NCBI GenBank assembly: GCA_007695365.1
Contig: REDV01000084.1
Location: 1 to 52,382 of the forward strand
Length of the DNA: 52,382 bases
Source: Cryomorphaceae bacterium
GTDB taxonomy: Bacteria > Bacteroidota > Bacteroidia > Flavobacteriales_D > SKUL01
Direction: 5' to 3'
Below, one piece after another: positions 1 through 52,382 of the stretch. Numbering within the stretch: the stretch's first letter is position 1; every line of letters begins with the position of its first letter. Under the pieces are notes generated by a model. That model had not been told where the DNA came from. It ran no database searches and saw only the letters and a program-made list of their open reading frames with translations. Position numbers and translations under genes: made by a program.

Positions 1-380
1 GTGGTGGGTGAAAAACCCACCCCAACCCCGACCTTCAACATCAAGGTCGTGTGAAACCCGCGTTTGTCGGGGCCACCCCTCCGGTGGAGGGGATAAAGGC
101 CTCCGTTTCAATTTTGGGGATTTCTCGCTCGAAATGACAAAATGCTAATAACCAGAAATAAAAACTCCCAATCACACCCTTTTGTCATTTCGACCGGAGT
201 GCTGAGGAATGAGGTACGGAGTAGTCAGCCCTGAAGAAGTACGAGACAGAAATCTTATCGCGTGTTCATAGCTTACTTCTTAGAACAAACACCCAATGCA
301 CAGAATCATCATTTCCCCCCTAGGCGACTTTGATGAATGGCAAGGGTCACAATCGAGTGACTTCGGTTAACAAAGAGCTC
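1..380. other. gene-free leader with three hairpins and an interspersed palindrome
   Basis: I find no credible gene here. Three perfect 7-bp hairpins stand in a row: 3-9 with 15-21 (GGTGGGT/ACCCACC), 29-35 with 43-49 (CGACCTT/AAGGTCG) and 76-82 with 86-92 (CCCCTCC/GGAGGGG). They are followed by the inverted repeat listed separately at 119-199. The stretch lies downstream of the minus-strand oxidoreductase gene that ends at 381, but none of the hairpins has a clear U-tract in the right direction, so I do not call a terminator. Confidence 0.5.
119..199. repeat. interspersed palindromic repeat (TGTCATTTCGA type)
   Basis: The 13-mer CGAAATGACAAAA at 130-142 is repeated as its exact reverse complement at 180-192, with a 37-bp spacer. 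The outer flanks (TTTCTCGCT on the left; CCGGAG, then AGAAATCT near 250-257 on the right) resemble the short intergenic palindromes built on TGTCATTTCGA that are common in Bacteroidota genomes. The identification as such an element is from memory of that repeat class, not from a search. Confidence 0.5.
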
Positions 381-2501
381 TCACCCCTTCAACTCCTCCA
401 ACACCTTAAATGTCACCCACATCGAATGGTAGAGTTCCTCCAGTGAAATGGGGGCAGGTTCTCCTTTTCTGATGGAATCGGCAAAAGCCTGAAGTTCCTC
501 ACCGTAGCCCTTTTGCGCCTTTGCCCATGTTTTGAGCGGTTTGCCAAGGCCGTTCTTGCGCAGCTTTTTAAAGTCTTCCACTTGCCAGAACTGACCGTCC
601 TGCTGAACTTCCAGCCTTTCTTTTGGCAGAGAAGGATGTCCGTTTGAGAAATAGTTAATCACAGCCACGCTTCCGTTCACCATCTTCAATACAATGGCCG
701 CGGTATCTTCCACGCCGGGTGAAGTTCCCAAAGACGTGACCTGTATCGACTGAACCTTTGATCCCGAAAGAAAAATGGCCAGGTCAATAAAGTGACACGC
801 CTCGCCCAAAATCCTGCCGCCTCCTGTTTTCGGGTCGTGCACCCAATGGTCGGCTGGCAGGGCACCGGCATTGATTTGATAGTGCATACTCACCGGACGA
901 GAGGGCTTAAGTTCTTTCTTTAACCCATCCGTCACGGGAGAAAAACGCCGGTTAAAGCCTACCATCAGTCGTCCCGCGGATTGAGCCGCCACCCGGGCAA
1001 TTTCCTCCAGTTCATCCGGATGAAGACAAAGCGGCTTTTCCACAAACACATTCTTACCGGCACGCAAAGCTGCCAACACGTATTGCGCGTGCGTATCGTG
1101 TCGTGTAGCCACAAAAACGGTGTTGCAATGCTCGTCGGCAAGAAGCTCCTCTACCGACGAAAGTGCACCTGCAAATCCATACTTATCCGCAACGTTGCGC
1201 GCATTGTTGGGACGAGCGGTGACTATATGCCGCAAATGCAGCCCTGCGAGATTGGGCAACAGAAAATTCTGCGCAAACGAACCCGCCCCGATAAACGAAG
1301 CCACAACCACTCCGGATTTCATTGGGGTATTTTGCTTCCTCACCACTTTTTGAGCAAGCGTTTTGCCCGTGTCGTATGCCAAGATAACTCCGGCAAATTC
1401 TTCCGATTTGGAAACAATCATGTCGTAGGCTTGCCGTGCGTCACGAAAATCAAACCGATGCGAAATCAGCGGCGAAAAATCAACGGCTCCCGACGCAAGC
1501 ATGGCCAGCACGGCCTGCATGTTTCGGTTTTCGGTCCAACGCACATATCCAATGGGATAATCAAGACCTTCTTCCTCATAGGCGCGATCATAACGGCCCG
1601 GACCATAAGAGGCCGACATGCGCAAATCCAGCTCTTTGCGGTAGAAATCCTTTCGGTCGAAACCGGTGGGAACGTTGCCCACAATCACCACTTTCCCTTT
1701 GGGCCGCGCAACCCGTCCGGCGAGGTTAACGGGGTCGAGCGATGAAGTTCCGGCGGTGATGAGTACGGCGTCCGTGCCGAAACCCTCGCAGAGGTCAATG
1801 ATTTCGTTTTCAATGCCGTGTTGCTCCCGTACAAATACGTGATCAAAACCGAGAGCGCGGGTTGACTCCACTTGTCGCGCATCAATATCCACCCCGATGG
1901 GCCGTACTCCCGCTGCCCTGAGGAGTATCATCGTCATTTTACCAATCAACCCCAGTCCGATCACCACAGCATTTCCGCCCAGTTGGGTGTCGCTCAAGCG
2001 GATTCCCTGCAGGGCAATGGCGGCAATGGTGGTCATGGAAGCCTCATCGAGCGAGACACTTTCGGGCACTTTTGCGCAAAGATTTTCGGGTACGGCCACC
2101 ACCTCGGCGTGCACAGCGGAGCCACCGGCGCATGCCACGCGGTCGCCCACCCTAAAACCGCGCACATCATCGGCAATCGCAATCACCTCACCGGCGCAGC
2201 TATAACCCAAGGCACTGGGGGCTTCAAGTTTGTTCATCACCATTTTGTAGGTGTCGGCCAACCCGTAAGTGCGGGCCGCTTTCACCACTTTTTTCACTTC
2301 GTTTTGACGGGCGCGCGCCTTGGCCAGGTATCCCAAACGCGCGTCGTTCACGGTTTTTCCTTCGGTGCCTGCGCTGATGGCCGAGTAGTGATTGCGAACC
2401 ATCACCATGCCCGGCCCGAGAACCGGAAAAGGCACTTCGAGGAGCTGCATGGTGCCGTCTTTGAGTTGTTGTACGAGTTGTTCCAAGTGGTTAATTTTCA
2501 A
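381..2501 (-). CDS. bi-domain oxidoreductase: zinc-type alcohol dehydrogenase fused to Gfo/Idh/MocA dehydrogenase
   Basis: This 706-aa protein has two dehydrogenase halves. Residues about 1-380 are a medium-chain alcohol dehydrogenase-like fold with a GroES-like start (SAISAGTEG) and a Rossmann motif (VIGLGLIGKM). Residues about 395-706 are a Gfo/Idh/MocA domain (SFIGAGSFAQ, then VEKPLCLHPDEL, which carries the family EKP motif). Fusions of this design occur in bacterial surface-polysaccharide clusters and are presumed to oxidise a sugar nucleotide or sugar precursor; the substrate cannot be read from the sequence. It is the last gene of the minus-strand glycan operon. The start is a TTG at 2501 that overlaps the 3' end of asnB by 11 bp; a second in-frame TTG at 2486 would also fit the family N-terminus. 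Confidence 0.88.
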   Translation of the reverse strand: MKINHLEQLVQQLKDGTMQLLEVPFPVLGPGMVMVRNHYSAISAGTEGKTVNDARLGYLAKARARQNEVKKVVKAARTYGLADTYKMVMNKLEAPSALGYSCAGEVIAIADDVRGFRVGDRVACAGGSAVHAEVVAVPENLCAKVPESVSLDEASMTTIAAIALQGIRLSDTQLGGNAVVIGLGLIGKMTMILLRAAGVRPIGVDIDARQVESTRALGFDHVFVREQHGIENEIIDLCEGFGTDAVLITAGTSSLDPVNLAGRVARPKGKVVIVGNVPTGFDRKDFYRKELDLRMSASYGPGRYDRAYEEEGLDYPIGYVRWTENRNMQAVLAMLASGAVDFSPLISHRFDFRDARQAYDMIVSKSEEFAGVILAYDTGKTLAQKVVRKQNTPMKSGVVVASFIGAGSFAQNFLLPNLAGLHLRHIVTARPNNARNVADKYGFAGALSSVEELLADEHCNTVFVATRHDTHAQYVLAALRAGKNVFVEKPLCLHPDELEEIARVAAQSAGRLMVGFNRRFSPVTDGLKKELKPSRPVSMHYQINAGALPADHWVHDPKTGGGRILGEACHFIDLAIFLSGSKVQSIQVTSLGTSPGVEDTAAIVLKMVNGSVAVINYFSNGHPSLPKERLEVQQDGQFWQVEDFKKLRKNGLGKPLKTWAKAQKGYGEELQAFADSIRKGEPAPISLEELYHSMWVTFKVLEELKG

Positions 2502-4347
2502 TGTACATTCGATACCAATGCTGAAAAGAAATCAGGGCGTAAAGGATGGAACTGTGGTCGGCGGTTCCGCGCCGGTGGTCTTTCACCACACCTTGAATTC
2601 TATCTACCGAGAAGCCCTCAAAATTACCAAAAAAGGCAGGGTCGAGAAGCTTATTGAGGATCTCCTGACTGGAAAGCAAGGTTCGGAGAGGCATTCCGAA
2701 TCCGGCCTTGCGTCTGCGAACAATATCGCGCGGCAAGTCGCTCTGAAAGGCGTCTTTCAGAATGCGCTTGGTGTTGTCCAGACCAGCAATACGATCGGAA
2801 ACGGGAAGCGACCACGCAAATTCAGCCAACCGGTGATCGAGAAAAGGGACCCTGCTTTCCATAGCGTGTGCCATGCTCATGCGGTCGAGGTAATGAAGGT
2901 TCTTCACCAGGAAGTTTTCACGCTCAAAATGCTGCAGGGCTTCGAAGTCGTCTCCCGCATAGTCACCCAGAAAATCTACCGAAGCAGGTTGGCTGAATGG
3001 CTGATACACAGATGAAGACGCATGCCAATCACCCACCACACTGAGCGGCGCAAAACGATGAGGGTGACCATAATAGCGACCGAGTTTGTAGAGGTATCGC
3101 TTCACGGCCTTGCCTTTTCCCCTGCCGGGATATAAGCCCGCCATGCGCCTGGCTAACATGCGGGCAATCGGAGCCGGAAGTTTGTCGAGCATACCTGCCA
3201 TCCGCAAAATGATGTGGCCGCCATAGCCGAAAAACAGTTCATCGGCCCCCATTCCGCTGAGCACCACCGTACTTTTTTGCGATGCTTTTGCGGTAATCAA
3301 ATAAGCGGGAATCTGCGACCCGTCGGCAATCAGGTCATCGGAAAACCGCAGGGTTTGATGAAGCAAATCCGTCGTAAGTTCATCACTGCCAATTGCTATG
3401 GCCTCGAAAGAGAGTTTCCATTCGCGGGCCAGTTCACGGGCGTAATGTGCGTCTGAGGTGGTTCCTTCGGCCTTCACATCACGCTCGTCTTTTACCGCGC
3501 AGTAGTGCCGAATTTCCGGGCGATTGCGAAGCAGCGATGCAATGATAGACGAGTCCAGCCCGCCGCTCAGAAAGGTGCTAACCGGCACATCGGAGCCCAG
3601 TCGAAGTTCAACGGCGTCCGTCAAAAGTGAGCGCACATGGTCGCGCCGTTCGGCGTAGGTTTTCGGAACATCCAAGGTTTGAGGCTTCCAGTAGCGATGG
3701 GTTTCCAACGTACCGCGCTCCAAATCAAAACGGAGGTAGCAGCCGGGTTCTAAGCGCTTCACTCCTTTGAAAAGGGTTTCCTGCCTCGGAACATATTTGA
3801 ATATGAAGTAGTTTCCGAGCTCGTCTTTGTTCAAGGCAGCCCGCACTTCACCTGCCAGAATAGCCTTGATTTCGCTTCCAAATCGCAGCACATTATCCTG
3901 AAAATGATAGTAAAGGGGTTTTACGCCCAACCTGTCGCGCACGAGGTACAGGGCATTTTCTTCTCGGTTGAAAAAGGCAAAAGCAAAATCGCCGTTGAGA
4001 TGCTCCAGGGCCCTGATGCCGTGCGTATTGAGCAACTCAAGCAGCACTTCGGTATCGGTTGAGGAGCGGGGCTGCCATCCTGAGGCTAATTTCGACTTCA
4101 ACAGGTGATGGTTGTAAATCTCTCCGTTGAAACAGATTACCGCATTTCCATCGGCCGAAGTCATGGGCTGTTTTCCGCGCTCGCTCAAATCGAGAATGGC
4201 CAGTCGACGGTGACCCAAAAACAGATGAAAGTCCTTGCACTGCTCTTCAAAAAAGCCCTCGCCATCGGGTCCGCGATGGGCCATTGCGGCAACCATGGCC
4301 GGTCCGTTCAGCTTTTCGCGCGACACATAACCAGCTATTCCGCACAT
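2491..4347 (-). CDS. asnB: asparagine synthase (glutamine-hydrolysing) type amidotransferase
   Basis: This 618-aa class II glutamine amidotransferase begins MCGIAGYVS, so Cys2 is the expected N-terminal nucleophile after Met removal. The N-terminal glutaminase domain (about 1-200) includes the RGPDGEG loop and CFNGEIYNH. The C-terminal synthetase domain has the PP-loop SGGLDSS near residue 263 and SGMGADELFFGYGGH. AsnB-type enzymes inside polysaccharide clusters usually amidate a sugar acid or cell-surface component rather than supply asparagine; such paralogues are recurrent in exosortase-associated EPS loci. Placement between two glycan genes with overlapping ends favours that role here. 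That part is inference; the family call is firm. Confidence 0.93.
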   Translation of the reverse strand: MCGIAGYVSREKLNGPAMVAAMAHRGPDGEGFFEEQCKDFHLFLGHRRLAILDLSERGKQPMTSADGNAVICFNGEIYNHHLLKSKLASGWQPRSSTDTEVLLELLNTHGIRALEHLNGDFAFAFFNREENALYLVRDRLGVKPLYYHFQDNVLRFGSEIKAILAGEVRAALNKDELGNYFIFKYVPRQETLFKGVKRLEPGCYLRFDLERGTLETHRYWKPQTLDVPKTYAERRDHVRSLLTDAVELRLGSDVPVSTFLSGGLDSSIIASLLRNRPEIRHYCAVKDERDVKAEGTTSDAHYARELAREWKLSFEAIAIGSDELTTDLLHQTLRFSDDLIADGSQIPAYLITAKASQKSTVVLSGMGADELFFGYGGHIILRMAGMLDKLPAPIARMLARRMAGLYPGRGKGKAVKRYLYKLGRYYGHPHRFAPLSVVGDWHASSSVYQPFSQPASVDFLGDYAGDDFEALQHFERENFLVKNLHYLDRMSMAHAMESRVPFLDHRLAEFAWSLPVSDRIAGLDNTKRILKDAFQSDLPRDIVRRRKAGFGMPLRTLLSSQEILNKLLDPAFFGNFEGFSVDRIQGVVKDHRRGTADHSSILYALISFQHWYRMYIEN

Positions 4348-5453
4348 GCTTGCAAGGTTTGGTTAAAAATGTTTCGGTAGCGCTGTACAAGGTGCTCTTC
4401 GGTAAATCCCGACTCATACCGTGCGCGACTTTTTCTACCCATCTCCATTACCAGATCCGGGTTTCGGATAAGCAAGGTAATGCGTTCAGCCAGTTCGGTT
4501 TCGTCGGTGGTATTCACCACAAATCCGTTTTGGTCGTGGAGCACCGATTCAACAATGGCACCCTGGTCGGAAGTGAGAACGGGCAATCCGGCAGCCATGG
4601 CTTCTACAATCGCCCAGGGATGTCCTTCGGGATGGGTGGGGATAAAAGCAAAAACGTCGGCGTTGTTGAGGGCTGCCCATTTATCGGCGCCGCTCACGGG
4701 TGAATGAAGATGCACTTGATGGAGGCTGTGTTTTTGAATCAATGACAGGCATCGCTCCTGGTAATCTGGATTGTCCCAGGCACCGTAGGCATTTAGGACG
4801 CATTCGCATTGAACTTCTTGCGGAAGGGCCGCCAGCGCACGCAACAGCAAATCAAAACCCTTTCCGGGGAGAAAATTGGACAAGTACAAAAGACGCAAGG
4901 GCTTAGCCGCCGAGACACGCTTAGCACCAAGCTCCGGAAAATCGCCACCATTGGGAGCTACAAAAATCTTTTCAGGTGGAAAAAGACCTTCAAAGAGGTA
5001 GCGAAGATTGTTTCCCAGCACGAGCACGCCTTCGGTTTTCTTCAGTGAATTTCTCACCCACCAGCGGGTCAAGGGCGAGGCGCTGTGGTACCAATTTCTG
5101 AACTGGCTTCCTCGAAGTTGCACCAAGACCTTTACCCCGGCACCCGATAGAATCCTTACGTACAAACTGTCTTTTAAAAAACCCATGGTGGTTTGGCTGA
5201 TGGGCACAAGGGCGAGGTCGGGTTTCAGGCTGCGGGCGAGCTGATGAAGTTGCCGGTAACCACCTATGCTTCGCCAGAGTTTTCGCCAGCCAAAGCGCCC
5301 CAGGCTTTTAACCGAGGTGTTGAGTCGGGTGTCAAAATGATGCAAATCAAACCATTCATTGAGGCGCGAACGAAGCAACAATTGCGTTGCAACGGCGGGC
5401 CCCATGAAGGGAGGAGGCAATTTACCCAACAAGAGTACCCGGGGTTTTGGCAT
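4335..5453 (-). CDS. glycosyltransferase family 4 (GT-B) protein
   Basis: This 372-aa GT-B glycosyltransferase opens with the N-terminal loop VLLLGKLPPPFMGPA, which leads into the acceptor-binding half. The C-terminal nucleotide-sugar domain shows LLYLSNFLPGKGFDLLLRAL and the donor-binding segment PSHPEG-like THPEGHPWAIVEAMAAGLPV, with the conserved E(x7)E-type spacing. It probably transfers a sugar from a nucleotide-activated donor to a growing glycan on the cytoplasmic face of the membrane; donor and acceptor are unknown. Its 3' end overlaps the start of asnB by 13 bp and its start lies inside the end of the upstream ligase gene, so the genes are translationally linked. Confidence 0.9.
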   Translation of the reverse strand: MPKPRVLLLGKLPPPFMGPAVATQLLLRSRLNEWFDLHHFDTRLNTSVKSLGRFGWRKLWRSIGGYRQLHQLARSLKPDLALVPISQTTMGFLKDSLYVRILSGAGVKVLVQLRGSQFRNWYHSASPLTRWWVRNSLKKTEGVLVLGNNLRYLFEGLFPPEKIFVAPNGGDFPELGAKRVSAAKPLRLLYLSNFLPGKGFDLLLRALAALPQEVQCECVLNAYGAWDNPDYQERCLSLIQKHSLHQVHLHSPVSGADKWAALNNADVFAFIPTHPEGHPWAIVEAMAAGLPVLTSDQGAIVESVLHDQNGFVVNTTDETELAERITLLIRNPDLVMEMGRKSRARYESGFTEEHLVQRYRNIFNQTLQACAE

Positions 5454-6705
5454 AGGTCATTTTTCGGTGAAGCGGCAAAGCCACGTAGGCAAACACGGCC
5501 ATGAGGATGTACACAAAAGGCGCGTACATGGTTGGTGTAGTGCTAATTGCATAAAGCACTGTAGCCATCATGATTCCGGTAACAAGAAAACGGTGATGCT
5601 CCGGGAGGTACCGAGCCCTGCGCCACACGTTGAAGAGCAGCAGCACGTACACCAACAACCCCAGGTAGCCCGTGAAGAACAACAGGCGAATGAAGTCATT
5701 GTGGGCACCAATTCCTACAAGGTGAAAGGCGTAGTCGAATGTAAGCGGGTACCCCAACATTTGAACAAGCACATTTTGCTGGCTCAGCAGGTCGAACATA
5801 AACATCCATCTCCCCACCCGACCGTGCATCAATTTGGAAGTATCCTGCTCACCGGCATACACTTTCATGTCGGTTTCGAGCAGTGGTGTGATGCTGCTTT
5901 CCAGTACCTGCTGGCCGAAGTAGATGACAAACAGCCCCACCACCACCATTGCTCCCACGCCTACCGCCTTGTTTACCTTCATGTTGTAGAGTACAAAGAG
6001 CCCTACCGTCATGGCAAAAACGGTGTAGCTCGCCACGTGGTGCATGTTTACCAAAGCCACCACCGATACCACCGCAACCACCGCGCAGATACTGATAGAG
6101 CGGCGAATGGGTCTGCCTGCCAGTTTATCGCGGAAGTAGAAATAACCCGCAGCGAGGGATGCAAGTGAAATGTAAATGCCGTAGCTCACCACATCGCCAA
6201 AATTGCCCTGAATTCTGGCCAGTCCCCGACTTTCCTCGGTTCGGATGGGGCCGGAAGTGAGCTCATATACCAGCACTCCCCCAACAATAATCCCTGCGTA
6301 GAGTACCGTTTGCAGAATGCCATCCAAATCTCCCTGGTTGCGCACAAATCGCCGGAGGAAGTAGAAAAGATAGGCCGGCAAGCTGAGTTTCAGCACCGAT
6401 TCCATGGCCTGCATGGAGAAAGGGTCGAACATAAAAAGGAGAAAACAACCGAGCAGCAATGCCGCAGACCAATACCCAAAAAGCTTGTCAACAATGGAGC
6501 GCTGCCGCACTTTGTAGCGAAAAATAGTGAGCAAACACAAAACCGGCGTAAGTACACCCACGATGTACAGGGGCGAAAGCAGCGGCGAGATCTCTTTGAG
6601 GTAGTAGAAGTTGTCAATGATGGGACGCAGTAGCACCAGCAACACAAACCACTTGAGCAACCAAGGTTTATCCCTGAACCATTTCTTCCAGTACTTCCAG
6701 CGCAT
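5422..6705 (-). CDS. O-antigen ligase / polymerase-like multi-pass membrane protein
   Basis: The protein is 427 aa and mostly hydrophobic, with about ten to twelve predicted membrane segments. One larger hydrophilic loop around residues 265-310 contains a run reading ETDMKVYAGEQDTSKLMHGR, followed by HNDFIRLLFFTGYLG. The pattern of a large periplasmic loop followed by an H-N-D-F/Y motif and a short membrane pair is that of the Wzy/WaaL (O-antigen ligase) superfamily, which polymerises or ligates undecaprenyl-linked glycans at the periplasmic face. It sits between two glycosyltransferases in one operon. Ligase and polymerase cannot be told apart from the sequence alone. Confidence 0.82.
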   Translation of the reverse strand: MRWKYWKKWFRDKPWLLKWFVLLVLLRPIIDNFYYLKEISPLLSPLYIVGVLTPVLCLLTIFRYKVRQRSIVDKLFGYWSAALLLGCFLLFMFDPFSMQAMESVLKLSLPAYLFYFLRRFVRNQGDLDGILQTVLYAGIIVGGVLVYELTSGPIRTEESRGLARIQGNFGDVVSYGIYISLASLAAGYFYFRDKLAGRPIRRSISICAVVAVVSVVALVNMHHVASYTVFAMTVGLFVLYNMKVNKAVGVGAMVVVGLFVIYFGQQVLESSITPLLETDMKVYAGEQDTSKLMHGRVGRWMFMFDLLSQQNVLVQMLGYPLTFDYAFHLVGIGAHNDFIRLLFFTGYLGLLVYVLLLFNVWRRARYLPEHHRFLVTGIMMATVLYAISTTPTMYAPFVYILMAVFAYVALPLHRKMTYAKTPGTLVG

Positions 6706-6716
6706 TGGCGCTAAAA

Positions 6717-7868
6717 TTACGGGCTTTGCATGGATTGAACCACCCGCGCGGCGATGCTTTGGTAGCTAAAGTTTTCAACCGCTTGTTGGGTGCGTCGGCT
6801 CCTTTTGTCAGCATCCATTTCTTTGCCGGCAGCACGAAGCATATCAAGGTGATTTTCGGACACAAAGCTGCACAATGCTCCTGCCTGTCCGATATGTTTG
6901 AGGCTCTTATCTTCCGGCAGAACGAGAAAAAGCCCCGTTCCCATTCCTTCGAACACAGAGATGGCCGTGATGGGCCAAAATCCCACATCGGCAGCGTTGT
7001 AGCAGGCAAGTAGTTCAGAGTGCGAAGTGAAAGGAAGCAGAAAACAGCGCGAGGTAAATTTTCCGGATTCTACGCGTTGGCGAACAGCCTGCGAATGGAT
7101 ATCCTCACCCACGCCTACCAGCATCAAGTGAACACGGGGATTCTCATCCATCAGGTTTTCCATGGCTCCGATCCACGCATCGTATGACTTGTTTTCGGCC
7201 ATGCGCCCCACAGAGATATAGAGCACGTCTTCCCCTTTGAGGCCCAACTCTGCACGTTTATGTTCTCGCAAGGAAGGCTGAAAGGAAAAAACACGGTGGT
7301 TAAACCCAAGACTGATTTCCACAGATTTGTTTTCCAGGTGCTGATGCGAAGAGGCGCCCAGCCAATCCTTCAGCAGTTGTTTCGTTTCGGGCGTGTAGTG
7401 CAGCAATCGATGGGCGTTCTGGAGGGCCCTGAGGTAAATGGGTTTTTTCACGATATCCCTCCACCGCTTTCGCCAGCCCGAGAGATGAATGTAGGAATGA
7501 CTGTTGTCGCCCAGAAGCACAGCCGTTTTCCAGGGGGTATTGCCCAGCACCGGATAAGGAAAGACCTTTCCGAGGCCCATAACCAGAACAAACTGCGGAG
7601 AGGTTTCTTTTACGGCGTGCAATAAACCACGGCCTATCACGAACTGGCCACGCGCAAAAAGGGGCTTAAGGCGGCGCACTTCCACCCCTTCGTCAATGCA
7701 GATCTCAGGAAAGGGATAGTCGTTCACCTTGTTCTTTACGTATGCCGGCACCGCGTGCGAAGTCACCACCACCACCTCATGACCGGCAGCAGCCAAGGCC
7801 CTTGCGAGATGCACCTCGAGGTATCCGAGATTGGGAAGGTAGTGTCCGCAAACAAATGTAATGCGCAA
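6717..7868 (-). CDS. glycosyltransferase family 4 (GT-B) protein
   Basis: This 383-aa glycosyltransferase is the first gene of the minus-strand glycan operon. The N-terminus MRITFVCGHYLPNLGYLEVH is the typical family 4 acceptor-side start, with the glycine-rich loop near residue 14. The second half carries LYISVGRMAENKSYDAWIGA and a terminal donor-site region ending DVGFWPITAISVFEGMGTGL. The expected E(x7)E signature is less clear than in the transferase at 4335-5453, so donor specificity is open. It lies 11 bp upstream of the ligase-like gene. rpmH with its terminator lies immediately upstream on the same strand, so the operon needs its own promoter close to 7870; I do not see a clear one. 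Confidence 0.86.
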   Translation of the reverse strand: MRITFVCGHYLPNLGYLEVHLARALAAAGHEVVVVTSHAVPAYVKNKVNDYPFPEICIDEGVEVRRLKPLFARGQFVIGRGLLHAVKETSPQFVLVMGLGKVFPYPVLGNTPWKTAVLLGDNSHSYIHLSGWRKRWRDIVKKPIYLRALQNAHRLLHYTPETKQLLKDWLGASSHQHLENKSVEISLGFNHRVFSFQPSLREHKRAELGLKGEDVLYISVGRMAENKSYDAWIGAMENLMDENPRVHLMLVGVGEDIHSQAVRQRVESGKFTSRCFLLPFTSHSELLACYNAADVGFWPITAISVFEGMGTGLFLVLPEDKSLKHIGQAGALCSFVSENHLDMLRAAGKEMDADKRSRRTQQAVENFSYQSIAARVVQSMQSP

Positions 7869-7891
7869 AGTTCGGGCTGGTTTTGGGCAAC

Positions 7892-7915
7892 AAAAAAGGG
7901 CCGCGTTTGCGACCC
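7892..7915 (-). terminator. intrinsic terminator after rpmH
   Basis: On the minus strand a 7-bp GC-rich stem (GGGTCGC/GCGGCCC with one G-U pair, arms at 7909-7915 and 7898-7904) with a 4-base loop is followed directly by six T residues. It lies 25 bp after the rpmH stop codon and separates that gene from the glycan operon. Confidence 0.75.
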
Positions 7916-7940
7916 TGTAAATATGCAGAAAGCGAAAATA

Positions 7941-8099
7941 TTATCGCTTGTGACGACGCTCAGAAGAAACGCTCACCTTCTTGCGGCCTTTGCGGCGACG
8001 AGCATTGAGTACGCGACGACCGTCGGCGCTGGCCATTCGCTCTCTGAATCCGTGTTTGTTACGTCGCTTGCGCTGTGAAGGTTGAAATGTGCGTTTCAT
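7941..8099 (-). CDS. rpmH: 50S ribosomal protein L34
   Basis: This is a 52-aa, strongly basic protein beginning [18 protein letters not shown] and continuing with [20 protein letters not shown], the signature of bacterial L34. It is a structural component of the large ribosomal subunit that binds 23S rRNA. Length and motif are normal apart from a short Ser/Arg-rich tail ([10 protein letters not shown]). The gene stands alone: rnpA and dnaA-side partners found next to rpmH in many phyla are absent, as is common in Bacteroidota. A TATTTTTG promoter element lies 43 bp upstream and an intrinsic terminator follows. Confidence 0.97.
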
Positions 8100-8142
8100 G
8101 ACTTTGGTGTTTCTTTTTCGTGGGTTTCTTCAAAAAGGACTG

Positions 8143-8150
8143 CAAAAATA
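8143..8150 (-). promoter_or_regulatory. TAnnTTTG -7 promoter element for rpmH
   Basis: TATTTTTG on the minus strand matches the Bacteroidota primary sigma -7 consensus. It lies 43 bp before the rpmH ATG. No obvious -33 element was checked beyond the T-rich context. Confidence 0.55.
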
Positions 8151-8320
8151 GATGTTTTTTGCATTACAACAAGCATCTGCAACAAATCTTGCGAAATCTT
8201 TGTTGGTGCCTGCGTTGCGAGCAACCAGAGACCGGATTTGCAAACTGACCTCGGTTGATATGGTGCAGAAATCCGTCAGAAAGTGACTATTTCGAGCTCT
8301 TTTTGCGCAACAAATTGACT

Positions 8321-8328
8321 TAACTTTG
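8321..8328 (+). promoter_or_regulatory. TAnnTTTG -7 promoter element for the ABC exporter
   Basis: TAACTTTG is 9 bp before the ATG at 8338. With a start site about 6-7 bp downstream of this element, the transcript would be almost leaderless. A TTTG lies at 8302-8305 and could serve as the -33 element. Confidence 0.6.
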
Positions 8329-8337
8329 CGCACCATT

Positions 8338-10122
8338 ATGGCAAGGAGCAGAAACAAGGAAAAGATAAAGGTTTCGCGTGAGGCATGGAAAAAATCCATC
8401 CGCATATTCAGCTACCTCAGGCCCTACCGCTTAACGTTTGGAATCGGATTGTTCTTTTTGTTGCTCACCGGAGCTACAGCGCTGATTTTTCCTGAGCTGA
8501 TGGGGCGGTTGGTGGACAGTGCGAAAGACAGTGACTATTCTACAGCCAACCAGATTGCGCTGGTGTTGTGTGTGATCCTTGTAGCACAGAGTATTTTTTC
8601 GTTTTTCAGGGTGTACCTGTTTGTGTCGGTTACGGAGAAATCGCTGGCCAACCTGCGCAACGACATTTATCAGCACCTGATTCGCCTGCCGATGACCTAT
8701 TTCAATCAAAAGCGGGTGGGTGAACTCAACAGCCGGATGACGGCTGATCTCACCCAGATTCAGAGCACGCTTACCACCACCATTGCCGAGTTTTTGAGGC
8801 AGCTTATTCTCATCATTGGTGGACTCACCCTGCTCACCTTTATTTCGCCGAAGCTCACGTTGATGATGCTGGCCATCGTTCCGGTACTGGCCATTTTTGC
8901 GGTGATTTTTGGTCGCTTTATCCGAAGTCTGTCGCGAGAGGCGCAGGACAAGGTAGCGGAATCTACCACCATCATTGAGGAAACATTGCAAGGCATTGCC
9001 ATCGTGAAATCTTTCACCAACGAGCTTTTTGAATCTGTGCGCTTCCGCAAAAGTGTGGATGAAATTGTGCGGGTTTCTATCAAGGGAGGGATTTACCGCG
9101 GGATCTTCGCGGCCTTTATCATTTTCTGCATTTTCGGTGCGATTGTAGCCGTGGTGTGGATGGGTGTGCGGATGTCCATTGAGGGCTCAATTACCATTGG
9201 AGAGCTGATTTCGTTTGTGCTTTACTCTGTGTTTGTGGGGGCATCCATTGGCGGAATTGCAGAGCTGTACGCGCAGATTCAACGGGCTGTTGGTGGCGTG
9301 GAGCGCTTGATGGATATACTGGAGGAAAATCCGGAGAACATCCCAATGACCCAAATTTCCAAAGAAGGCAAGAACCGAATTCGCGGAAAGGTCGCCTTCG
9401 AAAATGTGCACTTCAGCTACCCTACCCGACAGGATATGCCCGTACTGAACGGTGTTACTTTTGACGCCGACACGGGTGAAACCATTGCGATTGTTGGGCC
9501 CAGTGGCGCGGGCAAAACCACTATCACCGCGCTCATTCTGCGGTTTTACGATATCTCTTCGGGAAGTATTCGCGTTGACGACCGCGAAATTTCAGACTAT
9601 CCGCTTTCTGAGCTTCGCGCCCAAATGGCCATTGTGCCGCAGGATGTGATTCTCTTTGGAGGCACCATCCGCGAAAACATCGCCTACGGAAAACCCGATG
9701 CCAGTCAGCAGGAAATTGAAGAAGCTGCACGCAAAGCCAACGCCGAGGAGTTTATCCGCACTTTTCCCGAAGGTTACGACACCATGGTAGGTGAGCGCGG
9801 CATCCAATTATCTGGAGGTCAACGGCAGCGTATTGCCATTGCGCGGGCTGTATTGAAAGACCCTGCCATTCTAATTCTTGATGAAGCAACCAGCTCACTC
9901 GATTCAGAGTCGGAGCGGTTGGTGCAGGAGGCTTTGGATGAACTGATGAAAGGCAGAACCTCTTTTGTGGTGGCGCACAGGCTGGCCACGGTTCGCAACG
10001 CCGACCGCATTTTGGTGGTTCAGGACGGCAAAGTGGTTGAATCTGGCACCCACCACGAGCTGATTGCGCATGAAGAGGGACTCTACCGCCACCTGAGCAA
10101 CATGCAGTTCGAAATCGGGTAA
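8338..10122 (+). CDS. ABC exporter, fused permease and ATPase (MsbA/lipid-exporter type)
   Basis: The 594-aa half-transporter has a six-helix type I exporter domain (about residues 20-310) followed by a nucleotide-binding domain. Walker A is GPSGAGKTT near residue 386, the signature is LSGGQRQRIAIARA, Walker B is ILILDEATSSLD and the H-loop is VAHRLATV. It should dimerise and flip a lipid, glycolipid or drug across the inner membrane using ATP. The substrate is not identifiable; MsbA-like lipid A export or linked glycan export are both possible. The frame is open from a TTG at 8326, but the ATG at 8338 is preferred because a -7 promoter element overlaps the TTG region. It converges on the FG-GAP gene with only 15 bp between stops. 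Confidence 0.92.
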   Translation: MARSRNKEKIKVSREAWKKSIRIFSYLRPYRLTFGIGLFFLLLTGATALIFPELMGRLVDSAKDSDYSTANQIALVLCVILVAQSIFSFFRVYLFVSVTEKSLANLRNDIYQHLIRLPMTYFNQKRVGELNSRMTADLTQIQSTLTTTIAEFLRQLILIIGGLTLLTFISPKLTLMMLAIVPVLAIFAVIFGRFIRSLSREAQDKVAESTTIIEETLQGIAIVKSFTNELFESVRFRKSVDEIVRVSIKGGIYRGIFAAFIIFCIFGAIVAVVWMGVRMSIEGSITIGELISFVLYSVFVGASIGGIAELYAQIQRAVGGVERLMDILEENPENIPMTQISKEGKNRIRGKVAFENVHFSYPTRQDMPVLNGVTFDADTGETIAIVGPSGAGKTTITALILRFYDISSGSIRVDDREISDYPLSELRAQMAIVPQDVILFGGTIRENIAYGKPDASQQEIEEAARKANAEEFIRTFPEGYDTMVGERGIQLSGGQRQRIAIARAVLKDPAILILDEATSSLDSESERLVQEALDELMKGRTSFVVAHRLATVRNADRILVVQDGKVVESGTHHELIAHEEGLYRHLSNMQFEIG

Positions 10123-10137
10123 GCGCCTCACCTACTC

Positions 10138-13100
10138 TTAATCCCTGGTTGAGATAAGCAAGCGAGCGCGGCCGTTGTTGGATGCGACCAAAATTCCCCG
10201 TATTTCATCGGTCGATACTTTGATGGGGAGTACACGCCGGACATCGTCGGGCAGGAAAATGCCACTTTGCGGCTCGTACACCACCTCAAAATCGCCCTGG
10301 CCATTGCCTTTCAGGAAGAGTCCTTTGCCGCTGTCGTAGGGTGTGGTTTCTACTTCGGTCACGAAATTGTTTCCGGCCAGAACTACGTCGAGGTTTCCGT
10401 CGCCGTCGAAATCGTCGATCACCATCCCCATGATGGGAGCGATTTGCGCTGCGATCGGCAGAGGTCTGGCCTCCCAACCGTTATCGGTTTGCCGAACCAA
10501 CACACTGGTGAAATCATCGGCCTGGAGCGCAACTGCCTCCTGAAGCTTTTCATCACCCAGGATGTCCGTCAAACTTGCTGTGGCAAAGTCGTGATAGGTT
10601 TCAAACGCCTCCAAAATGAATGGCATCTGGGCGCTGCTGCACTCCCGTCCGCGCACCGGCACGAGTCTGTCCTGATAGGTCTTGCTCAGCACAATGTCCA
10701 GTGTTCCGTTTCCGTCGAAATCACCCGCAAAACAGTAGAGCGGTGATTCAGGCGAGGGTTGAAATTTATTGTTCCGCCCCAGGTTACCCAGTATGTATTC
10801 CTGTTTGCCATCTCCGGTGAAATCACCTGAGGCAATGCTGCTCCACCAGCCTCCTCCTGCCCCTTCAGGCGGAAAGGAACTGTTGGCAACAAGTCGTCCG
10901 TTGTGCCAGTCAAAAAGTTTGGGTTGCATCCACTCCCCCACCACCATGAGTTGAAGATGGTCGATGTCATCGCTTTGAATCCACATGGCATCGCTCACCA
11001 TACCGGCATACATCAAATCGGGAGCGCGCTTGTCTGTGACATCCACATAGCGTCCGTTCTGATTTTCGAGGAGATAGCTGCGAGGCGCGAGCGGATATTG
11101 TCCGGGAACATTTCTTCCGCCCACAAACAAATCGAGGTCGCCGTCGTTGTCCCAATCCACAGCCCTCACCACGAGAGTGCTGGTGTGCATTTTGGGTAGA
11201 ATTTTGGCAGATTCAAAACCTCCGCGACCGTTGTTGCGAAACATCAAATCCTGCAGTAATTCCGGTGAGTCGGCCACATCACCTCCGCCTCCGCGCGCTA
11301 CGTAGAGATCTAGAAATCCGTCGCCATCTACATCCAGAAACAATGCACCCAAATCTTCACCTCCGGCGGCAACTTCAAACGCGGGTACATTTGCCTGCTC
11401 AAAAAAACCGCCGGCCGATTGCAGGTAGAGCATACCCGGCTCGTCTTTGGCCCCTCCGAGGTAAAAATCATCCAGCCCATTTCCGCTCACGTCGCCTACG
11501 GCCAATGCGGGCCCAAGTTGACTCATTCGGTGGGGCAGTAAAATTTCCTCTTTAAAATCGTCAAATTCGTTTTCCTTGTGAACAGCGGGCGGCTTTACAG
11601 CGGCCTGGGTAGCATCCCAAAACCATTTTTCCTTCATTTCCGGTTGGCGCTTGCGCGCATCTTCAGCGTCATAAGTCAGGGTCTGGCGCTGATTACTTTC
11701 AGGGCTTTTCACCACCTGCCACTTTTGGTTGGGCCACTGAATGACTACACTGTCAATACCGGCCGTTTGCCCCAATCCGAAATGAAGCACAGGCTCCATG
11801 AAACTCTGAAAGCCGCGCGTAAAACGATATTCTGCGTATTGCATTTCACCGCTGCTATAGAGCCAAACCCGGGAGCCATCTACGTGGAAAGTTTCTTCCG
11901 GAGCCTCCAATTCAATTTGCAGAAAGTAGCTGTTTTCATGCTCACGCGAGTTGTTGCGGCAGATGAAGGCGGGCTGACCGAGGTTGTTCACCACCATATC
12001 CAAATCGCCGTCACCGTCCAAATCGGCATAGGCCACACCATTGGAGAACGAGTTCTTTGCGAGGCCCCAATCCGATTTTACCCCTTGGAACTCGTAGCCG
12101 TTGATGTTCCGGAAAATCTCGTTGGGCACAGGGGTGGAATCGGCTTTTTGCAGCATTTCGAAGTACACCTCATCCGAGTATTGGTCCAGCGCCAACAAGG
12201 TTTGCACGAGATCCTGACGCCAGTCGTTGTTTAGGATATCGCGGTAAATTCCGTTGGAAATGTAGAGGTCTCGTTTGCCGTCATTGTCCAAATCAACCAG
12301 CAGCGGCGACCAGCTCCAGTCGGTTTTGGCCACTCCGGCCAGATGGGCAATATCGCTCATCACACCCGAGCCGTCATTGCGGTAGAGACTGTTGAACATG
12401 TATTGCGGCCTGAAGCCTTGCACTTCAGTGAGGAACCTGAACTCGTCCACGTCCATAGAAGCCATGTTGAGCTTGTTGCGATAATGATCTGCCGGAGTCA
12501 TATCAACCACCACCAAATCGGGGCGGCCGTCGTTATTGAAGTCGGCCATGTCGCAGCCCATAGAAAATAGTGGCGAGTGCGTAAAGCGGCTCGAAAGCCG
12601 TTCGGCAAATTTTCCGTTTCCGAGATTGAGGTGCAATCTGTCCGGAATAAAGTAATCGTTGGTAATGAGGACGTCGGGCTTGCCGTCTCCGTCAAAGTCA
12701 GATACCGCGATACCCAGTCCAAAGCTCACAAAGTCAATTCCGGCCTCTTTACTGATGTCGGTAAACCTGCCATCGCCTTCGTTGCGGTAAAGACTGCATT
12801 GGTAGCGTTTCTTTTCGGCTGCAGGGAGTGAATCTACGTGTGCAAGCCAATCGGGTGTCATGTTCTCCCAGTTGCGAACGGCGTGGTTCACCACCCACAG
12901 GTCGAGGTCACCGTCTCCGTCCATATCAAAAAAGACCGCTTGTGTGCTCAAGCCGTTATCGGCAATACCATAGGCTGCGGCCTCCTCCTTAAACGTGTTG
13001 TTTTTCTGATTGACATACAACTCGTTTCGGGTTGATTTTCGTTGGTATTCCGGGCCGCTGTAAGACACGTAGATATCCATCCAACCATCGTTGTTGATAT

Positions 13101-13488
13101 CAACCAGGGTTACTCCGGTAGCCCATTTGCCCTCGCCTTTGATGCCTGCTTTGTCTGATATATCGTCAAACACAAAATTTCCTCGATTCAGGTACAGGGC
13201 ATTGGACGCATCGCTTCCGCAGAAAAACAAGTCGGGTAAACCGTCATTGTTGAAATCCCCAATGGCCACTCCGCCGCCGTTGTACATATAGTCGTACTGT
13301 CCCACGTTACGGCCCGATTTTTCGAGCACCTGATTGGTAAAATGTACGCCGGTATGCGAGGCGGGCAGGTATTCAAAACGGGTATTTGCCGTTGGGGGCT
13401 GGTCGGGAATGGTTTCTGAGCAACTCGTTGCCAGCAGGATTGCAGTCAGAAAAAGGCCATAACGCGACCTGTTAGATGGAGTATTCAT
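10138..13488 (-). CDS. FG-GAP/VCBS repeat lipoprotein with ASPIC/UnbV domain
   Basis: This is a 1116-aa surface protein with a lipoprotein signal (GLFLTAILLATSC, Cys at residue 23). It contains many calcium-binding-type blade repeats of the form DFNNDGxPDLF, for example IGDFNNDGLPDLFF, VDINNDGWMDIYVS, FDMDGDGDLDLWVV and SDFDGDGKPDVLIT, so one or two seven-bladed beta-propellers are likely. An ASPIC/UnbV segment (about residues 535-605: SRVWLYSSGEMQ, then HFGLGQTAGIDSVVIQWP) sits between an N-terminal and a C-terminal repeat block. It is expected to be anchored in the outer membrane, possibly exposed. Members often bind glycans or proteins, but no specific function is known. It lies between the MsbA-like exporter and wecB. 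Confidence 0.9.
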   Translation of the reverse strand: MNTPSNRSRYGLFLTAILLATSCSETIPDQPPTANTRFEYLPASHTGVHFTNQVLEKSGRNVGQYDYMYNGGGVAIGDFNNDGLPDLFFCGSDASNALYLNRGNFVFDDISDKAGIKGEGKWATGVTLVDINNDGWMDIYVSYSGPEYQRKSTRNELYVNQKNNTFKEEAAAYGIADNGLSTQAVFFDMDGDGDLDLWVVNHAVRNWENMTPDWLAHVDSLPAAEKKRYQCSLYRNEGDGRFTDISKEAGIDFVSFGLGIAVSDFDGDGKPDVLITNDYFIPDRLHLNLGNGKFAERLSSRFTHSPLFSMGCDMADFNNDGRPDLVVVDMTPADHYRNKLNMASMDVDEFRFLTEVQGFRPQYMFNSLYRNDGSGVMSDIAHLAGVAKTDWSWSPLLVDLDNDGKRDLYISNGIYRDILNNDWRQDLVQTLLALDQYSDEVYFEMLQKADSTPVPNEIFRNINGYEFQGVKSDWGLAKNSFSNGVAYADLDGDGDLDMVVNNLGQPAFICRNNSREHENSYFLQIELEAPEETFHVDGSRVWLYSSGEMQYAEYRFTRGFQSFMEPVLHFGLGQTAGIDSVVIQWPNQKWQVVKSPESNQRQTLTYDAEDARKRQPEMKEKWFWDATQAAVKPPAVHKENEFDDFKEEILLPHRMSQLGPALAVGDVSGNGLDDFYLGGAKDEPGMLYLQSAGGFFEQANVPAFEVAAGGEDLGALFLDVDGDGFLDLYVARGGGGDVADSPELLQDLMFRNNGRGGFESAKILPKMHTSTLVVRAVDWDNDGDLDLFVGGRNVPGQYPLAPRSYLLENQNGRYVDVTDKRAPDLMYAGMVSDAMWIQSDDIDHLQLMVVGEWMQPKLFDWHNGRLVANSSFPPEGAGGGWWSSIASGDFTGDGKQEYILGNLGRNNKFQPSPESPLYCFAGDFDGNGTLDIVLSKTYQDRLVPVRGRECSSAQMPFILEAFETYHDFATASLTDILGDEKLQEAVALQADDFTSVLVRQTDNGWEARPLPIAAQIAPIMGMVIDDFDGDGNLDVVLAGNNFVTEVETTPYDSGKGLFLKGNGQGDFEVVYEPQSGIFLPDDVRRVLPIKVSTDEIRGILVASNNGRARLLISTRD

Positions 13489-13555
13489 TGCGAAGGCGGT
13501 TTCGTTTGCAGGAACGATGAAAGCCTAAAGGTACCGAAAATGCAGAAAAAGCCCT

Positions 13556-14653
13556 TTAATCGCCAAACTGCCGCGCGAGTACCTCAAGCACACGATACGA
13601 TGCCTCGCCATCCCAAAGTGCGGGGACAGATCCTTGCTTGAAGGCACCCCGCATGATGGATTCAACGGCTTCGGGAACACGCGACCAGTCGTTGCCAATC
13701 AGCACGTTGGTGCCCTCGGTAATGGTAACGGGGCGCTCCGTATTGGGCCGAAGTGTGAGGCAAGGTTTGCGCAGGAAGGTGGTTTCCTCCTGAATTCCAC
13801 CGCTGTCGGTGAGCACAAAACGACAATCTGCAACCAGTTTCTGAAAATCGAAATAACCCATGGGCTCAGAGAGCGTAAGGTTTGGAATGGAGGTGAATTC
13901 CTCCTGCAAGCCAAATTTTGCCAGGTTGGATGTGGTGCGCGGATGAATGGGAAAAACAACCGGAATTCTGTCGCAAACCCATCGCACCAGGGCAACCAGC
14001 TCTTTGAGTCGAACGGCATTATCAACGGTGGCAGGCCGATGGATGGTCATCAGTGCGTACTCTTCCGGATGAACAGAAAGTTTTTGTAGAATATTTGAGG
14101 CATGGATATCCTTTTGAAAAGCGACCAGGGTATCAATCATGGTGTTGCCAACCATGTGCAGGGCATCGGCGGGTTTACCCTCTTTGCGCAGGTGTTCTTT
14201 TCCGCTGCTTTCGGTGATGAAAAAAAAGTCGGTAATCTGGTCGGTGAGGATTCGGTTGATTTCCTCTGGCATACCGCGGTCGTTGCTGCGCAATCCGCTT
14301 TCGAGATGTGCCAACGGAATGCCCATTTTATTAGCAACCAAAGCACCGGCAAGGGTTGAGTTCACATCACCCACCACCATCATCACTATGGGCTTGCGCT
14401 CAACAACCACTTCTTCCAGTCGTTGCATGATGGCGGCCATTTGACTGACGGGGCTACCTGGTTCGATGTTCAGAAAATGGTCGGGAACCAGTTTGAATTG
14501 ATCAAAAAACACCTGCGACATGTTCTGGTCAAAGTGTTGACCGGTGTGTACAATCTCCACCTGCCAACCGGGGAACTTCGCCACCTGCTTTTTGAACTGC
14601 GTAACTTTCACAAAATTGGGACGTGTACCCGTTATGGTGAGGATGGTTTTCAT
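13556..14653 (-). CDS. wecB: UDP-N-acetylglucosamine 2-epimerase (non-hydrolysing)
   Basis: The 365-aa protein has the expected family length. It starts MKTILTITGTRPNFVKV, with the conserved GTRP loop, then HTGQHFDQNMSQVFF, GDVNSTLAGALVA, HLESGLRSNDRGMPEEINR and a C-terminal LTDSGGIQEE and GTNVLIG. These are the UDP-binding and catalytic landmarks of the enzyme that interconverts UDP-GlcNAc and UDP-ManNAc for surface polysaccharide synthesis in the cytoplasm. It lies 11 bp downstream of the ABC exporter gene and in line with the Wzc-like kinase, supporting an EPS role. Confidence 0.95.
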   Translation of the reverse strand: MKTILTITGTRPNFVKVTQFKKQVAKFPGWQVEIVHTGQHFDQNMSQVFFDQFKLVPDHFLNIEPGSPVSQMAAIMQRLEEVVVERKPIVMMVVGDVNSTLAGALVANKMGIPLAHLESGLRSNDRGMPEEINRILTDQITDFFFITESSGKEHLRKEGKPADALHMVGNTMIDTLVAFQKDIHASNILQKLSVHPEEYALMTIHRPATVDNAVRLKELVALVRWVCDRIPVVFPIHPRTTSNLAKFGLQEEFTSIPNLTLSEPMGYFDFQKLVADCRFVLTDSGGIQEETTFLRKPCLTLRPNTERPVTITEGTNVLIGNDWSRVPEAVESIMRGAFKQGSVPALWDGEASYRVLEVLARQFGD

Positions 14654-14664
14654 GAAGACTTGTA

Positions 14665-16470
14665 TTAAGAAACGCTTTGCAGTTCGACCATGCGGGCAAA
14701 GTAGGGAGATGTTTCAATCAGTTCATCAAAGGTTCCGGTTTGCTCAATCTGGCCGTTTTTCATCAGAACAACAAAGTCGGCATTGCGAATGGTGGAGAGC
14801 CGATGAGCCACAATCAAAATCGTGAATTTACCTTTGAGTTGATCAATGCTCTCCTGGATAGAGCGTTCTGTTTCTGTGTCGAGTGCAGATGTGGCTTCGT
14901 CCAGAATAAGTACGTCGACTTCTTTGTACAGTTCGCGGGCAATGGAGAAGCGCTGCTTTTGTCCCCCGCTCATTTGCAGTCCTGAGTTTCGCATTTCGGT
15001 TTCTTCCACTTCGGGGAGGTTTCGCACAAAATCGTCGATGGAAGCTTTTCGCAGGGCTTGCCAGAATCGGTCAAGGTTTTCGGGTGTTTTACTATCCCAA
15101 AAGGTGATATTGTTGAACACATTATCGCTGAAAACGACTGGTTCCTGGGTAATGTAACCGATGTTTTTCTGGTAGCTGCGGATGTCAAAATTGGTGATGG
15201 AATTTCCGTTGATGAGCAACTGGCCTGAATCGGGTTGAACCAAACCTGCGATAAGATTAACAAGAGTGGTTTTTCCGCTTCCGCTTTCGCCAACAAAGGC
15301 AATGGTTTGGTTTTTTTGAATGTTGAGGCAAATGGATCTGAGGATCTGACTATCATCGTAGGCGAACCCAACATCTTTCAAAGAGATTTGCTCAATCGCA
15401 TCGCCAAACAATTCCGGAGAATAACATTCCTGATTGGTTTTTGCCTCTTGCATGAATTCAATTATGTTGTCTATTGATCCGCAGTTTGAAAGAAATCCAT
15501 TCCAATTACTTTGCACTTGCATGAGGCTGGTAAGAGCTCGATACAAAAACAGTAAGCCTAGTATTACAGTGGTTATTGACTGACTGAAAACCGCGTACTG
15601 AATAAAGATTACGGTCATGACCACCAAGATGATAATAGGCTCTCTCGTGCTCTGCATAACTGCGCCCAACATTCCTATTTTCTTGCCAGCAACCTCAACT
15701 TCATCGGCTTTTTCTTTCAACCGCGTGGCATAACGATCTAATCCTCCCACAGCCTTGAGGTACTTAAAAGCGTAGACTTTTTCAATCAGATAACGCTGAA
15801 AACCATGCCCTGAAGTTGATATCTCTTTAGACAAACCTTTGGATTTCGTGTATATGCCGCGATAAATGAAGTTTGTAAGCACACTACCGGCAATGACAAA
15901 AAGGCCTAACATCGCGTTGGTGGTGAGCGTGAGAAGGAGGTACACAGAAACCAACACCATGTGCTGCATCGTCGCATAATAGCGATTGAAGGAGTTGATA
16001 ACACGCGAAACCTCACTCCCCATGGTATTTTGAATTCGACCTGCGTCGGAAAGCACAAAGTATTTATAGCTCAAAGAGCTTAGCGCCTCTATGGTTTCGT
16101 GTCGTATTTTCCGAACAAAAAACCTTCTGGTATTCACCATATAGGTGAGGTAGAAATACTTTGCCACTCCTTTGAAGATGAAGATAGCAAGCATGAATAT
16201 GAGCACTGTTTCGAGTACTAATTCGAGCCCAATACTGTTTAAGAAGTCGAGAAGGAAGCGCAAATTCCCAAGGTCATCCGGGTTGGGTTGGCTTGCTCCG
16301 TCAATGGTTTGCAGAAGGGAAAGAAGCATCGCTAAACCAAAGCCGTCAAGCAACCCCACCGCGACGCTAGCCACCAGAGCTATGAATATCCTATACCTCA
16401 GGTGAGTGAAGAAGAAGTAGAAATACCGAAGCTTAGTATGCAGTATATTCTTCAGCAATGTGGGCATCAT
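14665..16470 (-). CDS. ABC exporter, fused permease and ATPase
   Basis: This 601-aa half-transporter has an N-terminal hydrophobic exporter domain (about residues 20-330) with a long EPS-type insertion and a C-terminal ATPase. The ATPase shows Walker A GESGSGKTT, signature MSGGQKQRFSIAREL, Walker B VLILDEATSALD and IVAHRLSTI. Position between wecB and the tyrosine autokinase suggests export of a glycolipid or lipid-linked oligosaccharide in the same pathway. That substrate is inferred from context only. The gene is separate in sequence from the exporter at 8338-10122, so the two are not a recent duplication. Confidence 0.92.
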   Translation of the reverse strand: MMPTLLKNILHTKLRYFYFFFTHLRYRIFIALVASVAVGLLDGFGLAMLLSLLQTIDGASQPNPDDLGNLRFLLDFLNSIGLELVLETVLIFMLAIFIFKGVAKYFYLTYMVNTRRFFVRKIRHETIEALSSLSYKYFVLSDAGRIQNTMGSEVSRVINSFNRYYATMQHMVLVSVYLLLTLTTNAMLGLFVIAGSVLTNFIYRGIYTKSKGLSKEISTSGHGFQRYLIEKVYAFKYLKAVGGLDRYATRLKEKADEVEVAGKKIGMLGAVMQSTREPIIILVVMTVIFIQYAVFSQSITTVILGLLFLYRALTSLMQVQSNWNGFLSNCGSIDNIIEFMQEAKTNQECYSPELFGDAIEQISLKDVGFAYDDSQILRSICLNIQKNQTIAFVGESGSGKTTLVNLIAGLVQPDSGQLLINGNSITNFDIRSYQKNIGYITQEPVVFSDNVFNNITFWDSKTPENLDRFWQALRKASIDDFVRNLPEVEETEMRNSGLQMSGGQKQRFSIARELYKEVDVLILDEATSALDTETERSIQESIDQLKGKFTILIVAHRLSTIRNADFVVLMKNGQIEQTGTFDELIETSPYFARMVELQSVS

Positions 16471-16539
16471 TGGGGTTACAAAGGAAACACTTTTCGCAAG
16501 TCTGTCTGAAAGAGAAATGAGTCAACGGTCAAACATCGA

Positions 16540-18915
16540 TTAATCGCGTTTTTGCTCGGAGTCACTCCCGTAGCCATAGCCGTAGCCGTAGCCGTAGCCG
16601 TAGCCGTAGCCATAACCGTAGCCGTATTTACTGTAGTAATATTTCCAGCGTTTTTGTTTGATTCCATTGAGCAGCAATGCCACATGGCTCAGTTTATTGG
16701 CCTCAACAATTTCTTCCAGGTAGCGAACACCTTGCTTGGTGGCTCTTGCTGTATTCATTACGAACAAAGCATTATTGGTATGCTTCATCAGGACCAGTGC
16801 ATCACTGATAAGCATCAATGGCGGAGTATCGAAAATGATGTAATGATACCTTTCTTTGAGTTTTTCAACCAATTCGGTTACCCGATCATGCAACACCAAT
16901 TCGGATGCATTTGGTGGGATAGGGCCTGCAGTCATGATATGAAGATTCTCCACAGAGCTGTTTTGTATTGACTCTTCAAGGCTGGTTTTACCAACGATAT
17001 AGGTTGACAGTCCAATTTGATTCGGCAGTCCTATGGAGGAATGCACCTTGGGCTTGTGAAGGTCAAAATCAAGCAAAATGGTTTTTTTGCCTGCTTTGGC
17101 AATCATCGCCGCCAAATTGATATTTACAAAGGTCTTTCCCTCACCCGGGTGCAAAGAAGTGCTGAGCATAACATGTGAACCTCCGGATCCGCTCAGAAAC
17201 TGCAGGTTGGTTCTGATTGCACGAAAAGATTCAGCAATGTTAGACTTGGGGTTATCAACAACCACCAATCTCGACTCGCCTGTGTCCCGGTAAAGGGGCA
17301 GTCCACCGAGTACTGGTAAATTCGAAATATGCTTTAATTCCCTTGTGTTCTCAATTCGTTCAAAAAGCATCAATCTGACGAACCCAATTAACACAGCAAG
17401 AGCAAAGCCCGCACCTACAAAAATATACCAGATTCGCTGCTTATTCGGCCCTACTACGCCCAATGATCTGGAACGCTCAATGATACTGGTTTGAGGAATA
17501 ATACCTGCCCTAGCGATTACGGTATTGGCCCGTTTCTCAAGCAAGAATATGTACATGTCCTCGTTCACCTTTCTCTTGCGTTCGATGTTGAGTATTTCTC
17601 TCTGAGACCTGGGTATTTCCCGGATTAAACGTTCAATTTGTGCTATTTGAGAGATTAACCCAGCTTTCTTCTGCATCATGGCTTCGCGGGTATTACCAAG
17701 ATAAATCAGGATATCCTTTCGCAAAGCTTGCATGGCCTCATCCGACTCGCGGATACGTGGATTTTCGCCGGTAACATTAAACAGACTGAGATTTCTTTGA
17801 ATTTGACGCTCATACAGCTCGTTCAAAGACCGTCTTAAAAACGCGTCATCGTCAAGTACATAAAATGAGGGTGGCAGGATCCGCTCTTCATCGCTTTTAA
17901 AAACATACTCTTCCAGAGCATCAATCGATTGCAGCCCTAACTCCAACCTCCTCACGTCCGAGTCAAAACTGCTAATGGTTTCAAAGTGCTTGCGCTCTTC
18001 TCGCGATAAATCGAGGATGGCTTGCCCTTCTTTGTATTGCTCCAAATCTGATTCGAGGCTATCGAGAATAGAAGCAACCCGACCTAACTGACGATCGATA
18101 TAATCAAGCGTATTATCATTCAATTCCTTCTGATTATCCAGCGTACTCTGAATGTACGTAACAGAGAGACTGTCCAGAAAAAGCCTGGCCCGCTGCTCAA
18201 CCGCATCCTCAATCGAAAGCTCGAGTATGCTCGTAAAGTCAACATTCTGAATATTCAACCCCCTTTTGTAACGATTTACGAGGTATGTTAAACTGTTCAC
18301 CTGAAACTGATAGTTGTTCACAGCCAATCGCATGAAAACCTGGTCACTTAGATGTGGTGTTTTGCTCACTTTGATCACAAAATCGTCGGAAATCACCTGC
18401 TCATTGAATGGGAAAAGCTTTTCTGTATCAACGCCATCTTTCTGGTACCTGAGCATGTACTCAGAAGGTGAAACAACAAGCAAATCGATTTTTTGCTGAT
18501 AAAGCTTGGCATTCAATAATTTTACCTCAATGTCAAGACCGTCAAAATGTGTTACCTCTGTGGTTTTAACCTTACCTTTGATGAAGTAGGATAATTCAAA
18601 GTTGAGCTTTTTAATGGTCTTTTCAATCAAATCATGCGATTTCAGCACGCGTTTTTGATTGGTGATGTCCGCATAGTTTTGATAAAAGCCGGACAGCCCC
18701 CTGTAAACCTGAGATTGCAATTCATACCCAGATTCAGGCTTTAACAGGATTTCCACCTTTGCGGCGTAGATATCTGCCATCCTGTGCGTGTACAAGTATG
18801 CAGCAACGCCGAATATGGCGGTAAATAATACCACCAGGTACCAGTTCTTGCCGACAAATTTACCGACTACCCTGAGGTCGTCAGCTTCAATCACTCCCCC
18901 CTTTTTTTCGGCCAT
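16540..18915 (-). CDS. polysaccharide co-polymerase / tyrosine autokinase (Wzc-like) with Tyr-Gly tail
   Basis: The 791-aa inner-membrane protein controls chain length and export of an EPS or capsule. A Wzz-type domain with a first membrane helix (WYLVVLFTAIFGVAAYLY, about residues 28-46) is followed by a long periplasmic coiled-coil region and a second helix near residue 490 (IWYIFVGAGFALAVLIGFV). The BY-kinase domain has Walker A PGEGKT near residue 588, Walker A' LLDFDLHKPK and Walker B YIIFDTPPLML. The C-terminus is a run of about nine Tyr-Gly pairs (residues about 765-783), which would serve as the autophosphorylated tyrosine cluster. A TATATTTG promoter element lies 23 bp upstream. It is the first gene of the unit reading into the ABC exporter and wecB and is divergent from the exosortase module. 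Confidence 0.94.
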   Translation of the reverse strand: MAEKKGGVIEADDLRVVGKFVGKNWYLVVLFTAIFGVAAYLYTHRMADIYAAKVEILLKPESGYELQSQVYRGLSGFYQNYADITNQKRVLKSHDLIEKTIKKLNFELSYFIKGKVKTTEVTHFDGLDIEVKLLNAKLYQQKIDLLVVSPSEYMLRYQKDGVDTEKLFPFNEQVISDDFVIKVSKTPHLSDQVFMRLAVNNYQFQVNSLTYLVNRYKRGLNIQNVDFTSILELSIEDAVEQRARLFLDSLSVTYIQSTLDNQKELNDNTLDYIDRQLGRVASILDSLESDLEQYKEGQAILDLSREERKHFETISSFDSDVRRLELGLQSIDALEEYVFKSDEERILPPSFYVLDDDAFLRRSLNELYERQIQRNLSLFNVTGENPRIRESDEAMQALRKDILIYLGNTREAMMQKKAGLISQIAQIERLIREIPRSQREILNIERKRKVNEDMYIFLLEKRANTVIARAGIIPQTSIIERSRSLGVVGPNKQRIWYIFVGAGFALAVLIGFVRLMLFERIENTRELKHISNLPVLGGLPLYRDTGESRLVVVDNPKSNIAESFRAIRTNLQFLSGSGGSHVMLSTSLHPGEGKTFVNINLAAMIAKAGKKTILLDFDLHKPKVHSSIGLPNQIGLSTYIVGKTSLEESIQNSSVENLHIMTAGPIPPNASELVLHDRVTELVEKLKERYHYIIFDTPPLMLISDALVLMKHTNNALFVMNTARATKQGVRYLEEIVEANKLSHVALLLNGIKQKRWKYYYSKYGYGYGYGYGYGYGYGYGYGSDSEQKRD
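16564..16630 (-). repeat. hexanucleotide repeat encoding (Tyr-Gly)n in the Wzc-like kinase
   Basis: The plus strand reads as near-perfect tandem CCGTAG/CCATAG hexamers over about 60 bp. On the coding strand this is TAYGGN repeated, giving alternating Tyr and Gly. In-frame slippage would change the number of phosphorylatable tyrosines without breaking the frame. Confidence 0.85.
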
Positions 18916-18938
18916 GGAATTTGGTTGGTTTTAGCCTG

Positions 18939-18946
18939 CAAATATA
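18939..18946 (-). promoter_or_regulatory. TAnnTTTG -7 promoter element for the Wzc-like kinase
   Basis: TATATTTG on the minus strand lies 23 bp before the ATG at 18915 and matches the Bacteroidota -7 consensus. Confidence 0.6.
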
Positions 18947-19062
18947 GTAATCATAGCCTATACCGCACTGTGCTTGATGGTCGGCGTTACAGATATCGCC
19001 AACCAACCAATCGAGAGAAATAACGGAGTGTATACCCTGACTTACTTTCGAAAAAAACTTGG

Positions 19063-19088
19063 ACAACTCATTTTTTGAAGTGAGTTGT
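19063..19088. promoter_or_regulatory. 8-bp inverted repeat upstream of the sorting module
   Basis: ACAACTCA (19063-19070) and TGAGTTGT (19081-19088) form a perfect inverted repeat with a 10-base spacer. It ends 18 bp before the -7 element at 19107, so it would cover the -33 region. It could be an operator for the PID-CTERM/exosortase genes or a hairpin; no regulator is identified. Confidence 0.35.
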
Positions 19089-19106
19089 GTAACTTCAAAG
19101 ATTAAC

Positions 19107-19114
19107 TATCTTTG
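19107..19114 (+). promoter_or_regulatory. TAnnTTTG -7 promoter element for the sorting module
   Basis: TATCTTTG lies 23 bp before the ATG at 19138 and matches the Bacteroidota -7 consensus. It probably drives the PID-CTERM-like gene and the two genes behind it. Confidence 0.6.
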
Positions 19115-19137
19115 CTACCAGAAAGTACGGACTCAAG

Positions 19138-19341
19138 ATGAAAACTTTTCTCCAGCTAGGGTTGATCACCTTCCTGATTATTTTCCCGCTATTGCTTGCG
19201 GCTCAACCTTCAAGCGGAGGGGCTGGGCCTCCTTGTTTCCCACCACCTTGCATACCTATTGACGGCGGCACCACACTCCTCATTGCTGCGGGGCTGGCTA
19301 TCGGTGGTAAGAAGGCCTACGACCTTCGCAAAAACCGGTAG
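19138..19341 (+). CDS. PID-CTERM-like sorting-signal protein (67 aa, putative exosortase substrate)
   Basis: The protein consists almost wholly of targeting signals. Residues 1-22 form a Sec signal peptide (hydrophobic LITFLIIFPLLLAA). Residues 23-39 are a Pro/Cys-rich spacer with Cys33 and Cys38 (PPCFPPPCIP). Residues 40-44 are PIDGG, followed by a hydrophobic stretch (TTLLIAAGLAIGG) and a basic tail (KKAYDLRKNR). The motif, helix and basic tail order is that of C-terminal sorting signals cleaved by exosortases, and the P-I-D-G-G start corresponds to the PID-CTERM class known in Bacteroidota. Only about 17 residues would remain after both cleavages. The exosortase gene begins 15 bp downstream. 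Confidence 0.8.
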   Translation: MKTFLQLGLITFLIIFPLLLAAQPSSGGAGPPCFPPPCIPIDGGTTLLIAAGLAIGGKKAYDLRKNR

Positions 19342-19356
19342 AGGTTCCATTTTTCC

Positions 19357-19905
19357 ATGTTGCGTACCATCTGGTCTAACACATTTTATCGCTTTCTCAT
19401 TACTGCGGGATTGATTCTCCTCGCCTGGAATTTGCTTTACGACAATTGGCTTCAGCCTCACACGCTGATTGACCGCCTGGTGATTGACAACCTTATCTTT
19501 TTCAGCTCTATTATTCTGGAAGCCATGGGTTACGACCTGATGCCTGCTCCTCCAGCTGCACAACAAATACGCACCATCGGGATAGATGGTAGCACGGGCG
19601 TTTGGATAGGCGACCCCTGCAACGGAATCAGTTTGTTTGCGCTGTTTATCGCCTTTATGTTGGCTTACCCCGGCCCGGTATTAAAGAAGATTTGGTACAT
19701 ACCTTTGGGTCTCGTTATCATCCATCTGGTAAACATCGTTCGCATTGTTGCGCTCACCATCATCGTTGCTGTGCGCCCGGAATGGCTTGAATTCAACCAC
19801 AATTACACATTTTATGTGCTGGTTTACACGGCGGTTTTTGCACTCTGGTATTTCTGGGCTTTCAGACTGAGCAAAGATCAGCGCCCGGCCATCCCGTCGT
19901 CTTGA
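19357..19905 (+). CDS. exosortase/archaeosortase family transpeptidase
   Basis: This 182-aa integral membrane protein has about five membrane segments and the three exosortase active-site positions in order: Cys88 in DPCNGISLFALFIAF, Arg129 in LVNIVRIVALT and His148 in LEFNHNYTFYV. Exosortases cut C-terminal sorting signals at the outer face of the inner membrane and probably transfer the protein to an envelope anchor. At 182 aa it is a compact, minimal Bacteroidota form. Pairing with a PID-CTERM-like substrate and a small membrane protein suggests the group called exosortase X, but that subgroup name is from memory. The next gene overlaps its stop codon. Confidence 0.88.
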   Translation: MLRTIWSNTFYRFLITAGLILLAWNLLYDNWLQPHTLIDRLVIDNLIFFSSIILEAMGYDLMPAPPAAQQIRTIGIDGSTGVWIGDPCNGISLFALFIAFMLAYPGPVLKKIWYIPLGLVIIHLVNIVRIVALTIIVAVRPEWLEFNHNYTFYVLVYTAVFALWYFWAFRLSKDQRPAIPSS

Positions 19906-20387
19906 GTAATACCGGCAAATACTCAATCATTGCAGCGCTAACACTGTTGTTCATTACCGCAGGTTACACTCGCGATTTCTGGGCACTTAATGTGAACTAC
20001 ATTCTTTACTTTCAGCAAAGTGGTCAGGAGACCTGGGAAGGCCACTCCTTTTTCGACTTTATGCTGCAATGGCCTGTGCAGCATGTTTATTACACCAAAT
20101 ACATCATCACCCTGGTATTCACCCTGGTGAATTTTGTTTTGAGCGCTGCATTTGTATGGGTGCTCTTTCAAAATAAGTTACTACTGAAATTGATGGTTGC
20201 CATGTATGCGCTGATTAGCCTCGTGGCCTTGGTGTTTTTTGCAGGTGGTTGGATGCTTGATTCGGCTGAGACAGGGTACTCCTACGCGCGACTTTTAATG
20301 GGATTTTTACAGTCTCCTGTTCCTGCTGCCGTTCTTAGCTTGAGCTACCCCCTTTACCGCAAGTCACAAGAATCCGTGATCCGCTAA
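19902..20387 (+). CDS. exosortase-associated membrane protein
   Basis: The 161-aa protein has four predicted membrane segments (about residues 8-28, 65-90, 98-120 and 130-150) and no enzymatic motif that I recognise. It starts at a TTG at 19902 that overlaps the exosortase stop codon (TTGA), so the two are translationally coupled. Small multi-pass proteins are regularly encoded right after this exosortase type in Bacteroidota and are named only by that association. A role in substrate handling or glycan anchoring is inference. Confidence 0.7.
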   Translation: MSNTGKYSIIAALTLLFITAGYTRDFWALNVNYILYFQQSGQETWEGHSFFDFMLQWPVQHVYYTKYIITLVFTLVNFVLSAAFVWVLFQNKLLLKLMVAMYALISLVALVFFAGGWMLDSAETGYSYARLLMGFLQSPVPAAVLSLSYPLYRKSQESVIR

Positions 20388-20391
20388 TTAC

Positions 20392-20399
20392 TACCTTTG
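20392..20399 (+). promoter_or_regulatory. TAnnTTTG -7 promoter element for glyA
   Basis: TACCTTTG lies 16 bp before the glyA ATG at 20416, giving an expected leader of about 10 bases. It suggests glyA is transcribed separately from the exosortase genes. Confidence 0.6.
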
Positions 20400-20415
20400 A
20401 AGGCAAATCACCATT

Positions 20416-21705
20416 ATGAAAGACACAGCCATTTTCAACCTGATAGAGCAGGAAAAACAACGTCAGGTCAACGGATTAGAACTTATCGCTTCTGAGAATT
20501 TTGTGAGCCCGGATGTACTTGAAGCCATGGGCTCAGTGCTCACCAACAAATACGCTGAAGGCTTGCCTGGGAAGCGATATTACGGTGGTTGTGAGATTGT
20601 TGATCAGGTGGAGCAATTGGCTATTGATCGTGTGTGTGAACTTTTTGGCGCAATCTGGGCAAACGTTCAGCCGCATTCCGGTGCACAGGCAAACGCGGCT
20701 GTAATGCTGGCAGTACTCCAGCCCGGAGATGCCATTCTGGGTTTTGACCTGAGCCACGGTGGTCACCTCACACATGGCTCACCGGTGAACTTCTCAGGAA
20801 AACTATACAAACCCCATTTCTACGGCGTAAAGCGCGACACAGGATTGATTGACTACGATTCGCTAGAAAGTACAGCTCGCAACGTCAGGCCAAAGCTCAT
20901 TATATGTGGTGCTTCGGCTTACTCTCGTGATTGGGATTATGAACGAATTCGGGCGGTGGCAGACGAAGTAGGTGCGCTGGTACTGGCCGATATCTCCCAC
21001 CCGTCGGGACTCATTGCAAGCGGTTGGCTCAATGACCCATTGAAGCATTGCCATATTGTAACCACCACTACGCATAAGACGCTCCGTGGACCCAGAGGCG
21101 GTCTGATTATGATGGGGGTTGATTTTGATAACCCCTTCGGTATTAAAACGCCCAAAGGAGTGGTACGCAGAATGTCGTCACTTCTGGATAGCGGAGTATT
21201 TCCCGGCACACAAGGTGGTCCCCTGGAGCATGTCATTGCAGCCAAGGCTGTGGCCTTCGGAGAGGCGCTTCAGCCGTCCTTCAAAGACTATACAAAGCAG
21301 GTGATTGCCAATGCGAAAAAACTTGCAGACGAACTGGTAAAGATGGATTATAGCATCATCTCGGGCGGAACCGACAACCACAGTATGCTGATTGACCTTC
21401 GATCCAAAAATATTACAGGGCGCGACGCTGAGAATGCATTGGTCGCAGCAGAGATTACAGTGAACAAAAACATGGTACCGTTCGACGACAAGTCACCATT
21501 CGTTACTTCGGGTATTCGGATTGGAACTGCGGCGGTGACCACAAGAGGGTTAAAAGAAGACCATATGGTAGAAATCGCTCACCTCATCAACAAGGTTATC
21601 TCCAACGCGGAAGATTCAGTGGTGCTGGACGAAGTGAAAAAGTCAGTTCACGACCTGATGAGCGCCTTTCCTCTTTTCAACAAGGCCGAATTGGTGAATC
21701 CTTGA
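20416..21705 (+). CDS. glyA: serine hydroxymethyltransferase
   Basis: This 429-aa PLP enzyme interconverts serine and glycine while charging tetrahydrofolate with a one-carbon unit. Landmarks are [10 protein letters not shown] near the N-terminus, [39 protein letters not shown] and the PLP-lysine segment [14 protein letters not shown]. Length and motifs are normal for the cytoplasmic bacterial enzyme. It starts at ATG 20416 behind its own promoter. The last 58 bp overlap the 3' end of the convergent HTTM-like gene. Confidence 0.97.
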
Positions 21706-22541
21706 TAAAACCCATCGGGCAAAAACATCAGGTAGCTCAAAACCATGATGATTCCGAAATCAGGCAACCCCATTCCAAAGGCCACATAGAGGTGAAAAAA
21801 GGCTCCGGCAAACAACAGCGGGCCCTTGGTTTTTCTGAACCAAACCAGCACCGGAAAAATTAACTGATAGCCCAACGCAAACCAAGTGGCCATGCGACCC
21901 AAAGTTTGGCTTTCACCAAAAACTTCTATCAACCAGGGGTGACTGAATTCACGAATGTGCAGCACGTAATAGACCGCGTCGCCACTGAGCCAGTATGTAC
22001 CCTGTAGTTTGTACAAACCCGCAAACAAATAAACCACTACCAGTTGCAGCTTGCAAGCCAGAAGAAACAGGTTGTTCAGGACATTGCTTTGCAGAGAGGT
22101 CTTTCCGTCGGGCATGAAAATGAAGTAAAACAGAAACATCACCAACAGGGTATGTCCCCCGGTGATATACAAATGCGCCCGAGCAAAAAGAATCAGCGTA
22201 CTGATGTAGATAATTCCCGAAGCAAAGATTCTCCAACGTTTGGCAAACCACAGGGCAATTCCTGATACCTGAAAAATAATCAGAGCAGGATACCAGGAGT
22301 TCAAAGTTCCGTCCATCAAGAGATAAATGAGCCGGTACCATAATGTAGGCGGCGTTGCCAGTGGGTGAATCCAGCCATCCGCACTCCATAGTTCGCGGGA
22401 AACGGGGAGCAAAAAAAGCGTGTTCAGCAACAAAAAACCATAGATCGCAGATTTGAACAAGGCGATGGTTATGCGCGGTGGTTCTGCCTCCAACCAACCG
22501 TGTAAGCCGTTGAACAAAGATATATTCTTACCGGGCTGCAT
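21648..22541 (-). CDS. HTTM-domain-like membrane protein
   Basis: The 297-aa protein has about seven to eight membrane helices and matches the pattern of HTTM (vitamin K-dependent gamma-carboxylase-like) proteins: [18 protein letters not shown] near the first loop, then [25 protein letters not shown] and [21 protein letters not shown]. Bacterial members are membrane proteins of unknown function that pair with a DUF5819-like partner, which lies directly upstream here with a 14-bp overlap. The carboxylase chemistry is not assured because the true catalytic lysine was not located. Its 3' end overlaps glyA by 58 bp on the opposite strand. Confidence 0.75.
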
Positions 22542-23067
22542 ACACGGGAAATCTTAAAAATTCAGGTGAAGCTTCAGCCCCTCCGGGAGGTGGCACGGGA
22601 ATCAGCCTTATTCTCACTTCTATGCTGTCAGGCAGAACTTCTTCTGCCCCCTCGCGAAATCGCGCCCCCGCGTAATGGATTGCGCCCTGATAAGCCCGTG
22701 AGCGCTCAAAAAAACTTGTCCGTTTATGCTCCGTGCGATTTTTGCTCAAATCCTCCCATCTCTGGTGATCATTCCACAACCGCCACGCAACATTTTGATT
22801 GATGCGAAACAATATACTCGCCTGCGACAACCGGAATGCATCATGCGCCTCCAGCAGCTCAGCTCCGGGATCACTCCAACCACGCCATTCACCTTGAGCA
22901 AACACCCTAAACTCAATTGATTTTTCCACGGTGGGAGGGTCAGGCGCAAACAGGCTCCACGTTTGGTGAAACTGAGGAGCCATATAAGCGGTAACCCACT
23001 GCGAAAGGGATGAGGGGAAATAGCGCTGAGGCGAAACATATACCAGCGTTGCCCCAAAGTGCAACAC
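22528..23067 (-). CDS. DUF5819-like protein, partner of the HTTM-like gene; start codon unresolved
   Basis: The recognisable part begins at a GTG at 23067 (179 aa) and contains the family hallmark FHQTWSLFAPDPPTVEKS. The frame stays open upstream to a stop at 23149, and the extra residues supply a basic stretch and a hydrophobic helix (RRGVTYFLLGLFVLHFGATL) that the shorter version would lack. There is no ATG, GTG or TTG in that extension, only a CTG at 23133. A TAATTTTG promoter element at 23150-23157 on this strand sits just ahead of it. The real N-terminus is therefore probably at or near 23133. Function is unknown; it is cotranscribed with the HTTM-like gene. Confidence 0.7.
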   Translation of the reverse strand: MLHFGATLVYVSPQRYFPSSLSQWVTAYMAPQFHQTWSLFAPDPPTVEKSIEFRVFAQGEWRGWSDPGAELLEAHDAFRLSQASILFRINQNVAWRLWNDHQRWEDLSKNRTEHKRTSFFERSRAYQGAIHYAGARFREGAEEVLPDSIEVRIRLIPVPPPGGAEASPEFLRFPVYAAR

Positions 23068-23149
23068 AAATAACCCGAGTAGAAAGTAGGTTACGCCACG
23101 TCTGTTTTCACGATTGTTTCTGGGAGATTTCAGCTTACGGGTGTTTGCT

Positions 23150-23157
23150 CAAAATTA
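23150..23157 (-). promoter_or_regulatory. TAnnTTTG -7 promoter element for the DUF5819/HTTM pair
   Basis: TAATTTTG on the minus strand lies 16 bp before the candidate CTG start at 23133. It is back to back with the fahA promoter 20 bp away, making a compact divergent promoter region. Confidence 0.5.
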
Positions 23158-23177
23158 TATTTTTGGGCGCAATTCCC

Positions 23178-23185
23178 TACCTTTG
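23178..23185 (+). promoter_or_regulatory. TAnnTTTG -7 promoter element for fahA
   Basis: TACCTTTG ends 18 bp before the ATG at 23204. It argues for that ATG against the upstream in-frame alternative start at 23114, which would lie ahead of the promoter. Confidence 0.6.
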
Positions 23186-23203
23186 AAAAAAGTATTTTCA
23201 TTC

Positions 23204-24472
23204 ATGCTCGAAGCAAACAACCCCGCCCACAAATCATGGGTAAGCGTAGATTCAAACAGTGATTTCCCTATTCAAAACCTGCCTTTTGGCATTGCCGGAT
23301 TGCCCGGTTCACGGCCCGGCCCGTCCGTTCGCATTGGCAATCAGGTACTCCATTTAAAGGAGCTGGGTGAAGCTGGTTTACTCAACGACCTGGGAATTGA
23401 TGCTGAAATCCTGGAAGCCGATAAGCTCAACCCACTGCTCAAATTGGGCAAGCAATGCACGCGAAATCTACGCAACCGGCTTTCAGAATTGCTTCGAGAG
23501 GGAAATGAAACGCTACCAAACCACGCTCAGCTCCATAAAATGATGCTTCCGGTTTCGGAGGTGGTTATGCACATGCCCGTGGATGTGGGAGATTACACCG
23601 ACTTTTACTCCAGCGAACAGCATGCCACTAATGTGGGCACGATGTTTCGCGATCCGGACAATGCGCTCCTTCCCAACTGGAAACACATTCCCGTAGGATA
23701 CCACGGGCGTTCTTCATCCATCATCCTGTCGGGCACACCCATACACCGTCCCAAAGGCCAAACCAAAGCAGACGATGCCGATGCACCCACATTCGGTCCG
23801 TGCAGACTGCTTGACTTTGAGCTGGAAATGGCTTTTATCACCTTTGAAGGAAAAGCCCTTGGTCAATCTATCAGTACTGCCGAGGCGGACGAATACATCT
23901 TTGGGATGGTGCTGTTCAACGATTGGTCTGCGCGCGATATTCAAAAATGGGAGTACGTTCCTCTCGGGCCATTTCTGGCGAAGAACTTTGCTTCATCCAT
24001 TTCGCCGTGGATTGTAACGCTGGATGCTCTGGAACCTTTCCGCGTACCCGGCCCGATTCAGAACCCGGAGGTACTGCCTTACTTGCGATACGACGGCCAC
24101 AAGCATATTGAAATTCAACTGGAGGTTGGTCTTACTCCCGACGGAGGGCTTGAAAACACCATCTGCCGCAGCAACTACAAATACATGTACTGGAACATGA
24201 ACCAGCAACTGGCACACCACACTGTAAACGGTTGTAATGTGCGGGCCGGCGACATGATGGCCTCAGGCACCATTAGCGGTGAAACTACTGATTCGTATGG
24301 CTCTATGCTGGAGCTAAGCTGGAAAGGAACCAGACCCATTCATTTGAAAGACGGATCTGAGAGAAAATTCATTGCCGACCACGACACCATAACCATGCGC
24401 GGCTATGCTGAGAAAAATGGTGTCCGGGTAGGATTTGGAGAGGTGAACACCAAGGTTTTGCCGGCACTTTGA
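23204..24472 (+). CDS. fahA: fumarylacetoacetase
   Basis: This 422-aa enzyme hydrolyses fumarylacetoacetate to fumarate and acetoacetate, the last step of tyrosine degradation. The N-terminal domain begins SWVSVDSNSDFPIQNLPFGI, typical of FAH. The catalytic domain shows DYTDFYSSEQHATNVGTMFR, PVGYHGRSSSII, the metal ligands in LDFELEMAF and LFNDWSARDIQKWEYVPLGP, and GTISGETTDSYGSMLELSW near the end. The start at ATG 23204 is preferred to the longer frame because the -7 promoter element lies between them. It is followed 5 bp later by the rel gene. Confidence 0.96.
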   Translation: MLEANNPAHKSWVSVDSNSDFPIQNLPFGIAGLPGSRPGPSVRIGNQVLHLKELGEAGLLNDLGIDAEILEADKLNPLLKLGKQCTRNLRNRLSELLREGNETLPNHAQLHKMMLPVSEVVMHMPVDVGDYTDFYSSEQHATNVGTMFRDPDNALLPNWKHIPVGYHGRSSSIILSGTPIHRPKGQTKADDADAPTFGPCRLLDFELEMAFITFEGKALGQSISTAEADEYIFGMVLFNDWSARDIQKWEYVPLGPFLAKNFASSISPWIVTLDALEPFRVPGPIQNPEVLPYLRYDGHKHIEIQLEVGLTPDGGLENTICRSNYKYMYWNMNQQLAHHTVNGCNVRAGDMMASGTISGETTDSYGSMLELSWKGTRPIHLKDGSERKFIADHDTITMRGYAEKNGVRVGFGEVNTKVLPAL

Positions 24473-24477
24473 ACAAC

Positions 24478-26703
24478 ATGGAAATCAAAGTAGATACCGA
24501 GCAGGAAAAACGCGACATTCTTCGGGCTTACAGGGGGTTATTGCGTGTTACTAAAACCAAGGGCAAGAAAGATCGCGAGATGGTACGCAAGGCCTTTGAT
24601 CTGGCCCTTACCGCTCACAAGGATATGCGGCGCAAATCCGGTGAACCCTATATCTACCATCCGCTGGCCGTAGCGCGCATTGTGGCGGAAGAGATTGGCC
24701 TCGGCACTACAAGCGTAATCGGGGCGCTTTTGCACGACACAGTTGAAGACACCTATATCACCCTTGAAGACATTGAGCATCTTTTTGGTCCTCAGGTGCG
24801 AAAGATTATTGACGGCCTTACCAAAATTGAAGGGGTCTTTGATCATACCACTTCTATTCAGGCAGAGAACTTTCGTAAAATGCTTCTCACACTGTCGGAT
24901 GATATTCGCGTGATTCTCATCAAACTGGCCGACCGCTTGCACAACATGCGTACGCTGGAGTCCATGCGTCGCGACAAGCAACTAAAAATTGCATCCGAAA
25001 CCAAGTTCATGTATGCGCCCCTTGCCCACCGATTGGGGCTGTACGCTATTAAAAGCGAACTTGAAGATCTCGCTCTGAAATACACTGAGCCAGAGGTTTA
25101 TGAGGAAATCATCAGCAAACTCAAGAAGACCCAAGCCGTTCGAACGCGATTTATCAACCGTTTTATCATTCCCATTAAGCGGGGATTGGAAGCCAGCGGT
25201 TTCAAGTTTGAAATTAAAGGACGCACCAAGTCTATTTTTTCCATCTACAACAAGATGCAGGAAAAAAAGGTGTCGTTTGAAGAAGTGTATGATCTCTTTG
25301 CCATCCGCGTCATTATTGATACTGCCCTCGAAAACGAAAAAGCCGACTGCTGGCGGGCCTACTCAGTAGTTACAGATTACTACAAACCCAATCCCGACAG
25401 GCTTCGCGACTGGATTTCGACCCCAAAAGCCAACGGGTATGAATCACTCCACACCACGGTGATGAGCCCCACAGGAAAATGGGTAGAGGTTCAAATCAGA
25501 ACACGACGCATGGATGAAATCAGTGAGAAAGGTTTTGCTGCGCACTGGAAATACAAAGAAGGAGGTCAGCAGGAATCCGGACTTGATGCCTGGCTCACCC
25601 GAATCCGCGAAATGCTGGAGAACACCAACAGCGATACGCTCGATTTTATTGACGACTTCAAGCTGAATCTCTTTGCCGACGAAATTTTTGTGTTTACCCC
25701 AAAAGGCGACCTGTTTAGTTTGCCTATGAGTGCCACTGCACTCGACTTTGCATTTGAAATTCACTCACAGGTTGGTTCAAGTTGTTTGGGCGCTAAGGTG
25801 AACAACAAGCTGGTACCGTTAAGCCACGAACTGCGAAGCGGCGATCAGGTAGAAATCATCACTTCTCATAAACAGAAACCGAAGGCCGACTGGCTGAATT
25901 TTGTAGTAACCGGAAAGGCTAAATCCAAAATTAAGGCTGCCCTCAAGGAAGAGCGCAAGAAAATTGCTGAAATGGGCCGCGAAATGCTGGAGCGCAAACT
26001 CCGTAACATCAAAGTTGATTTTCTGAGCATCAACATCACCGAACTCGAAAAGCACTATAAGGTTGACAGCGCTTTGGAGATGTATTACCAGATTGCGAAA
26101 GGTAAGATTGACCTCAAAAAACTGCGCAACTACCGTGTTGAGAACGGGTTGATAATATTTGAGGAAAAGAAGTCAGAACAAAAGTCGGCCGAAACACTGG
26201 AAAGCCTTGTACAAGAGGGCAGAACACCCAACGAAACCCTCACCATTGGCGACGACATGAAGCAGGTTGACTACTCGCTCGCCAAGTGTTGCAACCCCAT
26301 TCCCGGTGATGATGTTTTTGGTTTTGTAACTGTAAACGAGGGAATTAAAATTCACCGTGTGAATTGCCCCAATGCGGTTCAGCTATTGGGCAATTATGCC
26401 TACCGGGCCATCAAAGCACGATGGGCAAGTCAAAAGGCCAATGAGTTTTTGGCTACCATTCGCTTTTCCGGGATTGACGACGTGGGATTGGTTCACTCTA
26501 TCACATCTGCCATCTCCAACGAATTGCGTGTAAACATGAAGTCCATCAGTTTTGAATCGAACGACGGTGTTTTTGAAGGACTGATCAGCCTCTACGTTTA
26601 CGATACCGACCACCTGCATCAGCTTATCCGAAAGCTAAAACGCGTGCAAGGGGTGCGCAGTATTCAACGGGTGGAAGCGGACGGTGGAATTGCGGCGGAA
26701 TAA
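24478..26703 (+). CDS. bifunctional (p)ppGpp synthetase/hydrolase (RelA/SpoT family)
   Basis: The 741-aa stringent-response enzyme makes and degrades (p)ppGpp. The hydrolase HD domain is intact (YHPLAVARIVAEE, then GALLHDTVEDT with the HD pair, residues about 45-190). The synthetase domain follows (KGRTKSIFSIYNKM, YDLFAIRVI, DWISTPKANGYESLHTTV, about 225-360). Then come a TGS domain (DEIFVFTPKGDLFSLP, about 400-460), a conserved Cys-rich helical region (LAKCCNPIPGDDVFGFV) and a C-terminal ACT domain. Both active halves look complete, so it is called a Rel-type bifunctional enzyme. The ATG at 24478 is chosen over a TTG at 24469 that overlaps the fahA stop. Confidence 0.96.
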   Translation: MEIKVDTEQEKRDILRAYRGLLRVTKTKGKKDREMVRKAFDLALTAHKDMRRKSGEPYIYHPLAVARIVAEEIGLGTTSVIGALLHDTVEDTYITLEDIEHLFGPQVRKIIDGLTKIEGVFDHTTSIQAENFRKMLLTLSDDIRVILIKLADRLHNMRTLESMRRDKQLKIASETKFMYAPLAHRLGLYAIKSELEDLALKYTEPEVYEEIISKLKKTQAVRTRFINRFIIPIKRGLEASGFKFEIKGRTKSIFSIYNKMQEKKVSFEEVYDLFAIRVIIDTALENEKADCWRAYSVVTDYYKPNPDRLRDWISTPKANGYESLHTTVMSPTGKWVEVQIRTRRMDEISEKGFAAHWKYKEGGQQESGLDAWLTRIREMLENTNSDTLDFIDDFKLNLFADEIFVFTPKGDLFSLPMSATALDFAFEIHSQVGSSCLGAKVNNKLVPLSHELRSGDQVEIITSHKQKPKADWLNFVVTGKAKSKIKAALKEERKKIAEMGREMLERKLRNIKVDFLSINITELEKHYKVDSALEMYYQIAKGKIDLKKLRNYRVENGLIIFEEKKSEQKSAETLESLVQEGRTPNETLTIGDDMKQVDYSLAKCCNPIPGDDVFGFVTVNEGIKIHRVNCPNAVQLLGNYAYRAIKARWASQKANEFLATIRFSGIDDVGLVHSITSAISNELRVNMKSISFESNDGVFEGLISLYVYDTDHLHQLIRKLKRVQGVRSIQRVEADGGIAAE

Positions 26704-26704
26704 G

Positions 26705-26712
26705 TAGCTTTG
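26705..26712 (+). promoter_or_regulatory. TAnnTTTG -7 promoter element for the Fur-family gene
   Basis: TAGCTTTG begins two bases after the rel stop codon and ends 18 bp before the ATG at 26731. It overlaps the in-frame TTG at 26710, which is therefore unlikely to be the start. Confidence 0.6.
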
Positions 26713-26730
26713 CACTTTAAGACCTCGACC

Positions 26731-27177
26731 ATGAGTGGAGAATCCACCAACGAAAAAGTGCGAAACATTTTTTCGGCCTATCTAGAAAACAACGGCCACC
26801 GAAAAACCCCGGAACGATTCGCCATACTCAATGAAATTTACAACATTGACGGGCATTTCGATATTGAGTCGTTGTACGTTAACATGAAAAACAAGAATTA
26901 CCGGGTAAGCAGAGCCACCCTGTACAATACCATGGACCTGCTGCTTGCCTGTAATCTTGTCCGCAAACATCAGTTTAGCAGCAATATCGCGCAGTTTGAA
27001 AAAGCGCACGAATTCAAACAACACGACCACATCATCCTGACCGATACCGGTGAGGTAATTGAGTTTTGCGATCCCAGGATACAAAACATCAAAGCCACGC
27101 TCGAGGATATTTTTGGTGTGGACATCGTGCACCACTCGTTGTACTTTTACGGAACGCGCCGCGAAGTAAAAAAATGA
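26731..27177 (+). CDS. Fur family transcriptional regulator
   Basis: This 148-aa protein has a winged-helix N-terminal half ([26 protein letters not shown], then [20 protein letters not shown] as recognition helix) and a C-terminal dimerisation half with metal ligands ([21 protein letters not shown]). The CxxC zinc pair of many Fur proteins is not seen. Metal specificity (iron, zinc or peroxide-sensing) cannot be assigned. It has its own promoter element and sits 101 bp upstream of purA. Confidence 0.9.
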
Positions 27178-27278
27178 TCTTCGCAACCAGGCATCACGAA
27201 TCACTAAATCCAACATAGCGGCCTCATAGCGCTCACAAATACGAACGGGTGTCAAATCACCCGATAAAAGACCAAAAT

Positions 27279-28559
27279 ATGAAAGCTGACGTACTACTCG
27301 GACTCCAATGGGGAGACGAAGGAAAAGGAAAAATTGTGGATGTACTGACCCCGAACTACGAAATCATTGCACGTTTTCAAGGAGGCCCCAATGCCGGGCA
27401 TACACTGGAATTTAACGGAATCAAACACGTGCTGCACACCATTCCTTCAGGGGTGTTTCGCGATACCACCATGAACGTAATTGGAAACGGAGTGGTGATT
27501 GACCCTATCATCCTGAAAAAGGAAATTGAAGCACTCATACAATACGATGTTCCTGTTTTCAAGAATATTCTCATCTCGCGCAAGGCACACCTCATACTGC
27601 CCACTCATCGCATACTTGATGCGGCCAATGAACACCAAAAAGGCAAGATGAAAATAGGCAGCACCCTGAAAGGCATCGGCCCGACGTACATGGACAAAAC
27701 CGGGCGCAACGGATTGAGAATTGGCGATATACTCAAGCCCAATTTCCGTGAGATATACGACCATCTTGTGAGTAAGCACGAACACATGCTGGCTCAGTTT
27801 GATTTTGACTACGACCTTGCACCCATGCAACAGGAATGGCTCGAAAGCATTGAATTCCTTAAGAAAATGACCATCATTGACAGTGAACATTACCTCAACA
27901 ATGCGCTAAAATCGGGAAAATCCATACTGGCAGAAGGAGCACAGGGCTCACTGTTGGATATTGACTTTGGTACCTATCCCTATGTTACTTCATCCAACAC
28001 ACTCTGCTCAGGAGCGTGTTCAGGTTTGGGTATCGCACCGAACCGCATTCAGGAAGTATTCGGCATCTTTAAAGCCTACTGCACGCGAGTAGGAAGCGGC
28101 CCTTTCCCTACTGAATTGCATGATAATACGGGTGAATTGATGCGAAAAGTGGGACACGAATTTGGAGCCACTACCGGGAGACCCAGAAGATGCGGATGGT
28201 TGGATTTACCCGCGCTCAAATACGCCATCATGATAAATGGTGTAACCCAATTGCTGATGACCAAGGCAGATGTACTTTCGGTGTTTGAAAACATCAAGGT
28301 GTGCACGGCCTACGAAATAAACGGTGAGGTGGTGGAATACTTCCCTTACGACATCAACATAGAAGGAATCAAACCTGTTTACAAAGAGCTTCACGGTTGG
28401 TCGGAGGATTTAACAGCAATGAATCAATGGGAGCAACTACCATCAGAACTGATTGACTACATTGCCTTTATTGAAAGTGAAACAGGTGTTCCCGTGCGTA
28501 TTGTGTCGGTTGGACCCGATCGAAGCCAGACCATTTTACGCGAAACCGTATCGGCCTGA
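27279..28559 (+). CDS. purA: adenylosuccinate synthetase
   Basis: This 426-aa GTP-dependent enzyme joins IMP and aspartate in the first committed step of AMP synthesis. Landmarks are the N-terminal P-loop LGLQWGDEGKGKIVD, RFQGGPNAGHTL, KIGSTLKGIGPTYMDKTGR, the IMP-site segment ATTGRPRRCGWLD and the C-terminal VRIVSVGPDRSQTI. Length is normal. The ATG at 27279 gives the standard MKADVLLGLQWGDEGKG start; the longer frame from 27249 adds residues not seen in the family. Confidence 0.97.
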   Translation: MKADVLLGLQWGDEGKGKIVDVLTPNYEIIARFQGGPNAGHTLEFNGIKHVLHTIPSGVFRDTTMNVIGNGVVIDPIILKKEIEALIQYDVPVFKNILISRKAHLILPTHRILDAANEHQKGKMKIGSTLKGIGPTYMDKTGRNGLRIGDILKPNFREIYDHLVSKHEHMLAQFDFDYDLAPMQQEWLESIEFLKKMTIIDSEHYLNNALKSGKSILAEGAQGSLLDIDFGTYPYVTSSNTLCSGACSGLGIAPNRIQEVFGIFKAYCTRVGSGPFPTELHDNTGELMRKVGHEFGATTGRPRRCGWLDLPALKYAIMINGVTQLLMTKADVLSVFENIKVCTAYEINGEVVEYFPYDINIEGIKPVYKELHGWSEDLTAMNQWEQLPSELIDYIAFIESETGVPVRIVSVGPDRSQTILRETVSA

Positions 28560-28591
28560 TAACTGGCACGAAAAGTGCGCTGCAGCCCATC

Positions 28592-30190
28592 ATGAACAGT
28601 GCCTTCAAATTGGTTTTCAGTATTGCGCTGGTGGCAATCATGCCGGGACATTTTCTTGCGCAGGAAAGTTCCAAAAAGAAAATTGAGCTGCTCAGAGCCG
28701 ATTTTCAGGATTTTTCTGTTGACATTCATCCGGATGCAACGCGGCTGATTGGCAATGTGAAGATGAGGCACGAAGGAGTAATTATGTACTGCGACAGTGC
28801 CTACCTCTACGACAGCAGCAACAGCCTCGACGCTTTCAGCAATGTGCACATAAGACAAGGCGATACCCTGGATCTCTACGGCGACTTTCTCAAGTACAAC
28901 GCCCCCACCCGAACTGCTGAGGTCTTCAATAACATTACCCTGAAAGACAAGGAGATGATTCTCACAACGGATTATCTTCTACACAATCTTCGCACGGATA
29001 TCTCAACGTATCTCAACGGGGGGAAAATTGTAAGTACCGAAAATGACAATGTGCTGGTTAGTCAACGGGGCGACTACTACAGCAAAACACGTTTCATGTT
29101 CTTTAAGGACGATGTAGTGCTTACCACTGAGAAGTACACCATCTACACCGATTCGCTGCGGTACGACATGGAAACCGAAATTGCGTACTTTATCGGACCC
29201 ACCGAAATCATTTCAAAAGACAGCTACATCTATTGCGAAAACGGCTGGAGTGATACCCGACGCAACATTTCGCAATTTAACCAGAACGCATACATAATAA
29301 GTGATACCCAGCGCATGGAGGGCGACAGTTTGTTCTACGACCAGAACATTGGTATGGGCAAAGCATTCAACAATGTGCAGATTACCGATACCGTCAACAA
29401 TTACATTATCAACGGCGATTTTGCCATTCACTATGACAGTAGCGGACATTCACTGGTAACCGAACGCGCAATGCTCACGCTGATTGACGGCCCCGATTCT
29501 TTGTATTTGCACGGCGATACCTTGTTCTCTGTGAAAGACTCGGCGGGTAATCACATCGTTCACGCCTACCACCGCGTAAAGTTTTTCCGCAACGACCTTC
29601 AAGGAAAATGCGACTCGCTTACCTATCACGATGCCGATTCCATCATCGTAATGTACCACACCCCTGTTTTGTGGTCAGACGAAAACCAGATTAACGGCCG
29701 CCTGATCAACCTCTACCTGAAAACAGGCGGGCTCGATAGAATGTATATAGAACAGGACTCGTTTATCACCTCTGAGGCAGGGCCCAATCAGTACAACCAA
29801 ATCAAAGGGAACTACCTCACCGGTTATTTCGAAAAGGGAAAGCTCGCCAGAGTGTGGGTAGAAGGAAACGGAGAAACAGTTTATTACGCCAAGGAAGAAA
29901 ATGAAGGTGAAGAGGACAAGGATATCGGCATGAACAGACTAATATGTAGTGATATACGTATTTTTCTTAAAGACAACGAAGTTCAGAAAATTGTGTTTAT
30001 CGATATGCCGAGCGGAACCCTCTTCCCTATTGATCAGGTGCCAGGCGGAGACGACAAACTCAAAGGTTTCCGTTGGGATCCTTCATGGCGCCCACTTGAT
30101 AAAGACGATATCTTCAGGAAAGACGCTCCCGAAGGTGGAGCTGCGGTGGCATCAACTGAAAACGACGCTGATGAAGCTCCTGCTGATTGA
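28592..30190 (+). CDS. OstA-like (LptA-family) lipopolysaccharide transport protein
   Basis: This 532-aa secreted protein has a signal peptide (FKLVFSIALVAIMPGHFLAQ). It is followed by OstA/LptA-type beta-jellyroll repeats with the typical alternation seen in DATRLIGNVKMRHEGVIMYCDSAYLY and NSLDAFSNVHIRQGDTLDLYGD. LptA-like proteins form the periplasmic bridge that carries lipopolysaccharide from LptB2FGC to LptD. At 532 aa it is far larger than proteobacterial LptA, which is usual for the Bacteroidota OstA-like form. The C-terminal tail is acidic (EEDKDIGM, ENDADEAPAD). An LptD-like gene lies nearby, convergent across the pabA-type gene. Confidence 0.88.
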   Translation: MNSAFKLVFSIALVAIMPGHFLAQESSKKKIELLRADFQDFSVDIHPDATRLIGNVKMRHEGVIMYCDSAYLYDSSNSLDAFSNVHIRQGDTLDLYGDFLKYNAPTRTAEVFNNITLKDKEMILTTDYLLHNLRTDISTYLNGGKIVSTENDNVLVSQRGDYYSKTRFMFFKDDVVLTTEKYTIYTDSLRYDMETEIAYFIGPTEIISKDSYIYCENGWSDTRRNISQFNQNAYIISDTQRMEGDSLFYDQNIGMGKAFNNVQITDTVNNYIINGDFAIHYDSSGHSLVTERAMLTLIDGPDSLYLHGDTLFSVKDSAGNHIVHAYHRVKFFRNDLQGKCDSLTYHDADSIIVMYHTPVLWSDENQINGRLINLYLKTGGLDRMYIEQDSFITSEAGPNQYNQIKGNYLTGYFEKGKLARVWVEGNGETVYYAKEENEGEEDKDIGMNRLICSDIRIFLKDNEVQKIVFIDMPSGTLFPIDQVPGGDDKLKGFRWDPSWRPLDKDDIFRKDAPEGGAAVASTENDADEAPAD

Positions 30191-30752
30191 CAACTACGAC
30201 TCTTTCACGTACAACCTTTACCACAGGCTTCAGCCCTTTGTGGGTTCCATTGACGTATATCGAAATGATCAGTTTGACGCTCGCCGGACAAAACAATACG
30301 ATGCCGTTGTATTCTCGCCCGGCCCCGGGCTGCCTCACGATGCAGGCTGCATGCCGCAAATTATTGCCCAATGCCATCACGAAGTCCCGATGCTCGGAAT
30401 ATGTTTGGGAATGCAGGCTATGGGCCAGCATTTTGGAGCCCAATTGAGCAACCTTCCCAAAGTGCTGCACGGAGTGTCATATAACGGATGGGTAATGGAT
30501 AAGGATGACCCTCTCTATCAAGGCATCCCGCGCTCATTTGCCTGTGGCCATTACCACAGTTGGATTGTGACGGAACTACCCGATTGTCTACAGGTTACCG
30601 CGCAACACGAAGATGGATGGGCGCTTTCGTTCAGGCATAAAGAGCTACCTATATGGGGAGTACAATATCACCCGGAGTCTGTGCTAACACCCCTCGGAGA
30701 GCAAATACTCAAGAACTGGGTGGACGCACTTCTCCCTGCGCCCACGCGCTAA
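30171..30752 (+). CDS. glutamine amidotransferase, anthranilate/aminodeoxychorismate synthase component II
   Basis: The 193-aa class I glutamine amidotransferase starts MKLLLIDNYDSFTYNLYH and shows the nucleophile motif GICLGMQAMGQHFG and the His/Glu pair in WGVQYHPESVLTP. It provides ammonia from glutamine to chorismate for tryptophan (TrpG) or folate (PabA) synthesis; with no partner chorismate enzyme or trp gene in the window, the two cannot be separated. The start at ATG 30171 overlaps the end of the OstA-like gene by 20 bp. Its stop overlaps the convergent LptD stop by 4 bp. Confidence 0.9.
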   Translation: MKLLLIDNYDSFTYNLYHRLQPFVGSIDVYRNDQFDARRTKQYDAVVFSPGPGLPHDAGCMPQIIAQCHHEVPMLGICLGMQAMGQHFGAQLSNLPKVLHGVSYNGWVMDKDDPLYQGIPRSFACGHYHSWIVTELPDCLQVTAQHEDGWALSFRHKELPIWGVQYHPESVLTPLGEQILKNWVDALLPAPTR

Positions 30753-33526
30753 AAGAAGTTGGCATTGCTCCCCAGATTACCCCTTCGCTGAAGTTTGAGA
30801 TCCTGAAGAACCTGTGCTTTCACATTTACGTGAACCTGGTAACTCCGGCGGATACCGAATGGAATTACGGTAGCTTGCAATTCCCAGCAATGTAAGTCCC
30901 AATAAATGGTAATCTGGGTAGTAGAAGGCTGCATCGTTACAAAATCAAATCCCGACATCACCCCGATTTTCCATTTTTCGAGCACCGTAATATCTCCGTT
31001 AAACATCACGCCTTGCGATATGATCAAAGAATCCACGAGCTGCCCTTGTTGCATAAAAAAAGTTTTATTGGCGCTCATGGTATAATTCAGGTTCAGCGTC
31101 CACGGCACATTCCAATCCACAAACATCTCAGGGTTAGACTCTATGAAATCCATTTCCTCCTGCGACCCCCTTTTGGACGTACCTCTGTCTTTTCTTTTGT
31201 TTTGGCTTTGAAGGCTTCCTCCAATCGCCACATTCGCATTGCTGAAACGAAGGAGCTGCCCCCTGTCCGCGAGCATAGAGCGGTTGATGGTTCTACCCAT
31301 TTCGTCGTACGAATAGGGTGAGAAAGAGGTGTTCACGTTCACGTTGATTTTTTGGAAAAGCATGGTTCGGCCACTGATGTTGATATTTGACCACTTCAGC
31401 GAATCGCGAAACAAATCATAGGTCGTATTGAACGTAAGGTTATCTATAAGTTTCATTTTGCGCGTACTGGCTCCCGTTGTATCCGATTTTGCCGCGGCAG
31501 CCTTCGCTTCGATATTGTTGATAAGGCTCATGTTCACCACCCCCGCCTGGCGCGTAGATGGCTGACCGAAAATGCCGCCTTCAAACGGGGAGTAACTGCT
31601 TAGTGTACCACCATCACCAAAAAAGCCAAACACGCGTGTGTCAAAAGACGGACGGTAATTAAAACCTACAGTGGGAGTTACAACGTGACGTATAGCCTTA
31701 AGCTTCTCGCCTTTAAACTGATACATTCCGTAAATCTTTGTGGTGAGATTTCCGTTTACGTTCCAGTCGGGGGCAGAGAAAAACCCGCTCAGGGTATCTG
31801 TGCGGGTTGTCAGGGACTCGGGGTCCAGTGAGCGGCTGATGCGTTGAAAATACCATCGGTCGGTGTAGTTGAAACTGGGGTTGAAAGCAAAATGCCAAAC
31901 CTTAAGCGATGTACTGACTCCAGCGTTGTGTCTCACACCATTTCTGAATTGTGAGCGCAAAAAATCGAGGTTGTCAAAATTGAGATCTTCCTCGTTCACA
32001 GAAAGCCTGTTTTCGAAATTAGCCTGATAGGTTAAGCCAATTTTCTCGTACCATTTTTTTGGTCCGCTCTGTGAACTGCGCAAGAACGAAAGGGGCAGAA
32101 ACACCCGCGACAAGTTGAAAGTTGCCTGCGGGAGCGTAAAGTCATAGCGCCCCGTGCGGGAGTTTTGGCTGTGACGTGCGTTCACGCTCAAGCTGTAGGG
32201 CTTACCAGGAAAAGTTTTGGTGTACTGCACGTTTGACTGAAAGGTATTGGTCAGGAAGTCTCCCTGTGTACTGTTCAGGTTATTGGTAAAGGCGTTGCTG
32301 CTACCCATGTTGAGACTTGCCGAAAAGCGTGAATCGGGTCGGGCTTTGGGGTCCTGCATATGGTTCCAACGCAAAAAGAACTGTGTGGAAATGGATAGGT
32401 CGTCAAAGTCGGGGTCACCACGGCGCTGCCGGTTGTAGTCAACGTTTAAATCTCCATTGAAGCGATATCGCTTCTTGTAGTTGGTAAAATTGCGTAATGC
32501 CCAGCTTCCGTTGGTGTAGATGTCACCCATGATTTTGGTATCCACATAATCGTTGATGGGAATGTAGTAACCACCGTTGAGCAGGAAGAAACCGAGTTCG
32601 GGCGAGTCTCCCCAGGTAGGTATGAGTACACCTGCTTTTTCTTTGTTCTCAATGGGAAACAAACCAAATGGCAGAATGAGCGGCGTAGGGATTTTTCGAA
32701 ACTTCATCATCGCACTTCCCGAAACAATCTTGTCTTCGGGTATCATAATGAGCTTCTTAAAATGAAAGGCGTAGTGCGGATTGGCATGACTACAGGTTGT
32801 GAACTTTCCTTTGTAGTTGTGAATCTGTCCGTTGGGATGATACTTGGAAACCTCACTGTGTATGTAATTCTCATCCTCCTGCGTGTAAACTTTGTGCACC
32901 AGCCCTTTCTTGGTTACAAAATTGTACCGAATGGTATCCGCGTCGAATGAAGAGCCACCCTCTGTAAACACAGGGTAACCCACCTGTACCCCTGCCGTAT
33001 CTATTATACCCTTGGCAATTACCGTATTGGACTGAAAACCATATTCGATGTAATAGGCCTGTAGCTTGATATCCTCATAGTTTACCTCTGCCTCGCCATA
33101 GAGGAGCACACGCTTTCCGAGTACATCATATATCACCGAATCTTTGGCATCATACACAACCGGGGCATTCAGGGCACTTTCTGATTTAGCCGGCTGCAGC
33201 GTATCTCCCGACAAGGTGTCGGCCCCGGCCAGCAGCGTATCGGGGGTAGCCATCCACACCGAGTCTTCGGAGGTAAAGTACAGGGTGTCGGGAGCTTGGG
33301 TTTCTGAATGATCCAACTCATCAATAACGGGAATGCCCTCCACGTCGATGCGGGGCATGATAGTTGAAGGAGTTGACAAGGTGTCTTCAGAAGGAATTTG
33401 CTGAGCGAGCAAACTGCCTGAAACGCTTATCAACAACAACGCTGTTAAAACAAATTGCCTGTTGAAAAAACCGACCAAAGGTATAGTGGTAAATTTGCTT
33501 AAACCCGAACGTGTAGAGCGTTTCAA
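30749..33526 (-). CDS. lptD: LptD-like outer-membrane lipopolysaccharide assembly protein
   Basis: The protein is about 925 aa. The signal peptide has hydrophobic core FVLTALLLISVSGSLLAQ. A periplasmic OstA-like jellyroll (VYDAKDSVIYDVLGKRVLLYGEAEVNY, about residues 100-260) precedes the outer-membrane barrel domain with KAGVLIPTWGDSPELGFFLLNGGYY, the typical LptD entry motif, and alternating beta strands to the C-terminus. LptD inserts lipopolysaccharide in the outer leaflet. The barrel call is strong; the start is not. No ATG fits: the frame is open to 33865 but antisense to the amidase gene, and TTG 33526 (MKRSTRSGLSKF) is my choice, with GTG 33553 as alternative. Confidence 0.88.
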   Translation of the reverse strand: MKRSTRSGLSKFTTIPLVGFFNRQFVLTALLLISVSGSLLAQQIPSEDTLSTPSTIMPRIDVEGIPVIDELDHSETQAPDTLYFTSEDSVWMATPDTLLAGADTLSGDTLQPAKSESALNAPVVYDAKDSVIYDVLGKRVLLYGEAEVNYEDIKLQAYYIEYGFQSNTVIAKGIIDTAGVQVGYPVFTEGGSSFDADTIRYNFVTKKGLVHKVYTQEDENYIHSEVSKYHPNGQIHNYKGKFTTCSHANPHYAFHFKKLIMIPEDKIVSGSAMMKFRKIPTPLILPFGLFPIENKEKAGVLIPTWGDSPELGFFLLNGGYYIPINDYVDTKIMGDIYTNGSWALRNFTNYKKRYRFNGDLNVDYNRQRRGDPDFDDLSISTQFFLRWNHMQDPKARPDSRFSASLNMGSSNAFTNNLNSTQGDFLTNTFQSNVQYTKTFPGKPYSLSVNARHSQNSRTGRYDFTLPQATFNLSRVFLPLSFLRSSQSGPKKWYEKIGLTYQANFENRLSVNEEDLNFDNLDFLRSQFRNGVRHNAGVSTSLKVWHFAFNPSFNYTDRWYFQRISRSLDPESLTTRTDTLSGFFSAPDWNVNGNLTTKIYGMYQFKGEKLKAIRHVVTPTVGFNYRPSFDTRVFGFFGDGGTLSSYSPFEGGIFGQPSTRQAGVVNMSLINNIEAKAAAAKSDTTGASTRKMKLIDNLTFNTTYDLFRDSLKWSNINISGRTMLFQKINVNVNTSFSPYSYDEMGRTINRSMLADRGQLLRFSNANVAIGGSLQSQNKRKDRGTSKRGSQEEMDFIESNPEMFVDWNVPWTLNLNYTMSANKTFFMQQGQLVDSLIISQGVMFNGDITVLEKWKIGVMSGFDFVTMQPSTTQITIYWDLHCWELQATVIPFGIRRSYQVHVNVKAQVLQDLKLQRRGNLGSNANFF

Positions 33527-33559
33527 AACTAAGGATAATAGAGTACCCCCCACCAAGTG

Positions 33560-34744
33560 ATGTTTGAACTTATGCACGGGTCGTTTTTCAGAAAGCTTTT
33601 GCTGGTACTGTTTCTCTTTGGAGTGGCGGGCCTTGCAGCATCTTTTGTGCCAAAAAAGGTGAAAACCACCCAGATTCGCAAGATTGTTATTGACCCCGGC
33701 CACGGAGGAAAAGACCCCGGAAACATAGGTACAGGGCGTTACCAAACCCGCGAGAAGGATGTGGCGCTCGAAGTGGGCCTGAAACTCGGCAAATACATTT
33801 CTGAGGCATTTCCCGACATTGAGGTCATCTATACGCGCAATGACGACTCCTTCCCCGCCCTGCACGAACGCACCCGCATCGCAAACAAAGCAGACGCAGA
33901 TCTATTCATATCCATCCATTGCAACGCCAGTGATAACCGCTCTGCCTTAGGTTCTGAAACTTTTGTGATGGGTATTGACAAGAGTGAGGCCAACCTCAAA
34001 ATTGCCCAAAAGGAAAACTCTGTTATTCTGCTCGAAGAAGACTTTGAGCAAAATTATGCCGGTTTAGACCCTACCACACCCGAGGGTATTATTGCCCTTT
34101 CGCTTCGCCAAAACAAATTTCTGGAGCACAGTCTTTATTTTTCGAGCCTCATTCAAAAGCAGTTTAGAGAACGAGTGGGGCGAAAAGATCGCGGTGTGAA
34201 GCAGGCCGGTTTTTACGTGATCAGCTTCACCACCATGCCCAGTGTGCTCATAGAACTTGGTTTTCTTACAAACAAAGAAGAAGAAGACTTTCTGGTGTCA
34301 AAAGTGGGGCAAGATTATATGGCCTCAGCCATCTACAGGGCTTTTAAACAATATAAAGCTCACCTTGAAATGGTGGACGAAAAATCCTTTCCTGTAGTGG
34401 GTGAAACACCCAAAAGCGAAATAAAGCGCCCGGTTGAAATTCCACGCGAAGAAGCTGAAAAAAAGCCAGCTACAAAAAGGTCAAAAGGCATTACCTTTAG
34501 CGTTCAAATTGCCACTACCTCAACCCCTGTCAATATGCGTGAAAAATTTCCCGGCCTGCGAGATGTAAAAGAAATGGAAGTTGACGGAAAATTCAAGTAT
34601 TTTGCGGGCGAGGAAAAAACGTACGAAAAAGTGGGAACACGCCTGAATGAAATCCGAAACAACGGATATCCGGGGGCCTTTATCGTTGCATTTGAAGACG
34701 GACAAATAACCAATCTGCAGGAAGCCATAGAGCGAGCCAGGTAA
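33560..34744 (+). CDS. N-acetylmuramoyl-L-alanine amidase with C-terminal SPOR-like domain
   Basis: The roughly 394-aa exported hydrolase cleaves the amide between muramic acid and the peptide stem. It begins with a signal anchor (FFRKLLLVLFLFGVAGLAASF). The Amidase_3 domain follows with metal ligands in IVIDPGHGGKDPGN, the glutamate after it (about residue 78), and SIHCNASDN, ending near FLTNKEEEDFLVS. A hinge rich in Lys and Glu leads to a C-terminal part resembling a SPOR or sporulation-type repeat (FSVQIATTSTPV, GKFKYFAGE, GYPGAFIVAF). The start could be ATG 33560 or ATG 33572. It is divergent from lptD and heads the envelope operon through MlaD. Confidence 0.92.
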   Translation: MFELMHGSFFRKLLLVLFLFGVAGLAASFVPKKVKTTQIRKIVIDPGHGGKDPGNIGTGRYQTREKDVALEVGLKLGKYISEAFPDIEVIYTRNDDSFPALHERTRIANKADADLFISIHCNASDNRSALGSETFVMGIDKSEANLKIAQKENSVILLEEDFEQNYAGLDPTTPEGIIALSLRQNKFLEHSLYFSSLIQKQFRERVGRKDRGVKQAGFYVISFTTMPSVLIELGFLTNKEEEDFLVSKVGQDYMASAIYRAFKQYKAHLEMVDEKSFPVVGETPKSEIKRPVEIPREEAEKKPATKRSKGITFSVQIATTSTPVNMREKFPGLRDVKEMEVDGKFKYFAGEEKTYEKVGTRLNEIRNNGYPGAFIVAFEDGQITNLQEAIERAR

Positions 34745-34747
34745 ACC

Positions 34748-35779
34748 ATGAAAATAACCCGCGAAGTAAAAATAGGATTCATCGTACTGATCGGTATCGT
34801 GATTTCGTATGTTGGTATCAACTACCTGAAAGGCATAGCTGTTTTTGCTAACCAAAGGTCGTTTTTTGCTCTATACGAACGTGTTGAAGGACTCCAACCT
34901 TCCAACCCGGTGGTAATTAGCGGCTACCAAATCGGGCAGGTTCGGCGGGTGACCTACCTACCTATATCTCGGCAATTGCTGGTTGAAGTGAGCATCAATG
35001 AGAAGGATCTCGCCATCCCGAAAGATTCAAGGCTTAGAATTCAAAGCAGTGGCTTGCTGGGAAGCAAAGAAATTCTGTTACAAATTGGCGAGAGCCCGGA
35101 GTTGGCTCAGCACCGCGACACATTGCAGACAAGCGTGGAAACGGGTATCATGGAATCCGTGAACCAGGAAATCCTTCCGCTGAAACTTAAAACGGAGCAG
35201 CTGCTGGCACAGGTAGATTCCGTACTCACCATTTTCCAGATTATTCTGGACGAAAACACCCAAACCAACGTGGCAAAAAGCCTCAAAAGCGTGCGAATGG
35301 CCATTCAATCTCTGGAGCTTACGGCATTTCGGCTCGATACTCTGGTGGCTGAAGAGCGCTCAAAATTGAGTGAAATTCTTAACCACGTAGAATCCATCTC
35401 AGGTAACCTTGCCGCTAACAATGACGCCCTGACAAACGTCATTCAAAACTTCTCTGCCATCAGCGACAGCCTGTTAGCCAGCGACCTGAAAACAGTGATT
35501 GCCAATGCATCTGATGCTATGAAGGAAGTAAGTAACATCACGGAAAAAATTAATCGTGGCGAAGGAACCATGGGTATGCTGATCAACAATGACTCATTGT
35601 ACAACAATCTCACCTCGGCCAGTAAACAACTGGACCTGCTCATGGAAGACCTCCGCGTGAACCCCGACCGCTATGTGCGTGTTTCAGTATTTGGAGGTAA
35701 ACGCGAAAACAAAGTGCAACTGTCGCGAAAAGACATTGAAACACTGCGTGAGCAGTTGAGAGAAGACCTGAAAGAATAA
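34748..35779 (+). CDS. MlaD family (MCE domain) lipid-transport protein
   Basis: The 343-aa protein has one N-terminal membrane helix (IGFIVLIGIVISYVGINYL) followed by an MCE/MlaD domain (FFALYERVEGLQPSNPVVISGYQIGQV, about residues 38-115) and a long helical C-terminal region with heptad-like repeats. MlaD-type proteins are the periplasmic substrate-binding subunits of ABC lipid transport systems. The MlaE permease and MlaF ATPase are not in the window, so the complex must be encoded elsewhere or the protein works with other partners. The gene begins 3 bp after the amidase stop, and this amidase plus MlaD order is common in Flavobacteriales. Confidence 0.9.
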   Translation: MKITREVKIGFIVLIGIVISYVGINYLKGIAVFANQRSFFALYERVEGLQPSNPVVISGYQIGQVRRVTYLPISRQLLVEVSINEKDLAIPKDSRLRIQSSGLLGSKEILLQIGESPELAQHRDTLQTSVETGIMESVNQEILPLKLKTEQLLAQVDSVLTIFQIILDENTQTNVAKSLKSVRMAIQSLELTAFRLDTLVAEERSKLSEILNHVESISGNLAANNDALTNVIQNFSAISDSLLASDLKTVIANASDAMKEVSNITEKINRGEGTMGMLINNDSLYNNLTSASKQLDLLMEDLRVNPDRYVRVSVFGGKRENKVQLSRKDIETLREQLREDLKE

Positions 35780-35783
35780 CCAC

Positions 35784-37139
35784 ATGGGAGTTTCAAACAT
35801 CGTTTTCATTGTTTTACTTGTAGCAGCGGGAGCGCTCTTTGCCAAAAACGCCGGAAAAATTGCCCGCAATATCCGGTTGGGTCGCGACCTTAAACGAAAC
35901 GACAGGCCCGGAGAGCGCTGGAAAATCATGGCCCGCGTGGCCCTGGGGCAAAGCAAAATGGTGGTGCGCCCCGTAGCAGGCATCATGCACATCCTGATTT
36001 ATGTGGGCTTCATTATCATCAATATTGAAGTACTCGAAATTGTACTCGACGGAATTTTTGGCACCCACAGGCTTTTTGCCCCGGTTTTGGGCAACACTCT
36101 TTACTACTTCATCATCAACAGCTTCGAAGTTCTTGCGTTACTGGTTATTGTAGCCTGTGTTGTATTTCTCGTTCGACGAAACATTTTGAGATTAAGTCGC
36201 TTCACCCAGCCCGAAATGAAAAGCTGGCCTGCCACAGATGCCAACATTATTCTGGTTGTGGAAATTCTGCTGATGGGTGCTTTTCTCACGATGAATGCCG
36301 CCGACTCAACTCTTATGATGTACGCCCATTTGGGTGCACTCCCGGATGACCTGATGCACTATGCATCACTGCCCGGCCACGACGGGTTTTTGGTAAGTCA
36401 ATGGATTACCGGCCTAACACCCGATGACCCTTACGCTGTTGCCAACCTTGAGAGAGCAGCGTGGTGGTTTCACATTGTAGGGATTTTTGCCTTTCTCAAC
36501 TACCTTCCCTACTCAAAGCACTTCCACATTTTGTTGTCTTTCCCGAACGTTTGGTACAGCAACCTCGCAGCCAAGGGGCAATTTACCAACCATGAGGCCG
36601 TAACCCGCGAAGTAAAACTCATGCTCGACCCAAGCGCAGACCCATATGCTGCTCCTGCTGAAGGTGGTGGAGAACCAGAGCGCTTTGGAGCAAAAGACGT
36701 AAGAGACCTCACATGGAAGCAATTGATGGATGCATACACCTGCACGGAGTGTGGCAGATGTACGGATGAGTGTCCGGCCAACCAAACCGGCAAGCTGCTT
36801 TCTCCACGGAAAATCATGATGGACACCCGCGACCGACTGGAAGAAGTGGGAAAAAACATTGACAAGCACGGCAAGGAGCACGACGACGGAAAAGCGTTGT
36901 TGCGCGATTATATCAGCGAAGAAGAACTCTGGGCCTGCACTACTTGTAATGCATGCGTTCAGGCTTGTCCGGTGAATATTGATCCGCTGTCTATCATTAT
37001 GGATCTGCGTCGCTACCTGATTATGGAAGAAAGCAAATCGCCGGAATCTATCACTGCGATGTTCAACAATGTAGAAAACAACGGCGCCCCATGGGCATTT
37101 TCGCAAGCCGACCGCGCCAAATGGATTGAAGAAAGCTAA
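35784..37139 (+). CDS. (Fe-S)-binding protein with heterodisulfide-reductase-like membrane domain
   Basis: The 451-aa protein starts with four to five membrane helices and ends with two 4Fe-4S clusters: CTECGRCTDECP near residue 320 and CTTCNACVQACP near residue 390. It resembles GlpC/HdrC-like electron carriers with a nitrate-reductase gamma-like membrane part, probably moving electrons between a quinone pool and a soluble partner. The CCG-domain protein encoded 3 bp downstream is its likely partner. Substrate unknown. Confidence 0.87.
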   Translation: MGVSNIVFIVLLVAAGALFAKNAGKIARNIRLGRDLKRNDRPGERWKIMARVALGQSKMVVRPVAGIMHILIYVGFIIINIEVLEIVLDGIFGTHRLFAPVLGNTLYYFIINSFEVLALLVIVACVVFLVRRNILRLSRFTQPEMKSWPATDANIILVVEILLMGAFLTMNAADSTLMMYAHLGALPDDLMHYASLPGHDGFLVSQWITGLTPDDPYAVANLERAAWWFHIVGIFAFLNYLPYSKHFHILLSFPNVWYSNLAAKGQFTNHEAVTREVKLMLDPSADPYAAPAEGGGEPERFGAKDVRDLTWKQLMDAYTCTECGRCTDECPANQTGKLLSPRKIMMDTRDRLEEVGKNIDKHGKEHDDGKALLRDYISEEELWACTTCNACVQACPVNIDPLSIIMDLRRYLIMEESKSPESITAMFNNVENNGAPWAFSQADRAKWIEES

Positions 37140-37142
37140 ACT

Positions 37143-37937
37143 ATGAGCGAAACACTTAGAGTACCTACCATGGCCGAAATGATGGCTAACGGCGAAAAAC
37201 CGGACATTTTGTTTTGGGTAGGATGCTCCGGTAGTTTTGACGACCGGGCAAAAAAAATCACCAAAGCAGTTGCAAAAATTCTGCAACGAGCCGGAGTTAA
37301 GTTTGCCGTACTTGGTGCTGAGGAAAGCTGTTCGGGAGATCCCGCTAAACGCGCCGGCAACGAATTCCTTTTTCAGATGCAGGCCATGATGAACATCCAG
37401 GTTTTGGATGGCTACGAAGTGAAAAAAATCGTGACCGCATGTCCACATTGCTTCAATACGCTCAAAAATGAATATCCCGGTTTGGGCGGAAACTACGAGG
37501 TGGTTCACCACAGCCAGCTTATTCAGGAATTGATTAACAACGGACAGCTCAGGCTCATGGGGGGAGGCACCTTTAAAGGCAAGCGCATTACTTTTCACGA
37601 TCCGTGTTATCTCGGTCGGGGTAACGGCGAGTACGAAGCTCCCCGGGCACTGATTGAAAAACTCGACGCTGAACTGGTGGAAATGAAACGCTGTCGCAGC
37701 CGCGGATTGTGTTGCGGTGCGGGAGGTGCTCAGATGTTCAAAGAAGCCGAAAAAGGAAACAAGGAAGTGAACATAGAGCGCACCGAAGAAGCTATTGAGG
37801 TGAAACCTGAAATTATAGCCACCGGTTGCCCTTTCTGCAACACTATGATGACCGACGGTGTGAAAAATTTTGAGAAGGAAGGTGAAATTCACGTTCTGGA
37901 CATTGCCGAACTCATTGCGCAAGCCGAAGACTTATGA
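37143..37937 (+). CDS. (Fe-S)-binding protein, CCG-domain (HdrB/LutA-like)
   Basis: This 264-aa protein carries two cysteine-rich CCG-type regions: FWVGCSGSF with later CPHCFNTL, and GLCCGAGGAQMF followed by GCPFCNTM. CCG domains bind special iron-sulfur centres in HdrB, GlpC and LutA proteins. It starts 3 bp after the membrane Fe-S gene and probably forms a complex with that product. The pair is widespread in Bacteroidota; the reaction is unknown to me. Confidence 0.88.
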   Translation: MSETLRVPTMAEMMANGEKPDILFWVGCSGSFDDRAKKITKAVAKILQRAGVKFAVLGAEESCSGDPAKRAGNEFLFQMQAMMNIQVLDGYEVKKIVTACPHCFNTLKNEYPGLGGNYEVVHHSQLIQELINNGQLRLMGGGTFKGKRITFHDPCYLGRGNGEYEAPRALIEKLDAELVEMKRCRSRGLCCGAGGAQMFKEAEKGNKEVNIERTEEAIEVKPEIIATGCPFCNTMMTDGVKNFEKEGEIHVLDIAELIAQAEDL

Positions 37938-38443
37938 TAACAAGTCACGATGACGTAATGAATGGTATGCTCACACTGCCCGACGAAATGCGGGTATGGA
38001 TTTATGCTGCCAACCGCTCGCTTTCCGAAGAGGAAGTAGAGCGAGTGAGAGAAAGCGCTGCCGCTTTTCTTGAAAGTTGGCAAAGCCATGGTCGTCAGAT
38101 GAATGCGAGAATTTTTGTGTTGTACCAGCAGTTCATCGTTGTGCTGGCCGATGAACAGTCCTTTATCACCAGCGGTTGCGCAATTGATAGTTCTGTGCGT
38201 TTTATAAAATCGCTGGAGGATGAACTGAAGTTGAATTTGTTTGACCGGATGCTGGTTTCCTACCGCGATGATGAGGGCACTGTGCAAACTGTTCCGGTAA
38301 CCAAATTTACGGCACTCGCCAAAGAAGGGATGGTGAATGAGGATACCATCGTATTCGATCACACTGTAAGCACATTGGGGAAACTAAAAACCAGATGGGA
38401 AATACCGGCCTCAAGCAGTTGGCATGCCCGTTTTCTTGAGTAG
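37934..38443 (+). CDS. conserved protein (often annotated 'ABC transporter ATPase' in flavobacteria)
   Basis: This 169-aa soluble protein is recognised by RVWIYAANRSLSEEE, SGCAIDSSVRFIKSLE, VFDHTVSTL and the C-terminal SSWHARFLE. The same family is regularly encoded after this pair of Fe-S genes in Flavobacteriales. Databases often call it an ABC transporter ATPase, but there is no Walker A, signature or Walker B motif, so that label looks wrong. Its ATG overlaps the stop of the Fe-S gene (ATGA). Its 3' end overlaps the convergent kinase gene by 33 bp. Confidence 0.8.
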   Translation: MITSHDDVMNGMLTLPDEMRVWIYAANRSLSEEEVERVRESAAAFLESWQSHGRQMNARIFVLYQQFIVVLADEQSFITSGCAIDSSVRFIKSLEDELKLNLFDRMLVSYRDDEGTVQTVPVTKFTALAKEGMVNEDTIVFDHTVSTLGKLKTRWEIPASSSWHARFLE

Positions 38444-40474
38444 GTCTGTTTCTTTCCTGAGGATGGGCGCAAATTCTACTTCCAGCCTTGTACCATTTTC
38501 GGAGCTAAGTTTCATCTCACCATCCATTTGAGAAACAAAGGTTTCTATGAGTTCCATGCCTATGGATCCTTGCTGTTCACGCCCCGAGTCCTGATCGAAA
38601 CCAACTCCGTCATCCGATATAACAAGTCTGCATAGCCTTTCTGTAACCGGCTCAAGAATCACCGTAATAAGGCCTGATTCTTTGCCTTTGAAAGCATACT
38701 TGAGGGAATTGGTAACAACTTCGTTCACAAGTAGCCCCAGTGGAATAAGTGTGTCAACTGTAAAATGCGAAACCTCAACCCTGATCTCGTACCTTACCAA
38801 CTCCTTATCGCTAAAAATGAGCAGCAGATTATCAAGAATGGTTCTCAGGTAGTTCTCTATGGAGACTCTGGCAATATCAGGCGCCCTGTACAATTGTTCG
38901 TGCAGCATAGCCATGGAAAGCACCCTGTTCTGAACCTCACGCAACATACGCTCTGCTCGCAAATCATCCACAACATTGGCCTGCAGGTTAATAAGGCTCG
39001 AAATAATCTGGAGGTTGTTCTTTACACGGTGATGAATCTCCTTCACCATGGCTTCTTTTTCCTCCTTGCTCACTACGGTGGCCTTCAGATCGTCATAGGT
39101 CCGGCGTAATTCTTCATTCTGCGCCTCGAGTTGTTTGTGAAAACGGGATTCAATCCTGAAGCGCTGAATAAATATAATTGCGATGGCTACCATCAATAGA
39201 AAACCGGCTATTAAAACCCAAAGTTGCACCTGCCGCTGACGAATCAGAGAACTCTTGGCTGCCAGCTCCAGGTCTTTAATAGCCAACTCCTTTTCGCGCT
39301 CAGAAGATGCGTATCGGGCTTCCTGAGCGGCCAGCTGTTTGGCTATTTCTTCAGTCTGAAGCGTGGCATTGAGCTCAACAAACATATCCTTGTACAGATA
39401 GGCGTTTGCATAGTCTCCCAGCTCTGCGTAAACATCCGCAAGACCCTCGTAGCATAGAAGTTGATGCTTAACAGACTTCAAATCATCATAGATGTCCTTT
39501 GCTTTATTGTAGTACGTTACCGCCCTTTCGAGTTGGCCCAAAACCGTGTAGGTATCGGCCATGTACAAAAAGTTAGCAGCAATACCCGATCGATCTTCCA
39601 GTTCATTTTTAATTACCTGCGAAAGAGCAAAATAATCCAAAGCCCTGTCATAATCTTCAAAATCGTGGTAAACGAGTCCAATATTGGTATAGCACCGTGA
39701 AATGTTCATGGAATGCTCAATAGTCCTGTATTTTTCGAGAGCGCGTTCAAAAAAGTTAAGCGCAGTGGTGAGTTCATTTCTGCGGCGGTAAATAAGAGCC
39801 ATGTTGTTGAGTGCGGCTGCCTGACCGTATATTTCGTCCAGCTCTCTGTACAGCTCCTCCGCTTTTGTGAAATATTCAAGTGCTTTGTTATCGCTCTTTG
39901 CTGATACGTGGAGGTTCCCTATGTTCACGTATGCAATAGCCAATCCCGACTTGTTGCCAAGGCGCTGCCTGATGTTGAGTGACTGTTGATAGTATTCCAA
40001 CGCATCCTGAAAATTTCCTCTGATTTTCAGCATTACACCGATGTTCATCAACAAGGTGGAATGAAGCAAAGGAATACGTACTTCAGCCTCGTACTGCTCA
40101 CTGTCCATTAGCTTAAGCACCTCCATACCCTGGTGATAGAGCGTTAAAGCACTATCATAATCGCCAAGGTAATAGTGAGAGGTTCCTATAAGGTTTAACA
40201 TCTCAGATTCGTAGTACAAATGGCCAAGTTCACGAGCTGTTGACAGTCCTTGTTCAAGGTAGTTCAGGTTGTTGCGTGTTTCTCTGGTGGCCAGATAGGC
40301 ATCTAGTTCCATGATACTTGCTAAAAGCAAAGTATCAGATTGCCGGGTTATCACTGATTTGAGGCTGTCTATGATGGCAGCGCGTTGGCCCAACGCTGAA
40401 AACGCCATGAACAGGCCTAGCATTGCTGTTATTACAGCTCTTATCGCTATAGTGAAATGAATACCCGGGAGCAT
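38411..40474 (-). CDS. TPR sensor histidine kinase (HisKA_2 type)
   Basis: The 687-aa protein (695 aa from the alternative ATG at 40498) begins with a signal sequence (AIRAVITAMLGLFMAFSALGQ). A tetratricopeptide array spans about residues 40-375 with repeats such as GNFQDALEYYQQSLNI and ALNNMALIYRR. One membrane helix near 405-425 (LWVLIAGFLLMVAIAIIF) is followed by a coiled-coil, an H-box EIHHRVKNNLQIISSLINLQ and a HATPase domain with NSLKYAF, DDGVGFD and GSIGMELI. It senses an outer or periplasmic signal and phosphorylates an unknown partner; no response regulator is encoded nearby. It follows the GNAT gene in the same direction, and the start is ambiguous. Confidence 0.9.
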   Translation of the reverse strand: MLPGIHFTIAIRAVITAMLGLFMAFSALGQRAAIIDSLKSVITRQSDTLLLASIMELDAYLATRETRNNLNYLEQGLSTARELGHLYYESEMLNLIGTSHYYLGDYDSALTLYHQGMEVLKLMDSEQYEAEVRIPLLHSTLLMNIGVMLKIRGNFQDALEYYQQSLNIRQRLGNKSGLAIAYVNIGNLHVSAKSDNKALEYFTKAEELYRELDEIYGQAAALNNMALIYRRRNELTTALNFFERALEKYRTIEHSMNISRCYTNIGLVYHDFEDYDRALDYFALSQVIKNELEDRSGIAANFLYMADTYTVLGQLERAVTYYNKAKDIYDDLKSVKHQLLCYEGLADVYAELGDYANAYLYKDMFVELNATLQTEEIAKQLAAQEARYASSEREKELAIKDLELAAKSSLIRQRQVQLWVLIAGFLLMVAIAIIFIQRFRIESRFHKQLEAQNEELRRTYDDLKATVVSKEEKEAMVKEIHHRVKNNLQIISSLINLQANVVDDLRAERMLREVQNRVLSMAMLHEQLYRAPDIARVSIENYLRTILDNLLLIFSDKELVRYEIRVEVSHFTVDTLIPLGLLVNEVVTNSLKYAFKGKESGLITVILEPVTERLCRLVISDDGVGFDQDSGREQQGSIGMELIETFVSQMDGEMKLSSENGTRLEVEFAPILRKETDLLKKTGMPTA

Positions 40475-40476
40475 GC

Positions 40477-40980
40477 TCAGTTTTGGTTGGCCCTCCATTC
40501 CATCACAAAGTCATCCATTACGTGACCCTCGCCAACGTCAAAATCTTTGGAAGCAATGGTAGTGAAGCCAAATTTACGGTAAAAATCAATGGCTGTGATA
40601 TTTGCTCTGTTCACTTGTAAGCGAATCACATTGAAACCTCTCGCCCGTACCTCCCCCACCAATGCATTGAGGAACCATAAACCCAGTTTTCTCTTCCGAA
40701 ACGCCTGATCTACATATAGTTTTTCGAGTTTGGTATGGTCGTCGAGAAAAAGCAACTGCGCATATCCGATGTCCTGACCATTATGCAGCAGAAGGTAAAA
40801 ACGGGTATCATTGTCTGCCAACTGTTGCTCCAGTTTTTCAGGTGCATACATCCATTCAAACAAATAATCAAGTCTGTCGGGGGGTAGGATATCTCTGAAG
40901 GCCGGTTTCCATATTCTGAATGCCAATGATTCTATCCGGGAACGGTCGTTGGTTCCACAAACCCATAGTTTTGCATCCAT
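40477..40980 (-). CDS. GNAT family N-acetyltransferase
   Basis: The 167-aa protein has the GNAT fold: FYLLLHNGQDIGYAQLLFL as strands 2-4, LEKLYVDQAFRKRKLGLWFL as the acetyl-CoA binding loop (R/QxxGxxG/A-like) and NITAIDFYRKFGFTTI as the C-terminal motif. It probably acetylates a small molecule or protein amine using acetyl-CoA; substrate unknown. It lies 16 bp downstream of the Crp/Fnr regulator gene and its stop is just before the kinase start. Confidence 0.87.
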   Translation of the reverse strand: MDAKLWVCGTNDRSRIESLAFRIWKPAFRDILPPDRLDYLFEWMYAPEKLEQQLADNDTRFYLLLHNGQDIGYAQLLFLDDHTKLEKLYVDQAFRKRKLGLWFLNALVGEVRARGFNVIRLQVNRANITAIDFYRKFGFTTIASKDFDVGEGHVMDDFVMEWRANQN

Positions 40981-40996
40981 AAGCGTCGGGCTTAAA

Positions 40997-41695
40997 TCAG
41001 GAATAGGCCTTTAATCCTTCGGGAACAAGCACTGTAAAAGTCTTGCCACGGTGATCAATAAGCCCCTTCTTTTTTAGGTCATTCAACACCGTTGTAACCG
41101 TTTGTCTGGAAGTTGCAGTCATATTAGCAATGTCCTGGTGCGTGAGGTTGTGCGTCAGCGTCCATTGAGCGTTGGACTTGTCGCCGTGCTCTTCCACGAG
41201 ATTTAAAACAAAAGAGGCTATACGGGCCGACGCATCTTTGAATAACAACATGTCCAGCTTTCTTTCAAGCTGTTGTAGTCTGTTTCCTACATTTAGGGTC
41301 ATGGCAAGTCCAACGTCTGCATGCCGTGTCATTAAGTCCTCAAAAACACTTGATTCTGCAACACATATGATCACTTGCGAATCCATCGCGATTGCGGACG
41401 CCTCCGGTGTGTCGTGCGAACTCATTTTAATTGCACCCAGAATCTGCCCCGGATAGACAACATCCTTTACCATTGTTTGCTTACCATCATCGCTGTGCGC
41501 CAGAATCTTCACCCTTCCCTCTTTTATCAGGTATATTTGGTTTTCGTCGTCACTCTTAAAAATTTCCTCACCTTTTTTAAAGTAGAGCATTTCGGTTGCA
41601 CCATCTATTTCCATCATAGCCTCCATGGAGAGGTTGTGGAAAAAATTAATCTGCTGCAAATACCATTGCTTGATACTGGGTCTAGTTCCGGTCAT
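40997..41695 (-). CDS. Crp/Fnr family transcriptional regulator
   Basis: The 232-aa protein has an N-terminal cyclic-nucleotide-binding-like beta roll (LYFKKGEEIFKSDDENQIYLIKEG, then VVYPGQILGA) and a C-terminal HTH with LTHQDIANMTATSRQTVTTVLNDLKKKGLI as recognition region. The Fnr cysteine cluster is absent, so a [4Fe-4S] oxygen sensor is unlikely; a ligand is not identifiable. A TATATTTG promoter element lies 29 bp upstream. Confidence 0.92.
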   Translation of the reverse strand: MTGTRPSIKQWYLQQINFFHNLSMEAMMEIDGATEMLYFKKGEEIFKSDDENQIYLIKEGRVKILAHSDDGKQTMVKDVVYPGQILGAIKMSSHDTPEASAIAMDSQVIICVAESSVFEDLMTRHADVGLAMTLNVGNRLQQLERKLDMLLFKDASARIASFVLNLVEEHGDKSNAQWTLTHNLTHQDIANMTATSRQTVTTVLNDLKKKGLIDHRGKTFTVLVPEGLKAYS

Positions 41696-41724
41696 ATTGT
41701 GATCGTTCTGGCAGGTTACGCCTC

Positions 41725-41732
41725 CAAATATA
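41725..41732 (-). promoter_or_regulatory. TAnnTTTG -7 promoter element for the Crp/Fnr gene
   Basis: TATATTTG on the minus strand lies 29 bp before the ATG at 41695, between this gene and the DinB-like gene. Confidence 0.55.
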
Positions 41733-41742
41733 GCAAAGTCTG

Positions 41743-42267
41743 TTAGTCGAGATTGTGGTTTTCGTAGTACTTCAAATCAATATTTCGCAACATCTTCACA
41801 ATCATAGACACTTGCCCCAGGTGATAGGAATAATGCTCAACACCATGAATCAGTGCGCCTAAAACTGAGGTTTCAAAGCCCTGAATATGCCTTTTGTTGG
41901 AAAGTGACTCTTCAGGGATATCCTTCCAAACTTCTTGCAATTCGGCTTTCAGCACTTCCAGGCGCTGCTTCAGTTCTTCTTTGCTGAAACCTCCGGATGT
42001 TGCAAACTCCTTTTTCCGATTCCTCACATCTTCAGCGCCTCCCACGCCGTGTATTATCCACTGCCTCAAATTTCCTTCAAGGTGAAGAACCAGGTTTCCG
42101 ATGCTGTTGGTTGACTCATTGAACCTAAACCATAGTTGCTCCTCACTGCAAAGAGTGAGACACTTTTCCAAACGTGGCCAGAATTCAACAAAAAGTTTTG
42201 CGTTCAGGTTGTCCAATACTTCTCGCCCCACATCACTTTCCGCTTTCACTGTCAGTAGTTTTATCAA
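41743..42267 (-). CDS. DinB-like (DUF1572) four-helix protein
   Basis: This 174-aa helical protein has the DinB-superfamily histidines in NLVLHLEGNLRQW and HGVEHYSYHLGQV, which typically bind a divalent metal. The fold belongs to thiol-dependent transferase or DinB-like proteins of unclear substrate. The first 35 bp overlap the end of the S9 peptidase gene, so it is likely translated from the same transcript. Confidence 0.85.
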   Translation of the reverse strand: MIKLLTVKAESDVGREVLDNLNAKLFVEFWPRLEKCLTLCSEEQLWFRFNESTNSIGNLVLHLEGNLRQWIIHGVGGAEDVRNRKKEFATSGGFSKEELKQRLEVLKAELQEVWKDIPEESLSNKRHIQGFETSVLGALIHGVEHYSYHLGQVSMIVKMLRNIDLKYYENHNLD

Positions 42268-44422
42268 GGTGAAGCTCCATGTAATCCAGTAATTTTTCCA
42301 TCAAATGCAGCCTGTCTTTTCCGTGTATATTATGGGGATGCCCGGGATACACAAAGTAATCGACCGGTTTTCCGTGCGACACTAGCGACCGAACGAGTCT
42401 GGCAGGTTGGTCGGGGAGCACTACCTCATCGCTTCCTCCGTGAATCAATAGCAAAGCGTCCTGAAGATTGGTTGCGTAGGTTAAAAGATCAGACATTTTG
42501 TACGCGTCGGGGTCTTGTGATGGCGAACCGAGATAACGCTCCGCATACATGGATTCGTAGTCTTTCCAACCGGTTACTGCACCTCCGGCAATACCTACCC
42601 GAAATACTCCCGGTGCCCGAAGCATTAGTGCCGAAGCCAAATATCCCCCGTAGCTCCAACCGTGCACGGCCATTCTTTGTATATCAACGTATGGTAGCGT
42701 TGAGAGATAGTGAACACCCAGCAACTGATCATCAATTTCCACAGAACCAAATTTGCCATATAAAACTTGTTCAAAATCTTTTCCTCTGTTACCTGTGCCT
42801 CTGTTATCGAGCATCCACACAACATATCCGCGCGATACCACATGATTCAACCACAATGGCGCTCCGTAGTTCCACGCATGTTGAACCAATTGAGTTTGCG
42901 GGGCACCGTGTACATAAACCAGCACAGGTAGTTTTGCGTTCTCAGTTGCGTGTGCGGGTTTCATCAAACACCCGTATAATTCCGTTCCATCTTCGGTTTG
43001 CAGCGTAATAATTTCCGCAACGGGCATTTCTTTACCGGAAAGTGGATGGGATGCTTCGTGCAAGGTTCGGATTCTCTTACCATCAGTGGAATAGAGTTCG
43101 TCTTTGCCGGGGATTTGAGGATTCGACCACTGAAACCATATTCTGGTTCTGTCTGGGCTCACCTCCGCCCGATTCACCCATGCATTTTCAGAAACAGAAT
43201 GAATTTTGCCGTTCCGGAGATTCAGCCTGAAAATATTGCGTTGCAAAACGGGTTTGTGGATGGTAACCCAGACATGACCGGCTTTTTCGTCGAAACCAAC
43301 AACCTCATGAATATCATACGCTTCATCGAAAAGTTTTTTTATCAGCTTTCCCTCTGCGCTGTAGCGAAACAGCTGCTTGTATCCATCTATTGATGAAATC
43401 CACAGAAAGTCTCCACTGCCATCAGGTATAAAAACAGGCCCGTTGTGAGGATCAACATACATATCGTCAGTTTCTGTAATCAAGGCACCTATTCTCTTAC
43501 CGGACGCTGCCTCATATTTTACCAACTCGAGTTTTTTCTGATCGCGCGACAGCTCGTTCAAATAAATGTGGTGGTCGTTGGGCGACCATGTTAGATGAGA
43601 GTAATACACCTCGCGCAGATCTCCTGTTTCGAGGTAATAAGTTTCCTGCGAACTGAGATGATACATGCCTATTGAAGGCATTTCTCCTTTTCTGCCGGCC
43701 ATTGGATACCGAATGGTGCGACCTTCACTTTCGCCGGTACCATAATCGCGCAAGACGATTTCAGCAATATTCGAGTTGTCGCTTTGATAGAAAGCAAGCA
43801 GGTCTCCGTGGTTCGACCAAAATGTTCCTTTCACATTTCCAAACTCAAAACGATGCAATGCCTGTCCTGCCTTTACCGGACCTGCGGGGTGTCGGGTTAC
43901 CCAATTCACAAGTGTATCTCCATATTGCACAAACACGTTCGGCCCACTGAAATAGCTAAGGGCTATGTGGCGGTGATTAAACTCAGCATTATGGGCATCC
44001 TCCACATACCTCATCAGAAACTCTGTTTGACCGGTAGGAATGTCATACACAAAGATTTTCTGGAAGTAGTCAAAGGCTATCTGATTCTCATTCATCCACG
44101 AAATAGCCGGAAAAAAACGCATGGAGAGAAAACCCTGTGACTGCACCCCCCGGTTCAATTCAGAGAGCGTTATTTCTCTTGACCCCAGATTATCAGGGTC
44201 GCGAATAACCAATCGCGTTGCATCTCCTTGTCCCTCCAAAAAGCAATATCCTTTGCCATTGGGAAGCCAGGTAAAGCGAACAAGATTATGTGGCCGAAGT
44301 TGACCGTATTCTCCGTAAACTGCTTCTCTGAGCGTTAGCGCTTCGTTTGGCTGAGCCACAGCGTGCCCAACAAACTGATGGAGCAGAAAAAAGATAGATA
44401 GTAGTCGATATAAATGAGTCAC
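42233..44422 (-). CDS. S9 family serine peptidase (dipeptidyl-peptidase IV type)
   Basis: The 729-aa exported enzyme has a signal peptide (LLSIFFLLHQFVGHAVAQ), a beta-propeller half (about residues 40-470) and an alpha/beta hydrolase half. The nucleophile serine is in VHGWSYGGYLASA, the acid is in LIHGGSDEVV and the histidine in VYPGHPHNIHG, so the Ser-Asp-His triad is intact. It probably removes dipeptides after proline or alanine in the periplasm. It begins 4 bp inside the small membrane-protein gene. Confidence 0.93.
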   Translation of the reverse strand: MTHLYRLLSIFFLLHQFVGHAVAQPNEALTLREAVYGEYGQLRPHNLVRFTWLPNGKGYCFLEGQGDATRLVIRDPDNLGSREITLSELNRGVQSQGFLSMRFFPAISWMNENQIAFDYFQKIFVYDIPTGQTEFLMRYVEDAHNAEFNHRHIALSYFSGPNVFVQYGDTLVNWVTRHPAGPVKAGQALHRFEFGNVKGTFWSNHGDLLAFYQSDNSNIAEIVLRDYGTGESEGRTIRYPMAGRKGEMPSIGMYHLSSQETYYLETGDLREVYYSHLTWSPNDHHIYLNELSRDQKKLELVKYEAASGKRIGALITETDDMYVDPHNGPVFIPDGSGDFLWISSIDGYKQLFRYSAEGKLIKKLFDEAYDIHEVVGFDEKAGHVWVTIHKPVLQRNIFRLNLRNGKIHSVSENAWVNRAEVSPDRTRIWFQWSNPQIPGKDELYSTDGKRIRTLHEASHPLSGKEMPVAEIITLQTEDGTELYGCLMKPAHATENAKLPVLVYVHGAPQTQLVQHAWNYGAPLWLNHVVSRGYVVWMLDNRGTGNRGKDFEQVLYGKFGSVEIDDQLLGVHYLSTLPYVDIQRMAVHGWSYGGYLASALMLRAPGVFRVGIAGGAVTGWKDYESMYAERYLGSPSQDPDAYKMSDLLTYATNLQDALLLIHGGSDEVVLPDQPARLVRSLVSHGKPVDYFVYPGHPHNIHGKDRLHLMEKLLDYMELHLDKTTDSESGK

Positions 44423-44607
44423 TTCTTCTTGTTATAGCGAAAATATACCAGCAAAGCCATAAGGGCAATCACGATGCCGAAGATAATGAGCACCGTTAAC
44501 CAGCTATCTTCGGGGTCGCCCTGTACACGAATATCCTGAGGGATTTGAGCCGCGGTGGTCAGGGCAGAAAAAACGAGTGTAAAAAGGTAAAGAAGGCGTT
44601 GCAGCAT
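44419..44607 (-). CDS. small membrane protein (62 aa)
   Basis: The protein starts at ATG 44607 with a signal-like segment (LLYLFTLVFSALTTAAQ), continues with a short polar loop and ends with one membrane helix and a basic tail (WLTVLIIFGIVIALMALLVYF, then RYNKKK). No family is recognised. It overlaps the S9 peptidase start by 4 bp and may be its membrane partner. The longer frame from 44679 adds residues ahead of the promoter element and is not favoured. Confidence 0.65.
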   Translation of the reverse strand: MLQRLLYLFTLVFSALTTAAQIPQDIRVQGDPEDSWLTVLIIFGIVIALMALLVYFRYNKKK

Positions 44608-44630
44608 GACTAATCTTTTAGCGTGTTGGC

Positions 44631-44638
44631 CAAAGATA
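44631..44638 (-). promoter_or_regulatory. TAnnTTTG -7 promoter element for the small membrane protein / S9 peptidase
   Basis: TATCTTTG on the minus strand lies 23 bp before the ATG at 44607. Confidence 0.6.
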
Positions 44639-44745
44639 CAAAAGCAAGACGGGAAGCTTCTTTCCGATTTGCCCAACAAAATCTAAACCCAACCGAAAGG
44701 CCCAACGGCAATACTTTTTCTTTTTCCCCAAAGGTGATTTTAAGC

Positions 44746-45300
44746 TATGATAAGCAGGATTACCTGCGGTGATCCTAAAAGGGGGGACAGACAAGAAAAC
44801 AAGGCCATTGCTTGACGCAATGGCTTTTATTTTCCTGCACAGCCCGGTTGAAAGATATGATAAGCAGGATTACCTGCGGTGATCCTAAAGTGGGGATAGA
44901 CAACAAAACAAGGCCATTGCTTGATGCAATGGCTTTTATTTTCCCGCACAGCCCGGTTGAAAGATATGATAAGCAGGATTACCTGCGGTGATCCTAAAGT
45001 GGGGATAGACAACAAAACAAGGCCATTGCTTGATGCAATGGCTTTTATTTTCCCGCACAGCCCGGTTGAAAGATATGATAAGCAGGATTACCTGCGGTGA
45101 TCCTAAAGTGGGGATAGACAACAAAACAAGGCCATTGCTTGATGCAATGGCTTTTATTTTCCCGCACAGCCCGGTTGAAAGATATGATAAGCAGGATTAC
45201 CTGCGGTGATCCTAAAGTGGGGATAGACAACAAAACAAGGCCATTGCTTGATGCAATGGCTTTTATTTTCCCGCACAGCCCGGTTGAAAGCATAGCTTTC
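44746..45300 (+). repeat. tandem array of five 109-bp terminator-like units next to tRNA-Pro
   Basis: Units begin at 44746, 44856, 44965, 45074 and 45183. The last four are identical by eye; the first is 110 bp and carries a handful of substitutions. Read on the plus strand, each unit has hairpin 1 (AGGATTACC TGC GGTGATCCT) and hairpin 2 (GCCATTG, 7-base loop, CAATGGC) followed by TTTTATTTT, then a tail CCCGCACAGCCCGG. The second hairpin with its T-run has the form of an intrinsic terminator. There are no unique spacers, so this is not a CRISPR array. Apart from the small-protein promoter and this array, 44608-45357 holds no gene. Confidence 0.92.
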
Positions 45301-45323
45301 CCGGGCTGTGCGGGAAAATAAAA
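45261..45323. repeat. 23-bp perfect inverted repeat joining array 1 to the tRNA-Pro terminator
   Basis: The arms at 45261-45283 and 45301-45323 are exact reverse complements. An inner stem GAAAGC/GCTTTC (45286-45291 and 45295-45300) with an ATA loop extends the cruciform. The left arm is the tail of the last array unit; the right arm is the tail of the tRNA terminator on the other strand. Confidence 0.93.
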
Positions 45324-45347
45324 AAGACCAGCGTTTCCGCTGGTCTT
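45315..45347 (-). terminator. intrinsic terminator of tRNA-Pro
   Basis: On the minus strand a 10-bp stem (AAGACCAGCG/CGCTGGTCTT, arms 45338-45347 and 45324-45333, 4-base loop) is followed by TTTTATTTT. It starts 11 bp after the tRNA 3' end. Confidence 0.85.
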
Positions 45348-45357
45348 GTGTTTCTTG

Positions 45358-45432
45358 TCGGGGTGGCAGGATTCGAACCTGCGACCTCCTGCTCCCAAAG
45401 CAGGCGCGATAACCGGGCTACGCTACACCCCG
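45358..45432 (-). tRNA. tRNA-Pro (anticodon TGG)
   Basis: The 75-nt gene folds as a standard cloverleaf: acceptor CGGGGTG/CACCCCG with discriminator A, anticodon arm CCTGC TTTGGGA GCAGG with anticodon TGG, and T-arm GCAGG TTCGAAT CCTGC. The 3' CCA is not encoded. A promoter element lies upstream at 45485-45492 and an intrinsic terminator downstream. Confidence 0.96.
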
Positions 45433-45484
45433 AACTCCTTTTCCGTAATCAACTTCACTTCACAAACTCTCCGGAAAGGAGGCG

Positions 45485-45492
45485 CAAAGGTA
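45485..45492 (-). promoter_or_regulatory. TAnnTTTG -7 promoter element for tRNA-Pro
   Basis: TACCTTTG on the minus strand lies 52 bp before the tRNA 5' end. Confidence 0.6.
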
Positions 45493-45544
45493 AGCTTTTT
45501 GACATAAGATTACAGCTGCGTGAAAAACTTTGTGGTGCGATTCC

Positions 45545-46381
45545 TTAAAACCACTTTGAACGAACATTTCCCGTTGCTGCCGCGAGCGCCGCGAAATGCT
45601 GGTGTACGTTTTGAATACGTTCCTGTGACAACTTGGTAAGGATGGGATCAAGCGAACGAATATCTTCAGCAACTGCCTTGCAATCCGGATCATTCTCAAA
45701 CACATCAAGCATCTTTAACACCTTTTCAGCACCAAAAATCATGTTCCATACTTCAGTATCCACCTCACGCTGAGATTCGATATTGGCTCCAATATTGGCA
45801 GCGATGTGCATACTCTGCAACCATCCACCGGCCACAATCTGACAGGTAATTTGCGCCCTCTCTTCCGAATAGAGATTATCTTCAGCCTGACGATAGGCAT
45901 CATTGAGTAAGCTACTTTTCTTTCTGAAAGTTAAGGTCGTGTCTCCTACCTCCGTTATTTTCGCCATCAGCCCCTCATCAAAAGCGCTGGAAATACCCAA
46001 CTGATCAGCAAGACTGAGGATTGCCTTTACATAGGAAGGAGTTTGATCAGCTTGCTCAAACATAGTTAGATAGTTCAAATCAGCTCCGGCCGCACCCAAA
46101 GAAAGTGCTTGCTTTTTACGACCTGTTGCTCCTTGGTACTTTGATGCAGCCCCCACAAGATCTGATTGAAACGGAACACCAATCTCACGCATCACAAGAT
46201 AGAGGTTCCCCGCATCCTTGATGTCTTTGCGGATGGTACGTAGCTCACGCTCATAATCCACAGCAAGGCTGTCAGCTTTTTCGTAATCGTAGGTTTTGGC
46301 CTGTGGTTCAGACTCGCAAGAGCTGAGAGCAATTCCAAGTGCTAAGAATCCTGCGGGAATTAATTGGCAAACTGTCTTCAT
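45545..46381 (-). CDS. hypothetical lipoprotein
   Basis: This 278-aa protein has a lipoprotein signal (LIPAGFLALGIALSSC, Cys near residue 22) and a mostly helical body with a conserved-looking core (VMREIGVPFQSDLVGAASKY, LSLGAAGADLNYLTMFEQ and GGWLQSMHIAANIGANI). I do not recognise a family name. It should be anchored to the outer or inner membrane facing the periplasm. The start ATG 46381 is chosen over the upstream 46414 because it gives the signal a proper n-region. Downstream on the same strand lies the tRNA-Pro gene. Confidence 0.78.
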   Translation of the reverse strand: MKTVCQLIPAGFLALGIALSSCESEPQAKTYDYEKADSLAVDYERELRTIRKDIKDAGNLYLVMREIGVPFQSDLVGAASKYQGATGRKKQALSLGAAGADLNYLTMFEQADQTPSYVKAILSLADQLGISSAFDEGLMAKITEVGDTTLTFRKKSSLLNDAYRQAEDNLYSEERAQITCQIVAGGWLQSMHIAANIGANIESQREVDTEVWNMIFGAEKVLKMLDVFENDPDCKAVAEDIRSLDPILTKLSQERIQNVHQHFAALAAATGNVRSKWF

Positions 46382-46490
46382 GTTGAATGGCTTTTTTGGT
46401 TCATAGTGTGGCAAAAATGGAGAATAACTGCAACGTACAGACTTAAGTTCTCATTATTTATCCACTATCAAACCTGAATTCGTTTTGGGT

Positions 46491-46630
46491 TTATTGTTCT
46501 GGCTGTGGATTACGCAACCTGCAGGTCAAGGTTTCAATAACAGCATAATAAATGGTATAGTGCTGTATATCAACCACCTTTACCCGACACAACCAGCGAC
46601 TAGAATCTCGCACAGGACTGACTTTAATTC
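46491..46630 (-). pseudogene. possible truncated RelE/ParE-type toxin remnant
   Basis: On the minus strand the frame ending at the TAA 46491-46493 reads CRVKVVDIQHYTIYYAVIE and then ends in RNPQPEQ. The stretch with V-D-I-x-x-Y-x-I-x-Y resembles the C-terminal strands of RelE/ParE-family toxins. No start codon, antitoxin or N-terminal half is present, and array 2 begins just upstream on this strand. The resemblance is from memory and is short, so this may be a chance frame. The rest of 46382-46654 shows no gene. Confidence 0.33.
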
Positions 46631-46654
46631 TCTTTCTTCGACTTACTCGGGTTG

Positions 46655-47117
46655 AGCCACCTAAGTGTTGGAGATTTTTTGTTTCACCACAGGCTCAAAC
46701 TGCCTTGGGGATTGCCTAAAGGCGATCCCGAAAGGGGGAAACAACAGCCAAATCCAGCCACAAAAGTGGCCGGGATTTTTTGTTTCACCACAGGCTCAAA
46801 CTGCCTTGGGGATTGCCTAAAGGCGATCCCGAAAGGGGGAAACAACAGCCAAATCCAGCCACAAAAGTGGCCGGGATTTTTTGTTTCACCACAGGCTCAA
46901 ACTGCCTTGGGGATTGCCTAAAGGCGATCCCGAAAGGGGGAAACAACAGCCAAATCCAGCCACAAAAGTGGCCGGGATTTTTTGTTTCACCACAGGCTCA
47001 AACTGCCTTGGGGATTGCCTAAAGGCGATCCCGAAAGGGGGAAACAACAGCCAAATCCAGCCACAAAAGTGGCCGGGATTTTTTGTTTCACCACAGGCTC
47101 AAACTGCGTTTGGCCTT
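46655..47117 (+). repeat. tandem array of four full plus two partial 101-bp terminator-like units next to tRNA-Ser
   Basis: The phrase GTTTCACCACAGGCTCAAAC recurs at 46681, 46782, 46883, 46984 and 47085, exactly every 101 bp. Full units are identical by eye. Each contains, on the plus strand, hairpin 1 (GGGATTGCC TAAA GGCGATCCC) and hairpin 2 (AAATCC, GCCAC AAAA GTGGC, GGATTT) ending in six T residues. A degraded copy of hairpin 2 (GCCACCTAAGTG, then GAGATTTTTT) at 46655-46680 marks the left edge; the right copy is cut short by the palindrome at 47077-47134. The unit length is not a multiple of three and there are no unique spacers. Confidence 0.92.
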
Positions 47118-47134
47118 TGGTGAAACAAAAAATC
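47077..47134. repeat. 17-bp perfect inverted repeat joining array 2 to the tRNA-Ser terminator
   Basis: The arms at 47077-47093 and 47118-47134 are exact reverse complements (GATTTTTTGTTTCACCA). The 24-bp spacer continues the pairing with AGGC/GCCT and AAAC/GTTT. The left arm belongs to the array, the right arm to the minus-strand tRNA terminator tail. Confidence 0.93.
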
Positions 47135-47160
47135 CTGCACCCTATTCAGGGTGCAGGATT
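47127..47160 (-). terminator. intrinsic terminator of tRNA-Ser
   Basis: On the minus strand a 13-bp stem (arms 47148-47160 and 47131-47143, 4-base loop) is followed by a run of six T residues and GTTTCACC. It starts 6 bp after the tRNA 3' end. Confidence 0.87.
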
Positions 47161-47166
47161 TGGCTG

Positions 47167-47255
47167 CGGAGAGAGGGGGATTCGAACCCCCGATACCCGT
47201 TTCCGAGTATGCATGTTTAGCAAACATGTGGTTTCAGCCACTCACCCACCTCTCC
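47167..47255 (-). tRNA. tRNA-Ser (anticodon GCT)
   Basis: The 89-nt gene has a class II cloverleaf with a long variable arm. The acceptor is GGAGAGG/TCTCTCC with discriminator G, the anticodon arm CATGT TTGCTAA ACATG with anticodon GCT, the variable arm CATACTCGGAAACGGGTATC, and the T-arm GGGGG TTCGAAT CCCCC. The 3' CCA is not encoded. It reads AGC/AGT codons. Confidence 0.96.
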
Positions 47256-47320
47256 GGTTCTTCGGCTGAATTCATGCATCGAAAGCATATCACAAACGAT
47301 GCTTAAAATGAATGTGGGCG

Positions 47321-47328
47321 CAAAAGTA
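47321..47328 (-). promoter_or_regulatory. TAnnTTTG -7 promoter element for tRNA-Ser
   Basis: TACTTTTG on the minus strand lies 65 bp before the tRNA 5' end and matches the -7 consensus. Confidence 0.5.
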
Positions 47329-47389
47329 TAAAATACCCCAATAACACGAACTATAGTCATGGCGAAAAAAGCTGCTGTTCGGCTTTTCT

Positions 47390-47397
47390 TATTTTTG
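47390..47397 (+). promoter_or_regulatory. TAnnTTTG -7 promoter element for the peptide-binding lipoprotein
   Basis: TATTTTTG lies 21 bp before the ATG at 47419. It sits after the alternative upstream ATG at 47359 and so supports the shorter protein. Confidence 0.5.
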
Positions 47398-47418
47398 CTG
47401 GCAAACGAACACATTTTT

Positions 47419-49155
47419 ATGCGCTCAACATTATTTTACGCACTTCTATTTCTGACAGTGTTTATTACATCTTGTGAAGAAGCCTATGAAACTTCTGGTA
47501 AATCAGAGCGCGCAAGAATTGCTATAACCTCAGATCCTGATGCCATACACCCTGTATTGTATCGAACCATCAATGCGCAATCCATCAACGATTTGGTTTT
47601 TCAAAAGCTTATGCAAACCGATCCCGCGACCCATGAACCAGTTCCGGTACTTGCATCAGCCCTCCCTACGATAGCACCATACCACGACTCTTTAATTCGT
47701 ATTACTTACGATATCAAGAGCAATGCTGCTTGGACTGATGAAACACCCGTTACTGCCGAAGATGTGGTTTTCACTTTTAAGGCTACTGTGATGCCGGGGG
47801 TGCGCGCAGAAGGCAAACGCGATTTTCTCCGGGGCATCCAATCAATTTATGCGGATAGCACCAATGAAAAACGCGTTCACTTTGTGTGTGAACACAATCT
47901 GAGGACTACCTACGCTACAGGAGCCGAACTTGGCATTCTACCGGCTCACCTCTACGATACAGAAGGTTTGATTAAGGATATATCGTTCAGCGAAATTATC
48001 CGTCACACCGGCAACGAGGAGTTGCCCGAAAACTGGCAACTGTTTGCGGAAACTTTCAACCACAGCAGGTTTTCCAGGGACCCCGACTACGTGCAGGGCT
48101 CAGGCCCTTACCAACTCACAAACTGGACAAGCGGACAATCTCTACTTCTCACCCGAAAAGAAAACTGGTGGGGTAAGAAGACCGAGAAAACACTTTGCTA
48201 CTTTCAAAATTACCCTCTTGAAATCAAGTACTTTATTATCGCTGAACCTACAGCAATTATCAAGGCGGCAAAAAATGACCAAATCGATGTCGGGCCAATT
48301 CTTAGGTCTCAGGATTATTACGATTTACAGGACAATCCCATTTTTCTGAAATCCTTCAAACTTGCCAGCACACCTGAACTTTCAACCAATATCATCCTGA
48401 TGAATGGCTGCAAACCCATTCTGGCAGATGTAAAGGTTCGCAAGGCATTGGCTCACTTATTTGATGTTCAAACCTATATCAATGTGGTTCAAAAAGGAAG
48501 TGGCACGCAAGTAACCGGGCCGCTTCATAACAGCAAGCCAGGCTACCACGGCGGAATCGAACCTTATCCTTTCGATGCACAAATAGCCGCTCAAATGCTT
48601 GAAGAGGCCGGATGGACTGATAGCGATGGTGACGGAATTCGGGATAAGGTAATTGACGGCGTAAAAACCGACCTTGTTCTTGAATACCTGTACCACACAG
48701 GACATGAAGGCCGTCGCAACGCAGGGATGATGCTGCAGGATTGGGCAAGGGCTGCAGGTGTTCGCATAGAGGTGAGAAACGACGAGTGGCTGGTATTTAT
48801 TGAACGCCTTATGGCTGGTGACTTTGACCTGGCCTTTTTCTCATGGACAGATGAGCACGCGCCAACAGACCCAACTCCCGTTTATCACAGCAGCGCCATC
48901 GAGAATGGTTACAATTTTAACTGTTACAGTAGTCCCGTTGCAGACTCCCTCATTGAAGCTATCGCAAATGCCCAAAACCAAAAGCAATATGAGGAAAACT
49001 GGAGGGAGCTTCAGGTAGCATTGCACAACGATGTGCCCAATATTTTTCTTTCAACCAACCAGTCAAGAATTTTTGTTTCAAGAAGGTTTTCGGGATTTGC
49101 CCCTATGACTATTCCTCCCGGTTACTTCGCGGGCAGCTTGAAGCCGGCCCAATAG
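47419..49155 (+). CDS. ABC transporter substrate-binding lipoprotein (peptide/oligopeptide, SBP family 5)
   Basis: The 578-aa protein has a lipoprotein signal (LFYALLFLTVFITSC) and the family 5 solute-binding fold: DPDAIHPVLYRTINAQS near the N-terminus, WTDETPVTAEDVVFTFKA, GSGPYQLTNWTSGQSLLL and KVRKALAHLFDVQTYIN. It should bind peptides or similar solutes in the periplasm and deliver them to the two permeases encoded directly downstream (11-bp gap). Substrate specificity is not readable. A longer start at 47359 is possible but lies ahead of the promoter element. Confidence 0.9.
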   Translation: MRSTLFYALLFLTVFITSCEEAYETSGKSERARIAITSDPDAIHPVLYRTINAQSINDLVFQKLMQTDPATHEPVPVLASALPTIAPYHDSLIRITYDIKSNAAWTDETPVTAEDVVFTFKATVMPGVRAEGKRDFLRGIQSIYADSTNEKRVHFVCEHNLRTTYATGAELGILPAHLYDTEGLIKDISFSEIIRHTGNEELPENWQLFAETFNHSRFSRDPDYVQGSGPYQLTNWTSGQSLLLTRKENWWGKKTEKTLCYFQNYPLEIKYFIIAEPTAIIKAAKNDQIDVGPILRSQDYYDLQDNPIFLKSFKLASTPELSTNIILMNGCKPILADVKVRKALAHLFDVQTYINVVQKGSGTQVTGPLHNSKPGYHGGIEPYPFDAQIAAQMLEEAGWTDSDGDGIRDKVIDGVKTDLVLEYLYHTGHEGRRNAGMMLQDWARAAGVRIEVRNDEWLVFIERLMAGDFDLAFFSWTDEHAPTDPTPVYHSSAIENGYNFNCYSSPVADSLIEAIANAQNQKQYEENWRELQVALHNDVPNIFLSTNQSRIFVSRRFSGFAPMTIPPGYFAGSLKPAQ

Positions 49156-49166
49156 AACTCACATCC

Positions 49167-50573
49167 ATGGCATGGCGAACCTTGAAGCGACTTCTGTACT
49201 GGTTTCCAGGTTTGTTTTTGGTTTGTTTGTTGGGCTTTGTACTGATACAAGTCTCTCCCGGCGACCCAGTGCTTGCCCGGTTGAATCTCGCCCCTCACGC
49301 TGGCTCCGCGCACGAAAGCATCTATGAAACATCTGCCTATCAAACCACACGCGTTGCCCTTGGTTTAGACCGTCCACCTTTCTACCTCAGTGCAACTCCA
49401 TCCACAGTACCCGACACGCTGGGGGCCATTGCACACCCGGGCAGACGCAAAGCCTTAAAGGCTCTTAGTATGCGTTTGGGCGGTTCTGAGAAAGTTCTGG
49501 ATTGGTACCACACCCACAATGAATTACGGATTCATTTGGCTAAAAGTGAATCGGCTATGGTTCAGCGACTGGCCTCCGACATTCTCCTTCAAAGCAATTT
49601 GCAGGAAATTCTTAGAAGATACCAGCTATTATCAGAAGGGTGTGAAAAGGCTGAAAATACTGCCTTGGTGATGAAAGTGGCGGTCGTTGCCGCAAAACTC
49701 AATGAAAATCAACAAAGCTGGAAGAGCTTTATTCCCGTATTCCAATGGCACGGTATTGACAATCAATTTCACCGATGGTTGCTGGGGCATAAAGGTGAGG
49801 GAGGGTTGATTCGGGGAGATTTTGGACGTTCATACAGAGACAATCAACCCGTAGCACCCATCTTAGCAAATGCATTTTCGCAAACCTTGCTATTGGCCGT
49901 AGCGGCATGGTTGCTCATGTTTGTTGTTGCCGTTCCTGCGGGATTGAAGCTTGCACAGATTGATTCACCCGGAAAGTCCCGTTTCTGGCTGTACCTTCTG
50001 TTGGTATTGTACTCCATCCCCGGCTATTGGCTGGGAACCCTGATGCTCACATTTCTGTGCAGCCCGGACTTTTTAAACTGGTTCCCGGTAGCATACAAAC
50101 TCATGGACATCCCTGAGAACGCGTCGTGGTTTAGCAGGCAACTTATCATCATGTATCACCTTATACTACCTGTAACCTGCTGGACCGCTGCCGGCGCAGC
50201 TTTCATTGCCATCCAAACAAGGAAGGAAGCCAGAGCCATCATGCGCAGCAGAGGCTACCTCGGGGCAAAATCGCGAGGGCTTTCCGAGAAGCAACTCATG
50301 ACAAACCACGTTGCCCCGCGAGCCCTGATTCCGGCAATCGGTTGGCTGGGAGGATTGATTCCCGCTTCACTTTCGGGAGCTGTCGCCATTGAACTCATTT
50401 TCTCCATCAACGGTATGGGCAACCTCGCTTTTCAATCCTTTCATGCCCGTGACTATCCTGTTGTGATGGCTATCATTTTTATAGCGGCGCTCACAACGTT
50501 GATTGGAACCGTGGTTTCAGATATTCTTCTTCACTATATCGACCCGCGAACAAGAGAAATGGCCACAAAATGA
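49167..50573 (+). CDS. ABC transporter permease, DppB/OppB-like with large insertion
   Basis: This 468-aa inner-membrane permease starts with a first helix and the family phrase LIQVSPGDPVLARL. Its last part (about residues 245-465) has the five remaining helices and the EAA-like loop ALIPAIGWLGGLIPASLSGAVAIELIF. Between these lies an unusual hydrophilic insertion of about 170 residues (about 45-215) that is not present in typical DppB proteins of about 310-340 aa. It likely forms a periplasmic domain. The gene overlaps the next permease by 4 bp. Confidence 0.88.
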   Translation: MAWRTLKRLLYWFPGLFLVCLLGFVLIQVSPGDPVLARLNLAPHAGSAHESIYETSAYQTTRVALGLDRPPFYLSATPSTVPDTLGAIAHPGRRKALKALSMRLGGSEKVLDWYHTHNELRIHLAKSESAMVQRLASDILLQSNLQEILRRYQLLSEGCEKAENTALVMKVAVVAAKLNENQQSWKSFIPVFQWHGIDNQFHRWLLGHKGEGGLIRGDFGRSYRDNQPVAPILANAFSQTLLLAVAAWLLMFVVAVPAGLKLAQIDSPGKSRFWLYLLLVLYSIPGYWLGTLMLTFLCSPDFLNWFPVAYKLMDIPENASWFSRQLIIMYHLILPVTCWTAAGAAFIAIQTRKEARAIMRSRGYLGAKSRGLSEKQLMTNHVAPRALIPAIGWLGGLIPASLSGAVAIELIFSINGMGNLAFQSFHARDYPVVMAIIFIAALTTLIGTVVSDILLHYIDPRTREMATK

Positions 50574-51754
50574 AGTCGGTTCTGCCCATATTGACCCGGT
50601 CAAAAACCCTGCTTACAGCTGGACTTGTTCTGCTTTTCCTTGCCCTTTTTGCTCCATTTCTCGCCGGAAACCAACCTATTTTGGTCAATCTCAACGGAGC
50701 GCTTCATTTCCCCGTGTTGAAAGGTGACACTGACTACACCATGAGAGTGGCCGCACTTGCTCAAAACAAAGACCTGCAGTGGATGGTGAAACCTCCGGTT
50801 CCCTTTTCACCGCATGATATGGATTTGCAACGCGTGGCTGTTCCTCCGTTCTCAAAAGCCGCTATTCCCGGGATTGAAAACACCCGCCACTGGTTAGGCA
50901 CGGACGAATTAGGAAGAGACGTACTTGCGCAAGTAATTCATGGCAGCAGAACTTCGCTCATGATTGCGCTGATCGCGGTTGCCCTGGCCGTAATGATAGG
51001 CATACTGCTCGGCGCCCTGGGCGGCTATTGGCACAACCGCAATTTGCAACTTCATTTTCTGACTTTTTTCTTTTGGGTTGTGCTTGTGGTTCTTGTTGCT
51101 CACGTGGCATGGGTAGCATGGCAAATTCAGAGTTGGATGACGTCAGCCCTCCTTCTAATCCCCGTGCTTACCTTTATATACCTCCTCCGGCGAGTCAATC
51201 AATGGCTATTAAAATCACGGGTCAAAAATTGGAGCATAATGCTCACGCCCGACGCATGGGTTCTCTGGGTGGTTCACCTGATTACAGCTCTCCCTGCTTA
51301 CTTCATTTTAATTGCTTTGCTAGCCGTGTGGAGAGACGTTTCGGCTGTGGGACTTTCGGTCATTTTGGGCTTACTGATGTGGCCCGACATAGCCCGGCTC
51401 ATGAGAGCTTCTGTAATTTCCGTGCGCAACGAGGCCTACATTGATGCCACCAGCGCACTCGGAATCAGCCCCTGGAGAGTAGTCCTCCGACACATTGCAC
51501 CCAATGCATGGCGCTCAGCGCTCACAACCATAGGTTTTGCTGTGGGGGCGGCCATTGTTGCAGAGTCTTTTCTGTCTTTTATCGGTATCGCATCAGCCAA
51601 TACCGTTTCGTGGGGAACGCTCCTTGCATCTTCGCGCGCCAACCCCGAATGGTGGTGGCTTTCTGTATTTCCCGGGCTTGCATTGATTTCGGCTGTGCTG
51701 GTATTTTACCGCTTGTCTGGGTTGTTGATAAGCTCTCCCGAAAAGAAAGCGTAA
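50570..51754 (+). CDS. ABC transporter permease, DppC/OppC-like
   Basis: The 394-aa permease has an N-terminal helix (LLTAGLVLLFLALFAPFLAG), the DppC hallmark HWLGTDELGRDVLAQVIHGSR and a C-terminal binding-protein-dependent transport domain with the EAA loop NEAYIDATSALGISPWRVVLRHIAPN. A central block of added membrane helices (about residues 160-245) makes it longer than usual (about 300 aa). The cognate ATPases (DppD/DppF) are not encoded next to it, so they must be supplied from elsewhere. Confidence 0.88.
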   Translation: MKSVLPILTRSKTLLTAGLVLLFLALFAPFLAGNQPILVNLNGALHFPVLKGDTDYTMRVAALAQNKDLQWMVKPPVPFSPHDMDLQRVAVPPFSKAAIPGIENTRHWLGTDELGRDVLAQVIHGSRTSLMIALIAVALAVMIGILLGALGGYWHNRNLQLHFLTFFFWVVLVVLVAHVAWVAWQIQSWMTSALLLIPVLTFIYLLRRVNQWLLKSRVKNWSIMLTPDAWVLWVVHLITALPAYFILIALLAVWRDVSAVGLSVILGLLMWPDIARLMRASVISVRNEAYIDATSALGISPWRVVLRHIAPNAWRSALTTIGFAVGAAIVAESFLSFIGIASANTVSWGTLLASSRANPEWWWLSVFPGLALISAVLVFYRLSGLLISSPEKKA

Positions 51755-51770
51755 CTCCCCGCAGTGATTG

Positions 51771-51778
51771 TAACTTTG
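51771..51778 (+). promoter_or_regulatory. TAnnTTTG -7 promoter element ahead of the decayed gene
   Basis: TAACTTTG lies 14 bp before the ATG at 51793. Its survival at the normal spacing supports the view that a gene once started there. Confidence 0.45.
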
Positions 51779-51792
51779 TAACTCAACACACT

Positions 51793-51994
51793 ATGAATCA
51801 ATATAAGTGAGAATCAACACCAGGGTTTACAAAGTGCTACCGATGAGCAGGGCCGTGCCATCAGCCCGGTTCTTAAAAGCAATGTAACCTAGAACTTTTG
51901 GATAGACAACCACATTGTGCGAGCCATAAAGTTCAATGGAAAGTTCACAGATTTAGTGAAAATCAAAAAGGAAATAGAGGTTTTCCGACGATAG
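51793..51994 (+). pseudogene. remnant of a small HAD-like ('phosphoheptose isomerase'-annotated) gene
   Basis: The ATG at 51793 is followed after five codons by a frameshift. In the next frame the text SENQHQGLQSATDEQGRA, ISPVLKSNV, a stop, then WIDNHIVRAIKFNGKF and TDLVKIKKEIEVF can be read. I recognise the first part as the N-terminus and the second as the C-terminus of a small Bacteroidota protein often annotated as phosphoheptose isomerase, with its DxDGT-type middle section (about 90 codons) missing. The recognition is from memory of the family, so the identity is tentative; the broken frame is plain. No other gene is seen in 51755-52053. Confidence 0.5.
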
Positions 51995-52029
51995 TGTAAA
52001 TCAGCTGTGCACGGCTGCTTTGCATTCCC

Positions 52030-52037
52030 TAAATTTG
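52030..52037 (+). promoter_or_regulatory. TAnnTTTG -7 promoter element for thrS
   Basis: TAAATTTG lies 16 bp before the ATG at 52054, the same spacing as at glyA. Confidence 0.55.
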
Positions 52038-52053
52038 CAACCCCAAAATCAGG

Positions 52054-52382
52054 ATGATGATAGAGATAACCCTTCCCGACGGAGCAATCAAAAAATTTGA
52101 AAGCGGCGTAACCGCAATGGACGTTGCGATGAGCATCAGCGAGGGTCTGGCGCGCAACGTGCTGGCAGCCGAAGTAAACGGGGAGGTATGGGATGCAACA
52201 CGCCCCATCCATGAAAATGCTGCGCTGCGTCTGCTTACCTGGCGAGACGACGAATCGCGTGCCGTACTCTGGCACTCCTCGGCTCACCTCATGGCCGAAG
52301 CCATCGAGTCGCTCTTTCCCGGAGTGAAATTCGCCATTGGCCCTCCGGTAGAAAACGGTTTTTACTACGACCTTGACCTGGG
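52054..52382 (+). CDS. thrS: threonine--tRNA ligase, N-terminal part (cut by window end)
   Basis: About 109 residues are visible. They cover the TGS domain ([20 protein letters not shown], then [21 protein letters not shown]) and the start of the editing domain with the zinc-type motif [23 protein letters not shown] and [14 protein letters not shown]. This is the standard order of ThrRS, which charges tRNA-Thr and clears mischarged Ser-tRNA-Thr. A second ATG directly follows the first (52057). The catalytic core lies beyond the window. Confidence 0.95.

Follow-up and report, generated by a model that had tools for sequence, protein, structure and literature searches.

Two tRNA genes of the window are followed by inverted tandem arrays

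The window, a stretch of 52,382 nucleotides on one contig of a Cryomorphaceae bacterium, holds two tRNA genes, tRNA-Pro(tgg) and tRNA-Ser(gct), each with a tandem array on its 3' side whose units face the opposite way (Table 1). Array 1, behind tRNA-Pro, has a period of 109 bp and 5.0 copies with a 98% match in the tandem-repeat scan. Every unit opens with a small hairpin, here called HP1, and continues with a linker, an inverted relative of the tRNA-Pro trailer and terminator, and a tail. As the initial annotation had stated, the five units are opposite-facing relatives of the tRNA-Pro terminator: the flanks match, while the stems (CCAGCG/CGCTGG in the tRNA trailer versus CCATTG/CAATGG in the array) differ and still pair. 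The perfect 23-bp palindrome that it had placed at the end of the array was recovered as well, with 23-nt arms that are 100% complementary (23/23). Only about 8 nt (GCAGGATT) of a direct copy of the tRNA end are present in array 1.

Two features had escaped that annotation, namely HP1 (GGATTACCTGCGGTGATCC) in all five units and the equivalent array at tRNA-Ser(gct). Array 2 lies directly 3' of this gene, has the same design as array 1, and consists of units that are 100% identical. These units mirror the tRNA-Ser trailer (CAGCCAAATCC, a hairpin, and GGGATTTTTTGTTTCACCA), not the tRNA-Pro trailer; common to both arrays is the HP1 that opens each unit, GGATTACCTGCGGTGATCC in array 1 versus GGATTGCCTAAAGGCGATCC in array 2. 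Elsewhere in the window, a tandem repeat of the hexamer CCGTAG (9.8 copies) occupies positions 16568-16626.

Table 1. Coordinates of the tRNA genes, arrays, and associated elements in the window
Feature	Position	Strand	Basis
Array 1, five 109-bp units	44742-45290	plus	tandem-repeat scan
HP1 of array 1, unit 1, GGATTACCTGCGGTGATCC	44757-44775	plus	pattern search
HP1 of array 1, unit 2	44867-44885	plus	pattern search
HP1 of array 1, unit 3	44976-44994	plus	pattern search
HP1 of array 1, unit 4	45085-45103	plus	pattern search
HP1 of array 1, unit 5	45194-45212	plus	pattern search
Terminator-like hairpins of array 1, TATTTTCC tails	44801-44827, 44910-44936, 45019-45045	plus	terminator-like call
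Terminator-like hairpins of array 1, units 4 and 5, TATTTTCC tails	45128-45154, 45237-45263	plus	terminator-like call
Palindrome closing array 1	45261-45323 (arms 45261-45283 and 45301-45323, centre TTGAAAGCATAGCTTTC)	none	
tRNA-Pro terminator hairpin, 10-bp stem, then TTTTATTTTC tail	45324-45347	minus	terminator-like call
tRNA-Pro(tgg), probable source of array 1	45357-45432	minus	ARAGORN; Rfam RF00005, 69.2 bits
TACCTTTG, candidate Bacteroidota-type -7 element in the tRNA-Pro leader	45485-45492	minus	consensus match only
Array 2, 101-bp unit x 4.3	46673-47107	plus	tandem-repeat scan
HP1 of array 2 (four starts)	46709, 46810, 46911, 47012		
tRNA-Ser(gct) terminator hairpin	47130-47161	minus	terminator-like call
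tRNA-Ser(gct), owner of array 2	47166-47255	minus	ARAGORN

HP1 stands in the place of an antisense T-arm

HP1 follows the consensus GGATTRC-N3-6-GYGATCC and occupies the place expected for an antisense T-arm. The three nucleotides to the left of GGATT track the antisense T-stem of the array's own tRNA, matching it at 1.81 of 3 positions versus 0.94 after permutation (0/2000), and the outer pairs of HP1 could be inherited from the T-stem. The inner R-Y pair is Watson-Crick in 57/57 cases (A-T in 47 and G-C in 10, with no mixed pair), and the pair outside GG..CC is found in all four Watson-Crick types (AT 24, GC 16, TA 4, and CG 2). Two species of the genus agree in HP1 of the Ser array at 23/23 positions and in the rest of the unit at 63/76. 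Only these results on the inner pair, on the outer pair, and within the genus escape pattern bias: the search patterns fixed the core letters of HP1, and the invariance of its T-G pair, which as U-G is a true wobble only on the plus strand of the array, is partly imposed by them. In other genomes, GATT..GATC is kept and the inner stems are quite different. The HP1 letters that reach beyond the T-arm (ACTNCGTG) are conserved, and plain duplication does not account for them. They are the strongest sign of something more specific, and point to a function or a recognition step.

HP1 arrays recur behind tRNA genes of Bacteroidota

At least four further tRNAs of this genome bear an inverted array, with HP1 behind tRNA-Arg(tct), tRNA-Val, and tRNA-Gly and a longer form behind tRNA-Ser(tga). 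Among 40 relatives of the order, HP1 matches adjoining tRNAs were always 3' of the gene and on the opposite strand, and HP1 followed by an antisense T-arm occurred at 20 places in 13/120 genomes of the order, with 0 control matches. HP1 matches without a nearby tRNA had long or unpaired loops and were judged to be chance matches.

A blind scan of 84,980 species, using a pattern of two HP1 in tandem from which the tRNA was absent, returned 43 stretches. All come from Bacteroidota records apart from two contigs that belong to a single MAG labeled Candidatus Nitrotoga (L089 and L110; CALQCV020000016/20), whose units match Flavobacteriaceae ones and which are probably misbinned. Six of the 43 stretches are cut by contig ends; the other 37, which have enough flank, all stand on the 3' side of a tRNA and run antisense to it (37/37), mostly 131-152 nt away. 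With about 40 tRNAs in 3.5 Mb, the estimated chance that a random place falls antisense to a tRNA and no more than 250 nt from it is about 0.3%. The initial annotation had named the lack of similar arrays next to tRNA genes in relatives as an outcome that would overturn its reading; both the order and the species scans contain such arrays. The owner tRNAs are Arg, Pro, Ser, Val, Cys, and Tyr in the blind scan, to which the order adds Gly and Glu. At locus L081 the array runs on as slightly diverged units up to tRNA-Pro, giving more than five units, and at L097, counted among the 37, it faces the 3' half of a split tRNA-Arg. The split in this tRNA-Arg(tct) lies near the anticodon, around 7300-7400 of the locus, and is probably an integration site.

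An Rfam search of the window and eight loci returned tRNA only, with no other family above its gathering score. Carriage by mobile or viral elements was rejected, as two scans of viral contigs gave no matches to the arrays.

Terminator-like hairpins and transcription of the arrays

The region is rich in terminator-like sites (21 versus 4.0 +/- 2.2 in shuffles), among them five on the plus strand of array 1 and four on that of array 2; weaker T-rich hairpins also occur on the minus strand of the arrays. Across loci, a terminator-like hairpin of <= -8 kcal/mol is kept in 37/62 sense copies versus 8% of shuffles. This excess of plus-strand sites over the 4.0 expected in the whole stretch, together with their retention across loci, would fit an insulator, in which serial plus-strand terminators keep antisense transcription out of the tRNA gene and the matching hairpins of the minus strand reinforce its terminator. 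However, copies of a terminator would resemble terminators even without selection, and the hairpins of the sense copies are weaker than those of the tRNA terminators (-11.7 versus -18.8 kcal/mol). Moreover, the window has no plus-strand gene that reads toward the tRNA, and an insulator leaves HP1 unexplained, so that we consider such a role unlikely. The initial annotation had instead proposed a block to read-through from tRNA-Pro. This proposal found no support, since a strong terminator of the tRNA itself precedes the array and the main unit terminators face the plus strand, the T-rich hairpins of the minus strand being weaker; thus, the arrays do not serve mainly to block read-through from the tRNA.

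Its other suggestion, that small RNAs are made from the array, fared no better. The order of HP1, linker, and terminator is a layout like that of small RNAs, and together with the conserved HP1 and its plus-strand wobble it could mean that each unit is an independent plus-strand small-RNA gene. Yet a Bacteroidota-type promoter was present on the plus strand upstream of the arrays at 2/37 loci and in 2/37 control stretches, and no promoter motif inside the window arrays rose above control. The idea of a plus-strand promoter was therefore rejected; the array strand is unlikely to give rise to small RNAs autonomously, and we regard independent small-RNA genes as highly improbable. On the minus strand, TAnnTTTG elements are found in the tRNA leaders.

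The arrays share the T-loop junction of E. coli TLRs

The tRNA-linked repeats (TLRs) of E. coli have reportedly been known since 1978, and are said to lack an explained origin and, where they are tRNA-borne, a function. Stenum et al. 2021 (PMC8144298), whose description covers the earlier literature (Egan and Landy 1978; Rudd 1999), give no known function for the tRNA-borne TLRs and mention neither inverted copies nor the T-loop. The parallel with the E. coli tyrT locus that had been drawn in the initial annotation is closer than noted there: a junction GGATTACT(C) at the T-loop is common to the window arrays and tyrT. For comparison, we extracted the K-12 loci tyrTV, argQVYZ, proK, and the lys operon. 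In every extracted TLR, the joint to the tRNA end falls within the T-loop, at position 58 or 59. The sense strand of the TLR continues GAGT or GAGTC (GAAT in one unit of the tyrT-tyrV spacer), and its antisense (GGATTACTC or GGATGACTC) is the same as the junction at HP1. With the junction marked by a slash, the E. coli sequence reads GCGAGT/AATCC, antisense GGATTACTCGC. A T-loop junction followed by ACTC or GACTC is also present in array 1 (GGATTACCTGC) and behind tRNA-Arg(tct) of this genome (GGATTACTCGC), which reads GGATTACTCGCGTGATCC at the junction.

The likeness extends to position and content. The window arrays and 37/37 usable loci stand immediately 3' of a tRNA gene, as TLRs do behind tRNA or rRNA genes; both comprise tandem or single units with tRNA-specific sequence, a T-loop junction after position 58 (antisense GGATTAC(TC)), and an inverted copy of the sense T-arm further along the unit. 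With 5 and 4.3 units, the window arrays fall within the one to five units per locus of TLRs. Transcription together with the tRNA, followed by processing, is a further TLR trait (rtT, RrB), for which the analysis of the present arrays covered the promoter layout. In E. coli, the inverted T-arm copy measures 22 nt in the tyr TLRs (with TCGAAGCTTCTCATCCTTCCCC), 17 nt at proK (L201), and 13 nt at lysQ (L203), each at 0/1000 shuffles, and was found at argV at 14/1000. In the shuffle test it was not significant at argQ, lysT, and lysW of E. coli, nor in some direct arrays. Unlike the E. coli TLRs, including the 178-bp tyrT/tyrV repeats (rtT/RttR), the window arrays lack the 18-19 bp same-orientation copy of the tRNA 3' end, which has eroded. 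Longer remnants of it occur in loci L042, L050, L052, and L109. The inverted copy of the window arrays, in contrast, spans trailer, terminator, and palindrome, a strong tRNA terminator precedes the array, and the HP1 loop measures 3-6 nt where E. coli TLRs have 40-90 nt of further hairpins. Because the direct copy is missing, we file the window arrays as a variant and not as plain TLR members. The direct arrays at tRNA-Lys, Leu(cag), Asn, and Met of the same genome (L018, L041, L026, and L014) do have the 18-19 bp copy. They include the 3' end of the tRNA as far as the T-loop and a conserved hairpin (GGGCTTACCGG..CCGGCATAGACTTCTCGCCC), with a T-loop junction CT/TACC, and look like canonical TLRs. 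Close relatives of TLRs are thereby placed in Bacteroidota, with a junction at one T-loop nucleotide common to both; our literature search, outside which most subscription papers fell, found no report of TLRs beyond enterobacteria.

Other known systems are more distant. The RrA/RrB/RrF small RNAs of the E. coli rrn operons differ from the arrays in being 5S-linked, single copy, and direct copies of the 5S end, and they bind Hfq and CsrA (PMC8144298). REP/BIME palindromes are likewise short imperfect hairpins in tandem, but REPs are dispersed between protein genes and every tested HP1 array is tRNA-bound. PINSR of Prevotella intermedia (PMC4755523) is also a noncoding repeat in Bacteroidota; identity with it was rejected, as it is a dispersed 188-bp repeat for which no tRNA association is described.

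Mirrored copies suggest a fold-back origin

When the last unit of each array is aligned to the reverse-complemented flank of its tRNA, the start of the mirrored copy coincides with the 3' end of the tRNA. Identity is 79-94% over the trailer and 77-91% over the tail as far as the centre of the palindrome, but drops to 66% at the apex of the terminator. The antisense tRNA end up to ...GGATT is intact in L042, L050, L052, and L109, and an antisense partner copy partly survives at tRNA-Pro of genome G001. The linker that connects HP1 with the trailer copy is specific to its tRNA; against the acceptor strand of its own tRNA it scores -0.53, which beats permutation, but the own antisense control, at -0.30, does just as well. 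Derivation of the linker from the tRNA 5' end, an early idea, and from the acceptor 3' strand, a later one, are both unproven. As the simplest description, these observations suggest that sense copies of the 3' end of the tRNA alternate with antisense ones, with turns in the T-loop, at HP1, and in the palindrome, the antisense copy being mostly lost in window-type arrays. With this description, the origin of the units becomes testable by comparing species.

With moderate confidence, we propose that the window arrays are a TLR variant by place, junction, and copy content that may have arisen by fold-back duplication and unequal exchange and would be transcribed by read-through only. The tRNA's own 3' end would have been copied by an inverted (fold-back, template-switch) duplication with two turning points, the first in the T-loop just after position 58, marked by HP1, and the second at the palindrome beyond the terminator. 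In the primary form, sense and antisense copies would alternate; in the variant form, the antisense copy would have eroded to a few nucleotides (GCAGGATT), the sense copy retaining trailer, terminator, and tail. The units may then have multiplied in tandem via unequal exchange, and either template switching or selection for pairing may have kept the palindrome in step. Having no promoter of its own, the array would be transcribed on the minus strand by read-through from the tRNA, the product folding into strong hairpins, and stray plus-strand transcription would be stopped by its serial terminators.

The T-loop is also a classical target region of integrases, so that repeated integration there might have left displaced tRNA 3' fragments and thereby the T-loop junction. 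The exact placement of the junction in the T-loop, shared by Bacteroidota and E. coli, and the array at L097, which abuts a tRNA-Arg split by an insert, are what such a recombination relic would leave. Plain integration, however, yields direct copies rather than inverted ones, the window arrays showed neither an integrase nor an island and keep their synteny in a sister species, and viral contigs contained no matches; we consider this origin quite unlikely, if less so than independent small-RNA genes. Beyond the proposed fold-back duplication, one conserved process at T-loop position 58/59 might make and maintain these elements in both Bacteroidota and Proteobacteria, an idea that we find similarly doubtful. 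The process could be a strong stop of reverse transcription at the 3' end of the tRNA, or the action of a recombinase or nuclease specific for the T-loop, and HP1 would be the hairpin that it recognizes; were this true, TLRs would be footprints of unrecognized tRNA-directed machinery.

The arrays explain the tendency of assemblies to break beside certain tRNA genes. Contigs end inside arrays at the starts of C38, C47, and C147 of G000 and in several relatives, so that the number of arrays is underestimated in draft genomes.

Follow-up and report, generated by a model that had tools for sequence, protein, structure and literature searches.

Behind two tRNA genes of a Cryomorphaceae bacterium lie tandem arrays of short repeats, raising the question of what the repeated units are, whether both arrays belong to one family and how such units came to lie at the 3' ends of tRNA genes. 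The window, meaning the whole stretch of DNA that was analysed, is 52,382 nucleotides long and spans the whole of contig C84, one of the 154 contigs that make up a genome of 3.52 Mb. The earlier note, made from the letters of this stretch, had assigned both arrays to one family on the basis of a shared hairpin and had regarded each unit as that hairpin joined to a terminator copied from the adjacent tRNA trailer. The shared hairpin is real and its family larger than claimed, with 51 distinct tRNA-linked loci, nearly all from Bacteroidia, now compiled; the description of the remainder of the unit has to be revised.

Tandem Arrays and Their Core Hairpins

ARAGORN places tRNA-Pro(TGG) at 45357-45432 and tRNA-Ser(GCT) at 47166-47255, both also recognized by Rfam and both on the minus strand, on which all array features given below are read and which is referred to as the tRNA strand. 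According to TRF, array 1 extends over 44742-45290 (period 109, 5.0 copies, 98% matches) and array 2 over 46673-47107 (period 101, 4.3 copies, 100% matches), and these positions put each array directly 3' of its tRNA gene. Array 1 consists of five partial 109-bp units, running from the apex of a palindrome termed P2 to the core hairpin, and array 2 of 4.3 identical partial 101-bp units; these window units carry only the AATCC part of the tRNA 3' end instead of the full end. We take both arrays to be decayed derivatives, with local multiplication of a partial unit that spans P2 apex to core. A CRISPR array was rejected, as the 101- and 109-bp units repeat head to tail with 98-100% matches and are not separated by unlike spacers. 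Elsewhere in the window, TRF reports a 6-bp tandem repeat, CCGTAG, in 9.8 copies at 16568-16626.

The core hairpin common to the family reads GGATCRC-loop-GYAATCC on the tRNA strand and is present in both arrays, where it was originally read as GGATTACC-TGC-GGTGATCC (array 1) and GGATTGCC-TAAA-GGCGATCC (array 2). Pattern searches locate the cores of array 1 at 44757-44775, 44867-44885, 44976-44994, 45085-45103 and 45194-45212, and those of array 2 at 46709-46728, 46810-46829, 46911-46930 and 47012-47031. Pattern and alignment together show that the core nearest tRNA-Pro (45194-45212), GGATCACCGCAGGTAATCC on the tRNA strand, runs into TGC, matching the T-arm of this tRNA (AATCCTGC), and that the core nearest tRNA-Ser (47012-47031), GGATCGCCTTTAGGCAATCC, runs into CC as in the T-arm of that tRNA.

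Distribution of the Family

Of 10 exact copies of the motif in the genome, nine lie in the window and one behind tRNA-Arg(TCT) on contig C97; the reversed control gave 0 matches across the whole genome. The looser pattern GGATYRC-N2-16-GYRATCC finds 21 sites (control 0), among which 15 lie on the tRNA strand behind tRNA-Pro, Ser(GCT), Arg, Val, Gly and Ser(TGA), four lie in an array at the start of contig C38, where the congener G001 has tRNA-Glu, and one, nearly identical to the Val copy, lies at the start of contig C147; the last is a different, perfectly paired sequence, apparently within a coding region. The tRNA association assumed in the earlier note is thereby borne out, with 20 of the 21 sites either linked to a tRNA (15) or situated in arrays cut by contig ends (5) and no wide occurrence of the hairpin away from tRNA genes. 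At least seven tRNA loci of this genome belong to the family, including the contig-end array at the tRNA-Glu place.

Contigs C38 (1-606), C47 and C147 (loci L049, L051 and L050, respectively) start inside arrays of core units. These contig ends may hide longer arrays, which may also account for the absence of tRNA-Glu from the assembly.

Among 60 relatives, 23 contain the core pattern; copies tied to a tRNA lie behind it on the same strand, and matches lacking such a tie, mostly with mixed R/Y, are taken as chance. Extended by the tRNA T-loop and the spacing, the pattern matches 31 of 395 genomes of the class, from 28 genera (reversed control 0), a few of the matches being chance (L135, L152 and L154, none of which has a tRNA); in the phylum sample, one convincing match falls outside the class (G556, tRNA-Ser). 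The patterns detect only strict-form cores and tRNAs with AATCC, so these counts are lower bounds. Carriers include Cryomorpha ignava, Leptobacterium flavescens and metagenome assemblies of Flavobacteriales, and on the strength of these names the class is taken to be Bacteroidia. A chance origin of the tRNA-linked matches was rejected on the reversed-pattern controls, which gave 0 in nearly all genomes, and an assembly artefact on the presence of the same unit design both in isolate genomes (Cryomorpha ignava, Leptobacterium flavescens) and inside megabase contigs.

The hosts of the 51 loci, which are not independent in that several come from one genome in some cases, are tRNA-Ser (21), Arg (14), Val (6), Pro (5), Cys (3), Gly (1) and Leu (1), and the distance from the tRNA to the start of the core is 127-170 nt in all of them. 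Also observed, at L177 (G102, contig C15), was a complete unit whose core is followed by a Ser 3' end and which has no recognizable tRNA in front, perhaps a case of a decayed tRNA or of rearrangement.

Other repeats were observed behind tRNA genes of the same genome. A second, different family lies behind tRNA-Lys (L018), Leu-CAG (L041), Asn (L026), Met (L014) and Arg-CCT (L027), whose T-arms mostly read GAGYCC; its direct repeats measure about 150 bp (151 at Lys, 152 at Leu) and take in both the 3' end and the terminator of the tRNA, and most members contain a conserved GGGCGAGAAGTYTATGCCGG-hairpin-CCGGTAAG. At tRNA-Lys, two 151-bp units and a 55-nt duplication face an empty site in the congener G001, and no Rfam ribozyme matches this family. 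A scattered intergenic repeat, GTCATTTCGACCGGAGTGCTGAGG, occurs behind tRNA-His (L030) and tRNA-Asp (L022). In G001, a reading frame resembling a Y1 (REP-associated) transposase starts approximately 100 nt behind tRNA-Gln (L113) and is absent at tRNA-Gln in the present genome.

Selection on the Core Structure

The variable R:Y pair of the core is A-T in 40 of 51 loci and G-C in 11, and never mixed (0/51), though the search pattern permitted mixtures. The earlier note had read a T-A or T-G pair in array 1 where array 2 has G-C; a varying pair does exist, but array 1 has A-T there and array 2 G-C, with an adjacent T.G wobble in both. That neighbouring position is C.A on the tRNA strand and T.G on the other, and it is invariant in 49 aligned cores, an invariance that the search pattern itself demanded. 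When the search was relaxed to any Y/R at the C.A position in the 60 relatives, no extra locus reading as a tRNA plus unit appeared; the matches were mostly known loci, and the remainder were judged by eye to be chance or opposite-strand.

In the 49-core alignment, 97.2% of cells are paired and two-sided changes occupy 26 cells, compared with 6.5 in shuffles. The covariation for which the earlier note had proposed a test was found, with a score of 0.176 against 0.067 in shuffles, a value reached by 0 of 500 shuffles; kinship can inflate this score, and both pair types are nonetheless found within this one genome. The bases just outside the core also pair, G.T counted, in 46 of 51 loci. The suggestion that the hairpin is under selection on structure is thus supported by both the never-mixed pair and the covariation.

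Architecture of the Unit

From the tRNA toward the core, a unit consists of the trailer (P1), a terminator hairpin (HP1), a T-tract leading into the long palindrome P2, an A-tract, a third hairpin (HP3), an inverted copy of the trailer (P1'), a linker and the core. As judged by sequence and fold, these elements at tRNA-Pro are the trailer forming the 5' arm of P1 (45345-45356, for which own-versus-other pairing was also used), HP1 followed by a minus-strand T-tract (45325-45346), P2 with arms at 45261-45283 and 45301-45323 and a T-tract inside (45261-45323), HP3 of the adjoining unit, after which a T-rich tract follows on the plus strand (45240-45260), and P1' (45227-45239). At tRNA-Ser, the corresponding elements are the trailer (47156-47165), HP1 (47132-47159), P2 with arms at 47077-47098 and 47113-47134 (47077-47134), HP3 of the adjoining unit (47060-47073) and P1' (47049-47058); pairing contributed to the assignment of both P1' copies. 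The apex of P2 frequently resembles CAAGCTYGCTTG. Units are non-coding and approximately 80-180 bp long, with a short form of about 80 bp at L181, and those at unrelated tRNAs have little sequence in common outside the core.

P1' closes a frequent four-way junction between the tRNA and the core, which appears as the outermost multiloop of the minimum-free-energy fold in 29 of 51 loci; the folding z averages -7.2 for the tRNA strand and -6.6 for its complement. P1' pairs with its own trailer at a mean of -12.3 kcal/mol, as against -6.1 kcal/mol with the trailers of other loci. The modular unit of the earlier note therefore stands insofar as its locus-specific part matches the adjacent trailer, but this part is not simply a copied terminator: the trailer copy is inverted with respect to the tRNA, and the stem of its hairpin differs from that of the tRNA's own terminator. 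The locus-specific part consists of inverted trailer arms closing the junction, and an insertion cassette is a better reading of the unit than a terminator repeat. The G-rich spacer that had been named as a shared feature is weakly specific to the tRNA type and is not conserved across the family.

Single mismatches in P2, read on the tRNA strand, comprise 20 G.T and 1 A.C, which suggests that this strand folds, either as RNA or as single-stranded DNA, the alternative being biased mutation. The idea that the linker holds the acceptor strand in inverted copy was dropped (alignment score 3.49 with the own tRNA, 3.57 with others), and the similarity between HP1 and inverted HP3 (9.3 against 6.6) was not used, as the compared stretches overlap P1.

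Copied tRNA 3' Ends and Mixed Arrays

The AATCC of the core 3' arm runs on as the 3' end of the host tRNA itself, so that an origin from the tRNA 3' part, which the resemblance to a T-arm had hinted at only weakly in the earlier note, now has strong support in the continuation of this arm into a copy of the acceptor strand. A copied host 3' end of at least 17 bases follows the core in 7 of 50 loci, with several partial cases besides; at least eight copied bases are present in 32% of loci, compared with 4.7% for other tRNAs, and the bases flanking the core mostly match the local T-stem. At L060, L132, L149 and L151, identity stops 0-4 bases from the tRNA end, after which a different trailer and a terminator-like hairpin follow. 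Since plain duplication would have copied the trailer as well, this arrangement points to an inserted unit that arrived with a tRNA end and a trailer of its own.

Full tRNA 3' ends are contained in the units of L078, L087 and L133. The last, at a tRNA-Ser of G191, is a mixed array of the form A-A'-B-A'', in which every unit begins with the Ser 3' end. Units are also shared between tRNA-Ser loci, with 81% identity over 149 nt between Ser(TGA) and Ser(GGA) in G191 and 78% over 161 nt between Ser(GGA) and Ser(GCT) in G264, and the displaced trailer at Ser(GCT) of G204 matches the current Ser(TGA) trailer (90% over 40 nt).

Presence and absence differ between congeners. The tRNA-Glu of G001 has no unit, and the orthologous place in the present genome (G000) is the array at a contig start; the two sequences become homologous again near base 950, within the T-tract of the old terminator, with approximately 340 nt of extra sequence and a junction that is not clean. 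tRNA-Arg(ACG) has a unit in G001, and its counterpart in G000 looks collapsed on reading. A search for empty sites of L151 and L060 found no usable relative.

Origin of the Units

The reading that we prefer, at a probability of roughly 0.55, is that the units are small non-coding insertion cassettes for tRNA 3' ends, which insert at the T-arm, restore the 3' end and the terminator, and stack. They would target the 3' ends of those tRNA genes that have GAATCC in the T-arm, and a complete cassette on the tRNA strand would comprise the tRNA 3' end (AATCC plus the acceptor strand), trailer, HP1, P2, HP3, inverted trailer, linker and core (GGATCRC-loop-GY). AATCC in the T-arm would be the point at which an incoming cassette joins the tRNA body; the tRNA would be rebuilt with the 3' end of the cassette and acquire its terminator, and the old 3' end with the old terminator would be displaced downstream, behind the core. 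Repeated insertion would yield stacked cassettes, and local duplication would then multiply partial units, as in the window. The structure and its covariation, the tRNA link, copied 3' ends, second terminators, mixed arrays and sharing between loci are observed features; the core hairpin is probably the recombination site, it may work in folded, single-stranded form, and the insertion would be carried out by a recombinase, perhaps one of the tyrosine type. Neither a recombinase nor a gene-bearing relative was found in the searches, and the ORF lists of four flanking loci contain no integrase. The scarcity of sequence shared outside the core at unrelated tRNAs implies that long-range movement is rare or old.

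Counting against cassettes, the arrays of the window are tandem partial units that could arise by slippage, and a wholly local origin deserves consideration. Here no mobile element would be involved: the units would be made in place by template switching during replication together with slippage, the core being the switch point, as the nascent strand folds back past the terminator, copies the trailer in reverse and returns to the T-arm, with unequal exchange producing arrays. An inverted trailer specific to each tRNA, the perfect palindromes of P2 and the identical tandem partial units of the window all agree with this account, yet unrelated trailers after copied tRNA 3' ends require more than errors in place, and neither the mixed arrays (A-A-B-A), the whole units common to different tRNA-Ser genes nor the conserved, covarying core across many families are readily accommodated, so that we consider it rather unlikely. 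Less likely still is a structured RNA, in which read-through of the terminator would give a 3' trailer with the four-way junction and the core, serving tRNA processing, termination or a small RNA, and arrays would raise the dose. The strong conserved fold and the core covariation are what such an RNA would predict, as is the excess of G.T over A.C on the tRNA strand (20 to 1), a bias equally expected of folded single-stranded DNA; against it, the junction lacks conserved bases, the invariant mismatch of the core is C.A on the tRNA strand, units are gained and lost between sister species, and a unit lies beyond a terminator.

It is very improbable that the units are remnants of larger tRNA-integrated islands or prophages, whose genes were deleted to leave the two ends, with the core in the right attachment site. 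Insertion into the 3' end of a tRNA gene, with a copy made of that end, is generally known as a hallmark of such elements, whereas remnants would be expected to vary in size, and the units keep a tRNA-core spacing of 127-170 nt in 51 of 51 loci together with a conserved fold; no full-length parent was found.

In its widest form, the insertion-cassette reading would describe mobile non-coding tRNA-end cassettes throughout the class, moved in the manner of integrons by a recombinase acting on the folded hairpin, by which bacteria swap tRNA 3' ends and terminators and keep the old stacks; we put this forward tentatively, with somewhat less than even confidence. A search limited to open-licence papers found no description of such tRNA-end repeats or of their stacking. 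If true, the proposal would add a mobile element lacking a known recombinase and explain sudden changes of tRNA trailers. Tiny gene-free units in many families of one class seem to share the landing trick of islands and, in addition, to stack, and their arrays at contig ends may explain some assembly breaks.

Comparison with Known Systems

No Rfam family fits the units. The rtT repeats of the E. coli tyrT operon are tandem repeats directly behind a tRNA gene with the tRNA 3' end in each unit, and the present units are likewise tandem and carry a tRNA 3' end (full in L078, L087 and L133). With the Rfam RtT model, however, eleven loci yielded no match up to E = 5 and the window none at the gathering score, and the covarying core hairpin, the inverted trailer, the many tRNA types and the occurrence across a whole bacterial class set the units apart from rtT.

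Short hairpins with a conserved mismatch in many copies per genome are also typical of REP/RAYT systems; unlike REP, core copies lie behind tRNAs only, and an origin of this kind was rejected, as the three PF01797 (Y1 transposase) matches in the genome are not near any of the 21 core sites.

Bacterial mobile DNA shows a preference for landing at the 3' ends of tRNA genes, and the known elements that do so bring an integrase. With islands and integrative elements that attach at this position, the units share the 3'-end copy on the far side and, in the proposed reading, the insertion site and the restoration of the tRNA by the incomer; they differ in being about 150 bp long and gene-free, with no integrase found and with spacing and fold conserved. 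Integron cassettes, which serve as the working analogy, are similar in the stacking of heterogeneous cassettes and in a hairpin site with a conserved mismatch. In contrast to attC, the core is GGATCRC/GYAATCC without GTTRRRY/RYYYAAC, the target is the tRNA T-arm and the units have no genes; no IntI was found among the ORFs of four loci with short flanks. Lacking the features that define either class (an attC core, an encoded integrase), the units resemble integron cassettes in their stacking and tRNA islands in their landing site.

Follow-up and report, generated by a model that had tools for sequence, protein, structure and literature searches.

Inverted tandem repeats joining a tRNA 3' flank to a T-arm-like hairpin lie behind tRNA genes in scattered Bacteroidota

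Two tRNA genes on the minus strand of the window, by which we mean the whole 52,382-nucleotide stretch of Cryomorphaceae DNA analysed here, are each faced from downstream by a tandem array of repeats on the plus strand, so that gene and array converge. The tRNA-Ser(GCT) gene (47166-47255, ARAGORN and Rfam RF00005) is followed on the same strand by a trailer whose terminator hairpin, found by a terminator scan at 47130-47161, has its own inner stem, TGCACCC/GGGTGCA. The opposing array (46655-47113) consists of 101-bp units with a partial first copy, as established by TRF and self-search; TRF itself reports 46673-47107, period 101, 4.3 copies and 100% matches, in what is a draft assembly. Each unit ends in a hairpin that we call X (GGATTGCCTAAAGGCGATCC in the Ser array), and a pattern search placed its four copies on the plus strand at 46709-46728, 46810-46829, 46911-46930 and, closest to the tRNA, 47012-47031. 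The terminator scan also detected the inner stem-loop (GCCAC/GTGGC) of the proximal unit's terminator at 47060-47073 (+), with further copies at 46757, 46858 and 46959. Trailer and array meet in an exact 18-bp inverted repeat with arms at 47076-47093 and 47119-47136, and the 25 bases that separate the arms are themselves an imperfect palindrome. A first-pass annotation, made from the sequence alone, had described this meeting point as a perfect palindrome of 17 bp; its perfection stands and its length is corrected to 18 bp.

The sister case is the tRNA-Pro(TGG) gene (45357-45432, -, ARAGORN), which is faced by an array of 109-bp units in 5.0 copies (44742-45290, +, TRF and pattern search) with X hairpins (GGATTACCTGCGGTGATCC) at 44757, 44867, 44976, 45085 and 45194 on the plus strand. 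Sequence and inverted repeat place the palindromic meeting point of this trailer and its array at 45263-45321. On re-reading, the tRNA-Ser trailer and unit sequences quoted in the first-pass annotation are correct, and so are its statements that at both genes the array runs opposite to the tRNA and holds four to five copies, with the caveat that the counts come from a draft assembly. Self-search found the 101-bp Ser unit at no other site in its own genome. At a distance from both arrays, the window also contains a tandem repeat of the hexanucleotide CCGTAG (16568-16626, 9.8 copies).

Read in the sense of the tRNA, the region comprises the tRNA, its trailer with terminator and T-tract, some 20-30 bases, the centre of the palindrome, an inverted copy of the trailer, a spacer, X and then the next unit. 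The copied flank begins near the first base beyond the mature tRNA and, by way of the outer arms of the terminator and the T-tract, reaches the palindrome centre, but the inner terminator stem of the copy differs from that of the tRNA. Across 44 loci from many genomes, identity between trailer and inverted copy was 0.86 in the basal part before the inner stem, 0.59 in the inner stem and 0.91 in the post-terminator arm, and at 36 of them the inner stem was less conserved than both flanks (Wilcoxon 1e-7 and 5e-9). Every unit joins X to an inverted copy of its own tRNA's 3' flank. The earlier impression of identical flanks around a different hairpin, and the judgement that chance was an unlikely cause, are borne out by these loci.

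The RNA from trailer to X in the window, in tRNA sense, is predicted to fold as a four-way junction (-88.5 kcal/mol, z -10.8), in which the two inner stems form the side arms and the palindromic meeting point (47076-47136) the apical arm, an assignment based on sequence, fold and compensatory changes. This pairing, which the first-pass annotation overlooked, explains why the flanks are shared and the hairpins are not. Between this genome (G000) and a congener (G001), 45 of the 51 pairs of the junction are unchanged, three have changed on both sides and still pair, one has changed on one side and two are broken; altered columns make up 10 of 31 unpaired versus 10 of 102 paired ones. The junction was recovered at 30 of 46 loci, against 15 of 81 control tRNAs and 67 of 460 shuffles. 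Such covariation fits selection on pairing and equally fits correction of the palindrome at the DNA level.

The main rival to the reading that we favour builds on this fold and takes the array for a selected cis-structure, a 3' insulator of the tRNA gene whose junction and repeated, partly bidirectional terminators would halt transcription that reads through from the tRNA or arrives from the opposite side, or block exonuclease at the trailer. Besides the stability of the fold, its enrichment over control tRNAs and the three compensatory changes, it can call on the terminator-like sites of the region (21 versus 3.4 expected) and on the arrays at tRNA-Arg(acg), which have been retained across several genera of one family. 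Insulation, however, requires neither a T-arm hairpin bearing a C.A pair (see below) nor 4-11 copies, many tRNAs of array-bearing genomes manage without such an array, the palindrome covariation is as much to be expected from hairpin-mediated conversion of DNA, and the conserved fifth pair of X is mismatched in RNA of the tRNA sense. We consider this reading rather unlikely, though it is the strongest of the competitors.

Hairpin X, also overlooked in the first pass, unites arrays that otherwise differ. Its consensus is GGATCRC-loop-GYAATCC in tRNA sense and GGATTRC-loop-GYGATCC in array sense. In the Pro array of the window, X (GGATCACCGCAGGTAATCCTGC) carries the T-stem of the cognate tRNA-Pro, GCAGG/CCTGC. 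More generally, the first base after AATCC matches the cognate T-stem in 78% of cases versus 39% after shuffling (0 of 1000 shuffles), and covariation with the cognate T-stem is seen at the two pairs that immediately flank the X stem (77 versus 39% and 47 versus 28%). At tRNA-Arg(tcg) in genomes G003 and G050 and at tRNA-Pro in G003 and G009, X is followed without a gap by a direct copy of the tRNA's 3' end. Because its flanks follow the cognate T-stem and because it runs into tRNA 3'-end copies, X is, judged by its sequence, a cognate T-arm in which ATCRC-loop-GYAAT has taken the place of the T-loop TTCGAAT. Its loop is unlike a T-loop in both length and sequence.

A survey of 134 tRNA loci that had not been selected for X revealed a long inverted repeat at 38 of them. 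When the fifth pair of X was left free in the search, with AATCC still fixed, 23 of the 25 hairpins picked in this survey had C.A at that position; inspection of the other two by eye showed one to be a mis-pick, the real hairpin also having C.A, and one a chance pick. In array sense this pair is a U.G wobble, in tRNA sense a mismatch, and pairs 6 and 7 vary with compensation. Among the surveyed tRNAs no X was found in non-inverted orientation, X and its trailer copy being always inverted. All 17 tRNAs at which X was seen have AT as T-loop bases 59-60, and one of these cases, at a tRNA-Glu (L179), is probably a chance hairpin. Because AATCC is built into the search expression, which could overlook X variants where the T-loop is different, this count is evidence for X following the tRNA and no proof that other variants are absent. 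A second kind of array, described below as class B to distinguish it from the X-bearing class A, occurred at no tRNA of that T-loop type (0 of 10 with A59; Fisher 1e-7).

The units, of about 100 bp, encode no gene, no class A unit contains an enzyme, and the arrays have no match in Rfam at gathering or relaxed thresholds. The arrays also contain no recognisable promoter: the motif TAnnTTTG precedes 2% of outermost and 0% of internal units versus 83% of tRNAs. The succession of hairpin, spacer and terminator is that of an sRNA, and one could take each unit for the gene of an sRNA of about 80 nt, reaching from X to its own terminator and amplified for dosage, the more so as the fifth pair of X is a wobble in array sense and every Ser unit has a terminator-like site. 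The missing promoter, together with upstream genes that at both window arrays read away from the array, nevertheless makes independent sRNA genes unlikely, and the spacer shows neither antisense complementarity to the cognate tRNA nor homology with it; we rate this idea as highly improbable. An antisense role of the spacer towards the cognate tRNA was rejected at a mean rank of 0.50, and its resemblance to a degenerate piece of that tRNA, convincing by eye, was unsupported on test.

Inspection of 420 bases downstream of the tRNA at 30 fetched loci of the own genome revealed class A arrays at six tRNAs, namely Ser-gct, Pro-tgg, Arg-tct, Gly-gcc, Ser-tga and Val-tac, the units of which have unrelated trailers and X in common. 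Five further tRNAs (Met, Lys, Asn, Leu-cag and, in divergent form, Arg-cct) carry direct repeats of class B instead. The architecture noticed at two tRNAs in the window therefore extends to at least six in this genome and to dozens of Bacteroidota; the first-pass annotation would have been contradicted by a lack of arrays at other tRNAs and in relatives, and they are present in both. In the congener, the orthologous tRNA-Ser(GCT) has an array with one full unit, about three units fewer than in the own genome.

The X pattern occurred in 65 of 120 related genomes, often in tandem, and a reversed control pattern had almost no matches, although single matches may be due to chance. A strict pattern of two hairpins about 100 bp apart, with no tRNA sequence in the query, was run against 84,980 species and returned 38 loci, nearly all from Bacteroidota, mostly Flavobacteriales and also Alistipes and Neolewinella; one, at a contig end in a Nitrotoga MAG, is perhaps contamination. 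Thirty-one of the 38 are convergent behind a tRNA, including an array of about 11 copies behind tRNA-Pro on a 738-kb contig (L114), one lies behind a truncated tRNA and six are at contig ends (L112, L113, L130, L132, L133 and L140), where the fetched contig stops 23-338 bp from the match and no tRNA is found on the fetched DNA. At the locus with the truncated gene (L126), the array ends at a tRNA-Arg(tct) broken off in the anticodon arm (7300-7370), a case of a tRNA lost and an array retained. The proximal X usually lies 129-156 bp from the tRNA, and the hosts are tRNAs for Arg, Pro, Ser, Val, Cys and Gly. Around the arrays lie mostly ordinary chromosomal genes. The arrays were found on none of the viral contigs searched, and a phage origin was rejected on this ground.

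Several contigs of the own genome (C47, C65, C119, C140, C146, C85, C8, C38 and C147) stop a few hundred bases or less from a tRNA or X array, so these repeats probably break the assembly. That short-read assembly had itself created or multiplied the repeats might be suspected from the draft state of this genome (154 contigs) and from the several tRNAs at its contig ends; the same architecture nevertheless recurs in many independent genomes, including the near-complete G043, in two contigs, and the 738-kb contig with its roughly 11 copies, and an artefact is scarcely credible.

Some arrays are bounded by a direct repeat of the tRNA 3' end. Such repeats were seen at L098, L184, L172, L203 and L131 and as near copies at L123 and L139, and are decayed or absent elsewhere. 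The array behind tRNA-Ser(gga) at L131 is closed by an exact copy (ATCCCTTCCTCTCTGCAA), and the next gene, directly past the array (4194-5039, -), encodes an IntI/Xer-like tyrosine recombinase that scores below cutoff against TIGR02249 (191 of 265 bits). A frame-broken relative lies beside the tRNA-Ser(gga) array at L123, which like L131 is a Flavobacteriaceae record; no tyrosine recombinase was found beside the arrays at the remaining loci examined. A mobility gene common to the array flanks was accordingly rejected as a candidate, these flanks consisting of ordinary genes except at L123 and L131.

At the Met, Lys, Asn and Leu(cag) genes, class B repeats the last 16 or so tRNA bases and the trailer directly around the motif GGGC-GAGARGTYTATG-CCG...CGG-TAA-GCCC. 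This motif is RNA-like, its outer stem is once more the T-stem, and it has no match in Rfam. Class B was recognised in the own genome at L009, L013, L021, L036 and L022, and elsewhere at L042, L044, L045, L160, L227 and L245. It is present in one congener and absent from the other at tRNA-Lys and tRNA-Asn; at tRNA-Lys, exactly two units (302 bp) stand in the own genome and none in the congener. As a second, related class, class B supports the picture of a DNA element.

Our favoured reading, to which we assign a probability of about 45%, is that the array is a non-autonomous, non-coding DNA repeat targeted to the T-loop of tRNA genes and tandemly amplified by recombination, by a mechanism that we infer. 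The element would insert in, or recombine at, the T-loop, and insertion would re-supply the tRNA 3' end and so leave the tRNA intact. Recombination may take place at X, which would serve as the junction and be recognised in its folded hairpin form. Since no other examined array has a recombinase alongside, the recombining enzyme would presumably be supplied in trans, the sole candidate seen beside an array being the IntI/Xer-type tyrosine recombinase. Recombination between repeats could make arrays grow, shrink and homogenise, and either selection on pairing or conversion mediated by hairpins might maintain the perfection of the long palindrome.

The favoured reading draws on the fact that a pattern blind to tRNA finds its matches behind tRNAs, on the covariation with the T-stem, on the restriction to AT-type T-loops and on the absence of promoters, as well as on the difference of about three units between congeners and the presence or absence of class B at tRNA-Lys. 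Against it stand the lack of an enzyme in class A units, the mostly ordinary flanking genes and the absence from viral contigs; the loop of X is unlike a T-loop, so X is not a canonical att core, and the arrays at Arg(acg) across genera look like long vertical maintenance. That retention suggests that the element is old at some sites and perhaps selected, which keeps the insulator alive.

The same sequences might also have arisen as a neutral by-product, the terminator and T-arm hairpins of tRNAs provoking template switching and slippage that left duplications with neither function nor dedicated machinery. Its recognisable parts do stem from the trailer and 3' end of the tRNA, template switching typically leaves palindrome centres and direct repeats, and the copies are homogenised and variable in number; but independent accidents would not yield, in distant families and at tRNAs for Arg, Pro, Ser, Val, Gly and Cys, one and the same core (ATCRC..GYAAT, its C.A pair invariant), nor an X that is always inverted among the surveyed tRNAs, and we think such an origin unlikely. 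Units derived from tRNA, a junction in the T-arm, closure by tRNA 3'-end copies and a common core with C.A across families indicate a dedicated process at the T-loop, not repeated accidents, and the most economical such process is site-specific insertion or recombination that also restores the 3' end of the tRNA.

No publication on this repeat family was found among open-access papers, and it is a member of no known family tested. The rtT or tyrT terminal repeats of Escherichia coli (Rfam rtT) are tandem repeats of about 100-180 bp that lie immediately behind a tRNA, contain tRNA 3'-end sequence, and are direct and codirectional with the tRNA. Class A resembles them in its position right behind a tRNA gene and in tRNA 3'-end sequence, but its units are inverted, capped by a T-arm-like hairpin and found at many tRNAs, the tRNA 3' end is copied only at some array ends, and Rfam gives no match; class B of the own genome is the nearer analogue. 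With REP/BIME sequences and their RAYTs it shares a short, imperfect, repeated extragenic hairpin with a conserved mismatch, but there is no fixed foot tetranucleotide (GTAG/CGTC), the foot of X varying with the cognate T-stem, and the arrays occur strictly with tRNA genes, their hairpin being joined to a trailer copy in inverse orientation. Like integron attC sites with IntI, the units are similarly oriented and each ends in an imperfect hairpin with a variable terminal loop, and an IntI/Xer-like recombinase adjoins one array, with a relative at another; the arms of X, however, are GGATCRC/GYAATCC and not RYYYAAC/GTTRRRY, cargo genes are lacking and nearly all arrays examined are without the recombinase. 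Integrative elements at tRNA 3' ends (attL/attR) have the same target, from T-loop to 3' end, and some arrays are likewise bounded by a direct copy of that end with the tRNA intact; class A differs in being about 100-180 bp long and non-coding, in its inverted trailer copy, in a core not identical to the T-loop and in having no integrase inside its units.

Taken further, and with more doubt than the favoured reading, these repeats may form an undescribed minimal class of mobile DNA in Bacteroidota: gene-less tRNA parasites made of a decoy T-arm and an inverted tail, their folded hairpins recognised by a host or foreign recombinase, with class B as a sister class using another core at tRNAs with a different T-loop base. 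The family is scattered through Bacteroidota, often breaks assemblies at tRNA genes and is apparently uncatalogued. If mobile, it would be a tRNA-targeting element of extremely small size and would offer a testable model of recombination on hairpin substrates; if selected, it would bring to light a structure hitherto unknown on the 3' side of tRNA genes in bacteria.

Longer copies of class B (L227, L245 and the second unit of L021) contain an extra structured domain of about 190 bases (CCCCGATTAGAGAATCA..TGATTCACTTTATCG) inside the motif, which suggests that a larger structured RNA or element gave rise to the short form by deletion. Other tRNAs are accompanied by partial tRNA copies with small GIY-YIG genes set between them. 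On contig C85 of the own genome (L024, 1-612), two tandem 295-bp copies ahead of tRNA-Arg(acg) contain the first 22 bases of the tRNA, a perfect palindrome and a small GIY-YIG nuclease ORF (95 and 84 aa). In genome G006 (L045, 1693-2010), a class B unit and an altered copy of tRNA-Asn flank a gene for a 100-aa GIY-YIG nuclease, whose reading frame continues into the tRNA copy.
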